NCBI GenBank assembly: GCA_030272155.1
Contig: CP126195.1
Span: 1,178,001 to 1,242,000, forward strand
DNA from: Tetradesmus obliquus
Lineage: Eukaryota; Chlorophyta; Chlorophyceae; Sphaeropleales; Scenedesmaceae
Direction of reading: 5' to 3'
Length of the DNA stretch: 64,000 bases
Shown: one piece after another, positions 1-64,000 of the stretch
How the letters are laid out: every line of letters starts with the position of its first letter
Numbering within the stretch: position 1 is the first letter of the stretch
The notes under the pieces: model-generated
Told to the model about the DNA's origin: nothing
What the model saw: the letters and a program-made list of their open reading frames with translations, nothing else
The model's database searches: none
Position numbers and translations under genes: made by a program

Positions 1-175
1 GCAAACAGTGCTACTGCCGCAGTAAAATCAGCTGCATACCCAGCAGCAGCAGGAGCACATCAGCCATAGCATAAAAAGGTAGGTGTGCACTTCAGGCACC
101 AAGTCCAGGAACAGCAACAGAAGGGATGCAGTGCAGGCTATGAACTGCTGCAGCAAAGGCTGGCATGCAATCACA

Positions 176-188
176 GTCTCAGTGAGAC
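176..188. other. Empty insertion site with 2 nt remnant
   Basis: The sequence is GTCTC-AG-TGAGAC. It equals the empty site seen at 8022-8032 with AG added at 181-182. AG is also the first dinucleotide of the 720 bp element at this site in long units, so it reads as an excision footprint. Confidence 0.6.
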
Positions 189-189
189 C

Positions 190-226
190 GGTCAAACTCC
201 ATGATGCCGCAGGCTGTTGTTTGACC
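190..226. repeat. 8 bp inverted repeat in transposase leader
   Basis: GGTCAAAC at 190-197 and its exact complement GTTTGACC at 219-226, with a 21 nt loop, 67-103 bases upstream of the transposase ATG. It occurs at the same offset in every unit. It could be a hairpin or a protein-binding site; function unknown. Confidence 0.5.
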
Positions 227-292
227 TGACCAGTTACTTCTGTTCACACTGCTGCTAGAAGCACAGCTAACATATCCATACGTTTTGGATTC

Positions 293-2496
293 ATGCCTGC
301 AGGGGGGCTGTCCATGGTGCGCAAGCACCCTTCAGGATGGAAGAGCAACCGCAGCACCACGGCCATGAGGGTGGCGGCGGTGGTGTGTGTGATAATGGCT
401 TTGACCACAGCTGACGAAAAGTTTACGCCCGCATATTATTACAGAGAGCAGTACCCTGACTACGCCAAGGAGGTACACGGGGACCTGAACCGGTTCTGCA
501 AACTTCATCACAAGAACTTCACAGCAAACGGCACAGTGGCTACACCCAAGCATGGCGGCAGGCCCTCAAATGTCCCACATGCTGTCGCCTTCCATGCCAG
601 CACAATATTCAAGGCTGGCAAGGTGGTAAAGGCCTACCCATCGGCAGATTCAAAGAGAAAGGTTGATGTGCACGTGTGGTGGACTTCAATCGAAGTCGCA
701 TGTCAGGAAAATGACACACTGCGCCAGCTGTGCACTGACTACAACATCACACCCAAGAGACTGCTGAAGTACATGAAATGGGCTGACCCCGACCTGGTGC
801 GCAGGAGAATAGATGTGAAGCTGGACTTGACAAAGATACAGAAACAAAGGCGAAAGGCAGCAGCTGCGGCGCTGTGGCAGAAGTACCAAAGTGACCCCGA
901 CATGCTGCAGCGCATATATTTCATTGATGAGTGCAAATTCTGGATGTCAGACCTGGCAGGCGGCTCCGTCAAGGTCTATTGTGATGCACACAATGAAAAC
1001 GTGCATGCTGTGCTGCCATGCAAATGGATGCGCAAGGGCAAGGACGCAGAGCCGGTCAAGTTGCACTTTGTCTGCGCCGTCAACGCTGTGCACGGGCCCG
1101 TCTACTGCAATTTTGTCACCGGCACAACAGACAACAAGGACCATGCTGGCAACCTCAATGTACCGTACATGGTGAGTGTGCGCTGCTACTGCGCAGGCGC
1201 CTGCCATCGAAAGACATGCCAGCCCTGCTGTACTGTGTAGTAACAGTCCCGCAGAGCTTTTTTTAGTGCTGTAGTGAAGCTGCAGCGCTGCCCGTCCTCT
1301 GCTGTGAACATAACAGCAGAGTAACTTGGTGACAGTACAATGACACCACCTGCAGCAGCAAGCTGGAAATTAATGTGCAAGGATTGGTGCATGTCACATC
1401 CGCGCGTGCTCACGCGCAGCACACTGACCCCTGGCTGCAGCCAGTTGTCATATGCTGCAGCGCAGAACTCAAAGTCGCGCTCCAGCACCTGCTGCCTGCT
1501 GCTGCTGTAATAACCCTTGTCATGACATGAGCCATCAGCTTGAATCAGCATGTTGTGCTGTGCATGGAGGAAATCAATCCGCCCATCCCACCAGTCCACT
1601 GCTACCTGAGCACACATACTGCTGCTGATGCCTAACCAATACAGCATGCACACCAGCTGCTCCTCGCTTGTGTGCATGTAGCCCATGCATGTGCCAACCA
1701 TATCAGCCAGCACACATGCACACATCTTGCACTGAAGCGCTGCTGCTGTGGCGACTGCACGCGGCGCGCAGAACTTGAAGTGCTGCACACCTGGCAAGCA
1801 GCCAGTCAAGCCCCAGAACAATCTCTGCCCCCTCATAGACTTGGTGATGTATCTGACCTTGTCTGCACTGAGCCTGATGTAGAAGCGTCCCATCGCATCC
1901 ATCCACACCGCTGCGTTGCGCTCCTGCGCTGCTAACAAGGCTGCGCGCTGCCAATCCGGCAATTCTTGCACCTGCAGTTGAAGGACAAACCAACCCAGCA
2001 GGCCAAGAGCATGACTCAGCTGGAGTTTGTTCACTGCATGATGGAGATCAGAGACATAGCCAACCAACAGCAGGCGCAGCGCGGCACTACGCCGCTGTAC
2101 ATCTTTGACAACCCAAGTGTTCACCTGGGGAAGGATGGCCTACAGATGTTGGTTGCAGGTGGCATCAATGAAGATCAACTGCTGCACATTGCACCCTACT
2201 CCCCAGATTTCAACAAGCCCATTGAACATGCATTTGGCAGCCTCAAAGCAGCCTTCCGCAACTACTTGTATAACAGCTGCCAGCTGGGTGGTGCTGATGT
2301 GAAGCCGCGAGACCTGCAGCACGGCCTGTACAACACCTTTATGAAGATCACAGCTGCATCTGTCATGGCTGATGTATTGAAGCTGCCAGATTTGTGGAAC
2401 ATGGTGCGCAGCCGCAAGAGGAGTCTTTGTGTGTGCCGAGACGGGAAGCAGCGCCGCGGCACTGCTGGCGACTACCCCAGGAAAGACCAGCGCTGA
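293..2496 (+). CDS. Tc1/mariner-like DDE transposase, two exons (copy 1)
   Basis: Predicted 465-residue transposase: exon 1 at 293-1171 (293 codons), intron 1172-1977, exon 2 at 1978-2496 (172 codons plus stop). The intron is phase 0, and splicing joins two halves of a DDE domain. Visible parts are a helix-turn-helix-like region at about residues 129-162; a first catalytic Asp at D212 in IYFIDECKFW; FVTGTT at 274-279; a second Asp at D337 in YIFDNPSVH; and the third acidic residue E376 in APYSPDFNKPIEH, the counterpart of the SPDLNPIE block of Tc1-type enzymes. Spacing between the last two is 38 residues, so DD38E rather than DD34E/D. The C-terminus is basic (RSRKR at 437-441), a possible nuclear localisation signal. 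By family it would cut at inverted-repeat ends and move DNA by cut and paste. The start is uncertain: an in-frame stop lies at 227-229, and a branch/acceptor-like pair (CTAAC 267-271, CTGCAG ending 302) spans the ATG, so an upstream exon may exist. Terminal repeats belonging to this gene were not found. Confidence 0.85.
1172..1977 (+). other. Spliceosomal-type intron of transposase copy 1
   Basis: The donor is G|GTGAGT at 1171-1177 and the acceptor is CTGCAG ending at 1977. A CTAAC branch-like motif lies at 1932-1936, about 41 nt before the acceptor AG. Length is 806 nt, phase 0. Without splicing the exon 1 frame stops at 1238-1240 and the protein lacks its second and third catalytic acids; with splicing the DDE domain is restored. 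The intron holds an antisense nuclease-like ORF (1186-1902). A perfect 12 bp palindrome lies at 1193-1204. The same intron recurs 879-1684 bases after each transposase ATG. Confidence 0.75.
1186..1902 (-). CDS. Antisense Vsr/DUF559-like (EDxHD) nuclease ORF in the intron (copy 1)
   Basis: A 238-codon minus-strand ORF with its first ATG at 1902-1900 and stop at 1188-1186, lying wholly inside the transposase intron. Features resemble the Vsr/DUF559/EDxHD branch of PD-(D/E)XK nucleases: an Asp in GRIDFLH (D110), a hydrophobic strand leading into IQADGSCHD (Q121, D123, H127, D128), an Arg-Asp pair (R142, D143) in the following helix, and a VLRV strand (161-164). Family members nick or cut DNA; some are homing endonucleases and others mismatch-repair nickases. 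The glutamate usually found in the N-terminal helix is not obvious (MRGQRLFWGL around residues 23-32 has Gln), so activity is uncertain. The frame stays open upstream of the ATG through the intron end and into the exon 2 antisense strand (to 2124), but has no earlier ATG; a second in-frame ATG three codons later has a better start context. No promoter was identified. The alternative is a chance open frame, but the domain-like motif order argues against that. Confidence 0.55.
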   Translation of the reverse strand: MDAMGRFYIRLSADKVRYITKSMRGQRLFWGLTGCLPGVQHFKFCAPRAVATAAALQCKMCACVLADMVGTCMGYMHTSEEQLVCMLYWLGISSSMCAQVAVDWWDGRIDFLHAQHNMLIQADGSCHDKGYYSSSRQQVLERDFEFCAAAYDNWLQPGVSVLRVSTRGCDMHQSLHINFQLAAAGGVIVLSPSYSAVMFTAEDGQRCSFTTALKKALRDCYYTVQQGWHVFRWQAPAQ

Positions 2497-2903
2497 GTCT
2501 GCTGTTGTGCTGCTGCATGGCATGTAGGGATTGTGGCTGTCAGCTGCATGCAAGATGGCTGGCCAGCAGTGCACAGGGTGTCACTCAGAGAGCCCTTGAG
2601 CTCACCTGTTTGAGGGCACCTGCGCTTGTCGCCGTCCTGCATGTTCGCACCGCCCGGGGCTTGGGAGGTGCTGGCACCATGCTGCTGTAGGGTGGTTACT
2701 TCCTGGTGTTCACCTGAGAGCGAGTGTGGGAACAAAATGGCATGTTCAGAAGCTTATTGTATGAGTAAACTACATGTGGATGTTGTGCTTTGGTGCTCAG
2801 ACTTGTCAGGAGCGGTTCCTGCTTCAAACGACTGCTGCAAGGCAGCAAGGCACTTGGTGGCCATTTCACATACAGGCATTTGCAGTCATGCTGAATTGCC
2901 GAA

Positions 2904-2908
2904 TGTAA
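2904..2908 (+). terminator. TGTAA polyadenylation-like signal
   Basis: TGTAA about 410 bases after the transposase stop. Green algae use TGTAA as the main poly(A) signal, so this could end the transposase transcript. A five-base motif alone is weak evidence. It recurs at the same offset in all units. Confidence 0.3.
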
Positions 2909-2929
2909 TGGTAAAATTCCTGTCATAAT

Positions 2930-3430
2930 TCAACTACGCTCGAAGCTCTTGAACATGGCTCCTGCTGCTGTCACTCGCGTTGGTTGTGACGACTGTTGGC
3001 CTGCCAAGCGATATGCACGGAGCCTGCAAGAAACCTTGCGGTCGATTAACTTTTAAATTTGACGATTGATTTAAGCATGGCTTGAGCCGAAATAAACTGC
3101 GATATGGTGAAGAACTTCAAGACGGAAAGGTGCCCTGAAACAAGCCTGCTCCGAGCCACACAGCTGCCACGCTGCCAACTTATCATCGTCGACACATTAT
3201 GCAACGTACCTTTGGTTGAAGCAGAAAACCAATCCTGACGGGCCCTCGCAAGCCCACGTTGCAGGTGAGCCTGACGGGTCAACACGGATGTCCAGAGCAC
3301 TGCAGCTCGATCGCGTTGCTGCAGCACCTACATACAATTTGTTTTGAACATTGAACGACGTTAAACACAGCGCAGTGCTGAAAGGCTTCGCCAAAAAATT
3401 AGGTGGCAGCAGTGAGGCACCTGCTGGCAC
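2930..3430 (-). pseudogene. Possible 5' remnant of a host gene (minus strand)
   Basis: Reading the minus strand, an open stretch ends in AAAG|GTACGT (exon end 3210, donor 3209-3204). After 185 nt a pyrimidine-rich TTTCTTGCAG acceptor ends at 3024. Downstream is an ATG at 2956-2954, but its frame stops after eight codons. The layout resembles a promoter, a leader intron and a start codon whose gene body has been lost. It is identical in each unit. Pure chance is possible in this CTG-rich sequence. Confidence 0.2.
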
Positions 3431-3522
3431 ATGCTGCTGCTGTCACGCCCACCAACAACTGCAGTTGAAAAACACATGCCACCGTGATTCACAGCACACA
3501 TAGCTGTAACGTTTCCTGTTGT

Positions 3523-3539
3523 CTGCTGCTGCTGCTGCT
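3523..3539. repeat. Short CTG microsatellite
   Basis: Five CTG triplets followed by CT, a local extreme of the CTG/CAG bias seen throughout the unit. No length change between units was noticed. Confidence 0.6.
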
Positions 3540-3744
3540 CCTGCCCAGGCAGATATCATATATCGCAAACAGTGCTACTGCCGCAGTAAAATCAGCTGCA
3601 TACCCAGCAGCAGCAGGAGCACATCAGCCATAGCATAAAAAGGTAGGTGTGCACTTCAGGCACCAAGTCCAGGAACAGCAACAGAAGGGATGCAGTGCAG
3701 GCTATGAACTGCTGCAGCAAAGGCTGGCATGCAATCACAGTCTC

Positions 3745-4464
3745 AGCTGGGTATGGTACAAACGTAGCATCTGCATTTTGCAACAAATCAACACAGCTTG
3801 CAAGCAGACAGCCATGCTGGCATAGCAACCTGCTGTATGTGGCAGGCACAGTAAGGCACAGCTGCCAGTGCTGCTGCTTTGGTTTGCTTGCATCCCAACT
3901 GCACAGCAGGGCCCCCACCTGCCAGCAGCAGCAGCTTCAAACTGCTAGTAATTTTGAGCTCCAGAATTCGCCTTGATCACACAAGAAGGATGTTTGCAGG
4001 AAACTGTGTAGAATACTAGTCCTCAACAAACTCTGTGCAGCCACACTAGCTGCACGCGCGCAGCAGCTGCCGGTGGGCCTGAAGCGGTGTTGCGCACTAT
4101 GTAACAGATATGACAGTTGAAACTGTATGTGCAGCGCACAGCGCCAAGCAGCAGAGCGCAACAGCAGCGGCAGGGCACTTGGCACACCAGAACTGCAGTG
4201 CCTGATCAGCCAGCAAGGGAAGCCCAGAAGTATTACATTACACATCAAAACATGTTGCAGGCAGCAGCACCCACAGCAACACTCTACAGCGCAAGTTAAC
4301 ATATGTAACAGTCGAGTCGGGGCACTTCAGGGCAACGTGTTTTTAGCTCTTTTCTTGCAGCACACTGTGCCACTGCTAACAGCTCAAATTGATTTAGATT
4401 CGTCGTTGAAAGCTTGACATTTATATGTAGGCCACTTGTTCGCTACGTTTGTACCATGCCCAGC
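3745..4464. mobile_element. 720 bp MITE-like element with inverted-repeat ends (copy 1)
   Basis: This 720 bp segment is present in long units and absent from short ones. Its ends are inverted repeats: bases 3740-3768, starting GTCTCAGCTGGG, match the complement of 4442-4470 over 29 bp with one mismatch; 24 of these lie within the segment on the left and 23 on the right, and the outer GTCTC/GAGAC pair stays behind in the empty site. No clear target duplication is seen; the empty site GTCTCTGAGAC is itself a near-perfect palindrome. No transposase is encoded, so it would be non-autonomous. It contains two TGTAA motifs (one at 4304-4308) and a strong plus-strand acceptor-like tract (TTTTCTTGCAG ending near 4350). 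It sits 111 bp upstream of the next transposase ATG and may separate that gene from its promoter. The alternative reading, deletion between inverted repeats, would give similar short units. Confidence 0.65.
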
Positions 4465-4574
4465 TGAGACCGGTCAAACTCCATGATGCCGCAGGCTGTT
4501 GTTTGACCTGACCAGTTACTTCTGTTCACACTGCTGCTAGAAGCACAGCTAACATATCCATACGTTTTGGATTC

Positions 4575-6778
4575 ATGCCTGCAGGGGGGCTGTCCATGGT
4601 GCGCAAGCACCCTTCAGGATGGAAGAGCAACCGCAGCACCACGGCCATGAGGGTGGCGGCGGTGGTGTGTGTGATAATGGCTTTGACCACAGCTGACGAA
4701 AAGTTTACGCCCGCATATTATTACAGAGAGCAGTACCCTGACTACGCCAAGGAGGTACACGGGGACCTGAACCGGTTCTGCAAACTTCATCACAAGAACT
4801 TCACAGCAAACGGCACAGTGGCTACACCCAAGCATGGCGGCAGGCCCTCAAATGTCCCACATGCTGTCGCCTTCCATGCCAGCACAATATTCAAGGCTGG
4901 CAAGGTGGTAAAGGCCTACCCATCGGCAGATTCAAAGAGAAAGGTTGATGTGCACGTGTGGTGGACTTCAATCGAAGTCGCATGTCAGGAAAATGACACA
5001 CTGCGCCAGCTGTGCACTGACTACAACATCACACCCAAGAGACTGCTGAAGTACATGAAATGGGCTGACCCCGACCTGGTGCGCAGGAGAATAGATGTGA
5101 AGCTGGACTTGACAAAGATACAGAAACAAAGGCGAAAGGCAGCAGCTGCGGCGCTGTGGCAGAAGTACCAAAGTGACCCCGACATGCTGCAGCGCATATA
5201 TTTCATTGATGAGTGCAAATTCTGGATGTCAGACCTGGCAGGCGGCTCCGTCAAGGTCTATTGTGATGCACACAATGAAAACGTGCATGCTGTGCTGCCA
5301 TGCAAATGGATGCGCAAGGGCAAGGACGCAGAGCCGGTCAAGTTGCACTTTGTCTGCGCCGTCAACGCTGTGCACGGGCCCGTCTACTGCAATTTTGTCA
5401 CCGGCACAACAGACAACAAGGACCATGCTGGCAACCTCAATGTACCGTACATGGTGAGTGTGCGCTGCTACTGCGCAGGCGCCTGCCATCGAAAGACATG
5501 CCAGCCCTGCTGTACTGTGTAGTAACAGTCCCGCAGAGCTTTTTTTAGTGCTGTAGTGAAGCTGCAGCGCTGCCCGTCCTCTGCTGTGAACATAACAGCA
5601 GAGTAACTTGGTGACAGTACAATGACACCACCTGCAGCAGCAAGCTGGAAATTAATGTGCAAGGATTGGTGCATGTCACATCCGCGCGTGCTCACGCGCA
5701 GCACACTGACCCCTGGCTGCAGCCAGTTGTCATATGCTGCAGCGCAGAACTCAAAGTCGCGCTCCAGCACCTGCTGCCTGCTGCTGCTGTAATAACCCTT
5801 GTCATGACATGAGCCATCAGCTTGAATCAGCATGTTGTGCTGTGCATGGAGGAAATCAATCCGCCCATCCCACCAGTCCACTGCTACCTGAGCACACATA
5901 CTGCTGCTGATGCCTAACCAATACAGCATGCACACCAGCTGCTCCTCGCTTGTGTGCATGTAGCCCATGCATGTGCCAACCATATCAGCCAGCACACATG
6001 CACACATCTTGCACTGAAGCGCTGCTGCTGTGGCGACTGCACGCGGCGCGCAGAACTTGAAGTGCTGCACACCTGGCAAGCAGCCAGTCAAGCCCCAGAA
6101 CAATCTCTGCCCCCTCATAGACTTGGTGATGTATCTGACCTTGTCTGCACTGAGCCTGATGTAGAAGCGTCCCATCGCATCCATCCACACCGCTGCGTTG
6201 CGCTCCTGCGCTGCTAACAAGGCTGCGCGCTGCCAATCCGGCAATTCTTGCACCTGCAGTTGAAGGACAAACCAACCCAGCAGGCCAAGAGCATGACTCA
6301 GCTGGAGTTTGTTCACTGCATGATGGAGATCAGAGACATAGCCAACCAACAGCAGGCGCAGCGCGGCACTACGCCGCTGTACATCTTTGACAACCCAAGT
6401 GTTCACCTGGGGAAGGATGGCCTACAGATGTTGGTTGCAGGTGGCATCAATGAAGATCAACTGCTGCACATTGCACCCTACTCCCCAGATTTCAACAAGC
6501 CCATTGAACATGCATTTGGCAGCCTCAAAGCAGCCTTCCGCAACTACTTGTATAACAGCTGCCAGCTGGGTGGTGCTGATGTGAAGCCGCGAGACCTGCA
6601 GCACGGCCTGTACAACACCTTTATGAAGATCACAGCTGCATCTGTCATGGCTGATGTATTGAAGCTGCCAGATTTGTGGAACATGGTGCGCAGCCGCAAG
6701 AGGAGTCTTTGTGTGTGCCGAGACGGGAAGCAGCGCCGCGGCACTGCTGGCGACTACCCCAGGAAAGACCAGCGCTGA
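4575..6778 (+). CDS. DDE transposase (copy 2)
   Basis: Exons 4575-5453 and 6260-6778, intron 5454-6259. Same 465-residue product as copy 1. The 720 bp element lies directly upstream, ending at 4464. Confidence 0.85.
5468..6184 (-). CDS. Antisense EDxHD-like nuclease ORF (copy 2)
   Basis: 238 codons, ATG at 6184-6182, nested in intron 5454-6259 of transposase copy 2. Same motifs as copy 1 with no internal stops. Confidence 0.55.
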   Translation of the reverse strand: MDAMGRFYIRLSADKVRYITKSMRGQRLFWGLTGCLPGVQHFKFCAPRAVATAAALQCKMCACVLADMVGTCMGYMHTSEEQLVCMLYWLGISSSMCAQVAVDWWDGRIDFLHAQHNMLIQADGSCHDKGYYSSSRQQVLERDFEFCAAAYDNWLQPGVSVLRVSTRGCDMHQSLHINFQLAAAGGVIVLSPSYSAVMFTAEDGQRCSFTTALKKALRDCYYTVQQGWHVFRWQAPAQ

Positions 6779-8021
6779 GTCTGCTGTTGTGCTGCTGCAT
6801 GGCATGTAGGGATTGTGGCTGTCAGCTGCATGCAAGATGGCTGGCCAGCAGTGCACAGGGTGTCACTCAGAGAGCCCTTGAGCTCACCTGTTTGAGGGCA
6901 CCTGCGCTTGTCGCCGTCCTGCATGTTCGCACCGCCCGGGGCTTGGGAGGTGCTGGCACCATGCTGCTGTAGGGTGGTTACTTCCTGGTGTTCACCTGAG
7001 AGCGAGTGTGGGAACAAAATGGCATGTTCAGAAGCTTATTGTATGAGTAAACTACATGTGGATGTTGTGCTTTGGTGCTCAGACTTGTCAGGAGCGGTTC
7101 CTGCTTCAAACGACTGCTGCAAGGCAGCAAGGCACTTGGTGGCCATTTCACATACAGGCATTTGCAGTCATGCTGAATTGCCGAATGTAATGGTAAAATT
7201 CCTGTCATAATTCAACTACGCTCGAAGCTCTTGAACATGGCTCCTGCTGCTGTCACTCGCGTTGGTTGTGACGACTGTTGGCCTGCCAAGCGATATGCAC
7301 GGAGCCTGCAAGAAACCTTGCGGTCGATTAACTTTTAAATTTGACGATTGATTTAAGCATGGCTTGAGCCGAAATAAACTGCGATATGGTGAAGAACTTC
7401 AAGACGGAAAGGTGCCCTGAAACAAGCCTGCTCCGAGCCACACAGCTGCCACGCTGCCAACTTATCATCGTCGACACATTATGCAACGTACCTTTGGTTG
7501 AAGCAGAAAACCAATCCTGACGGGCCCTCGCAAGCCCACGTTGCAGGTGAGCCTGACGGGTCAACACGGATGTCCAGAGCACTGCAGCTCGATCGCGTTG
7601 CTGCAGCACCTACATACAATTTGTTTTGAACATTGAACGACGTTAAACACAGCGCAGTGCTGAAAGGCTTCGCCAAAAAATTAGGTGGCAGCAGTGAGGC
7701 ACCTGCTGGCACATGCTGCTGCTGTCACGCCCACCAACAACTGCAGTTGAAAAACACATGCCACCGTGATTCACAGCACACATAGCTGTAACGTTTCCTG
7801 TTGTCTGCTGCTGCTGCTGCTCCTGCCCAGGCAGATATCATATATCGCAAACAGTGCTACTGCCGCAGTAAAATCAGCTGCATACCCAGCAGCAGCAGGA
7901 GCACATCAGCCATAGCATAAAAAGGTAGGTGTGCACTTCAGGCACCAAGTCCAGGAACAGCAACAGAAGGGATGCAGTGCAGGCTATGAACTGCTGCAGC
8001 AAAGGCTGGCATGCAATCACA

Positions 8022-8032
8022 GTCTCTGAGAC
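8022..8032. other. Clean empty insertion site
   Basis: GTCTCTGAGAC where long units carry the 720 bp element between GTCTC and TGAGAC. The site is an 11 bp palindrome around a central T. Confidence 0.7.
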
Positions 8033-8136
8033 CGGTCAAACTCCATGATGCCGCAGGCTGTTGTTTGACCTGACCAGTTACTTCTGTTCACACTGCTGCT
8101 AGAAGCACAGCTAACATATCCATACGTTTTGGATTC

Positions 8137-10340
8137 ATGCCTGCAGGGGGGCTGTCCATGGTGCGCAAGCACCCTTCAGGATGGAAGAGCAACCGCAGCA
8201 CCACGGCCATGAGGGTGGCGGCGGTGGTGTGTGTGATAATGGCTTTGACCACAGCTGACGAAAAGTTTACGCCCGCATATTATTACAGAGAGCAGTACCC
8301 TGACTACGCCAAGGAGGTACACGGGGACCTGAACCGGTTCTGCAAACTTCATCACAAGAACTTCACAGCAAACGGCACAGTGGCTACACCCAAGCATGGC
8401 GGCAGGCCCTCAAATGTCCCACATGCTGTCGCCTTCCATGCCAGCACAATATTCAAGGCTGGCAAGGTGGTAAAGGCCTACCCATCGGCAGATTCAAAGA
8501 GAAAGGTTGATGTGCACGTGTGGTGGACTTCAATCGAAGTCGCATGTCAGGAAAATGACACACTGCGCCAGCTGTGCACTGACTACAACATCACACCCAA
8601 GAGACTGCTGAAGTACATGAAATGGGCTGACCCCGACCTGGTGCGCAGGAGAATAGATGTGAAGCTGGACTTGACAAAGATACAGAAACAAAGGCGAAAG
8701 GCAGCAGCTGCGGCGCTGTGGCAGAAGTACCAAAGTGACCCCGACATGCTGCAGCGCATATATTTCATTGATGAGTGCAAATTCTGGATGTCAGACCTGG
8801 CAGGCGGCTCCGTCAAGGTCTATTGTGATGCACACAATGAAAACGTGCATGCTGTGCTGCCATGCAAATGGATGCGCAAGGGCAAGGACGCAGAGCCGGT
8901 CAAGTTGCACTTTGTCTGCGCCGTCAACGCTGTGCACGGGCCCGTCTACTGCAATTTTGTCACCGGCACAACAGACAACAAGGACCATGCTGGCAACCTC
9001 AATGTACCGTACATGGTGAGTGTGCGCTGCTACTGCGCAGGCGCCTGCCATCGAAAGACATGCCAGCCCTGCTGTACTGTGTAGTAACAGTCCCGCAGAG
9101 CTTTTTTTAGTGCTGTAGTGAAGCTGCAGCGCTGCCCGTCCTCTGCTGTGAACATAACAGCAGAGTAACTTGGTGACAGTACAATGACACCACCTGCAGC
9201 AGCAAGCTGGAAATTAATGTGCAAGGATTGGTGCATGTCACATCCGCGCGTGCTCACGCGCAGCACACTGACCCCTGGCTGCAGCCAGTTGTCATATGCT
9301 GCAGCGCAGAACTCAAAGTCGCGCTCCAGCACCTGCTGCCTGCTGCTGCTGTAATAACCCTTGTCATGACATGAGCCATCAGCTTGAATCAGCATGTTGT
9401 GCTGTGCATGGAGGAAATCAATCCGCCCATCCCACCAGTCCACTGCTACCTGAGCACACATACTGCTGCTGATGCCTAACCAATACAGCATGCACACCAG
9501 CTGCTCCTCGCTTGTGTGCATGTAGCCCATGCATGTGCCAACCATATCAGCCAGCACACATGCACACATCTTGCACTGAAGCGCTGCTGCTGTGGCGACT
9601 GCACGCGGCGCGCAGAACTTGAAGTGCTGCACACCTGGCAAGCAGCCAGTCAAGCCCCAGAACAATCTCTGCCCCCTCATAGACTTGGTGATGTATCTGA
9701 CCTTGTCTGCACTGAGCCTGATGTAGAAGCGTCCCATCGCATCCATCCACACCGCTGCGTTGCGCTCCTGCGCTGCTAACAAGGCTGCGCGCTGCCAATC
9801 CGGCAATTCTTGCACCTGCAGTTGAAGGACAAACCAACCCAGCAGGCCAAGAGCATGACTCAGCTGGAGTTTGTTCACTGCATGATGGAGATCAGAGACA
9901 TAGCCAACCAACAGCAGGCGCAGCGCGGCACTACGCCGCTGTACATCTTTGACAACCCAAGTGTTCACCTGGGGAAGGATGGCCTACAGATGTTGGTTGC
10001 AGGTGGCATCAATGAAGATCAACTGCTGCACATTGCACCCTACTCCCCAGATTTCAACAAGCCCATTGAACATGCATTTGGCAGCCTCAAAGCAGCCTTC
10101 CGCAACTACTTGTATAACAGCTGCCAGCTGGGTGGTGCTGATGTGAAGCCGCGAGACCTGCAGCACGGCCTGTACAACACCTTTATGAAGATCACAGCTG
10201 CATCTGTCATGGCTGATGTATTGAAGCTGCCAGATTTGTGGAACATGGTGCGCAGCCGCAAGAGGAGTCTTTGTGTGTGCCGAGACGGGAAGCAGCGCCG
10301 CGGCACTGCTGGCGACTACCCCAGGAAAGACCAGCGCTGA
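8137..10340 (+). CDS. DDE transposase (copy 3)
   Basis: Exons 8137-9015 and 9822-10340, intron 9016-9821. The upstream junction is the clean empty site, so the tail of the previous unit, with its TATA-like motif, lies only about 220 bases from the ATG. Confidence 0.85.
9030..9746 (-). CDS. Antisense EDxHD-like nuclease ORF (copy 3)
   Basis: Intact 238-codon frame nested in intron 9016-9821 of transposase copy 3. Confidence 0.55.
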   Translation of the reverse strand: MDAMGRFYIRLSADKVRYITKSMRGQRLFWGLTGCLPGVQHFKFCAPRAVATAAALQCKMCACVLADMVGTCMGYMHTSEEQLVCMLYWLGISSSMCAQVAVDWWDGRIDFLHAQHNMLIQADGSCHDKGYYSSSRQQVLERDFEFCAAAYDNWLQPGVSVLRVSTRGCDMHQSLHINFQLAAAGGVIVLSPSYSAVMFTAEDGQRCSFTTALKKALRDCYYTVQQGWHVFRWQAPAQ

Positions 10341-11588
10341 GTCTGCTGTTGTGCTGCTGCATGGCATGTAGGGATTGTGGCTGTCAGCTGCATGCAAGAT
10401 GGCTGGCCAGCAGTGCACAGGGTGTCACTCAGAGAGCCCTTGAGCTCACCTGTTTGAGGGCACCTGCGCTTGTCGCCGTCCTGCATGTTCGCACCGCCCG
10501 GGGCTTGGGAGGTGCTGGCACCATGCTGCTGTAGGGTGGTTACTTCCTGGTGTTCACCTGAGAGCGAGTGTGGGAACAAAATGGCATGTTCAGAAGCTTA
10601 TTGTATGAGTAAACTACATGTGGATGTTGTGCTTTGGTGCTCAGACTTGTCAGGAGCGGTTCCTGCTTCAAACGACTGCTGCAAGGCAGCAAGGCACTTG
10701 GTGGCCATTTCACATACAGGCATTTGCAGTCATGCTGAATTGCCGAATGTAATGGTAAAATTCCTGTCATAATTCAACTACGCTCGAAGCTCTTGAACAT
10801 GGCTCCTGCTGCTGTCACTCGCGTTGGTTGTGACGACTGTTGGCCTGCCAAGCGATATGCACGGAGCCTGCAAGAAACCTTGCGGTCGATTAACTTTTAA
10901 ATTTGACGATTGATTTAAGCATGGCTTGAGCCGAAATAAACTGCGATATGGTGAAGAACTTCAAGACGGAAAGGTGCCCTGAAACAAGCCTGCTCCGAGC
11001 CACACAGCTGCCACGCTGCCAACTTATCATCGTCGACACATTATGCAACGTACCTTTGGTTGAAGCAGAAAACCAATCCTGACGGGCCCTCGCAAGCCCA
11101 CGTTGCAGGTGAGCCTGACGGGTCAACACGGATGTCCAGAGCACTGCAGCTCGATCGCGTTGCTGCAGCACCTACATACAATTTGTTTTGAACATTGAAC
11201 GACGTTAAACACAGCGCAGTGCTGAAAGGCTTCGCCAAAAAATTAGGTGGCAGCAGTGAGGCACCTGCTGGCACATGCTGCTGCTGTCACGCCCACCAAC
11301 AACTGCAGTTGAAAAACACATGCCACCGTGATTCACAGCACACATAGCTGTAACGTTTCCTGTTGTCTGCTGCTGCTGCTGCTCCTGCCCAGGCAGATAT
11401 CATATATCGCAAACAGTGCTACTGCCGCAGTAAAATCAGCTGCATACCCAGCAGCAGCAGGAGCACATCAGCCATAGCATAAAAAGGTAGGTGTGCACTT
11501 CAGGCACCAAGTCCAGGAACAGCAACAGAAGGGATGCAGTGCAGGCTATGAACTGCTGCAGCAAAGGCTGGCATGCAATCACAGTCTC

Positions 11589-12308
11589 AGCTGGGTATGG
11601 TACAAACGTAGCATCTGCATTTTGCAACAAATCAACACAGCTTGCAAGCAGACAGCCATGCTGGCATAGCAACCTGCTGTATGTGGCAGGCACAGTAAGG
11701 CACAGCTGCCAGTGCTGCTGCTTTGGTTTGCTTGCATCCCAACTGCACAGCAGGGCCCCCACCTGCCAGCAGCAGCAGCTTCAAACTGCTAGTAATTTTG
11801 AGCTCCAGAATTCGCCTTGATCACACAAGAAGGATGTTTGCAGGAAACTGTGTAGAATACTAGTCCTCAACAAACTCTGTGCAGCCACACTAGCTGCACG
11901 CGCGCAGCAGCTGCCGGTGGGCCTGAAGCGGTGTTGCGCACTATGTAACAGATATGACAGTTGAAACTGTATGTGCAGCGCACAGCGCCAAGCAGCAGAG
12001 CGCAACAGCAGCGGCAGGGCACTTGGCACACCAGAACTGCAGTGCCTGATCAGCCAGCAAGGGAAGCCCAGAAGTATTACATTACACATCAAAACATGTT
12101 GCAGGCAGCAGCACCCACAGCAACACTCTACAGCGCAAGTTAACATATGTAACAGTCGAGTCGGGGCACTTCAGGGCAACGTGTTTTTAGCTCTTTTCTT
12201 GCAGCACACTGTGCCACTGCTAACAGCTCAAATTGATTTAGATTCGTCGTTGAAAGCTTGACATTTATATGTAGGCCACTTGTTCGCTACGTTTGTACCA
12301 TGCCCAGC
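11589..12308. mobile_element. 720 bp MITE-like element (copy 2)
   Basis: Inverted-repeat ends at 11584-11612 and 12286-12314. Located between unit tail 10341-11588 and transposase copy 4. Confidence 0.65.
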
Positions 12309-12418
12309 TGAGACCGGTCAAACTCCATGATGCCGCAGGCTGTTGTTTGACCTGACCAGTTACTTCTGTTCACACTGCTGCTAGAAGCACAGCTAACATA
12401 TCCATACGTTTTGGATTC

Positions 12419-14622
12419 ATGCCTGCAGGGGGGCTGTCCATGGTGCGCAAGCACCCTTCAGGATGGAAGAGCAACCGCAGCACCACGGCCATGAGGGTGG
12501 CGGCGGTGGTGTGTGTGATAATGGCTTTGACCACAGCTGACGAAAAGTTTACGCCCGCATATTATTACAGAGAGCAGTACCCTGACTACGCCAAGGAGGT
12601 ACACGGGGACCTGAACCGGTTCTGCAAACTTCATCACAAGAACTTCACAGCAAACGGCACAGTGGCTACACCCAAGCATGGCGGCAGGCCCTCAAATGTC
12701 CCACATGCTGTCGCCTTCCATGCCAGCACAATATTCAAGGCTGGCAAGGTGGTAAAGGCCTACCCATCGGCAGATTCAAAGAGAAAGGTTGATGTGCACG
12801 TGTGGTGGACTTCAATCGAAGTCGCATGTCAGGAAAATGACACACTGCGCCAGCTGTGCACTGACTACAACATCACACCCAAGAGACTGCTGAAGTACAT
12901 GAAATGGGCTGACCCCGACCTGGTGCGCAGGAGAATAGATGTGAAGCTGGACTTGACAAAGATACAGAAACAAAGGCGAAAGGCAGCAGCTGCGGCGCTG
13001 TGGCAGAAGTACCAAAGTGACCCCGACATGCTGCAGCGCATATATTTCATTGATGAGTGCAAATTCTGGATGTCAGACCTGGCAGGCGGCTCCGTCAAGG
13101 TCTATTGTGATGCACACAATGAAAACGTGCATGCTGTGCTGCCATGCAAATGGATGCGCAAGGGCAAGGACGCAGAGCCGGTCAAGTTGCACTTTGTCTG
13201 CGCCGTCAACGCTGTGCACGGGCCCGTCTACTGCAATTTTGTCACCGGCACAACAGACAACAAGGACCATGCTGGCAACCTCAATGTACCGTACATGGTG
13301 AGTGTGCGCTGCTACTGCGCAGGCGCCTGCCATCGAAAGACATGCCAGCCCTGCTGTACTGTGTAGTAACAGTCCCGCAGAGCTTTTTTTAGTGCTGTAG
13401 TGAAGCTGCAGCGCTGCCCGTCCTCTGCTGTGAACATAACAGCAGAGTAACTTGGTGACAGTACAATGACACCACCTGCAGCAGCAAGCTGGAAATTAAT
13501 GTGCAAGGATTGGTGCATGTCACATCCGCGCGTGCTCACGCGCAGCACACTGACCCCTGGCTGCAGCCAGTTGTCATATGCTGCAGCGCAGAACTCAAAG
13601 TCGCGCTCCAGCACCTGCTGCCTGCTGCTGCTGTAATAACCCTTGTCATGACATGAGCCATCAGCTTGAATCAGCATGTTGTGCTGTGCATGGAGGAAAT
13701 CAATCCGCCCATCCCACCAGTCCACTGCTACCTGAGCACACATACTGCTGCTGATGCCTAACCAATACAGCATGCACACCAGCTGCTCCTCGCTTGTGTG
13801 CATGTAGCCCATGCATGTGCCAACCATATCAGCCAGCACACATGCACACATCTTGCACTGAAGCGCTGCTGCTGTGGCGACTGCACGCGGCGCGCAGAAC
13901 TTGAAGTGCTGCACACCTGGCAAGCAGCCAGTCAAGCCCCAGAACAATCTCTGCCCCCTCATAGACTTGGTGATGTATCTGACCTTGTCTGCACTGAGCC
14001 TGATGTAGAAGCGTCCCATCGCATCCATCCACACCGCTGCGTTGCGCTCCTGCGCTGCTAACAAGGCTGCGCGCTGCCAATCCGGCAATTCTTGCACCTG
14101 CAGTTGAAGGACAAACCAACCCAGCAGGCCAAGAGCATGACTCAGCTGGAGTTTGTTCACTGCATGATGGAGATCAGAGACATAGCCAACCAACAGCAGG
14201 CGCAGCGCGGCACTACGCCGCTGTACATCTTTGACAACCCAAGTGTTCACCTGGGGAAGGATGGCCTACAGATGTTGGTTGCAGGTGGCATCAATGAAGA
14301 TCAACTGCTGCACATTGCACCCTACTCCCCAGATTTCAACAAGCCCATTGAACATGCATTTGGCAGCCTCAAAGCAGCCTTCCGCAACTACTTGTATAAC
14401 AGCTGCCAGCTGGGTGGTGCTGATGTGAAGCCGCGAGACCTGCAGCACGGCCTGTACAACACCTTTATGAAGATCACAGCTGCATCTGTCATGGCTGATG
14501 TATTGAAGCTGCCAGATTTGTGGAACATGGTGCGCAGCCGCAAGAGGAGTCTTTGTGTGTGCCGAGACGGGAAGCAGCGCCGCGGCACTGCTGGCGACTA
14601 CCCCAGGAAAGACCAGCGCTGA
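12419..14622 (+). CDS. DDE transposase (copy 4)
   Basis: Exons 12419-13297 and 14104-14622, intron 13298-14103. Upstream junction filled by the 720 bp element. Confidence 0.85.
13312..14028 (-). CDS. Antisense EDxHD-like nuclease ORF (copy 4)
   Basis: Intact 238-codon frame nested in intron 13298-14103. Confidence 0.55.
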   Translation of the reverse strand: MDAMGRFYIRLSADKVRYITKSMRGQRLFWGLTGCLPGVQHFKFCAPRAVATAAALQCKMCACVLADMVGTCMGYMHTSEEQLVCMLYWLGISSSMCAQVAVDWWDGRIDFLHAQHNMLIQADGSCHDKGYYSSSRQQVLERDFEFCAAAYDNWLQPGVSVLRVSTRGCDMHQSLHINFQLAAAGGVIVLSPSYSAVMFTAEDGQRCSFTTALKKALRDCYYTVQQGWHVFRWQAPAQ

Positions 14623-15865
14623 GTCTGCTGTTGTGCTGCTGCATGGCATGTAGGGATTGTGGCTGTCAGCTGCATGCAAGATGGCTGGCCAGCAGTGCAC
14701 AGGGTGTCACTCAGAGAGCCCTTGAGCTCACCTGTTTGAGGGCACCTGCGCTTGTCGCCGTCCTGCATGTTCGCACCGCCCGGGGCTTGGGAGGTGCTGG
14801 CACCATGCTGCTGTAGGGTGGTTACTTCCTGGTGTTCACCTGAGAGCGAGTGTGGGAACAAAATGGCATGTTCAGAAGCTTATTGTATGAGTAAACTACA
14901 TGTGGATGTTGTGCTTTGGTGCTCAGACTTGTCAGGAGCGGTTCCTGCTTCAAACGACTGCTGCAAGGCAGCAAGGCACTTGGTGGCCATTTCACATACA
15001 GGCATTTGCAGTCATGCTGAATTGCCGAATGTAATGGTAAAATTCCTGTCATAATTCAACTACGCTCGAAGCTCTTGAACATGGCTCCTGCTGCTGTCAC
15101 TCGCGTTGGTTGTGACGACTGTTGGCCTGCCAAGCGATATGCACGGAGCCTGCAAGAAACCTTGCGGTCGATTAACTTTTAAATTTGACGATTGATTTAA
15201 GCATGGCTTGAGCCGAAATAAACTGCGATATGGTGAAGAACTTCAAGACGGAAAGGTGCCCTGAAACAAGCCTGCTCCGAGCCACACAGCTGCCACGCTG
15301 CCAACTTATCATCGTCGACACATTATGCAACGTACCTTTGGTTGAAGCAGAAAACCAATCCTGACGGGCCCTCGCAAGCCCACGTTGCAGGTGAGCCTGA
15401 CGGGTCAACACGGATGTCCAGAGCACTGCAGCTCGATCGCGTTGCTGCAGCACCTACATACAATTTGTTTTGAACATTGAACGACGTTAAACACAGCGCA
15501 GTGCTGAAAGGCTTCGCCAAAAAATTAGGTGGCAGCAGTGAGGCACCTGCTGGCACATGCTGCTGCTGTCACGCCCACCAACAACTGCAGTTGAAAAACA
15601 CATGCCACCGTGATTCACAGCACACATAGCTGTAACGTTTCCTGTTGTCTGCTGCTGCTGCTGCTCCTGCCCAGGCAGATATCATATATCGCAAACAGTG
15701 CTACTGCCGCAGTAAAATCAGCTGCATACCCAGCAGCAGCAGGAGCACATCAGCCATAGCATAAAAAGGTAGGTGTGCACTTCAGGCACCAAGTCCAGGA
15801 ACAGCAACAGAAGGGATGCAGTGCAGGCTATGAACTGCTGCAGCAAAGGCTGGCATGCAATCACA

Positions 15866-15876
15866 GTCTCTGAGAC
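15866..15876. other. Clean empty insertion site
   Basis: GTCTCTGAGAC, the same junction as at 8022-8032. The identical breakpoint suggests it was copied with the dimer rather than made again. Confidence 0.7.
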
Positions 15877-15980
15877 CGGTCAAACTCCATGATGCCGCAG
15901 GCTGTTGTTTGACCTGACCAGTTACTTCTGTTCACACTGCTGCTAGAAGCACAGCTAACATATCCATACGTTTTGGATTC

Positions 15981-18184
15981 ATGCCTGCAGGGGGGCTGTC
16001 CATGGTGCGCAAGCACCCTTCAGGATGGAAGAGCAACCGCAGCACCACGGCCATGAGGGTGGCGGCGGTGGTGTGTGTGATAATGGCTTTGACCACAGCT
16101 GACGAAAAGTTTACGCCCGCATATTATTACAGAGAGCAGTACCCTGACTACGCCAAGGAGGTACACGGGGACCTGAACCGGTTCTGCAAACTTCATCACA
16201 AGAACTTCACAGCAAACGGCACAGTGGCTACACCCAAGCATGGCGGCAGGCCCTCAAATGTCCCACATGCTGTCGCCTTCCATGCCAGCACAATATTCAA
16301 GGCTGGCAAGGTGGTAAAGGCCTACCCATCGGCAGATTCAAAGAGAAAGGTTGATGTGCACGTGTGGTGGACTTCAATCGAAGTCGCATGTCAGGAAAAT
16401 GACACACTGCGCCAGCTGTGCACTGACTACAACATCACACCCAAGAGACTGCTGAAGTACATGAAATGGGCTGACCCCGACCTGGTGCGCAGGAGAATAG
16501 ATGTGAAGCTGGACTTGACAAAGATACAGAAACAAAGGCGAAAGGCAGCAGCTGCGGCGCTGTGGCAGAAGTACCAAAGTGACCCCGACATGCTGCAGCG
16601 CATATATTTCATTGATGAGTGCAAATTCTGGATGTCAGACCTGGCAGGCGGCTCCGTCAAGGTCTATTGTGATGCACACAATGAAAACGTGCATGCTGTG
16701 CTGCCATGCAAATGGATGCGCAAGGGCAAGGACGCAGAGCCGGTCAAGTTGCACTTTGTCTGCGCCGTCAACGCTGTGCACGGGCCCGTCTACTGCAATT
16801 TTGTCACCGGCACAACAGACAACAAGGACCATGCTGGCAACCTCAATGTACCGTACATGGTGAGTGTGCGCTGCTACTGCGCAGGCGCCTGCCATCGAAA
16901 GACATGCCAGCCCTGCTGTACTGTGTAGTAACAGTCCCGCAGAGCTTTTTTTAGTGCTGTAGTGAAGCTGCAGCGCTGCCCGTCCTCTGCTGTGAACATA
17001 ACAGCAGAGTAACTTGGTGACAGTACAATGACACCACCTGCAGCAGCAAGCTGGAAATTAATGTGCAAGGATTGGTGCATGTCACATCCGCGCGTGCTCA
17101 CGCGCAGCACACTGACCCCTGGCTGCAGCCAGTTGTCATATGCTGCAGCGCAGAACTCAAAGTCGCGCTCCAGCACCTGCTGCCTGCTGCTGCTGTAATA
17201 ACCCTTGTCATGACATGAGCCATCAGCTTGAATCAGCATGTTGTGCTGTGCATGGAGGAAATCAATCCGCCCATCCCACCAGTCCACTGCTACCTGAGCA
17301 CACATACTGCTGCTGATGCCTAACCAATACAGCATGCACACCAGCTGCTCCTCGCTTGTGTGCATGTAGCCCATGCATGTGCCAACCATATCAGCCAGCA
17401 CACATGCACACATCTTGCACTGAAGCGCTGCTGCTGTGGCGACTGCACGCGGCGCGCAGAACTTGAAGTGCTGCACACCTGGCAAGCAGCCAGTCAAGCC
17501 CCAGAACAATCTCTGCCCCCTCATAGACTTGGTGATGTATCTGACCTTGTCTGCACTGAGCCTGATGTAGAAGCGTCCCATCGCATCCATCCACACCGCT
17601 GCGTTGCGCTCCTGCGCTGCTAACAAGGCTGCGCGCTGCCAATCCGGCAATTCTTGCACCTGCAGTTGAAGGACAAACCAACCCAGCAGGCCAAGAGCAT
17701 GACTCAGCTGGAGTTTGTTCACTGCATGATGGAGATCAGAGACATAGCCAACCAACAGCAGGCGCAGCGCGGCACTACGCCGCTGTACATCTTTGACAAC
17801 CCAAGTGTTCACCTGGGGAAGGATGGCCTACAGATGTTGGTTGCAGGTGGCATCAATGAAGATCAACTGCTGCACATTGCACCCTACTCCCCAGATTTCA
17901 ACAAGCCCATTGAACATGCATTTGGCAGCCTCAAAGCAGCCTTCCGCAACTACTTGTATAACAGCTGCCAGCTGGGTGGTGCTGATGTGAAGCCGCGAGA
18001 CCTGCAGCACGGCCTGTACAACACCTTTATGAAGATCACAGCTGCATCTGTCATGGCTGATGTATTGAAGCTGCCAGATTTGTGGAACATGGTGCGCAGC
18101 CGCAAGAGGAGTCTTTGTGTGTGCCGAGACGGGAAGCAGCGCCGCGGCACTGCTGGCGACTACCCCAGGAAAGACCAGCGCTGA
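15981..18184 (+). CDS. DDE transposase (copy 5)
   Basis: Exons 15981-16859 and 17666-18184, intron 16860-17665. Upstream junction empty. Confidence 0.85.
16874..17590 (-). CDS. Antisense EDxHD-like nuclease ORF (copy 5)
   Basis: Intact 238-codon frame nested in intron 16860-17665. Confidence 0.55.
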   Translation of the reverse strand: MDAMGRFYIRLSADKVRYITKSMRGQRLFWGLTGCLPGVQHFKFCAPRAVATAAALQCKMCACVLADMVGTCMGYMHTSEEQLVCMLYWLGISSSMCAQVAVDWWDGRIDFLHAQHNMLIQADGSCHDKGYYSSSRQQVLERDFEFCAAAYDNWLQPGVSVLRVSTRGCDMHQSLHINFQLAAAGGVIVLSPSYSAVMFTAEDGQRCSFTTALKKALRDCYYTVQQGWHVFRWQAPAQ

Positions 18185-19432
18185 GTCTGCTGTTGTGCTG
18201 CTGCATGGCATGTAGGGATTGTGGCTGTCAGCTGCATGCAAGATGGCTGGCCAGCAGTGCACAGGGTGTCACTCAGAGAGCCCTTGAGCTCACCTGTTTG
18301 AGGGCACCTGCGCTTGTCGCCGTCCTGCATGTTCGCACCGCCCGGGGCTTGGGAGGTGCTGGCACCATGCTGCTGTAGGGTGGTTACTTCCTGGTGTTCA
18401 CCTGAGAGCGAGTGTGGGAACAAAATGGCATGTTCAGAAGCTTATTGTATGAGTAAACTACATGTGGATGTTGTGCTTTGGTGCTCAGACTTGTCAGGAG
18501 CGGTTCCTGCTTCAAACGACTGCTGCAAGGCAGCAAGGCACTTGGTGGCCATTTCACATACAGGCATTTGCAGTCATGCTGAATTGCCGAATGTAATGGT
18601 AAAATTCCTGTCATAATTCAACTACGCTCGAAGCTCTTGAACATGGCTCCTGCTGCTGTCACTCGCGTTGGTTGTGACGACTGTTGGCCTGCCAAGCGAT
18701 ATGCACGGAGCCTGCAAGAAACCTTGCGGTCGATTAACTTTTAAATTTGACGATTGATTTAAGCATGGCTTGAGCCGAAATAAACTGCGATATGGTGAAG
18801 AACTTCAAGACGGAAAGGTGCCCTGAAACAAGCCTGCTCCGAGCCACACAGCTGCCACGCTGCCAACTTATCATCGTCGACACATTATGCAACGTACCTT
18901 TGGTTGAAGCAGAAAACCAATCCTGACGGGCCCTCGCAAGCCCACGTTGCAGGTGAGCCTGACGGGTCAACACGGATGTCCAGAGCACTGCAGCTCGATC
19001 GCGTTGCTGCAGCACCTACATACAATTTGTTTTGAACATTGAACGACGTTAAACACAGCGCAGTGCTGAAAGGCTTCGCCAAAAAATTAGGTGGCAGCAG
19101 TGAGGCACCTGCTGGCACATGCTGCTGCTGTCACGCCCACCAACAACTGCAGTTGAAAAACACATGCCACCGTGATTCACAGCACACATAGCTGTAACGT
19201 TTCCTGTTGTCTGCTGCTGCTGCTGCTCCTGCCCAGGCAGATATCATATATCGCAAACAGTGCTACTGCCGCAGTAAAATCAGCTGCATACCCAGCAGCA
19301 GCAGGAGCACATCAGCCATAGCATAAAAAGGTAGGTGTGCACTTCAGGCACCAAGTCCAGGAACAGCAACAGAAGGGATGCAGTGCAGGCTATGAACTGC
19401 TGCAGCAAAGGCTGGCATGCAATCACAGTCTC

Positions 19433-20152
19433 AGCTGGGTATGGTACAAACGTAGCATCTGCATTTTGCAACAAATCAACACAGCTTGCAAGCAGACAGC
19501 CATGCTGGCATAGCAACCTGCTGTATGTGGCAGGCACAGTAAGGCACAGCTGCCAGTGCTGCTGCTTTGGTTTGCTTGCATCCCAACTGCACAGCAGGGC
19601 CCCCACCTGCCAGCAGCAGCAGCTTCAAACTGCTAGTAATTTTGAGCTCCAGAATTCGCCTTGATCACACAAGAAGGATGTTTGCAGGAAACTGTGTAGA
19701 ATACTAGTCCTCAACAAACTCTGTGCAGCCACACTAGCTGCACGCGCGCAGCAGCTGCCGGTGGGCCTGAAGCGGTGTTGCGCACTATGTAACAGATATG
19801 ACAGTTGAAACTGTATGTGCAGCGCACAGCGCCAAGCAGCAGAGCGCAACAGCAGCGGCAGGGCACTTGGCACACCAGAACTGCAGTGCCTGATCAGCCA
19901 GCAAGGGAAGCCCAGAAGTATTACATTACACATCAAAACATGTTGCAGGCAGCAGCACCCACAGCAACACTCTACAGCGCAAGTTAACATATGTAACAGT
20001 CGAGTCGGGGCACTTCAGGGCAACGTGTTTTTAGCTCTTTTCTTGCAGCACACTGTGCCACTGCTAACAGCTCAAATTGATTTAGATTCGTCGTTGAAAG
20101 CTTGACATTTATATGTAGGCCACTTGTTCGCTACGTTTGTACCATGCCCAGC
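19433..20152. mobile_element. 720 bp MITE-like element (copy 3)
   Basis: Inverted-repeat ends at 19428-19456 and 20130-20158, upstream of transposase copy 6. Confidence 0.65.
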
Positions 20153-20262
20153 TGAGACCGGTCAAACTCCATGATGCCGCAGGCTGTTGTTTGACCTGAC
20201 CAGTTACTTCTGTTCACACTGCTGCTAGAAGCACAGCTAACATATCCATACGTTTTGGATTC

Positions 20263-22466
20263 ATGCCTGCAGGGGGGCTGTCCATGGTGCGCAAGCACCC
20301 TTCAGGATGGAAGAGCAACCGCAGCACCACGGCCATGAGGGTGGCGGCGGTGGTGTGTGTGATAATGGCTTTGACCACAGCTGACGAAAAGTTTACGCCC
20401 GCATATTATTACAGAGAGCAGTACCCTGACTACGCCAAGGAGGTACACGGGGACCTGAACCGGTTCTGCAAACTTCATCACAAGAACTTCACAGCAAACG
20501 GCACAGTGGCTACACCCAAGCATGGCGGCAGGCCCTCAAATGTCCCACATGCTGTCGCCTTCCATGCCAGCACAATATTCAAGGCTGGCAAGGTGGTAAA
20601 GGCCTACCCATCGGCAGATTCAAAGAGAAAGGTTGATGTGCACGTGTGGTGGACTTCAATCGAAGTCGCATGTCAGGAAAATGACACACTGCGCCAGCTG
20701 TGCACTGACTACAACATCACACCCAAGAGACTGCTGAAGTACATGAAATGGGCTGACCCCGACCTGGTGCGCAGGAGAATAGATGTGAAGCTGGACTTGA
20801 CAAAGATACAGAAACAAAGGCGAAAGGCAGCAGCTGCGGCGCTGTGGCAGAAGTACCAAAGTGACCCCGACATGCTGCAGCGCATATATTTCATTGATGA
20901 GTGCAAATTCTGGATGTCAGACCTGGCAGGCGGCTCCGTCAAGGTCTATTGTGATGCACACAATGAAAACGTGCATGCTGTGCTGCCATGCAAATGGATG
21001 CGCAAGGGCAAGGACGCAGAGCCGGTCAAGTTGCACTTTGTCTGCGCCGTCAACGCTGTGCACGGGCCCGTCTACTGCAATTTTGTCACCGGCACAACAG
21101 ACAACAAGGACCATGCTGGCAACCTCAATGTACCGTACATGGTGAGTGTGCGCTGCTACTGCGCAGGCGCCTGCCATCGAAAGACATGCCAGCCCTGCTG
21201 TACTGTGTAGTAACAGTCCCGCAGAGCTTTTTTTAGTGCTGTAGTGAAGCTGCAGCGCTGCCCGTCCTCTGCTGTGAACATAACAGCAGAGTAACTTGGT
21301 GACAGTACAATGACACCACCTGCAGCAGCAAGCTGGAAATTAATGTGCAAGGATTGGTGCATGTCACATCCGCGCGTGCTCACGCGCAGCACACTGACCC
21401 CTGGCTGCAGCCAGTTGTCATATGCTGCAGCGCAGAACTCAAAGTCGCGCTCCAGCACCTGCTGCCTGCTGCTGCTGTAATAACCCTTGTCATGACATGA
21501 GCCATCAGCTTGAATCAGCATGTTGTGCTGTGCATGGAGGAAATCAATCCGCCCATCCCACCAGTCCACTGCTACCTGAGCACACATACTGCTGCTGATG
21601 CCTAACCAATACAGCATGCACACCAGCTGCTCCTCGCTTGTGTGCATGTAGCCCATGCATGTGCCAACCATATCAGCCAGCACACATGCACACATCTTGC
21701 ACTGAAGCGCTGCTGCTGTGGCGACTGCACGCGGCGCGCAGAACTTGAAGTGCTGCACACCTGGCAAGCAGCCAGTCAAGCCCCAGAACAATCTCTGCCC
21801 CCTCATAGACTTGGTGATGTATCTGACCTTGTCTGCACTGAGCCTGATGTAGAAGCGTCCCATCGCATCCATCCACACCGCTGCGTTGCGCTCCTGCGCT
21901 GCTAACAAGGCTGCGCGCTGCCAATCCGGCAATTCTTGCACCTGCAGTTGAAGGACAAACCAACCCAGCAGGCCAAGAGCATGACTCAGCTGGAGTTTGT
22001 TCACTGCATGATGGAGATCAGAGACATAGCCAACCAACAGCAGGCGCAGCGCGGCACTACGCCGCTGTACATCTTTGACAACCCAAGTGTTCACCTGGGG
22101 AAGGATGGCCTACAGATGTTGGTTGCAGGTGGCATCAATGAAGATCAACTGCTGCACATTGCACCCTACTCCCCAGATTTCAACAAGCCCATTGAACATG
22201 CATTTGGCAGCCTCAAAGCAGCCTTCCGCAACTACTTGTATAACAGCTGCCAGCTGGGTGGTGCTGATGTGAAGCCGCGAGACCTGCAGCACGGCCTGTA
22301 CAACACCTTTATGAAGATCACAGCTGCATCTGTCATGGCTGATGTATTGAAGCTGCCAGATTTGTGGAACATGGTGCGCAGCCGCAAGAGGAGTCTTTGT
22401 GTGTGCCGAGACGGGAAGCAGCGCCGCGGCACTGCTGGCGACTACCCCAGGAAAGACCAGCGCTGA
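20263..22466 (+). CDS. DDE transposase (copy 6)
   Basis: Exons 20263-21141 and 21948-22466, intron 21142-21947. Upstream junction filled. Confidence 0.85.
21156..21872 (-). CDS. Antisense EDxHD-like nuclease ORF (copy 6)
   Basis: Intact 238-codon frame nested in intron 21142-21947. Confidence 0.55.
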   Translation of the reverse strand: MDAMGRFYIRLSADKVRYITKSMRGQRLFWGLTGCLPGVQHFKFCAPRAVATAAALQCKMCACVLADMVGTCMGYMHTSEEQLVCMLYWLGISSSMCAQVAVDWWDGRIDFLHAQHNMLIQADGSCHDKGYYSSSRQQVLERDFEFCAAAYDNWLQPGVSVLRVSTRGCDMHQSLHINFQLAAAGGVIVLSPSYSAVMFTAEDGQRCSFTTALKKALRDCYYTVQQGWHVFRWQAPAQ

Positions 22467-23709
22467 GTCTGCTGTTGTGCTGCTGCATGGCATGTAGGGA
22501 TTGTGGCTGTCAGCTGCATGCAAGATGGCTGGCCAGCAGTGCACAGGGTGTCACTCAGAGAGCCCTTGAGCTCACCTGTTTGAGGGCACCTGCGCTTGTC
22601 GCCGTCCTGCATGTTCGCACCGCCCGGGGCTTGGGAGGTGCTGGCACCATGCTGCTGTAGGGTGGTTACTTCCTGGTGTTCACCTGAGAGCGAGTGTGGG
22701 AACAAAATGGCATGTTCAGAAGCTTATTGTATGAGTAAACTACATGTGGATGTTGTGCTTTGGTGCTCAGACTTGTCAGGAGCGGTTCCTGCTTCAAACG
22801 ACTGCTGCAAGGCAGCAAGGCACTTGGTGGCCATTTCACATACAGGCATTTGCAGTCATGCTGAATTGCCGAATGTAATGGTAAAATTCCTGTCATAATT
22901 CAACTACGCTCGAAGCTCTTGAACATGGCTCCTGCTGCTGTCACTCGCGTTGGTTGTGACGACTGTTGGCCTGCCAAGCGATATGCACGGAGCCTGCAAG
23001 AAACCTTGCGGTCGATTAACTTTTAAATTTGACGATTGATTTAAGCATGGCTTGAGCCGAAATAAACTGCGATATGGTGAAGAACTTCAAGACGGAAAGG
23101 TGCCCTGAAACAAGCCTGCTCCGAGCCACACAGCTGCCACGCTGCCAACTTATCATCGTCGACACATTATGCAACGTACCTTTGGTTGAAGCAGAAAACC
23201 AATCCTGACGGGCCCTCGCAAGCCCACGTTGCAGGTGAGCCTGACGGGTCAACACGGATGTCCAGAGCACTGCAGCTCGATCGCGTTGCTGCAGCACCTA
23301 CATACAATTTGTTTTGAACATTGAACGACGTTAAACACAGCGCAGTGCTGAAAGGCTTCGCCAAAAAATTAGGTGGCAGCAGTGAGGCACCTGCTGGCAC
23401 ATGCTGCTGCTGTCACGCCCACCAACAACTGCAGTTGAAAAACACATGCCACCGTGATTCACAGCACACATAGCTGTAACGTTTCCTGTTGTCTGCTGCT
23501 GCTGCTGCTCCTGCCCAGGCAGATATCATATATCGCAAACAGTGCTACTGCCGCAGTAAAATCAGCTGCATACCCAGCAGCAGCAGGAGCACATCAGCCA
23601 TAGCATAAAAAGGTAGGTGTGCACTTCAGGCACCAAGTCCAGGAACAGCAACAGAAGGGATGCAGTGCAGGCTATGAACTGCTGCAGCAAAGGCTGGCAT
23701 GCAATCACA

Positions 23710-23720
23710 GTCTCTGAGAC
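23710..23720. other. Clean empty insertion site
   Basis: GTCTCTGAGAC, the third and last clean empty junction. All units to the right carry the 720 bp element. Confidence 0.7.
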
Positions 23721-23824
23721 CGGTCAAACTCCATGATGCCGCAGGCTGTTGTTTGACCTGACCAGTTACTTCTGTTCACACTGCTGCTAGAAGCACAGCT
23801 AACATATCCATACGTTTTGGATTC

Positions 23825-26028
23825 ATGCCTGCAGGGGGGCTGTCCATGGTGCGCAAGCACCCTTCAGGATGGAAGAGCAACCGCAGCACCACGGCCATGA
23901 GGGTGGCGGCGGTGGTGTGTGTGATAATGGCTTTGACCACAGCTGACGAAAAGTTTACGCCCGCATATTATTACAGAGAGCAGTACCCTGACTACGCCAA
24001 GGAGGTACACGGGGACCTGAACCGGTTCTGCAAACTTCATCACAAGAACTTCACAGCAAACGGCACAGTGGCTACACCCAAGCATGGCGGCAGGCCCTCA
24101 AATGTCCCACATGCTGTCGCCTTCCATGCCAGCACAATATTCAAGGCTGGCAAGGTGGTAAAGGCCTACCCATCGGCAGATTCAAAGAGAAAGGTTGATG
24201 TGCACGTGTGGTGGACTTCAATCGAAGTCGCATGTCAGGAAAATGACACACTGCGCCAGCTGTGCACTGACTACAACATCACACCCAAGAGACTGCTGAA
24301 GTACATGAAATGGGCTGACCCCGACCTGGTGCGCAGGAGAATAGATGTGAAGCTGGACTTGACAAAGATACAGAAACAAAGGCGAAAGGCAGCAGCTGCG
24401 GCGCTGTGGCAGAAGTACCAAAGTGACCCCGACATGCTGCAGCGCATATATTTCATTGATGAGTGCAAATTCTGGATGTCAGACCTGGCAGGCGGCTCCG
24501 TCAAGGTCTATTGTGATGCACACAATGAAAACGTGCATGCTGTGCTGCCATGCAAATGGATGCGCAAGGGCAAGGACGCAGAGCCGGTCAAGTTGCACTT
24601 TGTCTGCGCCGTCAACGCTGTGCACGGGCCCGTCTACTGCAATTTTGTCACCGGCACAACAGACAACAAGGACCATGCTGGCAACCTCAATGTACCGTAC
24701 ATGGTGAGTGTGCGCTGCTACTGCGCAGGCGCCTGCCATCGAAAGACATGCCAGCCCTGCTGTACTGTGTAGTAACAGTCCCGCAGAGCTTTTTTTAGTG
24801 CTGTAGTGAAGCTGCAGCGCTGCCCGTCCTCTGCTGTGAACATAACAGCAGAGTAACTTGGTGACAGTACAATGACACCACCTGCAGCAGCAAGCTGGAA
24901 ATTAATGTGCAAGGATTGGTGCATGTCACATCCGCGCGTGCTCACGCGCAGCACACTGACCCCTGGCTGCAGCCAGTTGTCATATGCTGCAGCGCAGAAC
25001 TCAAAGTCGCGCTCCAGCACCTGCTGCCTGCTGCTGCTGTAATAACCCTTGTCATGACATGAGCCATCAGCTTGAATCAGCATGTTGTGCTGTGCATGGA
25101 GGAAATCAATCCGCCCATCCCACCAGTCCACTGCTACCTGAGCACACATACTGCTGCTGATGCCTAACCAATACAGCATGCACACCAGCTGCTCCTCGCT
25201 TGTGTGCATGTAGCCCATGCATGTGCCAACCATATCAGCCAGCACACATGCACACATCTTGCACTGAAGCGCTGCTGCTGTGGCGACTGCACGCGGCGCG
25301 CAGAACTTGAAGTGCTGCACACCTGGCAAGCAGCCAGTCAAGCCCCAGAACAATCTCTGCCCCCTCATAGACTTGGTGATGTATCTGACCTTGTCTGCAC
25401 TGAGCCTGATGTAGAAGCGTCCCATCGCATCCATCCACACCGCTGCGTTGCGCTCCTGCGCTGCTAACAAGGCTGCGCGCTGCCAATCCGGCAATTCTTG
25501 CACCTGCAGTTGAAGGACAAACCAACCCAGCAGGCCAAGAGCATGACTCAGCTGGAGTTTGTTCACTGCATGATGGAGATCAGAGACATAGCCAACCAAC
25601 AGCAGGCGCAGCGCGGCACTACGCCGCTGTACATCTTTGACAACCCAAGTGTTCACCTGGGGAAGGATGGCCTACAGATGTTGGTTGCAGGTGGCATCAA
25701 TGAAGATCAACTGCTGCACATTGCACCCTACTCCCCAGATTTCAACAAGCCCATTGAACATGCATTTGGCAGCCTCAAAGCAGCCTTCCGCAACTACTTG
25801 TATAACAGCTGCCAGCTGGGTGGTGCTGATGTGAAGCCGCGAGACCTGCAGCACGGCCTGTACAACACCTTTATGAAGATCACAGCTGCATCTGTCATGG
25901 CTGATGTATTGAAGCTGCCAGATTTGTGGAACATGGTGCGCAGCCGCAAGAGGAGTCTTTGTGTGTGCCGAGACGGGAAGCAGCGCCGCGGCACTGCTGG
26001 CGACTACCCCAGGAAAGACCAGCGCTGA
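23825..26028 (+). CDS. DDE transposase (copy 7)
   Basis: Exons 23825-24703 and 25510-26028, intron 24704-25509. Upstream junction empty. This is the last short junction before the monomer run. Confidence 0.85.
24718..25434 (-). CDS. Antisense EDxHD-like nuclease ORF (copy 7)
   Basis: Intact 238-codon frame nested in intron 24704-25509. Confidence 0.55.
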   Translation of the reverse strand: MDAMGRFYIRLSADKVRYITKSMRGQRLFWGLTGCLPGVQHFKFCAPRAVATAAALQCKMCACVLADMVGTCMGYMHTSEEQLVCMLYWLGISSSMCAQVAVDWWDGRIDFLHAQHNMLIQADGSCHDKGYYSSSRQQVLERDFEFCAAAYDNWLQPGVSVLRVSTRGCDMHQSLHINFQLAAAGGVIVLSPSYSAVMFTAEDGQRCSFTTALKKALRDCYYTVQQGWHVFRWQAPAQ

Positions 26029-27276
26029 GTCTGCTGTTGTGCTGCTGCATGGCATGTAGGGATTGTGGCTGTCAGCTGCATGCAAGATGGCTGGCCAGCA
26101 GTGCACAGGGTGTCACTCAGAGAGCCCTTGAGCTCACCTGTTTGAGGGCACCTGCGCTTGTCGCCGTCCTGCATGTTCGCACCGCCCGGGGCTTGGGAGG
26201 TGCTGGCACCATGCTGCTGTAGGGTGGTTACTTCCTGGTGTTCACCTGAGAGCGAGTGTGGGAACAAAATGGCATGTTCAGAAGCTTATTGTATGAGTAA
26301 ACTACATGTGGATGTTGTGCTTTGGTGCTCAGACTTGTCAGGAGCGGTTCCTGCTTCAAACGACTGCTGCAAGGCAGCAAGGCACTTGGTGGCCATTTCA
26401 CATACAGGCATTTGCAGTCATGCTGAATTGCCGAATGTAATGGTAAAATTCCTGTCATAATTCAACTACGCTCGAAGCTCTTGAACATGGCTCCTGCTGC
26501 TGTCACTCGCGTTGGTTGTGACGACTGTTGGCCTGCCAAGCGATATGCACGGAGCCTGCAAGAAACCTTGCGGTCGATTAACTTTTAAATTTGACGATTG
26601 ATTTAAGCATGGCTTGAGCCGAAATAAACTGCGATATGGTGAAGAACTTCAAGACGGAAAGGTGCCCTGAAACAAGCCTGCTCCGAGCCACACAGCTGCC
26701 ACGCTGCCAACTTATCATCGTCGACACATTATGCAACGTACCTTTGGTTGAAGCAGAAAACCAATCCTGACGGGCCCTCGCAAGCCCACGTTGCAGGTGA
26801 GCCTGACGGGTCAACACGGATGTCCAGAGCACTGCAGCTCGATCGCGTTGCTGCAGCACCTACATACAATTTGTTTTGAACATTGAACGACGTTAAACAC
26901 AGCGCAGTGCTGAAAGGCTTCGCCAAAAAATTAGGTGGCAGCAGTGAGGCACCTGCTGGCACATGCTGCTGCTGTCACGCCCACCAACAACTGCAGTTGA
27001 AAAACACATGCCACCGTGATTCACAGCACACATAGCTGTAACGTTTCCTGTTGTCTGCTGCTGCTGCTGCTCCTGCCCAGGCAGATATCATATATCGCAA
27101 ACAGTGCTACTGCCGCAGTAAAATCAGCTGCATACCCAGCAGCAGCAGGAGCACATCAGCCATAGCATAAAAAGGTAGGTGTGCACTTCAGGCACCAAGT
27201 CCAGGAACAGCAACAGAAGGGATGCAGTGCAGGCTATGAACTGCTGCAGCAAAGGCTGGCATGCAATCACAGTCTC

Positions 27277-27996
27277 AGCTGGGTATGGTACAAACGTAGC
27301 ATCTGCATTTTGCAACAAATCAACACAGCTTGCAAGCAGACAGCCATGCTGGCATAGCAACCTGCTGTATGTGGCAGGCACAGTAAGGCACAGCTGCCAG
27401 TGCTGCTGCTTTGGTTTGCTTGCATCCCAACTGCACAGCAGGGCCCCCACCTGCCAGCAGCAGCAGCTTCAAACTGCTAGTAATTTTGAGCTCCAGAATT
27501 CGCCTTGATCACACAAGAAGGATGTTTGCAGGAAACTGTGTAGAATACTAGTCCTCAACAAACTCTGTGCAGCCACACTAGCTGCACGCGCGCAGCAGCT
27601 GCCGGTGGGCCTGAAGCGGTGTTGCGCACTATGTAACAGATATGACAGTTGAAACTGTATGTGCAGCGCACAGCGCCAAGCAGCAGAGCGCAACAGCAGC
27701 GGCAGGGCACTTGGCACACCAGAACTGCAGTGCCTGATCAGCCAGCAAGGGAAGCCCAGAAGTATTACATTACACATCAAAACATGTTGCAGGCAGCAGC
27801 ACCCACAGCAACACTCTACAGCGCAAGTTAACATATGTAACAGTCGAGTCGGGGCACTTCAGGGCAACGTGTTTTTAGCTCTTTTCTTGCAGCACACTGT
27901 GCCACTGCTAACAGCTCAAATTGATTTAGATTCGTCGTTGAAAGCTTGACATTTATATGTAGGCCACTTGTTCGCTACGTTTGTACCATGCCCAGC
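27277..27996. mobile_element. 720 bp MITE-like element (copy 4)
   Basis: First element of the uninterrupted run of long units; inverted-repeat ends at 27272-27300 and 27974-28002. Confidence 0.65.
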
Positions 27997-28106
27997 TGAG
28001 ACCGGTCAAACTCCATGATGCCGCAGGCTGTTGTTTGACCTGACCAGTTACTTCTGTTCACACTGCTGCTAGAAGCACAGCTAACATATCCATACGTTTT
28101 GGATTC

Positions 28107-30310
28107 ATGCCTGCAGGGGGGCTGTCCATGGTGCGCAAGCACCCTTCAGGATGGAAGAGCAACCGCAGCACCACGGCCATGAGGGTGGCGGCGGTGGTGT
28201 GTGTGATAATGGCTTTGACCACAGCTGACGAAAAGTTTACGCCCGCATATTATTACAGAGAGCAGTACCCTGACTACGCCAAGGAGGTACACGGGGACCT
28301 GAACCGGTTCTGCAAACTTCATCACAAGAACTTCACAGCAAACGGCACAGTGGCTACACCCAAGCATGGCGGCAGGCCCTCAAATGTCCCACATGCTGTC
28401 GCCTTCCATGCCAGCACAATATTCAAGGCTGGCAAGGTGGTAAAGGCCTACCCATCGGCAGATTCAAAGAGAAAGGTTGATGTGCACGTGTGGTGGACTT
28501 CAATCGAAGTCGCATGTCAGGAAAATGACACACTGCGCCAGCTGTGCACTGACTACAACATCACACCCAAGAGACTGCTGAAGTACATGAAATGGGCTGA
28601 CCCCGACCTGGTGCGCAGGAGAATAGATGTGAAGCTGGACTTGACAAAGATACAGAAACAAAGGCGAAAGGCAGCAGCTGCGGCGCTGTGGCAGAAGTAC
28701 CAAAGTGACCCCGACATGCTGCAGCGCATATATTTCATTGATGAGTGCAAATTCTGGATGTCAGACCTGGCAGGCGGCTCCGTCAAGGTCTATTGTGATG
28801 CACACAATGAAAACGTGCATGCTGTGCTGCCATGCAAATGGATGCGCAAGGGCAAGGACGCAGAGCCGGTCAAGTTGCACTTTGTCTGCGCCGTCAACGC
28901 TGTGCACGGGCCCGTCTACTGCAATTTTGTCACCGGCACAACAGACAACAAGGACCATGCTGGCAACCTCAATGTACCGTACATGGTGAGTGTGCGCTGC
29001 TACTGCGCAGGCGCCTGCCATCGAAAGACATGCCAGCCCTGCTGTACTGTGTAGTAACAGTCCCGCAGAGCTTTTTTTAGTGCTGTAGTGAAGCTGCAGC
29101 GCTGCCCGTCCTCTGCTGTGAACATAACAGCAGAGTAACTTGGTGACAGTACAATGACACCACCTGCAGCAGCAAGCTGGAAATTAATGTGCAAGGATTG
29201 GTGCATGTCACATCCGCGCGTGCTCACGCGCAGCACACTGACCCCTGGCTGCAGCCAGTTGTCATATGCTGCAGCGCAGAACTCAAAGTCGCGCTCCAGC
29301 ACCTGCTGCCTGCTGCTGCTGTAATAACCCTTGTCATGACATGAGCCATCAGCTTGAATCAGCATGTTGTGCTGTGCATGGAGGAAATCAATCCGCCCAT
29401 CCCACCAGTCCACTGCTACCTGAGCACACATACTGCTGCTGATGCCTAACCAATACAGCATGCACACCAGCTGCTCCTCGCTTGTGTGCATGTAGCCCAT
29501 GCATGTGCCAACCATATCAGCCAGCACACATGCACACATCTTGCACTGAAGCGCTGCTGCTGTGGCGACTGCACGCGGCGCGCAGAACTTGAAGTGCTGC
29601 ACACCTGGCAAGCAGCCAGTCAAGCCCCAGAACAATCTCTGCCCCCTCATAGACTTGGTGATGTATCTGACCTTGTCTGCACTGAGCCTGATGTAGAAGC
29701 GTCCCATCGCATCCATCCACACCGCTGCGTTGCGCTCCTGCGCTGCTAACAAGGCTGCGCGCTGCCAATCCGGCAATTCTTGCACCTGCAGTTGAAGGAC
29801 AAACCAACCCAGCAGGCCAAGAGCATGACTCAGCTGGAGTTTGTTCACTGCATGATGGAGATCAGAGACATAGCCAACCAACAGCAGGCGCAGCGCGGCA
29901 CTACGCCGCTGTACATCTTTGACAACCCAAGTGTTCACCTGGGGAAGGATGGCCTACAGATGTTGGTTGCAGGTGGCATCAATGAAGATCAACTGCTGCA
30001 CATTGCACCCTACTCCCCAGATTTCAACAAGCCCATTGAACATGCATTTGGCAGCCTCAAAGCAGCCTTCCGCAACTACTTGTATAACAGCTGCCAGCTG
30101 GGTGGTGCTGATGTGAAGCCGCGAGACCTGCAGCACGGCCTGTACAACACCTTTATGAAGATCACAGCTGCATCTGTCATGGCTGATGTATTGAAGCTGC
30201 CAGATTTGTGGAACATGGTGCGCAGCCGCAAGAGGAGTCTTTGTGTGTGCCGAGACGGGAAGCAGCGCCGCGGCACTGCTGGCGACTACCCCAGGAAAGA
30301 CCAGCGCTGA
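28107..30310 (+). CDS. DDE transposase (copy 8)
   Basis: Exons 28107-28985 and 29792-30310, intron 28986-29791. Confidence 0.85.
29000..29716 (-). CDS. Antisense EDxHD-like nuclease ORF (copy 8)
   Basis: Intact 238-codon frame nested in intron 28986-29791. Confidence 0.55.
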   Translation of the reverse strand: MDAMGRFYIRLSADKVRYITKSMRGQRLFWGLTGCLPGVQHFKFCAPRAVATAAALQCKMCACVLADMVGTCMGYMHTSEEQLVCMLYWLGISSSMCAQVAVDWWDGRIDFLHAQHNMLIQADGSCHDKGYYSSSRQQVLERDFEFCAAAYDNWLQPGVSVLRVSTRGCDMHQSLHINFQLAAAGGVIVLSPSYSAVMFTAEDGQRCSFTTALKKALRDCYYTVQQGWHVFRWQAPAQ

Positions 30311-31558
30311 GTCTGCTGTTGTGCTGCTGCATGGCATGTAGGGATTGTGGCTGTCAGCTGCATGCAAGATGGCTGGCCAGCAGTGCACAGGGTGTCACTC
30401 AGAGAGCCCTTGAGCTCACCTGTTTGAGGGCACCTGCGCTTGTCGCCGTCCTGCATGTTCGCACCGCCCGGGGCTTGGGAGGTGCTGGCACCATGCTGCT
30501 GTAGGGTGGTTACTTCCTGGTGTTCACCTGAGAGCGAGTGTGGGAACAAAATGGCATGTTCAGAAGCTTATTGTATGAGTAAACTACATGTGGATGTTGT
30601 GCTTTGGTGCTCAGACTTGTCAGGAGCGGTTCCTGCTTCAAACGACTGCTGCAAGGCAGCAAGGCACTTGGTGGCCATTTCACATACAGGCATTTGCAGT
30701 CATGCTGAATTGCCGAATGTAATGGTAAAATTCCTGTCATAATTCAACTACGCTCGAAGCTCTTGAACATGGCTCCTGCTGCTGTCACTCGCGTTGGTTG
30801 TGACGACTGTTGGCCTGCCAAGCGATATGCACGGAGCCTGCAAGAAACCTTGCGGTCGATTAACTTTTAAATTTGACGATTGATTTAAGCATGGCTTGAG
30901 CCGAAATAAACTGCGATATGGTGAAGAACTTCAAGACGGAAAGGTGCCCTGAAACAAGCCTGCTCCGAGCCACACAGCTGCCACGCTGCCAACTTATCAT
31001 CGTCGACACATTATGCAACGTACCTTTGGTTGAAGCAGAAAACCAATCCTGACGGGCCCTCGCAAGCCCACGTTGCAGGTGAGCCTGACGGGTCAACACG
31101 GATGTCCAGAGCACTGCAGCTCGATCGCGTTGCTGCAGCACCTACATACAATTTGTTTTGAACATTGAACGACGTTAAACACAGCGCAGTGCTGAAAGGC
31201 TTCGCCAAAAAATTAGGTGGCAGCAGTGAGGCACCTGCTGGCACATGCTGCTGCTGTCACGCCCACCAACAACTGCAGTTGAAAAACACATGCCACCGTG
31301 ATTCACAGCACACATAGCTGTAACGTTTCCTGTTGTCTGCTGCTGCTGCTGCTCCTGCCCAGGCAGATATCATATATCGCAAACAGTGCTACTGCCGCAG
31401 TAAAATCAGCTGCATACCCAGCAGCAGCAGGAGCACATCAGCCATAGCATAAAAAGGTAGGTGTGCACTTCAGGCACCAAGTCCAGGAACAGCAACAGAA
31501 GGGATGCAGTGCAGGCTATGAACTGCTGCAGCAAAGGCTGGCATGCAATCACAGTCTC

Positions 31559-32278
31559 AGCTGGGTATGGTACAAACGTAGCATCTGCATTTTGCAACAA
31601 ATCAACACAGCTTGCAAGCAGACAGCCATGCTGGCATAGCAACCTGCTGTATGTGGCAGGCACAGTAAGGCACAGCTGCCAGTGCTGCTGCTTTGGTTTG
31701 CTTGCATCCCAACTGCACAGCAGGGCCCCCACCTGCCAGCAGCAGCAGCTTCAAACTGCTAGTAATTTTGAGCTCCAGAATTCGCCTTGATCACACAAGA
31801 AGGATGTTTGCAGGAAACTGTGTAGAATACTAGTCCTCAACAAACTCTGTGCAGCCACACTAGCTGCACGCGCGCAGCAGCTGCCGGTGGGCCTGAAGCG
31901 GTGTTGCGCACTATGTAACAGATATGACAGTTGAAACTGTATGTGCAGCGCACAGCGCCAAGCAGCAGAGCGCAACAGCAGCGGCAGGGCACTTGGCACA
32001 CCAGAACTGCAGTGCCTGATCAGCCAGCAAGGGAAGCCCAGAAGTATTACATTACACATCAAAACATGTTGCAGGCAGCAGCACCCACAGCAACACTCTA
32101 CAGCGCAAGTTAACATATGTAACAGTCGAGTCGGGGCACTTCAGGGCAACGTGTTTTTAGCTCTTTTCTTGCAGCACACTGTGCCACTGCTAACAGCTCA
32201 AATTGATTTAGATTCGTCGTTGAAAGCTTGACATTTATATGTAGGCCACTTGTTCGCTACGTTTGTACCATGCCCAGC
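31559..32278. mobile_element. 720 bp MITE-like element (copy 5)
   Basis: Filled junction upstream of transposase copy 9. Confidence 0.65.
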
Positions 32279-32388
32279 TGAGACCGGTCAAACTCCATGA
32301 TGCCGCAGGCTGTTGTTTGACCTGACCAGTTACTTCTGTTCACACTGCTGCTAGAAGCACAGCTAACATATCCATACGTTTTGGATTC

Positions 32389-34592
32389 ATGCCTGCAGGG
32401 GGGCTGTCCATGGTGCGCAAGCACCCTTCAGGATGGAAGAGCAACCGCAGCACCACGGCCATGAGGGTGGCGGCGGTGGTGTGTGTGATAATGGCTTTGA
32501 CCACAGCTGACGAAAAGTTTACGCCCGCATATTATTACAGAGAGCAGTACCCTGACTACGCCAAGGAGGTACACGGGGACCTGAACCGGTTCTGCAAACT
32601 TCATCACAAGAACTTCACAGCAAACGGCACAGTGGCTACACCCAAGCATGGCGGCAGGCCCTCAAATGTCCCACATGCTGTCGCCTTCCATGCCAGCACA
32701 ATATTCAAGGCTGGCAAGGTGGTAAAGGCCTACCCATCGGCAGATTCAAAGAGAAAGGTTGATGTGCACGTGTGGTGGACTTCAATCGAAGTCGCATGTC
32801 AGGAAAATGACACACTGCGCCAGCTGTGCACTGACTACAACATCACACCCAAGAGACTGCTGAAGTACATGAAATGGGCTGACCCCGACCTGGTGCGCAG
32901 GAGAATAGATGTGAAGCTGGACTTGACAAAGATACAGAAACAAAGGCGAAAGGCAGCAGCTGCGGCGCTGTGGCAGAAGTACCAAAGTGACCCCGACATG
33001 CTGCAGCGCATATATTTCATTGATGAGTGCAAATTCTGGATGTCAGACCTGGCAGGCGGCTCCGTCAAGGTCTATTGTGATGCACACAATGAAAACGTGC
33101 ATGCTGTGCTGCCATGCAAATGGATGCGCAAGGGCAAGGACGCAGAGCCGGTCAAGTTGCACTTTGTCTGCGCCGTCAACGCTGTGCACGGGCCCGTCTA
33201 CTGCAATTTTGTCACCGGCACAACAGACAACAAGGACCATGCTGGCAACCTCAATGTACCGTACATGGTGAGTGTGCGCTGCTACTGCGCAGGCGCCTGC
33301 CATCGAAAGACATGCCAGCCCTGCTGTACTGTGTAGTAACAGTCCCGCAGAGCTTTTTTTAGTGCTGTAGTGAAGCTGCAGCGCTGCCCGTCCTCTGCTG
33401 TGAACATAACAGCAGAGTAACTTGGTGACAGTACAATGACACCACCTGCAGCAGCAAGCTGGAAATTAATGTGCAAGGATTGGTGCATGTCACATCCGCG
33501 CGTGCTCACGCGCAGCACACTGACCCCTGGCTGCAGCCAGTTGTCATATGCTGCAGCGCAGAACTCAAAGTCGCGCTCCAGCACCTGCTGCCTGCTGCTG
33601 CTGTAATAACCCTTGTCATGACATGAGCCATCAGCTTGAATCAGCATGTTGTGCTGTGCATGGAGGAAATCAATCCGCCCATCCCACCAGTCCACTGCTA
33701 CCTGAGCACACATACTGCTGCTGATGCCTAACCAATACAGCATGCACACCAGCTGCTCCTCGCTTGTGTGCATGTAGCCCATGCATGTGCCAACCATATC
33801 AGCCAGCACACATGCACACATCTTGCACTGAAGCGCTGCTGCTGTGGCGACTGCACGCGGCGCGCAGAACTTGAAGTGCTGCACACCTGGCAAGCAGCCA
33901 GTCAAGCCCCAGAACAATCTCTGCCCCCTCATAGACTTGGTGATGTATCTGACCTTGTCTGCACTGAGCCTGATGTAGAAGCGTCCCATCGCATCCATCC
34001 ACACCGCTGCGTTGCGCTCCTGCGCTGCTAACAAGGCTGCGCGCTGCCAATCCGGCAATTCTTGCACCTGCAGTTGAAGGACAAACCAACCCAGCAGGCC
34101 AAGAGCATGACTCAGCTGGAGTTTGTTCACTGCATGATGGAGATCAGAGACATAGCCAACCAACAGCAGGCGCAGCGCGGCACTACGCCGCTGTACATCT
34201 TTGACAACCCAAGTGTTCACCTGGGGAAGGATGGCCTACAGATGTTGGTTGCAGGTGGCATCAATGAAGATCAACTGCTGCACATTGCACCCTACTCCCC
34301 AGATTTCAACAAGCCCATTGAACATGCATTTGGCAGCCTCAAAGCAGCCTTCCGCAACTACTTGTATAACAGCTGCCAGCTGGGTGGTGCTGATGTGAAG
34401 CCGCGAGACCTGCAGCACGGCCTGTACAACACCTTTATGAAGATCACAGCTGCATCTGTCATGGCTGATGTATTGAAGCTGCCAGATTTGTGGAACATGG
34501 TGCGCAGCCGCAAGAGGAGTCTTTGTGTGTGCCGAGACGGGAAGCAGCGCCGCGGCACTGCTGGCGACTACCCCAGGAAAGACCAGCGCTGA
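32389..34592 (+). CDS. DDE transposase (copy 9)
   Basis: Exons 32389-33267 and 34074-34592, intron 33268-34073. Confidence 0.85.
33282..33998 (-). CDS. Antisense EDxHD-like nuclease ORF (copy 9)
   Basis: Intact 238-codon frame nested in intron 33268-34073. Confidence 0.55.
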   Translation of the reverse strand: MDAMGRFYIRLSADKVRYITKSMRGQRLFWGLTGCLPGVQHFKFCAPRAVATAAALQCKMCACVLADMVGTCMGYMHTSEEQLVCMLYWLGISSSMCAQVAVDWWDGRIDFLHAQHNMLIQADGSCHDKGYYSSSRQQVLERDFEFCAAAYDNWLQPGVSVLRVSTRGCDMHQSLHINFQLAAAGGVIVLSPSYSAVMFTAEDGQRCSFTTALKKALRDCYYTVQQGWHVFRWQAPAQ

Positions 34593-35840
34593 GTCTGCTG
34601 TTGTGCTGCTGCATGGCATGTAGGGATTGTGGCTGTCAGCTGCATGCAAGATGGCTGGCCAGCAGTGCACAGGGTGTCACTCAGAGAGCCCTTGAGCTCA
34701 CCTGTTTGAGGGCACCTGCGCTTGTCGCCGTCCTGCATGTTCGCACCGCCCGGGGCTTGGGAGGTGCTGGCACCATGCTGCTGTAGGGTGGTTACTTCCT
34801 GGTGTTCACCTGAGAGCGAGTGTGGGAACAAAATGGCATGTTCAGAAGCTTATTGTATGAGTAAACTACATGTGGATGTTGTGCTTTGGTGCTCAGACTT
34901 GTCAGGAGCGGTTCCTGCTTCAAACGACTGCTGCAAGGCAGCAAGGCACTTGGTGGCCATTTCACATACAGGCATTTGCAGTCATGCTGAATTGCCGAAT
35001 GTAATGGTAAAATTCCTGTCATAATTCAACTACGCTCGAAGCTCTTGAACATGGCTCCTGCTGCTGTCACTCGCGTTGGTTGTGACGACTGTTGGCCTGC
35101 CAAGCGATATGCACGGAGCCTGCAAGAAACCTTGCGGTCGATTAACTTTTAAATTTGACGATTGATTTAAGCATGGCTTGAGCCGAAATAAACTGCGATA
35201 TGGTGAAGAACTTCAAGACGGAAAGGTGCCCTGAAACAAGCCTGCTCCGAGCCACACAGCTGCCACGCTGCCAACTTATCATCGTCGACACATTATGCAA
35301 CGTACCTTTGGTTGAAGCAGAAAACCAATCCTGACGGGCCCTCGCAAGCCCACGTTGCAGGTGAGCCTGACGGGTCAACACGGATGTCCAGAGCACTGCA
35401 GCTCGATCGCGTTGCTGCAGCACCTACATACAATTTGTTTTGAACATTGAACGACGTTAAACACAGCGCAGTGCTGAAAGGCTTCGCCAAAAAATTAGGT
35501 GGCAGCAGTGAGGCACCTGCTGGCACATGCTGCTGCTGTCACGCCCACCAACAACTGCAGTTGAAAAACACATGCCACCGTGATTCACAGCACACATAGC
35601 TGTAACGTTTCCTGTTGTCTGCTGCTGCTGCTGCTCCTGCCCAGGCAGATATCATATATCGCAAACAGTGCTACTGCCGCAGTAAAATCAGCTGCATACC
35701 CAGCAGCAGCAGGAGCACATCAGCCATAGCATAAAAAGGTAGGTGTGCACTTCAGGCACCAAGTCCAGGAACAGCAACAGAAGGGATGCAGTGCAGGCTA
35801 TGAACTGCTGCAGCAAAGGCTGGCATGCAATCACAGTCTC

Positions 35841-36560
35841 AGCTGGGTATGGTACAAACGTAGCATCTGCATTTTGCAACAAATCAACACAGCTTGCAAG
35901 CAGACAGCCATGCTGGCATAGCAACCTGCTGTATGTGGCAGGCACAGTAAGGCACAGCTGCCAGTGCTGCTGCTTTGGTTTGCTTGCATCCCAACTGCAC
36001 AGCAGGGCCCCCACCTGCCAGCAGCAGCAGCTTCAAACTGCTAGTAATTTTGAGCTCCAGAATTCGCCTTGATCACACAAGAAGGATGTTTGCAGGAAAC
36101 TGTGTAGAATACTAGTCCTCAACAAACTCTGTGCAGCCACACTAGCTGCACGCGCGCAGCAGCTGCCGGTGGGCCTGAAGCGGTGTTGCGCACTATGTAA
36201 CAGATATGACAGTTGAAACTGTATGTGCAGCGCACAGCGCCAAGCAGCAGAGCGCAACAGCAGCGGCAGGGCACTTGGCACACCAGAACTGCAGTGCCTG
36301 ATCAGCCAGCAAGGGAAGCCCAGAAGTATTACATTACACATCAAAACATGTTGCAGGCAGCAGCACCCACAGCAACACTCTACAGCGCAAGTTAACATAT
36401 GTAACAGTCGAGTCGGGGCACTTCAGGGCAACGTGTTTTTAGCTCTTTTCTTGCAGCACACTGTGCCACTGCTAACAGCTCAAATTGATTTAGATTCGTC
36501 GTTGAAAGCTTGACATTTATATGTAGGCCACTTGTTCGCTACGTTTGTACCATGCCCAGC
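35841..36560. mobile_element. 720 bp MITE-like element (copy 6)
   Basis: Filled junction upstream of transposase copy 10. Confidence 0.65.
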
Positions 36561-36670
36561 TGAGACCGGTCAAACTCCATGATGCCGCAGGCTGTTGTTT
36601 GACCTGACCAGTTACTTCTGTTCACACTGCTGCTAGAAGCACAGCTAACATATCCATACGTTTTGGATTC

Positions 36671-38874
36671 ATGCCTGCAGGGGGGCTGTCCATGGTGCGC
36701 AAGCACCCTTCAGGATGGAAGAGCAACCGCAGCACCACGGCCATGAGGGTGGCGGCGGTGGTGTGTGTGATAATGGCTTTGACCACAGCTGACGAAAAGT
36801 TTACGCCCGCATATTATTACAGAGAGCAGTACCCTGACTACGCCAAGGAGGTACACGGGGACCTGAACCGGTTCTGCAAACTTCATCACAAGAACTTCAC
36901 AGCAAACGGCACAGTGGCTACACCCAAGCATGGCGGCAGGCCCTCAAATGTCCCACATGCTGTCGCCTTCCATGCCAGCACAATATTCAAGGCTGGCAAG
37001 GTGGTAAAGGCCTACCCATCGGCAGATTCAAAGAGAAAGGTTGATGTGCACGTGTGGTGGACTTCAATCGAAGTCGCATGTCAGGAAAATGACACACTGC
37101 GCCAGCTGTGCACTGACTACAACATCACACCCAAGAGACTGCTGAAGTACATGAAATGGGCTGACCCCGACCTGGTGCGCAGGAGAATAGATGTGAAGCT
37201 GGACTTGACAAAGATACAGAAACAAAGGCGAAAGGCAGCAGCTGCGGCGCTGTGGCAGAAGTACCAAAGTGACCCCGACATGCTGCAGCGCATATATTTC
37301 ATTGATGAGTGCAAATTCTGGATGTCAGACCTGGCAGGCGGCTCCGTCAAGGTCTATTGTGATGCACACAATGAAAACGTGCATGCTGTGCTGCCATGCA
37401 AATGGATGCGCAAGGGCAAGGACGCAGAGCCGGTCAAGTTGCACTTTGTCTGCGCCGTCAACGCTGTGCACGGGCCCGTCTACTGCAATTTTGTCACCGG
37501 CACAACAGACAACAAGGACCATGCTGGCAACCTCAATGTACCGTACATGGTGAGTGTGCGCTGCTACTGCGCAGGCGCCTGCCATCGAAAGACATGCCAG
37601 CCCTGCTGTACTGTGTAGTAACAGTCCCGCAGAGCTTTTTTTAGTGCTGTAGTGAAGCTGCAGCGCTGCCCGTCCTCTGCTGTGAACATAACAGCAGAGT
37701 AACTTGGTGACAGTACAATGACACCACCTGCAGCAGCAAGCTGGAAATTAATGTGCAAGGATTGGTGCATGTCACATCCGCGCGTGCTCACGCGCAGCAC
37801 ACTGACCCCTGGCTGCAGCCAGTTGTCATATGCTGCAGCGCAGAACTCAAAGTCGCGCTCCAGCACCTGCTGCCTGCTGCTGCTGTAATAACCCTTGTCA
37901 TGACATGAGCCATCAGCTTGAATCAGCATGTTGTGCTGTGCATGGAGGAAATCAATCCGCCCATCCCACCAGTCCACTGCTACCTGAGCACACATACTGC
38001 TGCTGATGCCTAACCAATACAGCATGCACACCAGCTGCTCCTCGCTTGTGTGCATGTAGCCCATGCATGTGCCAACCATATCAGCCAGCACACATGCACA
38101 CATCTTGCACTGAAGCGCTGCTGCTGTGGCGACTGCACGCGGCGCGCAGAACTTGAAGTGCTGCACACCTGGCAAGCAGCCAGTCAAGCCCCAGAACAAT
38201 CTCTGCCCCCTCATAGACTTGGTGATGTATCTGACCTTGTCTGCACTGAGCCTGATGTAGAAGCGTCCCATCGCATCCATCCACACCGCTGCGTTGCGCT
38301 CCTGCGCTGCTAACAAGGCTGCGCGCTGCCAATCCGGCAATTCTTGCACCTGCAGTTGAAGGACAAACCAACCCAGCAGGCCAAGAGCATGACTCAGCTG
38401 GAGTTTGTTCACTGCATGATGGAGATCAGAGACATAGCCAACCAACAGCAGGCGCAGCGCGGCACTACGCCGCTGTACATCTTTGACAACCCAAGTGTTC
38501 ACCTGGGGAAGGATGGCCTACAGATGTTGGTTGCAGGTGGCATCAATGAAGATCAACTGCTGCACATTGCACCCTACTCCCCAGATTTCAACAAGCCCAT
38601 TGAACATGCATTTGGCAGCCTCAAAGCAGCCTTCCGCAACTACTTGTATAACAGCTGCCAGCTGGGTGGTGCTGATGTGAAGCCGCGAGACCTGCAGCAC
38701 GGCCTGTACAACACCTTTATGAAGATCACAGCTGCATCTGTCATGGCTGATGTATTGAAGCTGCCAGATTTGTGGAACATGGTGCGCAGCCGCAAGAGGA
38801 GTCTTTGTGTGTGCCGAGACGGGAAGCAGCGCCGCGGCACTGCTGGCGACTACCCCAGGAAAGACCAGCGCTGA
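36671..38874 (+). CDS. DDE transposase (copy 10)
   Basis: Exons 36671-37549 and 38356-38874, intron 37550-38355. Confidence 0.85.
37564..38280 (-). CDS. Antisense EDxHD-like nuclease ORF (copy 10)
   Basis: Intact 238-codon frame nested in intron 37550-38355. Confidence 0.55.
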   Translation of the reverse strand: MDAMGRFYIRLSADKVRYITKSMRGQRLFWGLTGCLPGVQHFKFCAPRAVATAAALQCKMCACVLADMVGTCMGYMHTSEEQLVCMLYWLGISSSMCAQVAVDWWDGRIDFLHAQHNMLIQADGSCHDKGYYSSSRQQVLERDFEFCAAAYDNWLQPGVSVLRVSTRGCDMHQSLHINFQLAAAGGVIVLSPSYSAVMFTAEDGQRCSFTTALKKALRDCYYTVQQGWHVFRWQAPAQ

Positions 38875-40122
38875 GTCTGCTGTTGTGCTGCTGCATGGCA
38901 TGTAGGGATTGTGGCTGTCAGCTGCATGCAAGATGGCTGGCCAGCAGTGCACAGGGTGTCACTCAGAGAGCCCTTGAGCTCACCTGTTTGAGGGCACCTG
39001 CGCTTGTCGCCGTCCTGCATGTTCGCACCGCCCGGGGCTTGGGAGGTGCTGGCACCATGCTGCTGTAGGGTGGTTACTTCCTGGTGTTCACCTGAGAGCG
39101 AGTGTGGGAACAAAATGGCATGTTCAGAAGCTTATTGTATGAGTAAACTACATGTGGATGTTGTGCTTTGGTGCTCAGACTTGTCAGGAGCGGTTCCTGC
39201 TTCAAACGACTGCTGCAAGGCAGCAAGGCACTTGGTGGCCATTTCACATACAGGCATTTGCAGTCATGCTGAATTGCCGAATGTAATGGTAAAATTCCTG
39301 TCATAATTCAACTACGCTCGAAGCTCTTGAACATGGCTCCTGCTGCTGTCACTCGCGTTGGTTGTGACGACTGTTGGCCTGCCAAGCGATATGCACGGAG
39401 CCTGCAAGAAACCTTGCGGTCGATTAACTTTTAAATTTGACGATTGATTTAAGCATGGCTTGAGCCGAAATAAACTGCGATATGGTGAAGAACTTCAAGA
39501 CGGAAAGGTGCCCTGAAACAAGCCTGCTCCGAGCCACACAGCTGCCACGCTGCCAACTTATCATCGTCGACACATTATGCAACGTACCTTTGGTTGAAGC
39601 AGAAAACCAATCCTGACGGGCCCTCGCAAGCCCACGTTGCAGGTGAGCCTGACGGGTCAACACGGATGTCCAGAGCACTGCAGCTCGATCGCGTTGCTGC
39701 AGCACCTACATACAATTTGTTTTGAACATTGAACGACGTTAAACACAGCGCAGTGCTGAAAGGCTTCGCCAAAAAATTAGGTGGCAGCAGTGAGGCACCT
39801 GCTGGCACATGCTGCTGCTGTCACGCCCACCAACAACTGCAGTTGAAAAACACATGCCACCGTGATTCACAGCACACATAGCTGTAACGTTTCCTGTTGT
39901 CTGCTGCTGCTGCTGCTCCTGCCCAGGCAGATATCATATATCGCAAACAGTGCTACTGCCGCAGTAAAATCAGCTGCATACCCAGCAGCAGCAGGAGCAC
40001 ATCAGCCATAGCATAAAAAGGTAGGTGTGCACTTCAGGCACCAAGTCCAGGAACAGCAACAGAAGGGATGCAGTGCAGGCTATGAACTGCTGCAGCAAAG
40101 GCTGGCATGCAATCACAGTCTC

Positions 40123-40842
40123 AGCTGGGTATGGTACAAACGTAGCATCTGCATTTTGCAACAAATCAACACAGCTTGCAAGCAGACAGCCATGCTGGCA
40201 TAGCAACCTGCTGTATGTGGCAGGCACAGTAAGGCACAGCTGCCAGTGCTGCTGCTTTGGTTTGCTTGCATCCCAACTGCACAGCAGGGCCCCCACCTGC
40301 CAGCAGCAGCAGCTTCAAACTGCTAGTAATTTTGAGCTCCAGAATTCGCCTTGATCACACAAGAAGGATGTTTGCAGGAAACTGTGTAGAATACTAGTCC
40401 TCAACAAACTCTGTGCAGCCACACTAGCTGCACGCGCGCAGCAGCTGCCGGTGGGCCTGAAGCGGTGTTGCGCACTATGTAACAGATATGACAGTTGAAA
40501 CTGTATGTGCAGCGCACAGCGCCAAGCAGCAGAGCGCAACAGCAGCGGCAGGGCACTTGGCACACCAGAACTGCAGTGCCTGATCAGCCAGCAAGGGAAG
40601 CCCAGAAGTATTACATTACACATCAAAACATGTTGCAGGCAGCAGCACCCACAGCAACACTCTACAGCGCAAGTTAACATATGTAACAGTCGAGTCGGGG
40701 CACTTCAGGGCAACGTGTTTTTAGCTCTTTTCTTGCAGCACACTGTGCCACTGCTAACAGCTCAAATTGATTTAGATTCGTCGTTGAAAGCTTGACATTT
40801 ATATGTAGGCCACTTGTTCGCTACGTTTGTACCATGCCCAGC
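40123..40842. mobile_element. 720 bp MITE-like element (copy 7)
   Basis: Filled junction upstream of transposase copy 11. Confidence 0.65.
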
Positions 40843-40952
40843 TGAGACCGGTCAAACTCCATGATGCCGCAGGCTGTTGTTTGACCTGACCAGTTACTTC
40901 TGTTCACACTGCTGCTAGAAGCACAGCTAACATATCCATACGTTTTGGATTC

Positions 40953-43156
40953 ATGCCTGCAGGGGGGCTGTCCATGGTGCGCAAGCACCCTTCAGGATGG
41001 AAGAGCAACCGCAGCACCACGGCCATGAGGGTGGCGGCGGTGGTGTGTGTGATAATGGCTTTGACCACAGCTGACGAAAAGTTTACGCCCGCATATTATT
41101 ACAGAGAGCAGTACCCTGACTACGCCAAGGAGGTACACGGGGACCTGAACCGGTTCTGCAAACTTCATCACAAGAACTTCACAGCAAACGGCACAGTGGC
41201 TACACCCAAGCATGGCGGCAGGCCCTCAAATGTCCCACATGCTGTCGCCTTCCATGCCAGCACAATATTCAAGGCTGGCAAGGTGGTAAAGGCCTACCCA
41301 TCGGCAGATTCAAAGAGAAAGGTTGATGTGCACGTGTGGTGGACTTCAATCGAAGTCGCATGTCAGGAAAATGACACACTGCGCCAGCTGTGCACTGACT
41401 ACAACATCACACCCAAGAGACTGCTGAAGTACATGAAATGGGCTGACCCCGACCTGGTGCGCAGGAGAATAGATGTGAAGCTGGACTTGACAAAGATACA
41501 GAAACAAAGGCGAAAGGCAGCAGCTGCGGCGCTGTGGCAGAAGTACCAAAGTGACCCCGACATGCTGCAGCGCATATATTTCATTGATGAGTGCAAATTC
41601 TGGATGTCAGACCTGGCAGGCGGCTCCGTCAAGGTCTATTGTGATGCACACAATGAAAACGTGCATGCTGTGCTGCCATGCAAATGGATGCGCAAGGGCA
41701 AGGACGCAGAGCCGGTCAAGTTGCACTTTGTCTGCGCCGTCAACGCTGTGCACGGGCCCGTCTACTGCAATTTTGTCACCGGCACAACAGACAACAAGGA
41801 CCATGCTGGCAACCTCAATGTACCGTACATGGTGAGTGTGCGCTGCTACTGCGCAGGCGCCTGCCATCGAAAGACATGCCAGCCCTGCTGTACTGTGTAG
41901 TAACAGTCCCGCAGAGCTTTTTTTAGTGCTGTAGTGAAGCTGCAGCGCTGCCCGTCCTCTGCTGTGAACATAACAGCAGAGTAACTTGGTGACAGTACAA
42001 TGACACCACCTGCAGCAGCAAGCTGGAAATTAATGTGCAAGGATTGGTGCATGTCACATCCGCGCGTGCTCACGCGCAGCACACTGACCCCTGGCTGCAG
42101 CCAGTTGTCATATGCTGCAGCGCAGAACTCAAAGTCGCGCTCCAGCACCTGCTGCCTGCTGCTGCTGTAATAACCCTTGTCATGACATGAGCCATCAGCT
42201 TGAATCAGCATGTTGTGCTGTGCATGGAGGAAATCAATCCGCCCATCCCACCAGTCCACTGCTACCTGAGCACACATACTGCTGCTGATGCCTAACCAAT
42301 ACAGCATGCACACCAGCTGCTCCTCGCTTGTGTGCATGTAGCCCATGCATGTGCCAACCATATCAGCCAGCACACATGCACACATCTTGCACTGAAGCGC
42401 TGCTGCTGTGGCGACTGCACGCGGCGCGCAGAACTTGAAGTGCTGCACACCTGGCAAGCAGCCAGTCAAGCCCCAGAACAATCTCTGCCCCCTCATAGAC
42501 TTGGTGATGTATCTGACCTTGTCTGCACTGAGCCTGATGTAGAAGCGTCCCATCGCATCCATCCACACCGCTGCGTTGCGCTCCTGCGCTGCTAACAAGG
42601 CTGCGCGCTGCCAATCCGGCAATTCTTGCACCTGCAGTTGAAGGACAAACCAACCCAGCAGGCCAAGAGCATGACTCAGCTGGAGTTTGTTCACTGCATG
42701 ATGGAGATCAGAGACATAGCCAACCAACAGCAGGCGCAGCGCGGCACTACGCCGCTGTACATCTTTGACAACCCAAGTGTTCACCTGGGGAAGGATGGCC
42801 TACAGATGTTGGTTGCAGGTGGCATCAATGAAGATCAACTGCTGCACATTGCACCCTACTCCCCAGATTTCAACAAGCCCATTGAACATGCATTTGGCAG
42901 CCTCAAAGCAGCCTTCCGCAACTACTTGTATAACAGCTGCCAGCTGGGTGGTGCTGATGTGAAGCCGCGAGACCTGCAGCACGGCCTGTACAACACCTTT
43001 ATGAAGATCACAGCTGCATCTGTCATGGCTGATGTATTGAAGCTGCCAGATTTGTGGAACATGGTGCGCAGCCGCAAGAGGAGTCTTTGTGTGTGCCGAG
43101 ACGGGAAGCAGCGCCGCGGCACTGCTGGCGACTACCCCAGGAAAGACCAGCGCTGA
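40953..43156 (+). CDS. DDE transposase (copy 11)
   Basis: Exons 40953-41831 and 42638-43156, intron 41832-42637. Confidence 0.85.
41846..42562 (-). CDS. Antisense EDxHD-like nuclease ORF (copy 11)
   Basis: Intact 238-codon frame nested in intron 41832-42637. Confidence 0.55.
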   Translation of the reverse strand: MDAMGRFYIRLSADKVRYITKSMRGQRLFWGLTGCLPGVQHFKFCAPRAVATAAALQCKMCACVLADMVGTCMGYMHTSEEQLVCMLYWLGISSSMCAQVAVDWWDGRIDFLHAQHNMLIQADGSCHDKGYYSSSRQQVLERDFEFCAAAYDNWLQPGVSVLRVSTRGCDMHQSLHINFQLAAAGGVIVLSPSYSAVMFTAEDGQRCSFTTALKKALRDCYYTVQQGWHVFRWQAPAQ

Positions 43157-44404
43157 GTCTGCTGTTGTGCTGCTGCATGGCATGTAGGGATTGTGGCTGT
43201 CAGCTGCATGCAAGATGGCTGGCCAGCAGTGCACAGGGTGTCACTCAGAGAGCCCTTGAGCTCACCTGTTTGAGGGCACCTGCGCTTGTCGCCGTCCTGC
43301 ATGTTCGCACCGCCCGGGGCTTGGGAGGTGCTGGCACCATGCTGCTGTAGGGTGGTTACTTCCTGGTGTTCACCTGAGAGCGAGTGTGGGAACAAAATGG
43401 CATGTTCAGAAGCTTATTGTATGAGTAAACTACATGTGGATGTTGTGCTTTGGTGCTCAGACTTGTCAGGAGCGGTTCCTGCTTCAAACGACTGCTGCAA
43501 GGCAGCAAGGCACTTGGTGGCCATTTCACATACAGGCATTTGCAGTCATGCTGAATTGCCGAATGTAATGGTAAAATTCCTGTCATAATTCAACTACGCT
43601 CGAAGCTCTTGAACATGGCTCCTGCTGCTGTCACTCGCGTTGGTTGTGACGACTGTTGGCCTGCCAAGCGATATGCACGGAGCCTGCAAGAAACCTTGCG
43701 GTCGATTAACTTTTAAATTTGACGATTGATTTAAGCATGGCTTGAGCCGAAATAAACTGCGATATGGTGAAGAACTTCAAGACGGAAAGGTGCCCTGAAA
43801 CAAGCCTGCTCCGAGCCACACAGCTGCCACGCTGCCAACTTATCATCGTCGACACATTATGCAACGTACCTTTGGTTGAAGCAGAAAACCAATCCTGACG
43901 GGCCCTCGCAAGCCCACGTTGCAGGTGAGCCTGACGGGTCAACACGGATGTCCAGAGCACTGCAGCTCGATCGCGTTGCTGCAGCACCTACATACAATTT
44001 GTTTTGAACATTGAACGACGTTAAACACAGCGCAGTGCTGAAAGGCTTCGCCAAAAAATTAGGTGGCAGCAGTGAGGCACCTGCTGGCACATGCTGCTGC
44101 TGTCACGCCCACCAACAACTGCAGTTGAAAAACACATGCCACCGTGATTCACAGCACACATAGCTGTAACGTTTCCTGTTGTCTGCTGCTGCTGCTGCTC
44201 CTGCCCAGGCAGATATCATATATCGCAAACAGTGCTACTGCCGCAGTAAAATCAGCTGCATACCCAGCAGCAGCAGGAGCACATCAGCCATAGCATAAAA
44301 AGGTAGGTGTGCACTTCAGGCACCAAGTCCAGGAACAGCAACAGAAGGGATGCAGTGCAGGCTATGAACTGCTGCAGCAAAGGCTGGCATGCAATCACAG
44401 TCTC

Positions 44405-45124
44405 AGCTGGGTATGGTACAAACGTAGCATCTGCATTTTGCAACAAATCAACACAGCTTGCAAGCAGACAGCCATGCTGGCATAGCAACCTGCTGTATGT
44501 GGCAGGCACAGTAAGGCACAGCTGCCAGTGCTGCTGCTTTGGTTTGCTTGCATCCCAACTGCACAGCAGGGCCCCCACCTGCCAGCAGCAGCAGCTTCAA
44601 ACTGCTAGTAATTTTGAGCTCCAGAATTCGCCTTGATCACACAAGAAGGATGTTTGCAGGAAACTGTGTAGAATACTAGTCCTCAACAAACTCTGTGCAG
44701 CCACACTAGCTGCACGCGCGCAGCAGCTGCCGGTGGGCCTGAAGCGGTGTTGCGCACTATGTAACAGATATGACAGTTGAAACTGTATGTGCAGCGCACA
44801 GCGCCAAGCAGCAGAGCGCAACAGCAGCGGCAGGGCACTTGGCACACCAGAACTGCAGTGCCTGATCAGCCAGCAAGGGAAGCCCAGAAGTATTACATTA
44901 CACATCAAAACATGTTGCAGGCAGCAGCACCCACAGCAACACTCTACAGCGCAAGTTAACATATGTAACAGTCGAGTCGGGGCACTTCAGGGCAACGTGT
45001 TTTTAGCTCTTTTCTTGCAGCACACTGTGCCACTGCTAACAGCTCAAATTGATTTAGATTCGTCGTTGAAAGCTTGACATTTATATGTAGGCCACTTGTT
45101 CGCTACGTTTGTACCATGCCCAGC
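44405..45124. mobile_element. 720 bp MITE-like element (copy 8)
   Basis: Filled junction upstream of transposase copy 12. Confidence 0.65.
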
Positions 45125-45234
45125 TGAGACCGGTCAAACTCCATGATGCCGCAGGCTGTTGTTTGACCTGACCAGTTACTTCTGTTCACACTGCTGCTAG
45201 AAGCACAGCTAACATATCCATACGTTTTGGATTC

Positions 45235-47438
45235 ATGCCTGCAGGGGGGCTGTCCATGGTGCGCAAGCACCCTTCAGGATGGAAGAGCAACCGCAGCACC
45301 ACGGCCATGAGGGTGGCGGCGGTGGTGTGTGTGATAATGGCTTTGACCACAGCTGACGAAAAGTTTACGCCCGCATATTATTACAGAGAGCAGTACCCTG
45401 ACTACGCCAAGGAGGTACACGGGGACCTGAACCGGTTCTGCAAACTTCATCACAAGAACTTCACAGCAAACGGCACAGTGGCTACACCCAAGCATGGCGG
45501 CAGGCCCTCAAATGTCCCACATGCTGTCGCCTTCCATGCCAGCACAATATTCAAGGCTGGCAAGGTGGTAAAGGCCTACCCATCGGCAGATTCAAAGAGA
45601 AAGGTTGATGTGCACGTGTGGTGGACTTCAATCGAAGTCGCATGTCAGGAAAATGACACACTGCGCCAGCTGTGCACTGACTACAACATCACACCCAAGA
45701 GACTGCTGAAGTACATGAAATGGGCTGACCCCGACCTGGTGCGCAGGAGAATAGATGTGAAGCTGGACTTGACAAAGATACAGAAACAAAGGCGAAAGGC
45801 AGCAGCTGCGGCGCTGTGGCAGAAGTACCAAAGTGACCCCGACATGCTGCAGCGCATATATTTCATTGATGAGTGCAAATTCTGGATGTCAGACCTGGCA
45901 GGCGGCTCCGTCAAGGTCTATTGTGATGCACACAATGAAAACGTGCATGCTGTGCTGCCATGCAAATGGATGCGCAAGGGCAAGGACGCAGAGCCGGTCA
46001 AGTTGCACTTTGTCTGCGCCGTCAACGCTGTGCACGGGCCCGTCTACTGCAATTTTGTCACCGGCACAACAGACAACAAGGACCATGCTGGCAACCTCAA
46101 TGTACCGTACATGGTGAGTGTGCGCTGCTACTGCGCAGGCGCCTGCCATCGAAAGACATGCCAGCCCTGCTGTACTGTGTAGTAACAGTCCCGCAGAGCT
46201 TTTTTTAGTGCTGTAGTGAAGCTGCAGCGCTGCCCGTCCTCTGCTGTGAACATAACAGCAGAGTAACTTGGTGACAGTACAATGACACCACCTGCAGCAG
46301 CAAGCTGGAAATTAATGTGCAAGGATTGGTGCATGTCACATCCGCGCGTGCTCACGCGCAGCACACTGACCCCTGGCTGCAGCCAGTTGTCATATGCTGC
46401 AGCGCAGAACTCAAAGTCGCGCTCCAGCACCTGCTGCCTGCTGCTGCTGTAATAACCCTTGTCATGACATGAGCCATCAGCTTGAATCAGCATGTTGTGC
46501 TGTGCATGGAGGAAATCAATCCGCCCATCCCACCAGTCCACTGCTACCTGAGCACACATACTGCTGCTGATGCCTAACCAATACAGCATGCACACCAGCT
46601 GCTCCTCGCTTGTGTGCATGTAGCCCATGCATGTGCCAACCATATCAGCCAGCACACATGCACACATCTTGCACTGAAGCGCTGCTGCTGTGGCGACTGC
46701 ACGCGGCGCGCAGAACTTGAAGTGCTGCACACCTGGCAAGCAGCCAGTCAAGCCCCAGAACAATCTCTGCCCCCTCATAGACTTGGTGATGTATCTGACC
46801 TTGTCTGCACTGAGCCTGATGTAGAAGCGTCCCATCGCATCCATCCACACCGCTGCGTTGCGCTCCTGCGCTGCTAACAAGGCTGCGCGCTGCCAATCCG
46901 GCAATTCTTGCACCTGCAGTTGAAGGACAAACCAACCCAGCAGGCCAAGAGCATGACTCAGCTGGAGTTTGTTCACTGCATGATGGAGATCAGAGACATA
47001 GCCAACCAACAGCAGGCGCAGCGCGGCACTACGCCGCTGTACATCTTTGACAACCCAAGTGTTCACCTGGGGAAGGATGGCCTACAGATGTTGGTTGCAG
47101 GTGGCATCAATGAAGATCAACTGCTGCACATTGCACCCTACTCCCCAGATTTCAACAAGCCCATTGAACATGCATTTGGCAGCCTCAAAGCAGCCTTCCG
47201 CAACTACTTGTATAACAGCTGCCAGCTGGGTGGTGCTGATGTGAAGCCGCGAGACCTGCAGCACGGCCTGTACAACACCTTTATGAAGATCACAGCTGCA
47301 TCTGTCATGGCTGATGTATTGAAGCTGCCAGATTTGTGGAACATGGTGCGCAGCCGCAAGAGGAGTCTTTGTGTGTGCCGAGACGGGAAGCAGCGCCGCG
47401 GCACTGCTGGCGACTACCCCAGGAAAGACCAGCGCTGA
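45235..47438 (+). CDS. DDE transposase (copy 12)
   Basis: Exons 45235-46113 and 46920-47438, intron 46114-46919. Confidence 0.85.
46128..46844 (-). CDS. Antisense EDxHD-like nuclease ORF (copy 12)
   Basis: Intact 238-codon frame nested in intron 46114-46919. Confidence 0.55.
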   Translation of the reverse strand: MDAMGRFYIRLSADKVRYITKSMRGQRLFWGLTGCLPGVQHFKFCAPRAVATAAALQCKMCACVLADMVGTCMGYMHTSEEQLVCMLYWLGISSSMCAQVAVDWWDGRIDFLHAQHNMLIQADGSCHDKGYYSSSRQQVLERDFEFCAAAYDNWLQPGVSVLRVSTRGCDMHQSLHINFQLAAAGGVIVLSPSYSAVMFTAEDGQRCSFTTALKKALRDCYYTVQQGWHVFRWQAPAQ

Positions 47439-48686
47439 GTCTGCTGTTGTGCTGCTGCATGGCATGTAGGGATTGTGGCTGTCAGCTGCATGCAAGATGG
47501 CTGGCCAGCAGTGCACAGGGTGTCACTCAGAGAGCCCTTGAGCTCACCTGTTTGAGGGCACCTGCGCTTGTCGCCGTCCTGCATGTTCGCACCGCCCGGG
47601 GCTTGGGAGGTGCTGGCACCATGCTGCTGTAGGGTGGTTACTTCCTGGTGTTCACCTGAGAGCGAGTGTGGGAACAAAATGGCATGTTCAGAAGCTTATT
47701 GTATGAGTAAACTACATGTGGATGTTGTGCTTTGGTGCTCAGACTTGTCAGGAGCGGTTCCTGCTTCAAACGACTGCTGCAAGGCAGCAAGGCACTTGGT
47801 GGCCATTTCACATACAGGCATTTGCAGTCATGCTGAATTGCCGAATGTAATGGTAAAATTCCTGTCATAATTCAACTACGCTCGAAGCTCTTGAACATGG
47901 CTCCTGCTGCTGTCACTCGCGTTGGTTGTGACGACTGTTGGCCTGCCAAGCGATATGCACGGAGCCTGCAAGAAACCTTGCGGTCGATTAACTTTTAAAT
48001 TTGACGATTGATTTAAGCATGGCTTGAGCCGAAATAAACTGCGATATGGTGAAGAACTTCAAGACGGAAAGGTGCCCTGAAACAAGCCTGCTCCGAGCCA
48101 CACAGCTGCCACGCTGCCAACTTATCATCGTCGACACATTATGCAACGTACCTTTGGTTGAAGCAGAAAACCAATCCTGACGGGCCCTCGCAAGCCCACG
48201 TTGCAGGTGAGCCTGACGGGTCAACACGGATGTCCAGAGCACTGCAGCTCGATCGCGTTGCTGCAGCACCTACATACAATTTGTTTTGAACATTGAACGA
48301 CGTTAAACACAGCGCAGTGCTGAAAGGCTTCGCCAAAAAATTAGGTGGCAGCAGTGAGGCACCTGCTGGCACATGCTGCTGCTGTCACGCCCACCAACAA
48401 CTGCAGTTGAAAAACACATGCCACCGTGATTCACAGCACACATAGCTGTAACGTTTCCTGTTGTCTGCTGCTGCTGCTGCTCCTGCCCAGGCAGATATCA
48501 TATATCGCAAACAGTGCTACTGCCGCAGTAAAATCAGCTGCATACCCAGCAGCAGCAGGAGCACATCAGCCATAGCATAAAAAGGTAGGTGTGCACTTCA
48601 GGCACCAAGTCCAGGAACAGCAACAGAAGGGATGCAGTGCAGGCTATGAACTGCTGCAGCAAAGGCTGGCATGCAATCACAGTCTC

Positions 48687-49406
48687 AGCTGGGTATGGTA
48701 CAAACGTAGCATCTGCATTTTGCAACAAATCAACACAGCTTGCAAGCAGACAGCCATGCTGGCATAGCAACCTGCTGTATGTGGCAGGCACAGTAAGGCA
48801 CAGCTGCCAGTGCTGCTGCTTTGGTTTGCTTGCATCCCAACTGCACAGCAGGGCCCCCACCTGCCAGCAGCAGCAGCTTCAAACTGCTAGTAATTTTGAG
48901 CTCCAGAATTCGCCTTGATCACACAAGAAGGATGTTTGCAGGAAACTGTGTAGAATACTAGTCCTCAACAAACTCTGTGCAGCCACACTAGCTGCACGCG
49001 CGCAGCAGCTGCCGGTGGGCCTGAAGCGGTGTTGCGCACTATGTAACAGATATGACAGTTGAAACTGTATGTGCAGCGCACAGCGCCAAGCAGCAGAGCG
49101 CAACAGCAGCGGCAGGGCACTTGGCACACCAGAACTGCAGTGCCTGATCAGCCAGCAAGGGAAGCCCAGAAGTATTACATTACACATCAAAACATGTTGC
49201 AGGCAGCAGCACCCACAGCAACACTCTACAGCGCAAGTTAACATATGTAACAGTCGAGTCGGGGCACTTCAGGGCAACGTGTTTTTAGCTCTTTTCTTGC
49301 AGCACACTGTGCCACTGCTAACAGCTCAAATTGATTTAGATTCGTCGTTGAAAGCTTGACATTTATATGTAGGCCACTTGTTCGCTACGTTTGTACCATG
49401 CCCAGC
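48687..49406. mobile_element. 720 bp MITE-like element (copy 9)
   Basis: Filled junction upstream of transposase copy 13. Confidence 0.65.
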
Positions 49407-49516
49407 TGAGACCGGTCAAACTCCATGATGCCGCAGGCTGTTGTTTGACCTGACCAGTTACTTCTGTTCACACTGCTGCTAGAAGCACAGCTAACATATC
49501 CATACGTTTTGGATTC

Positions 49517-51720
49517 ATGCCTGCAGGGGGGCTGTCCATGGTGCGCAAGCACCCTTCAGGATGGAAGAGCAACCGCAGCACCACGGCCATGAGGGTGGCG
49601 GCGGTGGTGTGTGTGATAATGGCTTTGACCACAGCTGACGAAAAGTTTACGCCCGCATATTATTACAGAGAGCAGTACCCTGACTACGCCAAGGAGGTAC
49701 ACGGGGACCTGAACCGGTTCTGCAAACTTCATCACAAGAACTTCACAGCAAACGGCACAGTGGCTACACCCAAGCATGGCGGCAGGCCCTCAAATGTCCC
49801 ACATGCTGTCGCCTTCCATGCCAGCACAATATTCAAGGCTGGCAAGGTGGTAAAGGCCTACCCATCGGCAGATTCAAAGAGAAAGGTTGATGTGCACGTG
49901 TGGTGGACTTCAATCGAAGTCGCATGTCAGGAAAATGACACACTGCGCCAGCTGTGCACTGACTACAACATCACACCCAAGAGACTGCTGAAGTACATGA
50001 AATGGGCTGACCCCGACCTGGTGCGCAGGAGAATAGATGTGAAGCTGGACTTGACAAAGATACAGAAACAAAGGCGAAAGGCAGCAGCTGCGGCGCTGTG
50101 GCAGAAGTACCAAAGTGACCCCGACATGCTGCAGCGCATATATTTCATTGATGAGTGCAAATTCTGGATGTCAGACCTGGCAGGCGGCTCCGTCAAGGTC
50201 TATTGTGATGCACACAATGAAAACGTGCATGCTGTGCTGCCATGCAAATGGATGCGCAAGGGCAAGGACGCAGAGCCGGTCAAGTTGCACTTTGTCTGCG
50301 CCGTCAACGCTGTGCACGGGCCCGTCTACTGCAATTTTGTCACCGGCACAACAGACAACAAGGACCATGCTGGCAACCTCAATGTACCGTACATGGTGAG
50401 TGTGCGCTGCTACTGCGCAGGCGCCTGCCATCGAAAGACATGCCAGCCCTGCTGTACTGTGTAGTAACAGTCCCGCAGAGCTTTTTTTAGTGCTGTAGTG
50501 AAGCTGCAGCGCTGCCCGTCCTCTGCTGTGAACATAACAGCAGAGTAACTTGGTGACAGTACAATGACACCACCTGCAGCAGCAAGCTGGAAATTAATGT
50601 GCAAGGATTGGTGCATGTCACATCCGCGCGTGCTCACGCGCAGCACACTGACCCCTGGCTGCAGCCAGTTGTCATATGCTGCAGCGCAGAACTCAAAGTC
50701 GCGCTCCAGCACCTGCTGCCTGCTGCTGCTGTAATAACCCTTGTCATGACATGAGCCATCAGCTTGAATCAGCATGTTGTGCTGTGCATGGAGGAAATCA
50801 ATCCGCCCATCCCACCAGTCCACTGCTACCTGAGCACACATACTGCTGCTGATGCCTAACCAATACAGCATGCACACCAGCTGCTCCTCGCTTGTGTGCA
50901 TGTAGCCCATGCATGTGCCAACCATATCAGCCAGCACACATGCACACATCTTGCACTGAAGCGCTGCTGCTGTGGCGACTGCACGCGGCGCGCAGAACTT
51001 GAAGTGCTGCACACCTGGCAAGCAGCCAGTCAAGCCCCAGAACAATCTCTGCCCCCTCATAGACTTGGTGATGTATCTGACCTTGTCTGCACTGAGCCTG
51101 ATGTAGAAGCGTCCCATCGCATCCATCCACACCGCTGCGTTGCGCTCCTGCGCTGCTAACAAGGCTGCGCGCTGCCAATCCGGCAATTCTTGCACCTGCA
51201 GTTGAAGGACAAACCAACCCAGCAGGCCAAGAGCATGACTCAGCTGGAGTTTGTTCACTGCATGATGGAGATCAGAGACATAGCCAACCAACAGCAGGCG
51301 CAGCGCGGCACTACGCCGCTGTACATCTTTGACAACCCAAGTGTTCACCTGGGGAAGGATGGCCTACAGATGTTGGTTGCAGGTGGCATCAATGAAGATC
51401 AACTGCTGCACATTGCACCCTACTCCCCAGATTTCAACAAGCCCATTGAACATGCATTTGGCAGCCTCAAAGCAGCCTTCCGCAACTACTTGTATAACAG
51501 CTGCCAGCTGGGTGGTGCTGATGTGAAGCCGCGAGACCTGCAGCACGGCCTGTACAACACCTTTATGAAGATCACAGCTGCATCTGTCATGGCTGATGTA
51601 TTGAAGCTGCCAGATTTGTGGAACATGGTGCGCAGCCGCAAGAGGAGTCTTTGTGTGTGCCGAGACGGGAAGCAGCGCCGCGGCACTGCTGGCGACTACC
51701 CCAGGAAAGACCAGCGCTGA
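49517..51720 (+). CDS. DDE transposase (copy 13)
   Basis: Exons 49517-50395 and 51202-51720, intron 50396-51201. Confidence 0.85.
50410..51126 (-). CDS. Antisense EDxHD-like nuclease ORF (copy 13)
   Basis: Intact 238-codon frame nested in intron 50396-51201. Confidence 0.55.
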   Translation of the reverse strand: MDAMGRFYIRLSADKVRYITKSMRGQRLFWGLTGCLPGVQHFKFCAPRAVATAAALQCKMCACVLADMVGTCMGYMHTSEEQLVCMLYWLGISSSMCAQVAVDWWDGRIDFLHAQHNMLIQADGSCHDKGYYSSSRQQVLERDFEFCAAAYDNWLQPGVSVLRVSTRGCDMHQSLHINFQLAAAGGVIVLSPSYSAVMFTAEDGQRCSFTTALKKALRDCYYTVQQGWHVFRWQAPAQ

Positions 51721-52968
51721 GTCTGCTGTTGTGCTGCTGCATGGCATGTAGGGATTGTGGCTGTCAGCTGCATGCAAGATGGCTGGCCAGCAGTGCACAG
51801 GGTGTCACTCAGAGAGCCCTTGAGCTCACCTGTTTGAGGGCACCTGCGCTTGTCGCCGTCCTGCATGTTCGCACCGCCCGGGGCTTGGGAGGTGCTGGCA
51901 CCATGCTGCTGTAGGGTGGTTACTTCCTGGTGTTCACCTGAGAGCGAGTGTGGGAACAAAATGGCATGTTCAGAAGCTTATTGTATGAGTAAACTACATG
52001 TGGATGTTGTGCTTTGGTGCTCAGACTTGTCAGGAGCGGTTCCTGCTTCAAACGACTGCTGCAAGGCAGCAAGGCACTTGGTGGCCATTTCACATACAGG
52101 CATTTGCAGTCATGCTGAATTGCCGAATGTAATGGTAAAATTCCTGTCATAATTCAACTACGCTCGAAGCTCTTGAACATGGCTCCTGCTGCTGTCACTC
52201 GCGTTGGTTGTGACGACTGTTGGCCTGCCAAGCGATATGCACGGAGCCTGCAAGAAACCTTGCGGTCGATTAACTTTTAAATTTGACGATTGATTTAAGC
52301 ATGGCTTGAGCCGAAATAAACTGCGATATGGTGAAGAACTTCAAGACGGAAAGGTGCCCTGAAACAAGCCTGCTCCGAGCCACACAGCTGCCACGCTGCC
52401 AACTTATCATCGTCGACACATTATGCAACGTACCTTTGGTTGAAGCAGAAAACCAATCCTGACGGGCCCTCGCAAGCCCACGTTGCAGGTGAGCCTGACG
52501 GGTCAACACGGATGTCCAGAGCACTGCAGCTCGATCGCGTTGCTGCAGCACCTACATACAATTTGTTTTGAACATTGAACGACGTTAAACACAGCGCAGT
52601 GCTGAAAGGCTTCGCCAAAAAATTAGGTGGCAGCAGTGAGGCACCTGCTGGCACATGCTGCTGCTGTCACGCCCACCAACAACTGCAGTTGAAAAACACA
52701 TGCCACCGTGATTCACAGCACACATAGCTGTAACGTTTCCTGTTGTCTGCTGCTGCTGCTGCTCCTGCCCAGGCAGATATCATATATCGCAAACAGTGCT
52801 ACTGCCGCAGTAAAATCAGCTGCATACCCAGCAGCAGCAGGAGCACATCAGCCATAGCATAAAAAGGTAGGTGTGCACTTCAGGCACCAAGTCCAGGAAC
52901 AGCAACAGAAGGGATGCAGTGCAGGCTATGAACTGCTGCAGCAAAGGCTGGCATGCAATCACAGTCTC

Positions 52969-53688
52969 AGCTGGGTATGGTACAAACGTAGCATCTGCAT
53001 TTTGCAACAAATCAACACAGCTTGCAAGCAGACAGCCATGCTGGCATAGCAACCTGCTGTATGTGGCAGGCACAGTAAGGCACAGCTGCCAGTGCTGCTG
53101 CTTTGGTTTGCTTGCATCCCAACTGCACAGCAGGGCCCCCACCTGCCAGCAGCAGCAGCTTCAAACTGCTAGTAATTTTGAGCTCCAGAATTCGCCTTGA
53201 TCACACAAGAAGGATGTTTGCAGGAAACTGTGTAGAATACTAGTCCTCAACAAACTCTGTGCAGCCACACTAGCTGCACGCGCGCAGCAGCTGCCGGTGG
53301 GCCTGAAGCGGTGTTGCGCACTATGTAACAGATATGACAGTTGAAACTGTATGTGCAGCGCACAGCGCCAAGCAGCAGAGCGCAACAGCAGCGGCAGGGC
53401 ACTTGGCACACCAGAACTGCAGTGCCTGATCAGCCAGCAAGGGAAGCCCAGAAGTATTACATTACACATCAAAACATGTTGCAGGCAGCAGCACCCACAG
53501 CAACACTCTACAGCGCAAGTTAACATATGTAACAGTCGAGTCGGGGCACTTCAGGGCAACGTGTTTTTAGCTCTTTTCTTGCAGCACACTGTGCCACTGC
53601 TAACAGCTCAAATTGATTTAGATTCGTCGTTGAAAGCTTGACATTTATATGTAGGCCACTTGTTCGCTACGTTTGTACCATGCCCAGC
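52969..53688. mobile_element. 720 bp MITE-like element (copy 10)
   Basis: Filled junction upstream of transposase copy 14. Confidence 0.65.
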
Positions 53689-53798
53689 TGAGACCGGTCA
53701 AACTCCATGATGCCGCAGGCTGTTGTTTGACCTGACCAGTTACTTCTGTTCACACTGCTGCTAGAAGCACAGCTAACATATCCATACGTTTTGGATTC

Positions 53799-56002
53799 AT
53801 GCCTGCAGGGGGGCTGTCCATGGTGCGCAAGCACCCTTCAGGATGGAAGAGCAACCGCAGCACCACGGCCATGAGGGTGGCGGCGGTGGTGTGTGTGATA
53901 ATGGCTTTGACCACAGCTGACGAAAAGTTTACGCCCGCATATTATTACAGAGAGCAGTACCCTGACTACGCCAAGGAGGTACACGGGGACCTGAACCGGT
54001 TCTGCAAACTTCATCACAAGAACTTCACAGCAAACGGCACAGTGGCTACACCCAAGCATGGCGGCAGGCCCTCAAATGTCCCACATGCTGTCGCCTTCCA
54101 TGCCAGCACAATATTCAAGGCTGGCAAGGTGGTAAAGGCCTACCCATCGGCAGATTCAAAGAGAAAGGTTGATGTGCACGTGTGGTGGACTTCAATCGAA
54201 GTCGCATGTCAGGAAAATGACACACTGCGCCAGCTGTGCACTGACTACAACATCACACCCAAGAGACTGCTGAAGTACATGAAATGGGCTGACCCCGACC
54301 TGGTGCGCAGGAGAATAGATGTGAAGCTGGACTTGACAAAGATACAGAAACAAAGGCGAAAGGCAGCAGCTGCGGCGCTGTGGCAGAAGTACCAAAGTGA
54401 CCCCGACATGCTGCAGCGCATATATTTCATTGATGAGTGCAAATTCTGGATGTCAGACCTGGCAGGCGGCTCCGTCAAGGTCTATTGTGATGCACACAAT
54501 GAAAACGTGCATGCTGTGCTGCCATGCAAATGGATGCGCAAGGGCAAGGACGCAGAGCCGGTCAAGTTGCACTTTGTCTGCGCCGTCAACGCTGTGCACG
54601 GGCCCGTCTACTGCAATTTTGTCACCGGCACAACAGACAACAAGGACCATGCTGGCAACCTCAATGTACCGTACATGGTGAGTGTGCGCTGCTACTGCGC
54701 AGGCGCCTGCCATCGAAAGACATGCCAGCCCTGCTGTACTGTGTAGTAACAGTCCCGCAGAGCTTTTTTTAGTGCTGTAGTGAAGCTGCAGCGCTGCCCG
54801 TCCTCTGCTGTGAACATAACAGCAGAGTAACTTGGTGACAGTACAATGACACCACCTGCAGCAGCAAGCTGGAAATTAATGTGCAAGGATTGGTGCATGT
54901 CACATCCGCGCGTGCTCACGCGCAGCACACTGACCCCTGGCTGCAGCCAGTTGTCATATGCTGCAGCGCAGAACTCAAAGTCGCGCTCCAGCACCTGCTG
55001 CCTGCTGCTGCTGTAATAACCCTTGTCATGACATGAGCCATCAGCTTGAATCAGCATGTTGTGCTGTGCATGGAGGAAATCAATCCGCCCATCCCACCAG
55101 TCCACTGCTACCTGAGCACACATACTGCTGCTGATGCCTAACCAATACAGCATGCACACCAGCTGCTCCTCGCTTGTGTGCATGTAGCCCATGCATGTGC
55201 CAACCATATCAGCCAGCACACATGCACACATCTTGCACTGAAGCGCTGCTGCTGTGGCGACTGCACGCGGCGCGCAGAACTTGAAGTGCTGCACACCTGG
55301 CAAGCAGCCAGTCAAGCCCCAGAACAATCTCTGCCCCCTCATAGACTTGGTGATGTATCTGACCTTGTCTGCACTGAGCCTGATGTAGAAGCGTCCCATC
55401 GCATCCATCCACACCGCTGCGTTGCGCTCCTGCGCTGCTAACAAGGCTGCGCGCTGCCAATCCGGCAATTCTTGCACCTGCAGTTGAAGGACAAACCAAC
55501 CCAGCAGGCCAAGAGCATGACTCAGCTGGAGTTTGTTCACTGCATGATGGAGATCAGAGACATAGCCAACCAACAGCAGGCGCAGCGCGGCACTACGCCG
55601 CTGTACATCTTTGACAACCCAAGTGTTCACCTGGGGAAGGATGGCCTACAGATGTTGGTTGCAGGTGGCATCAATGAAGATCAACTGCTGCACATTGCAC
55701 CCTACTCCCCAGATTTCAACAAGCCCATTGAACATGCATTTGGCAGCCTCAAAGCAGCCTTCCGCAACTACTTGTATAACAGCTGCCAGCTGGGTGGTGC
55801 TGATGTGAAGCCGCGAGACCTGCAGCACGGCCTGTACAACACCTTTATGAAGATCACAGCTGCATCTGTCATGGCTGATGTATTGAAGCTGCCAGATTTG
55901 TGGAACATGGTGCGCAGCCGCAAGAGGAGTCTTTGTGTGTGCCGAGACGGGAAGCAGCGCCGCGGCACTGCTGGCGACTACCCCAGGAAAGACCAGCGCT
56001 GA
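53799..56002 (+). CDS. DDE transposase (copy 14)
   Basis: Exons 53799-54677 and 55484-56002, intron 54678-55483. Confidence 0.85.
54692..55408 (-). CDS. Antisense EDxHD-like nuclease ORF (copy 14)
   Basis: Intact 238-codon frame nested in intron 54678-55483. Confidence 0.55.
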   Translation of the reverse strand: MDAMGRFYIRLSADKVRYITKSMRGQRLFWGLTGCLPGVQHFKFCAPRAVATAAALQCKMCACVLADMVGTCMGYMHTSEEQLVCMLYWLGISSSMCAQVAVDWWDGRIDFLHAQHNMLIQADGSCHDKGYYSSSRQQVLERDFEFCAAAYDNWLQPGVSVLRVSTRGCDMHQSLHINFQLAAAGGVIVLSPSYSAVMFTAEDGQRCSFTTALKKALRDCYYTVQQGWHVFRWQAPAQ

Positions 56003-57250
56003 GTCTGCTGTTGTGCTGCTGCATGGCATGTAGGGATTGTGGCTGTCAGCTGCATGCAAGATGGCTGGCCAGCAGTGCACAGGGTGTCACTCAGAGAGCC
56101 CTTGAGCTCACCTGTTTGAGGGCACCTGCGCTTGTCGCCGTCCTGCATGTTCGCACCGCCCGGGGCTTGGGAGGTGCTGGCACCATGCTGCTGTAGGGTG
56201 GTTACTTCCTGGTGTTCACCTGAGAGCGAGTGTGGGAACAAAATGGCATGTTCAGAAGCTTATTGTATGAGTAAACTACATGTGGATGTTGTGCTTTGGT
56301 GCTCAGACTTGTCAGGAGCGGTTCCTGCTTCAAACGACTGCTGCAAGGCAGCAAGGCACTTGGTGGCCATTTCACATACAGGCATTTGCAGTCATGCTGA
56401 ATTGCCGAATGTAATGGTAAAATTCCTGTCATAATTCAACTACGCTCGAAGCTCTTGAACATGGCTCCTGCTGCTGTCACTCGCGTTGGTTGTGACGACT
56501 GTTGGCCTGCCAAGCGATATGCACGGAGCCTGCAAGAAACCTTGCGGTCGATTAACTTTTAAATTTGACGATTGATTTAAGCATGGCTTGAGCCGAAATA
56601 AACTGCGATATGGTGAAGAACTTCAAGACGGAAAGGTGCCCTGAAACAAGCCTGCTCCGAGCCACACAGCTGCCACGCTGCCAACTTATCATCGTCGACA
56701 CATTATGCAACGTACCTTTGGTTGAAGCAGAAAACCAATCCTGACGGGCCCTCGCAAGCCCACGTTGCAGGTGAGCCTGACGGGTCAACACGGATGTCCA
56801 GAGCACTGCAGCTCGATCGCGTTGCTGCAGCACCTACATACAATTTGTTTTGAACATTGAACGACGTTAAACACAGCGCAGTGCTGAAAGGCTTCGCCAA
56901 AAAATTAGGTGGCAGCAGTGAGGCACCTGCTGGCACATGCTGCTGCTGTCACGCCCACCAACAACTGCAGTTGAAAAACACATGCCACCGTGATTCACAG
57001 CACACATAGCTGTAACGTTTCCTGTTGTCTGCTGCTGCTGCTGCTCCTGCCCAGGCAGATATCATATATCGCAAACAGTGCTACTGCCGCAGTAAAATCA
57101 GCTGCATACCCAGCAGCAGCAGGAGCACATCAGCCATAGCATAAAAAGGTAGGTGTGCACTTCAGGCACCAAGTCCAGGAACAGCAACAGAAGGGATGCA
57201 GTGCAGGCTATGAACTGCTGCAGCAAAGGCTGGCATGCAATCACAGTCTC

Positions 57251-57970
57251 AGCTGGGTATGGTACAAACGTAGCATCTGCATTTTGCAACAAATCAACAC
57301 AGCTTGCAAGCAGACAGCCATGCTGGCATAGCAACCTGCTGTATGTGGCAGGCACAGTAAGGCACAGCTGCCAGTGCTGCTGCTTTGGTTTGCTTGCATC
57401 CCAACTGCACAGCAGGGCCCCCACCTGCCAGCAGCAGCAGCTTCAAACTGCTAGTAATTTTGAGCTCCAGAATTCGCCTTGATCACACAAGAAGGATGTT
57501 TGCAGGAAACTGTGTAGAATACTAGTCCTCAACAAACTCTGTGCAGCCACACTAGCTGCACGCGCGCAGCAGCTGCCGGTGGGCCTGAAGCGGTGTTGCG
57601 CACTATGTAACAGATATGACAGTTGAAACTGTATGTGCAGCGCACAGCGCCAAGCAGCAGAGCGCAACAGCAGCGGCAGGGCACTTGGCACACCAGAACT
57701 GCAGTGCCTGATCAGCCAGCAAGGGAAGCCCAGAAGTATTACATTACACATCAAAACATGTTGCAGGCAGCAGCACCCACAGCAACACTCTACAGCGCAA
57801 GTTAACATATGTAACAGTCGAGTCGGGGCACTTCAGGGCAACGTGTTTTTAGCTCTTTTCTTGCAGCACACTGTGCCACTGCTAACAGCTCAAATTGATT
57901 TAGATTCGTCGTTGAAAGCTTGACATTTATATGTAGGCCACTTGTTCGCTACGTTTGTACCATGCCCAGC
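57251..57970. mobile_element. 720 bp MITE-like element (copy 11)
   Basis: Filled junction upstream of transposase copy 15. Confidence 0.65.
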
Positions 57971-58080
57971 TGAGACCGGTCAAACTCCATGATGCCGCAG
58001 GCTGTTGTTTGACCTGACCAGTTACTTCTGTTCACACTGCTGCTAGAAGCACAGCTAACATATCCATACGTTTTGGATTC

Positions 58081-60284
58081 ATGCCTGCAGGGGGGCTGTC
58101 CATGGTGCGCAAGCACCCTTCAGGATGGAAGAGCAACCGCAGCACCACGGCCATGAGGGTGGCGGCGGTGGTGTGTGTGATAATGGCTTTGACCACAGCT
58201 GACGAAAAGTTTACGCCCGCATATTATTACAGAGAGCAGTACCCTGACTACGCCAAGGAGGTACACGGGGACCTGAACCGGTTCTGCAAACTTCATCACA
58301 AGAACTTCACAGCAAACGGCACAGTGGCTACACCCAAGCATGGCGGCAGGCCCTCAAATGTCCCACATGCTGTCGCCTTCCATGCCAGCACAATATTCAA
58401 GGCTGGCAAGGTGGTAAAGGCCTACCCATCGGCAGATTCAAAGAGAAAGGTTGATGTGCACGTGTGGTGGACTTCAATCGAAGTCGCATGTCAGGAAAAT
58501 GACACACTGCGCCAGCTGTGCACTGACTACAACATCACACCCAAGAGACTGCTGAAGTACATGAAATGGGCTGACCCCGACCTGGTGCGCAGGAGAATAG
58601 ATGTGAAGCTGGACTTGACAAAGATACAGAAACAAAGGCGAAAGGCAGCAGCTGCGGCGCTGTGGCAGAAGTACCAAAGTGACCCCGACATGCTGCAGCG
58701 CATATATTTCATTGATGAGTGCAAATTCTGGATGTCAGACCTGGCAGGCGGCTCCGTCAAGGTCTATTGTGATGCACACAATGAAAACGTGCATGCTGTG
58801 CTGCCATGCAAATGGATGCGCAAGGGCAAGGACGCAGAGCCGGTCAAGTTGCACTTTGTCTGCGCCGTCAACGCTGTGCACGGGCCCGTCTACTGCAATT
58901 TTGTCACCGGCACAACAGACAACAAGGACCATGCTGGCAACCTCAATGTACCGTACATGGTGAGTGTGCGCTGCTACTGCGCAGGCGCCTGCCATCGAAA
59001 GACATGCCAGCCCTGCTGTACTGTGTAGTAACAGTCCCGCAGAGCTTTTTTTAGTGCTGTAGTGAAGCTGCAGCGCTGCCCGTCCTCTGCTGTGAACATA
59101 ACAGCAGAGTAACTTGGTGACAGTACAATGACACCACCTGCAGCAGCAAGCTGGAAATTAATGTGCAAGGATTGGTGCATGTCACATCCGCGCGTGCTCA
59201 CGCGCAGCACACTGACCCCTGGCTGCAGCCAGTTGTCATATGCTGCAGCGCAGAACTCAAAGTCGCGCTCCAGCACCTGCTGCCTGCTGCTGCTGTAATA
59301 ACCCTTGTCATGACATGAGCCATCAGCTTGAATCAGCATGTTGTGCTGTGCATGGAGGAAATCAATCCGCCCATCCCACCAGTCCACTGCTACCTGAGCA
59401 CACATACTGCTGCTGATGCCTAACCAATACAGCATGCACACCAGCTGCTCCTCGCTTGTGTGCATGTAGCCCATGCATGTGCCAACCATATCAGCCAGCA
59501 CACATGCACACATCTTGCACTGAAGCGCTGCTGCTGTGGCGACTGCACGCGGCGCGCAGAACTTGAAGTGCTGCACACCTGGCAAGCAGCCAGTCAAGCC
59601 CCAGAACAATCTCTGCCCCCTCATAGACTTGGTGATGTATCTGACCTTGTCTGCACTGAGCCTGATGTAGAAGCGTCCCATCGCATCCATCCACACCGCT
59701 GCGTTGCGCTCCTGCGCTGCTAACAAGGCTGCGCGCTGCCAATCCGGCAATTCTTGCACCTGCAGTTGAAGGACAAACCAACCCAGCAGGCCAAGAGCAT
59801 GACTCAGCTGGAGTTTGTTCACTGCATGATGGAGATCAGAGACATAGCCAACCAACAGCAGGCGCAGCGCGGCACTACGCCGCTGTACATCTTTGACAAC
59901 CCAAGTGTTCACCTGGGGAAGGATGGCCTACAGATGTTGGTTGCAGGTGGCATCAATGAAGATCAACTGCTGCACATTGCACCCTACTCCCCAGATTTCA
60001 ACAAGCCCATTGAACATGCATTTGGCAGCCTCAAAGCAGCCTTCCGCAACTACTTGTATAACAGCTGCCAGCTGGGTGGTGCTGATGTGAAGCCGCGAGA
60101 CCTGCAGCACGGCCTGTACAACACCTTTATGAAGATCACAGCTGCATCTGTCATGGCTGATGTATTGAAGCTGCCAGATTTGTGGAACATGGTGCGCAGC
60201 CGCAAGAGGAGTCTTTGTGTGTGCCGAGACGGGAAGCAGCGCCGCGGCACTGCTGGCGACTACCCCAGGAAAGACCAGCGCTGA
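58081..60284 (+). CDS. DDE transposase (copy 15)
   Basis: Exons 58081-58959 and 59766-60284, intron 58960-59765. Last copy with both exons in the window. Confidence 0.85.
58974..59690 (-). CDS. Antisense EDxHD-like nuclease ORF (copy 15)
   Basis: Intact 238-codon frame nested in intron 58960-59765. Confidence 0.55.
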   Translation of the reverse strand: MDAMGRFYIRLSADKVRYITKSMRGQRLFWGLTGCLPGVQHFKFCAPRAVATAAALQCKMCACVLADMVGTCMGYMHTSEEQLVCMLYWLGISSSMCAQVAVDWWDGRIDFLHAQHNMLIQADGSCHDKGYYSSSRQQVLERDFEFCAAAYDNWLQPGVSVLRVSTRGCDMHQSLHINFQLAAAGGVIVLSPSYSAVMFTAEDGQRCSFTTALKKALRDCYYTVQQGWHVFRWQAPAQ

Positions 60285-61532
60285 GTCTGCTGTTGTGCTG
60301 CTGCATGGCATGTAGGGATTGTGGCTGTCAGCTGCATGCAAGATGGCTGGCCAGCAGTGCACAGGGTGTCACTCAGAGAGCCCTTGAGCTCACCTGTTTG
60401 AGGGCACCTGCGCTTGTCGCCGTCCTGCATGTTCGCACCGCCCGGGGCTTGGGAGGTGCTGGCACCATGCTGCTGTAGGGTGGTTACTTCCTGGTGTTCA
60501 CCTGAGAGCGAGTGTGGGAACAAAATGGCATGTTCAGAAGCTTATTGTATGAGTAAACTACATGTGGATGTTGTGCTTTGGTGCTCAGACTTGTCAGGAG
60601 CGGTTCCTGCTTCAAACGACTGCTGCAAGGCAGCAAGGCACTTGGTGGCCATTTCACATACAGGCATTTGCAGTCATGCTGAATTGCCGAATGTAATGGT
60701 AAAATTCCTGTCATAATTCAACTACGCTCGAAGCTCTTGAACATGGCTCCTGCTGCTGTCACTCGCGTTGGTTGTGACGACTGTTGGCCTGCCAAGCGAT
60801 ATGCACGGAGCCTGCAAGAAACCTTGCGGTCGATTAACTTTTAAATTTGACGATTGATTTAAGCATGGCTTGAGCCGAAATAAACTGCGATATGGTGAAG
60901 AACTTCAAGACGGAAAGGTGCCCTGAAACAAGCCTGCTCCGAGCCACACAGCTGCCACGCTGCCAACTTATCATCGTCGACACATTATGCAACGTACCTT
61001 TGGTTGAAGCAGAAAACCAATCCTGACGGGCCCTCGCAAGCCCACGTTGCAGGTGAGCCTGACGGGTCAACACGGATGTCCAGAGCACTGCAGCTCGATC
61101 GCGTTGCTGCAGCACCTACATACAATTTGTTTTGAACATTGAACGACGTTAAACACAGCGCAGTGCTGAAAGGCTTCGCCAAAAAATTAGGTGGCAGCAG
61201 TGAGGCACCTGCTGGCACATGCTGCTGCTGTCACGCCCACCAACAACTGCAGTTGAAAAACACATGCCACCGTGATTCACAGCACACATAGCTGTAACGT
61301 TTCCTGTTGTCTGCTGCTGCTGCTGCTCCTGCCCAGGCAGATATCATATATCGCAAACAGTGCTACTGCCGCAGTAAAATCAGCTGCATACCCAGCAGCA
61401 GCAGGAGCACATCAGCCATAGCATAAAAAGGTAGGTGTGCACTTCAGGCACCAAGTCCAGGAACAGCAACAGAAGGGATGCAGTGCAGGCTATGAACTGC
61501 TGCAGCAAAGGCTGGCATGCAATCACAGTCTC

Positions 61533-62252
61533 AGCTGGGTATGGTACAAACGTAGCATCTGCATTTTGCAACAAATCAACACAGCTTGCAAGCAGACAGC
61601 CATGCTGGCATAGCAACCTGCTGTATGTGGCAGGCACAGTAAGGCACAGCTGCCAGTGCTGCTGCTTTGGTTTGCTTGCATCCCAACTGCACAGCAGGGC
61701 CCCCACCTGCCAGCAGCAGCAGCTTCAAACTGCTAGTAATTTTGAGCTCCAGAATTCGCCTTGATCACACAAGAAGGATGTTTGCAGGAAACTGTGTAGA
61801 ATACTAGTCCTCAACAAACTCTGTGCAGCCACACTAGCTGCACGCGCGCAGCAGCTGCCGGTGGGCCTGAAGCGGTGTTGCGCACTATGTAACAGATATG
61901 ACAGTTGAAACTGTATGTGCAGCGCACAGCGCCAAGCAGCAGAGCGCAACAGCAGCGGCAGGGCACTTGGCACACCAGAACTGCAGTGCCTGATCAGCCA
62001 GCAAGGGAAGCCCAGAAGTATTACATTACACATCAAAACATGTTGCAGGCAGCAGCACCCACAGCAACACTCTACAGCGCAAGTTAACATATGTAACAGT
62101 CGAGTCGGGGCACTTCAGGGCAACGTGTTTTTAGCTCTTTTCTTGCAGCACACTGTGCCACTGCTAACAGCTCAAATTGATTTAGATTCGTCGTTGAAAG
62201 CTTGACATTTATATGTAGGCCACTTGTTCGCTACGTTTGTACCATGCCCAGC
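61533..62252. mobile_element. 720 bp MITE-like element (copy 12)
   Basis: Filled junction upstream of transposase copy 16; the last element in the window. Confidence 0.65.
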
Positions 62253-62362
62253 TGAGACCGGTCAAACTCCATGATGCCGCAGGCTGTTGTTTGACCTGAC
62301 CAGTTACTTCTGTTCACACTGCTGCTAGAAGCACAGCTAACATATCCATACGTTTTGGATTC

Positions 62363-64000
62363 ATGCCTGCAGGGGGGCTGTCCATGGTGCGCAAGCACCC
62401 TTCAGGATGGAAGAGCAACCGCAGCACCACGGCCATGAGGGTGGCGGCGGTGGTGTGTGTGATAATGGCTTTGACCACAGCTGACGAAAAGTTTACGCCC
62501 GCATATTATTACAGAGAGCAGTACCCTGACTACGCCAAGGAGGTACACGGGGACCTGAACCGGTTCTGCAAACTTCATCACAAGAACTTCACAGCAAACG
62601 GCACAGTGGCTACACCCAAGCATGGCGGCAGGCCCTCAAATGTCCCACATGCTGTCGCCTTCCATGCCAGCACAATATTCAAGGCTGGCAAGGTGGTAAA
62701 GGCCTACCCATCGGCAGATTCAAAGAGAAAGGTTGATGTGCACGTGTGGTGGACTTCAATCGAAGTCGCATGTCAGGAAAATGACACACTGCGCCAGCTG
62801 TGCACTGACTACAACATCACACCCAAGAGACTGCTGAAGTACATGAAATGGGCTGACCCCGACCTGGTGCGCAGGAGAATAGATGTGAAGCTGGACTTGA
62901 CAAAGATACAGAAACAAAGGCGAAAGGCAGCAGCTGCGGCGCTGTGGCAGAAGTACCAAAGTGACCCCGACATGCTGCAGCGCATATATTTCATTGATGA
63001 GTGCAAATTCTGGATGTCAGACCTGGCAGGCGGCTCCGTCAAGGTCTATTGTGATGCACACAATGAAAACGTGCATGCTGTGCTGCCATGCAAATGGATG
63101 CGCAAGGGCAAGGACGCAGAGCCGGTCAAGTTGCACTTTGTCTGCGCCGTCAACGCTGTGCACGGGCCCGTCTACTGCAATTTTGTCACCGGCACAACAG
63201 ACAACAAGGACCATGCTGGCAACCTCAATGTACCGTACATGGTGAGTGTGCGCTGCTACTGCGCAGGCGCCTGCCATCGAAAGACATGCCAGCCCTGCTG
63301 TACTGTGTAGTAACAGTCCCGCAGAGCTTTTTTTAGTGCTGTAGTGAAGCTGCAGCGCTGCCCGTCCTCTGCTGTGAACATAACAGCAGAGTAACTTGGT
63401 GACAGTACAATGACACCACCTGCAGCAGCAAGCTGGAAATTAATGTGCAAGGATTGGTGCATGTCACATCCGCGCGTGCTCACGCGCAGCACACTGACCC
63501 CTGGCTGCAGCCAGTTGTCATATGCTGCAGCGCAGAACTCAAAGTCGCGCTCCAGCACCTGCTGCCTGCTGCTGCTGTAATAACCCTTGTCATGACATGA
63601 GCCATCAGCTTGAATCAGCATGTTGTGCTGTGCATGGAGGAAATCAATCCGCCCATCCCACCAGTCCACTGCTACCTGAGCACACATACTGCTGCTGATG
63701 CCTAACCAATACAGCATGCACACCAGCTGCTCCTCGCTTGTGTGCATGTAGCCCATGCATGTGCCAACCATATCAGCCAGCACACATGCACACATCTTGC
63801 ACTGAAGCGCTGCTGCTGTGGCGACTGCACGCGGCGCGCAGAACTTGAAGTGCTGCACACCTGGCAAGCAGCCAGTCAAGCCCCAGAACAATCTCTGCCC
63901 CCTCATAGACTTGGTGATGTATCTGACCTTGTCTGCACTGAGCCTGATGTAGAAGCGTCCCATCGCATCCATCCACACCGCTGCGTTGCGCTCCTGCGCT
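62363..64000 (+). CDS. DDE transposase (copy 16), cut by window end
   Basis: Exon 1 is complete at 62363-63241. The window ends inside the intron, which starts at 63242, so exon 2 with catalytic D337 and E376 lies outside. There is no sign that the gene itself is truncated. Confidence 0.8.
63256..63972 (-). CDS. Antisense EDxHD-like nuclease ORF (copy 16)
   Basis: The ATG-started 238-codon frame is complete in the window even though its host transposase gene is cut; the ATG is at 63972-63970. Confidence 0.55.
   Translation of the reverse strand: MDAMGRFYIRLSADKVRYITKSMRGQRLFWGLTGCLPGVQHFKFCAPRAVATAAALQCKMCACVLADMVGTCMGYMHTSEEQLVCMLYWLGISSSMCAQVAVDWWDGRIDFLHAQHNMLIQADGSCHDKGYYSSSRQQVLERDFEFCAAAYDNWLQPGVSVLRVSTRGCDMHQSLHINFQLAAAGGVIVLSPSYSAVMFTAEDGQRCSFTTALKKALRDCYYTVQQGWHVFRWQAPAQ

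Follow-up and report, generated by a model that had tools for sequence, protein, structure and literature searches.

A tandem array of predicted transposase genes with an antisense, nuclease-like reading frame in a likely spliceosomal intron

Composite transposons and nuclease-bearing introns

The KolobokP elements described by Kojima and Bao (2022, PMC9587614) are composite transposons of animals, in which a DDE transposase is accompanied by a His-Me finger homing-type nuclease encoded on the complementary strand. As described there, the LTDRs of these elements are ≈450 or 660 bp long, have TIRs of their own, stand at both termini of the element within a target duplication of 3–5 bp, and alternate with internal regions in multimers of the form (LTDR-INT)n. 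Junctions at which two internal regions meet (INT-INT) carry microdeletions of 3–4 bp. The authors put forward unequal crossover triggered by the nuclease as a proposal not based on experiment, and they note that such dual replication, which would combine transposition with nuclease-induced unequal exchange, is still to be examined experimentally (PMC9587614). In that description the plan is reported from animals and from one superfamily.

Nuclease genes within spliceosomal introns have been described in mirusviruses, whose spliceosomal homing introns were named shintrons in 2025 (Medvedeva et al. 2025, PMC12768974). Among the 334 endonuclease genes counted in these introns, 16 are VSR-like, and the types encoded are HNH, GIY-YIG, VSR-like and PD-(D/E)XK; the authors state that an intron–endonuclease association of that kind was previously unobserved. 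Cellular spliceosomal introns moved by a nuclease of their own were absent among the matches listed in our literature search.

The DNA analyzed here, a stretch of 64000 nt referred to below as the window, comes from the alga Tetradesmus obliquus. As in KolobokP, a DDE transposase lies on one strand and a small putative nuclease on the complementary strand. The parts are different, however: the transposase is IS630/Tc1-like by its DDE_3 and IS630 matches, not a Kolobok transposase; the putative nuclease is DUF559/Vsr-like (DUF559 alone appearing in Pfam scans), whereas that described for KolobokP is a His-Me finger protein; and its gene lies inside the transposase intron, whereas that of KolobokP lies downstream (PMC9587614). 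Because of these differences the element is not a KolobokP, although by analogy it may work like one. KolobokP was described from animals, whereas the host here is an alga and the array is known from its interior alone. KolobokE, in the same description, is likewise a DNA transposon with a PD-(D/E)XK accessory nuclease, but a lambda-exonuclease-like one.

With the shintrons the locus shares canonical spliceosomal signals, no group I/II signature (here by sequence only), and an intron holding an endonuclease-like gene, VSR-like genes being among the reported shintron types and the resemblance here being to DUF559 at motif level. It differs in that the intron interrupts a tandemly repeated transposase gene and the reading frame is antisense, with neither an intron-less allele nor a target preference known. 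The nuclear L2066 group I introns (PMC9548176) likewise have an antisense nuclease gene within a nuclear intron, but are described as self-splicing and encode a His-Cys nuclease, whereas the intron here is of spliceosomal type. An earlier note on this DNA had not recognized the combination as a described system. The homing-type spliceosomal intron that it considered has a precedent in the shintrons, and KolobokP went unmentioned there.

The transposase gene and its intron

The transposase gene was modeled as two exons on the forward strand. Exon 1 (293–1171) comprises 293 codons and includes the first catalytic aspartate at residue 212 (IDEC), while exon 2 (1978–2496, stop codon at 2494–2496) includes DNPSVH and SPDFNKPIEHAF, which hold the second D and the E. 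The spliced product (293–1171 joined to 1978–2496) has 465 residues and a DD-E triad of D212, D337 and E376. The exons are separated by an intron of 806 nt in phase 0 (1172–1977, forward strand), with the donor GTGAGT at 1172–1177, a branch-like CTAAC at 1932–1936 whose A sits 42 nt from the intron end, and the acceptor CACCTGCAG ending at 1977. The unspliced frame reaches a stop at 1240, upstream of the two later residues of the triad (D and E). The earlier note had proposed this intron, from GTGAGT to CTGCAG and splitting the DDE transposase, and its coordinates proved right.

No Rfam family reached its gathering threshold in positions 1–8100, so that no group I or group II intron was recognized and a self-splicing intron was rejected. 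With GTGAGT, CTAAC and CACCTGCAG in place and no Rfam family found, splicing of 1172–1977 is likely, judging from these signals. No TIR or flanking repeat, as a sign of an introner, was present at the intron ends (1172/1977) among the matches listed.

The gene product appears to be an IS630/Tc1-like DDE transposase, by profile matches that lie below the curated cut-offs. Exon 2 matched DDE_3 with E 5.7e-5 and the IS630 profile with E 2e-4, both under the curated cut-off. Splicing added little to the DDE_3 score (23.4 bits before and 24.1 after, against a cut-off of 28.6), and the IS630 profile gave 20.9 bits against a cut-off of 100. Our own IS630 model, built from 5 plasmid IS630 proteins of 596 matching records, gave 31.9 bits for the region DN..H...SPD.N.PIE and just −0.4 bits for the stretch holding the first D. 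The relatives of exon 2 were distant bacterial IS630 proteins, in 596 plasmid records, with ≈26–41% identity among the 20 matches listed; no close relative of the transposase was found in viral contigs, and none of exon 1 in phages.

The usual polyadenylation signal of green algae, TGTAA, occurs at 2904, 408 nt past the transposase stop codon. On the minus strand, the nearest TGTAA beyond the stop of the antisense frame described below is far off, at 439. The ≈1 kb past the transposase (2497–3560) has a positive codon score in no frame. The window has a G+C content of 53% and is rich in CAG/CTG, and the acceptor reads TGCAG, features that give the impression of a green alga.

The antisense reading frame and its nuclease-like core

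On the minus strand, an open reading frame (ORF) of 238 codons (1186–1902) fills 89% of the intron. It sits between the donor and the branch-like site, with 14 nt to spare next to the donor and 75 nt, which include the branch-like site and the acceptor, at the other end, and it is present in 16 identical copies within the 64-kb window. That it nearly fills the intron had been stated earlier and was borne out, as was the observation that the frame runs open beyond the intron, up to 2124. The first in-frame ATG is that at 1902, and an extension of the protein upstream of it was rejected because no in-frame ATG occurs there; the codon score of that part (0.0–0.25) does not settle the extension.

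We considered the possibility that the intron is an ordinary long one, that its antisense ORF arose by chance or has decayed, and that the DUF559-like motif is coincidental. The length of the ORF gives some room to this explanation. Stop-free runs of at least 239 codons, counted in six frames, occurred in 21 of 5000 dinucleotide shuffles, in 39 of 5000 Markov-2 sequences generated from the non-coding DNA of the unit, and in 184 of 5000 sequences simulated from the intron itself. Reached in 0.4–3.7% of the simulations, the length by itself is thus only modestly unusual. Codon usage speaks against a chance frame: the log-odds score of the ORF relative to the transposase exons was 0.253, compared to a mean of 0.069 (sd 0.062, n = 459) for simulated open frames, and a score as high was found in none of the 459 open frames simulated from the intron's own statistics and in none of 41 simulated from non-coding DNA. 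Codon scores were highest (0.49–0.66) in windows covering the nuclease-like core and the stretch directly upstream. Three-base periodicity was matched by 14 of the 459 and 2 of the 41 simulated frames. By these statistics the ORF looks coding-like, with codon usage as the stronger evidence and length as the weaker.

The nuclease-like core comprises residues 109–167 (1402–1578, minus strand; IDF..IQADGSCH..VLRV), across which the product shares with the DUF559/Vsr-like PD-(D/E)XK proteins the order and spacing of D..ExDGxxH..R..VLR. The Pfam match to DUF559 (PF04480) scored 13.8 bits (E 0.053), below the gathering cut-off of 20.6 bits. Another antisense frame, taken as a decoy, matched the unrelated SufE equally well (E 0.049), so that the Pfam match taken alone is at chance level, which counts toward a fortuitous frame. 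Our own DUF559 model, built from 28 of 30 bacterial loci (L109 and L110 were omitted as partial), gave 13.6 bits for the ORF; the best of 20000 shuffles gave 8.2, and none of 16000 simulated introns, each searched in six frames, reached 13.6 (best 13.1). Read from stop to stop like the simulations, the ORF scored 12.8 bits, and this like-for-like score was reached by 1 of the 16000 simulated introns, which argues against coincidence. Of 73 stop-free segments of the unit, no other exceeded 0.3 bits with this model.

The earlier note had pointed to profile comparison and structure prediction as ways to check for a PD-(D/E)XK nuclease. With hhalign, the ORF matched 26 DUF559 domains over 45 columns with 36% identity (P 0.0022, probability 13%); 1 of 1391 shuffles did as well, and a further 100 all scored lower. 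AlphaFold, run on the single sequence, gave a pLDDT of 34.5, which is uninformative and too poor for a fold search. Among the profile blocks tested, columns 44–64 stood out, with 6 of 20000 shuffles as good. Ungapped blocks that included the N-terminal helix were not significant (2781, 2210 and 5332 of 20000 shuffles as good for columns 14–30, 14–64 and 9–64, respectively); T78 and E81 of the product fall at the ungapped spacing of the DUF559 helix residues.

The DUF559 core residues were defined from an alignment (A1) of 26 of the 30 DUF559 loci, with L109, L110, L091 and L111 omitted; a second alignment (A2) held 19 loci and the window sequence. In A1, D46, E57, D59 and G60 (L082 numbering) are invariant and H63 is nearly so. 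The ORF product has D110, D123, G124 and H127 at DUF559 spacing, but carries Q121 in place of the invariant E57, does not keep the invariant D72, and has an insertion of ≈12 residues before VLR. Its active site is perhaps altered. Of the Vsr/DUF559 nuclease signature that had been read here earlier, the motif order is present, but the family E is Q121, and the “RD”, which lies in ERDFE, does not supply the R that aligns with the family's invariant R. The EDxHD homing endonucleases, such as I-Bth0305I (PMC3943268), which the earlier note grouped with these nucleases, are marked by an EDxHD active site and fold. The DUF559/Vsr flavor of the ORF is supported by sequence statistics and motif order, with no profile match passing a curated threshold, and it is in this weaker form that the proposed nuclease identity stands. 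We regard the product as probably a DUF559/Vsr-like protein, not as a proven member of the family.

Vsr (PF03852) and MTES_1575 were rejected as the nearest nuclease family, since our own models of them gave no match. The Vsr model (26 of 30 loci; L140 and L141 absent, 2 lost for short frames) scored the ORF at 0.1 bits, a model with which shuffles reach 11.0, and the MTES_1575 model (15 of 30 loci; L150, one of the 15, scored poorly with this model and may have been read wrongly close to where its contig ends) left it without a match. Sequence searches of PHROGs, NCBIfam, PADLOC and PDB returned nothing under E 0.3, and no relatives of the ORF were found in viral contigs, genome contigs, phages and plasmids, all of them non-eukaryotic collections. 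The lack of homologues in these collections and the Q in place of E fit a chance frame; weighed with the codon usage and the like-for-like model score, that explanation appears somewhat unlikely.

The replacement by Q121 would also suit a nuclease fold without cutting activity, serving as a nucleic-acid-binding regulator like the Vsr-like RAP domain of FASTKD4. The RAP/FAST cavity of that protein is described as Vsr-like, yet mutation of a candidate catalytic residue left MT-ND3 stability unaltered (PMC11879112). In the ORF product, however, D110, D123 and H127 are kept. Pfam includes a RAP model, and RAP was absent from the Pfam matches of the ORF up to E 10, subject to the HMMER filters. A non-cutting fold is in our view quite improbable.

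The main functional rival of the composite transposon proposed below is a shintron-like spliceosomal homing intron, with which it is compatible. In this case the intron and its antisense nuclease would form a mobile unit, copying itself into intron-less transposase genes by cutting the insertion site. The fit of the ORF between the donor and the branch/acceptor region is consistent with such a unit, as are the VSR-like genes of the mirusvirus introns and the antisense homing endonuclease genes of nuclear group I introns, for which expression is reported in a myxomycete (PMC9548176). The shintron paper, however, makes no mention of an antisense layout in its main text and so offers no antisense precedent (PMC12768974). 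The exon-junction 16-mer had 12 matches in viral contigs, none of them encoding a relative, and no intron-less allele was seen. A perfect palindrome with a single base at its center, ATGTACcGTACAT (1158–1170), stops one base short of the insertion site, yet it is a weak hint of a nuclease site, since it is one of 4 palindromes in the 1398-nt coding sequence with arms of at least 6 and a spacer of at most 6. We consider homing unlikely; if the intron does home, spliceosomal introns that move by means of a nuclease of their own, so far named only in mirusviruses, would have a cellular example.

The tandem array and the 713-bp insert

The whole window (1–64000) is one array of 16 head-to-tail units. 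Eleven units are 4282 bp long and mutually identical, three are 3562 bp, one is 3564 bp, and one is truncated by the end of the window. In alignment with the longest unit, they show zero mismatches and differ solely in the presence (12/16) or absence (4/16) of an insert, without which the internal region is ≈3.56 kb. Complete identity outside the insert implies a very recent amplification of multiple units or an assembly effect. From 1 to 27096, units of 3562/3564 and 4282 bp alternate to form a 7844-bp higher-order repeat, and from 27097 to 64000 the units are uniformly 4282 bp.

The insert (3749–4461, 713 bp) runs from GGGTATGG to CCATGCCC, with GGG at its start, CCC at its end, and AGCT on both sides as a flanking direct repeat. 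These boundaries were picked by eye; a scan for perfect TIRs of at least 6 gave three others, flanked by AT (701 bp), TA (693 bp) and GTAC (691 bp). The ends are embedded in an inverted repeat with arms of 29 nt (3740–3768 and 4442–4470, forward strand) that are 97% complementary. A search of viral contigs for the TIR patterns of the insert led nowhere.

The four units that lack the insert have two types of junction between internal regions. One reads GTCTCAGTGAGAC (≈175–187) and occurs in one unit; the three others share GTCTCTGAGAC. Excision that kept one AGCT would remove 717 bp, whereas the junctions lack 718 bp (GTCTCAGTGAGAC) and 720 bp (GTCTCTGAGAC), having lost 1 and 3 bases beyond it. 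The three GTCTCTGAGAC junctions lie within the 7844-bp higher-order repeat and may therefore represent one event, which leaves a minimum of two independent losses.

This organization resembles KolobokP as described (PMC9587614), with a TIR-bounded repeat between internal regions in head-to-tail multimers (713 bp here, ≈450 or 660 bp there), and with internal regions that abut, with small deletions, where the repeat is missing. If bases are counted as for KolobokP, with two complete internal-region tips (18 nt) as the reference, the junctions here lack 5 and 7 bases, more than the 3–4 reported there.

Our preferred explanation, held tentatively, is a convergent composite two-protein transposon whose arraying is promoted by the putative nuclease. 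The window would then lie inside a multimer formed by a composite DNA transposon, and each ≈3.56 kb internal region would encode an IS630/Tc1-like transposase and, antisense within its spliceosomal intron, a DUF559/Vsr-like putative nuclease. The 713-bp TIR-bounded repeat found between most internal regions would take the role of the KolobokP LTDR and could be lost by excision. Spliced sense mRNA would give the transposase, and an antisense transcript the nuclease. Units would be added when a cut by this nuclease, in or beside the terminal repeat, is repaired from a neighboring copy. Such an element would have two ways to spread, transposition and nuclease-induced unequal exchange, and the array would be the nuclease's work. 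A two-protein transposon with a nuclease that aids array formation had also been put forward in the earlier note. Since the array follows KolobokP in its composite plan, this option gains more from its surroundings, with the role of the nuclease still conjectural.

The same features could have other origins. With no end of the array inside the 64-kb window, the 713-bp insert could be an unrelated MITE, and the array may have grown as a satellite does, by plain amplification, or may be an artifact of assembly. A more elaborate version of the composite transposon, in which a unicellular eukaryote hosts an IS630/Tc1-class element that arrived independently at the KolobokP way of life (terminal direct repeats, multimers, and a transposase with a homing-type nuclease) and keeps its antisense nuclease in an intron that may itself home, strikes us as rather doubtful; it may amount to a cellular shintron within a self-arraying transposon. 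If the composite transposon is real, it would be a second, unrelated build of the KolobokP plan; the plan would then be a recurrent strategy, no longer a curiosity, and would help to explain transposon-derived arrays.

Elements of the IS630/Tc1-mariner class duplicate a TA target site. The 29-nt arms have TA flanks only when read outward, as TA|CGTTTGTACC...GGTACAAACG|TA, and in this orientation would suit the Tc1/IS630 ends of an element that bears the transposase; read inward, the flanking repeat is AGCT. The outward reading was ranked below that of an insert, because excision of the insert accounts better for the two junctions that lack it.
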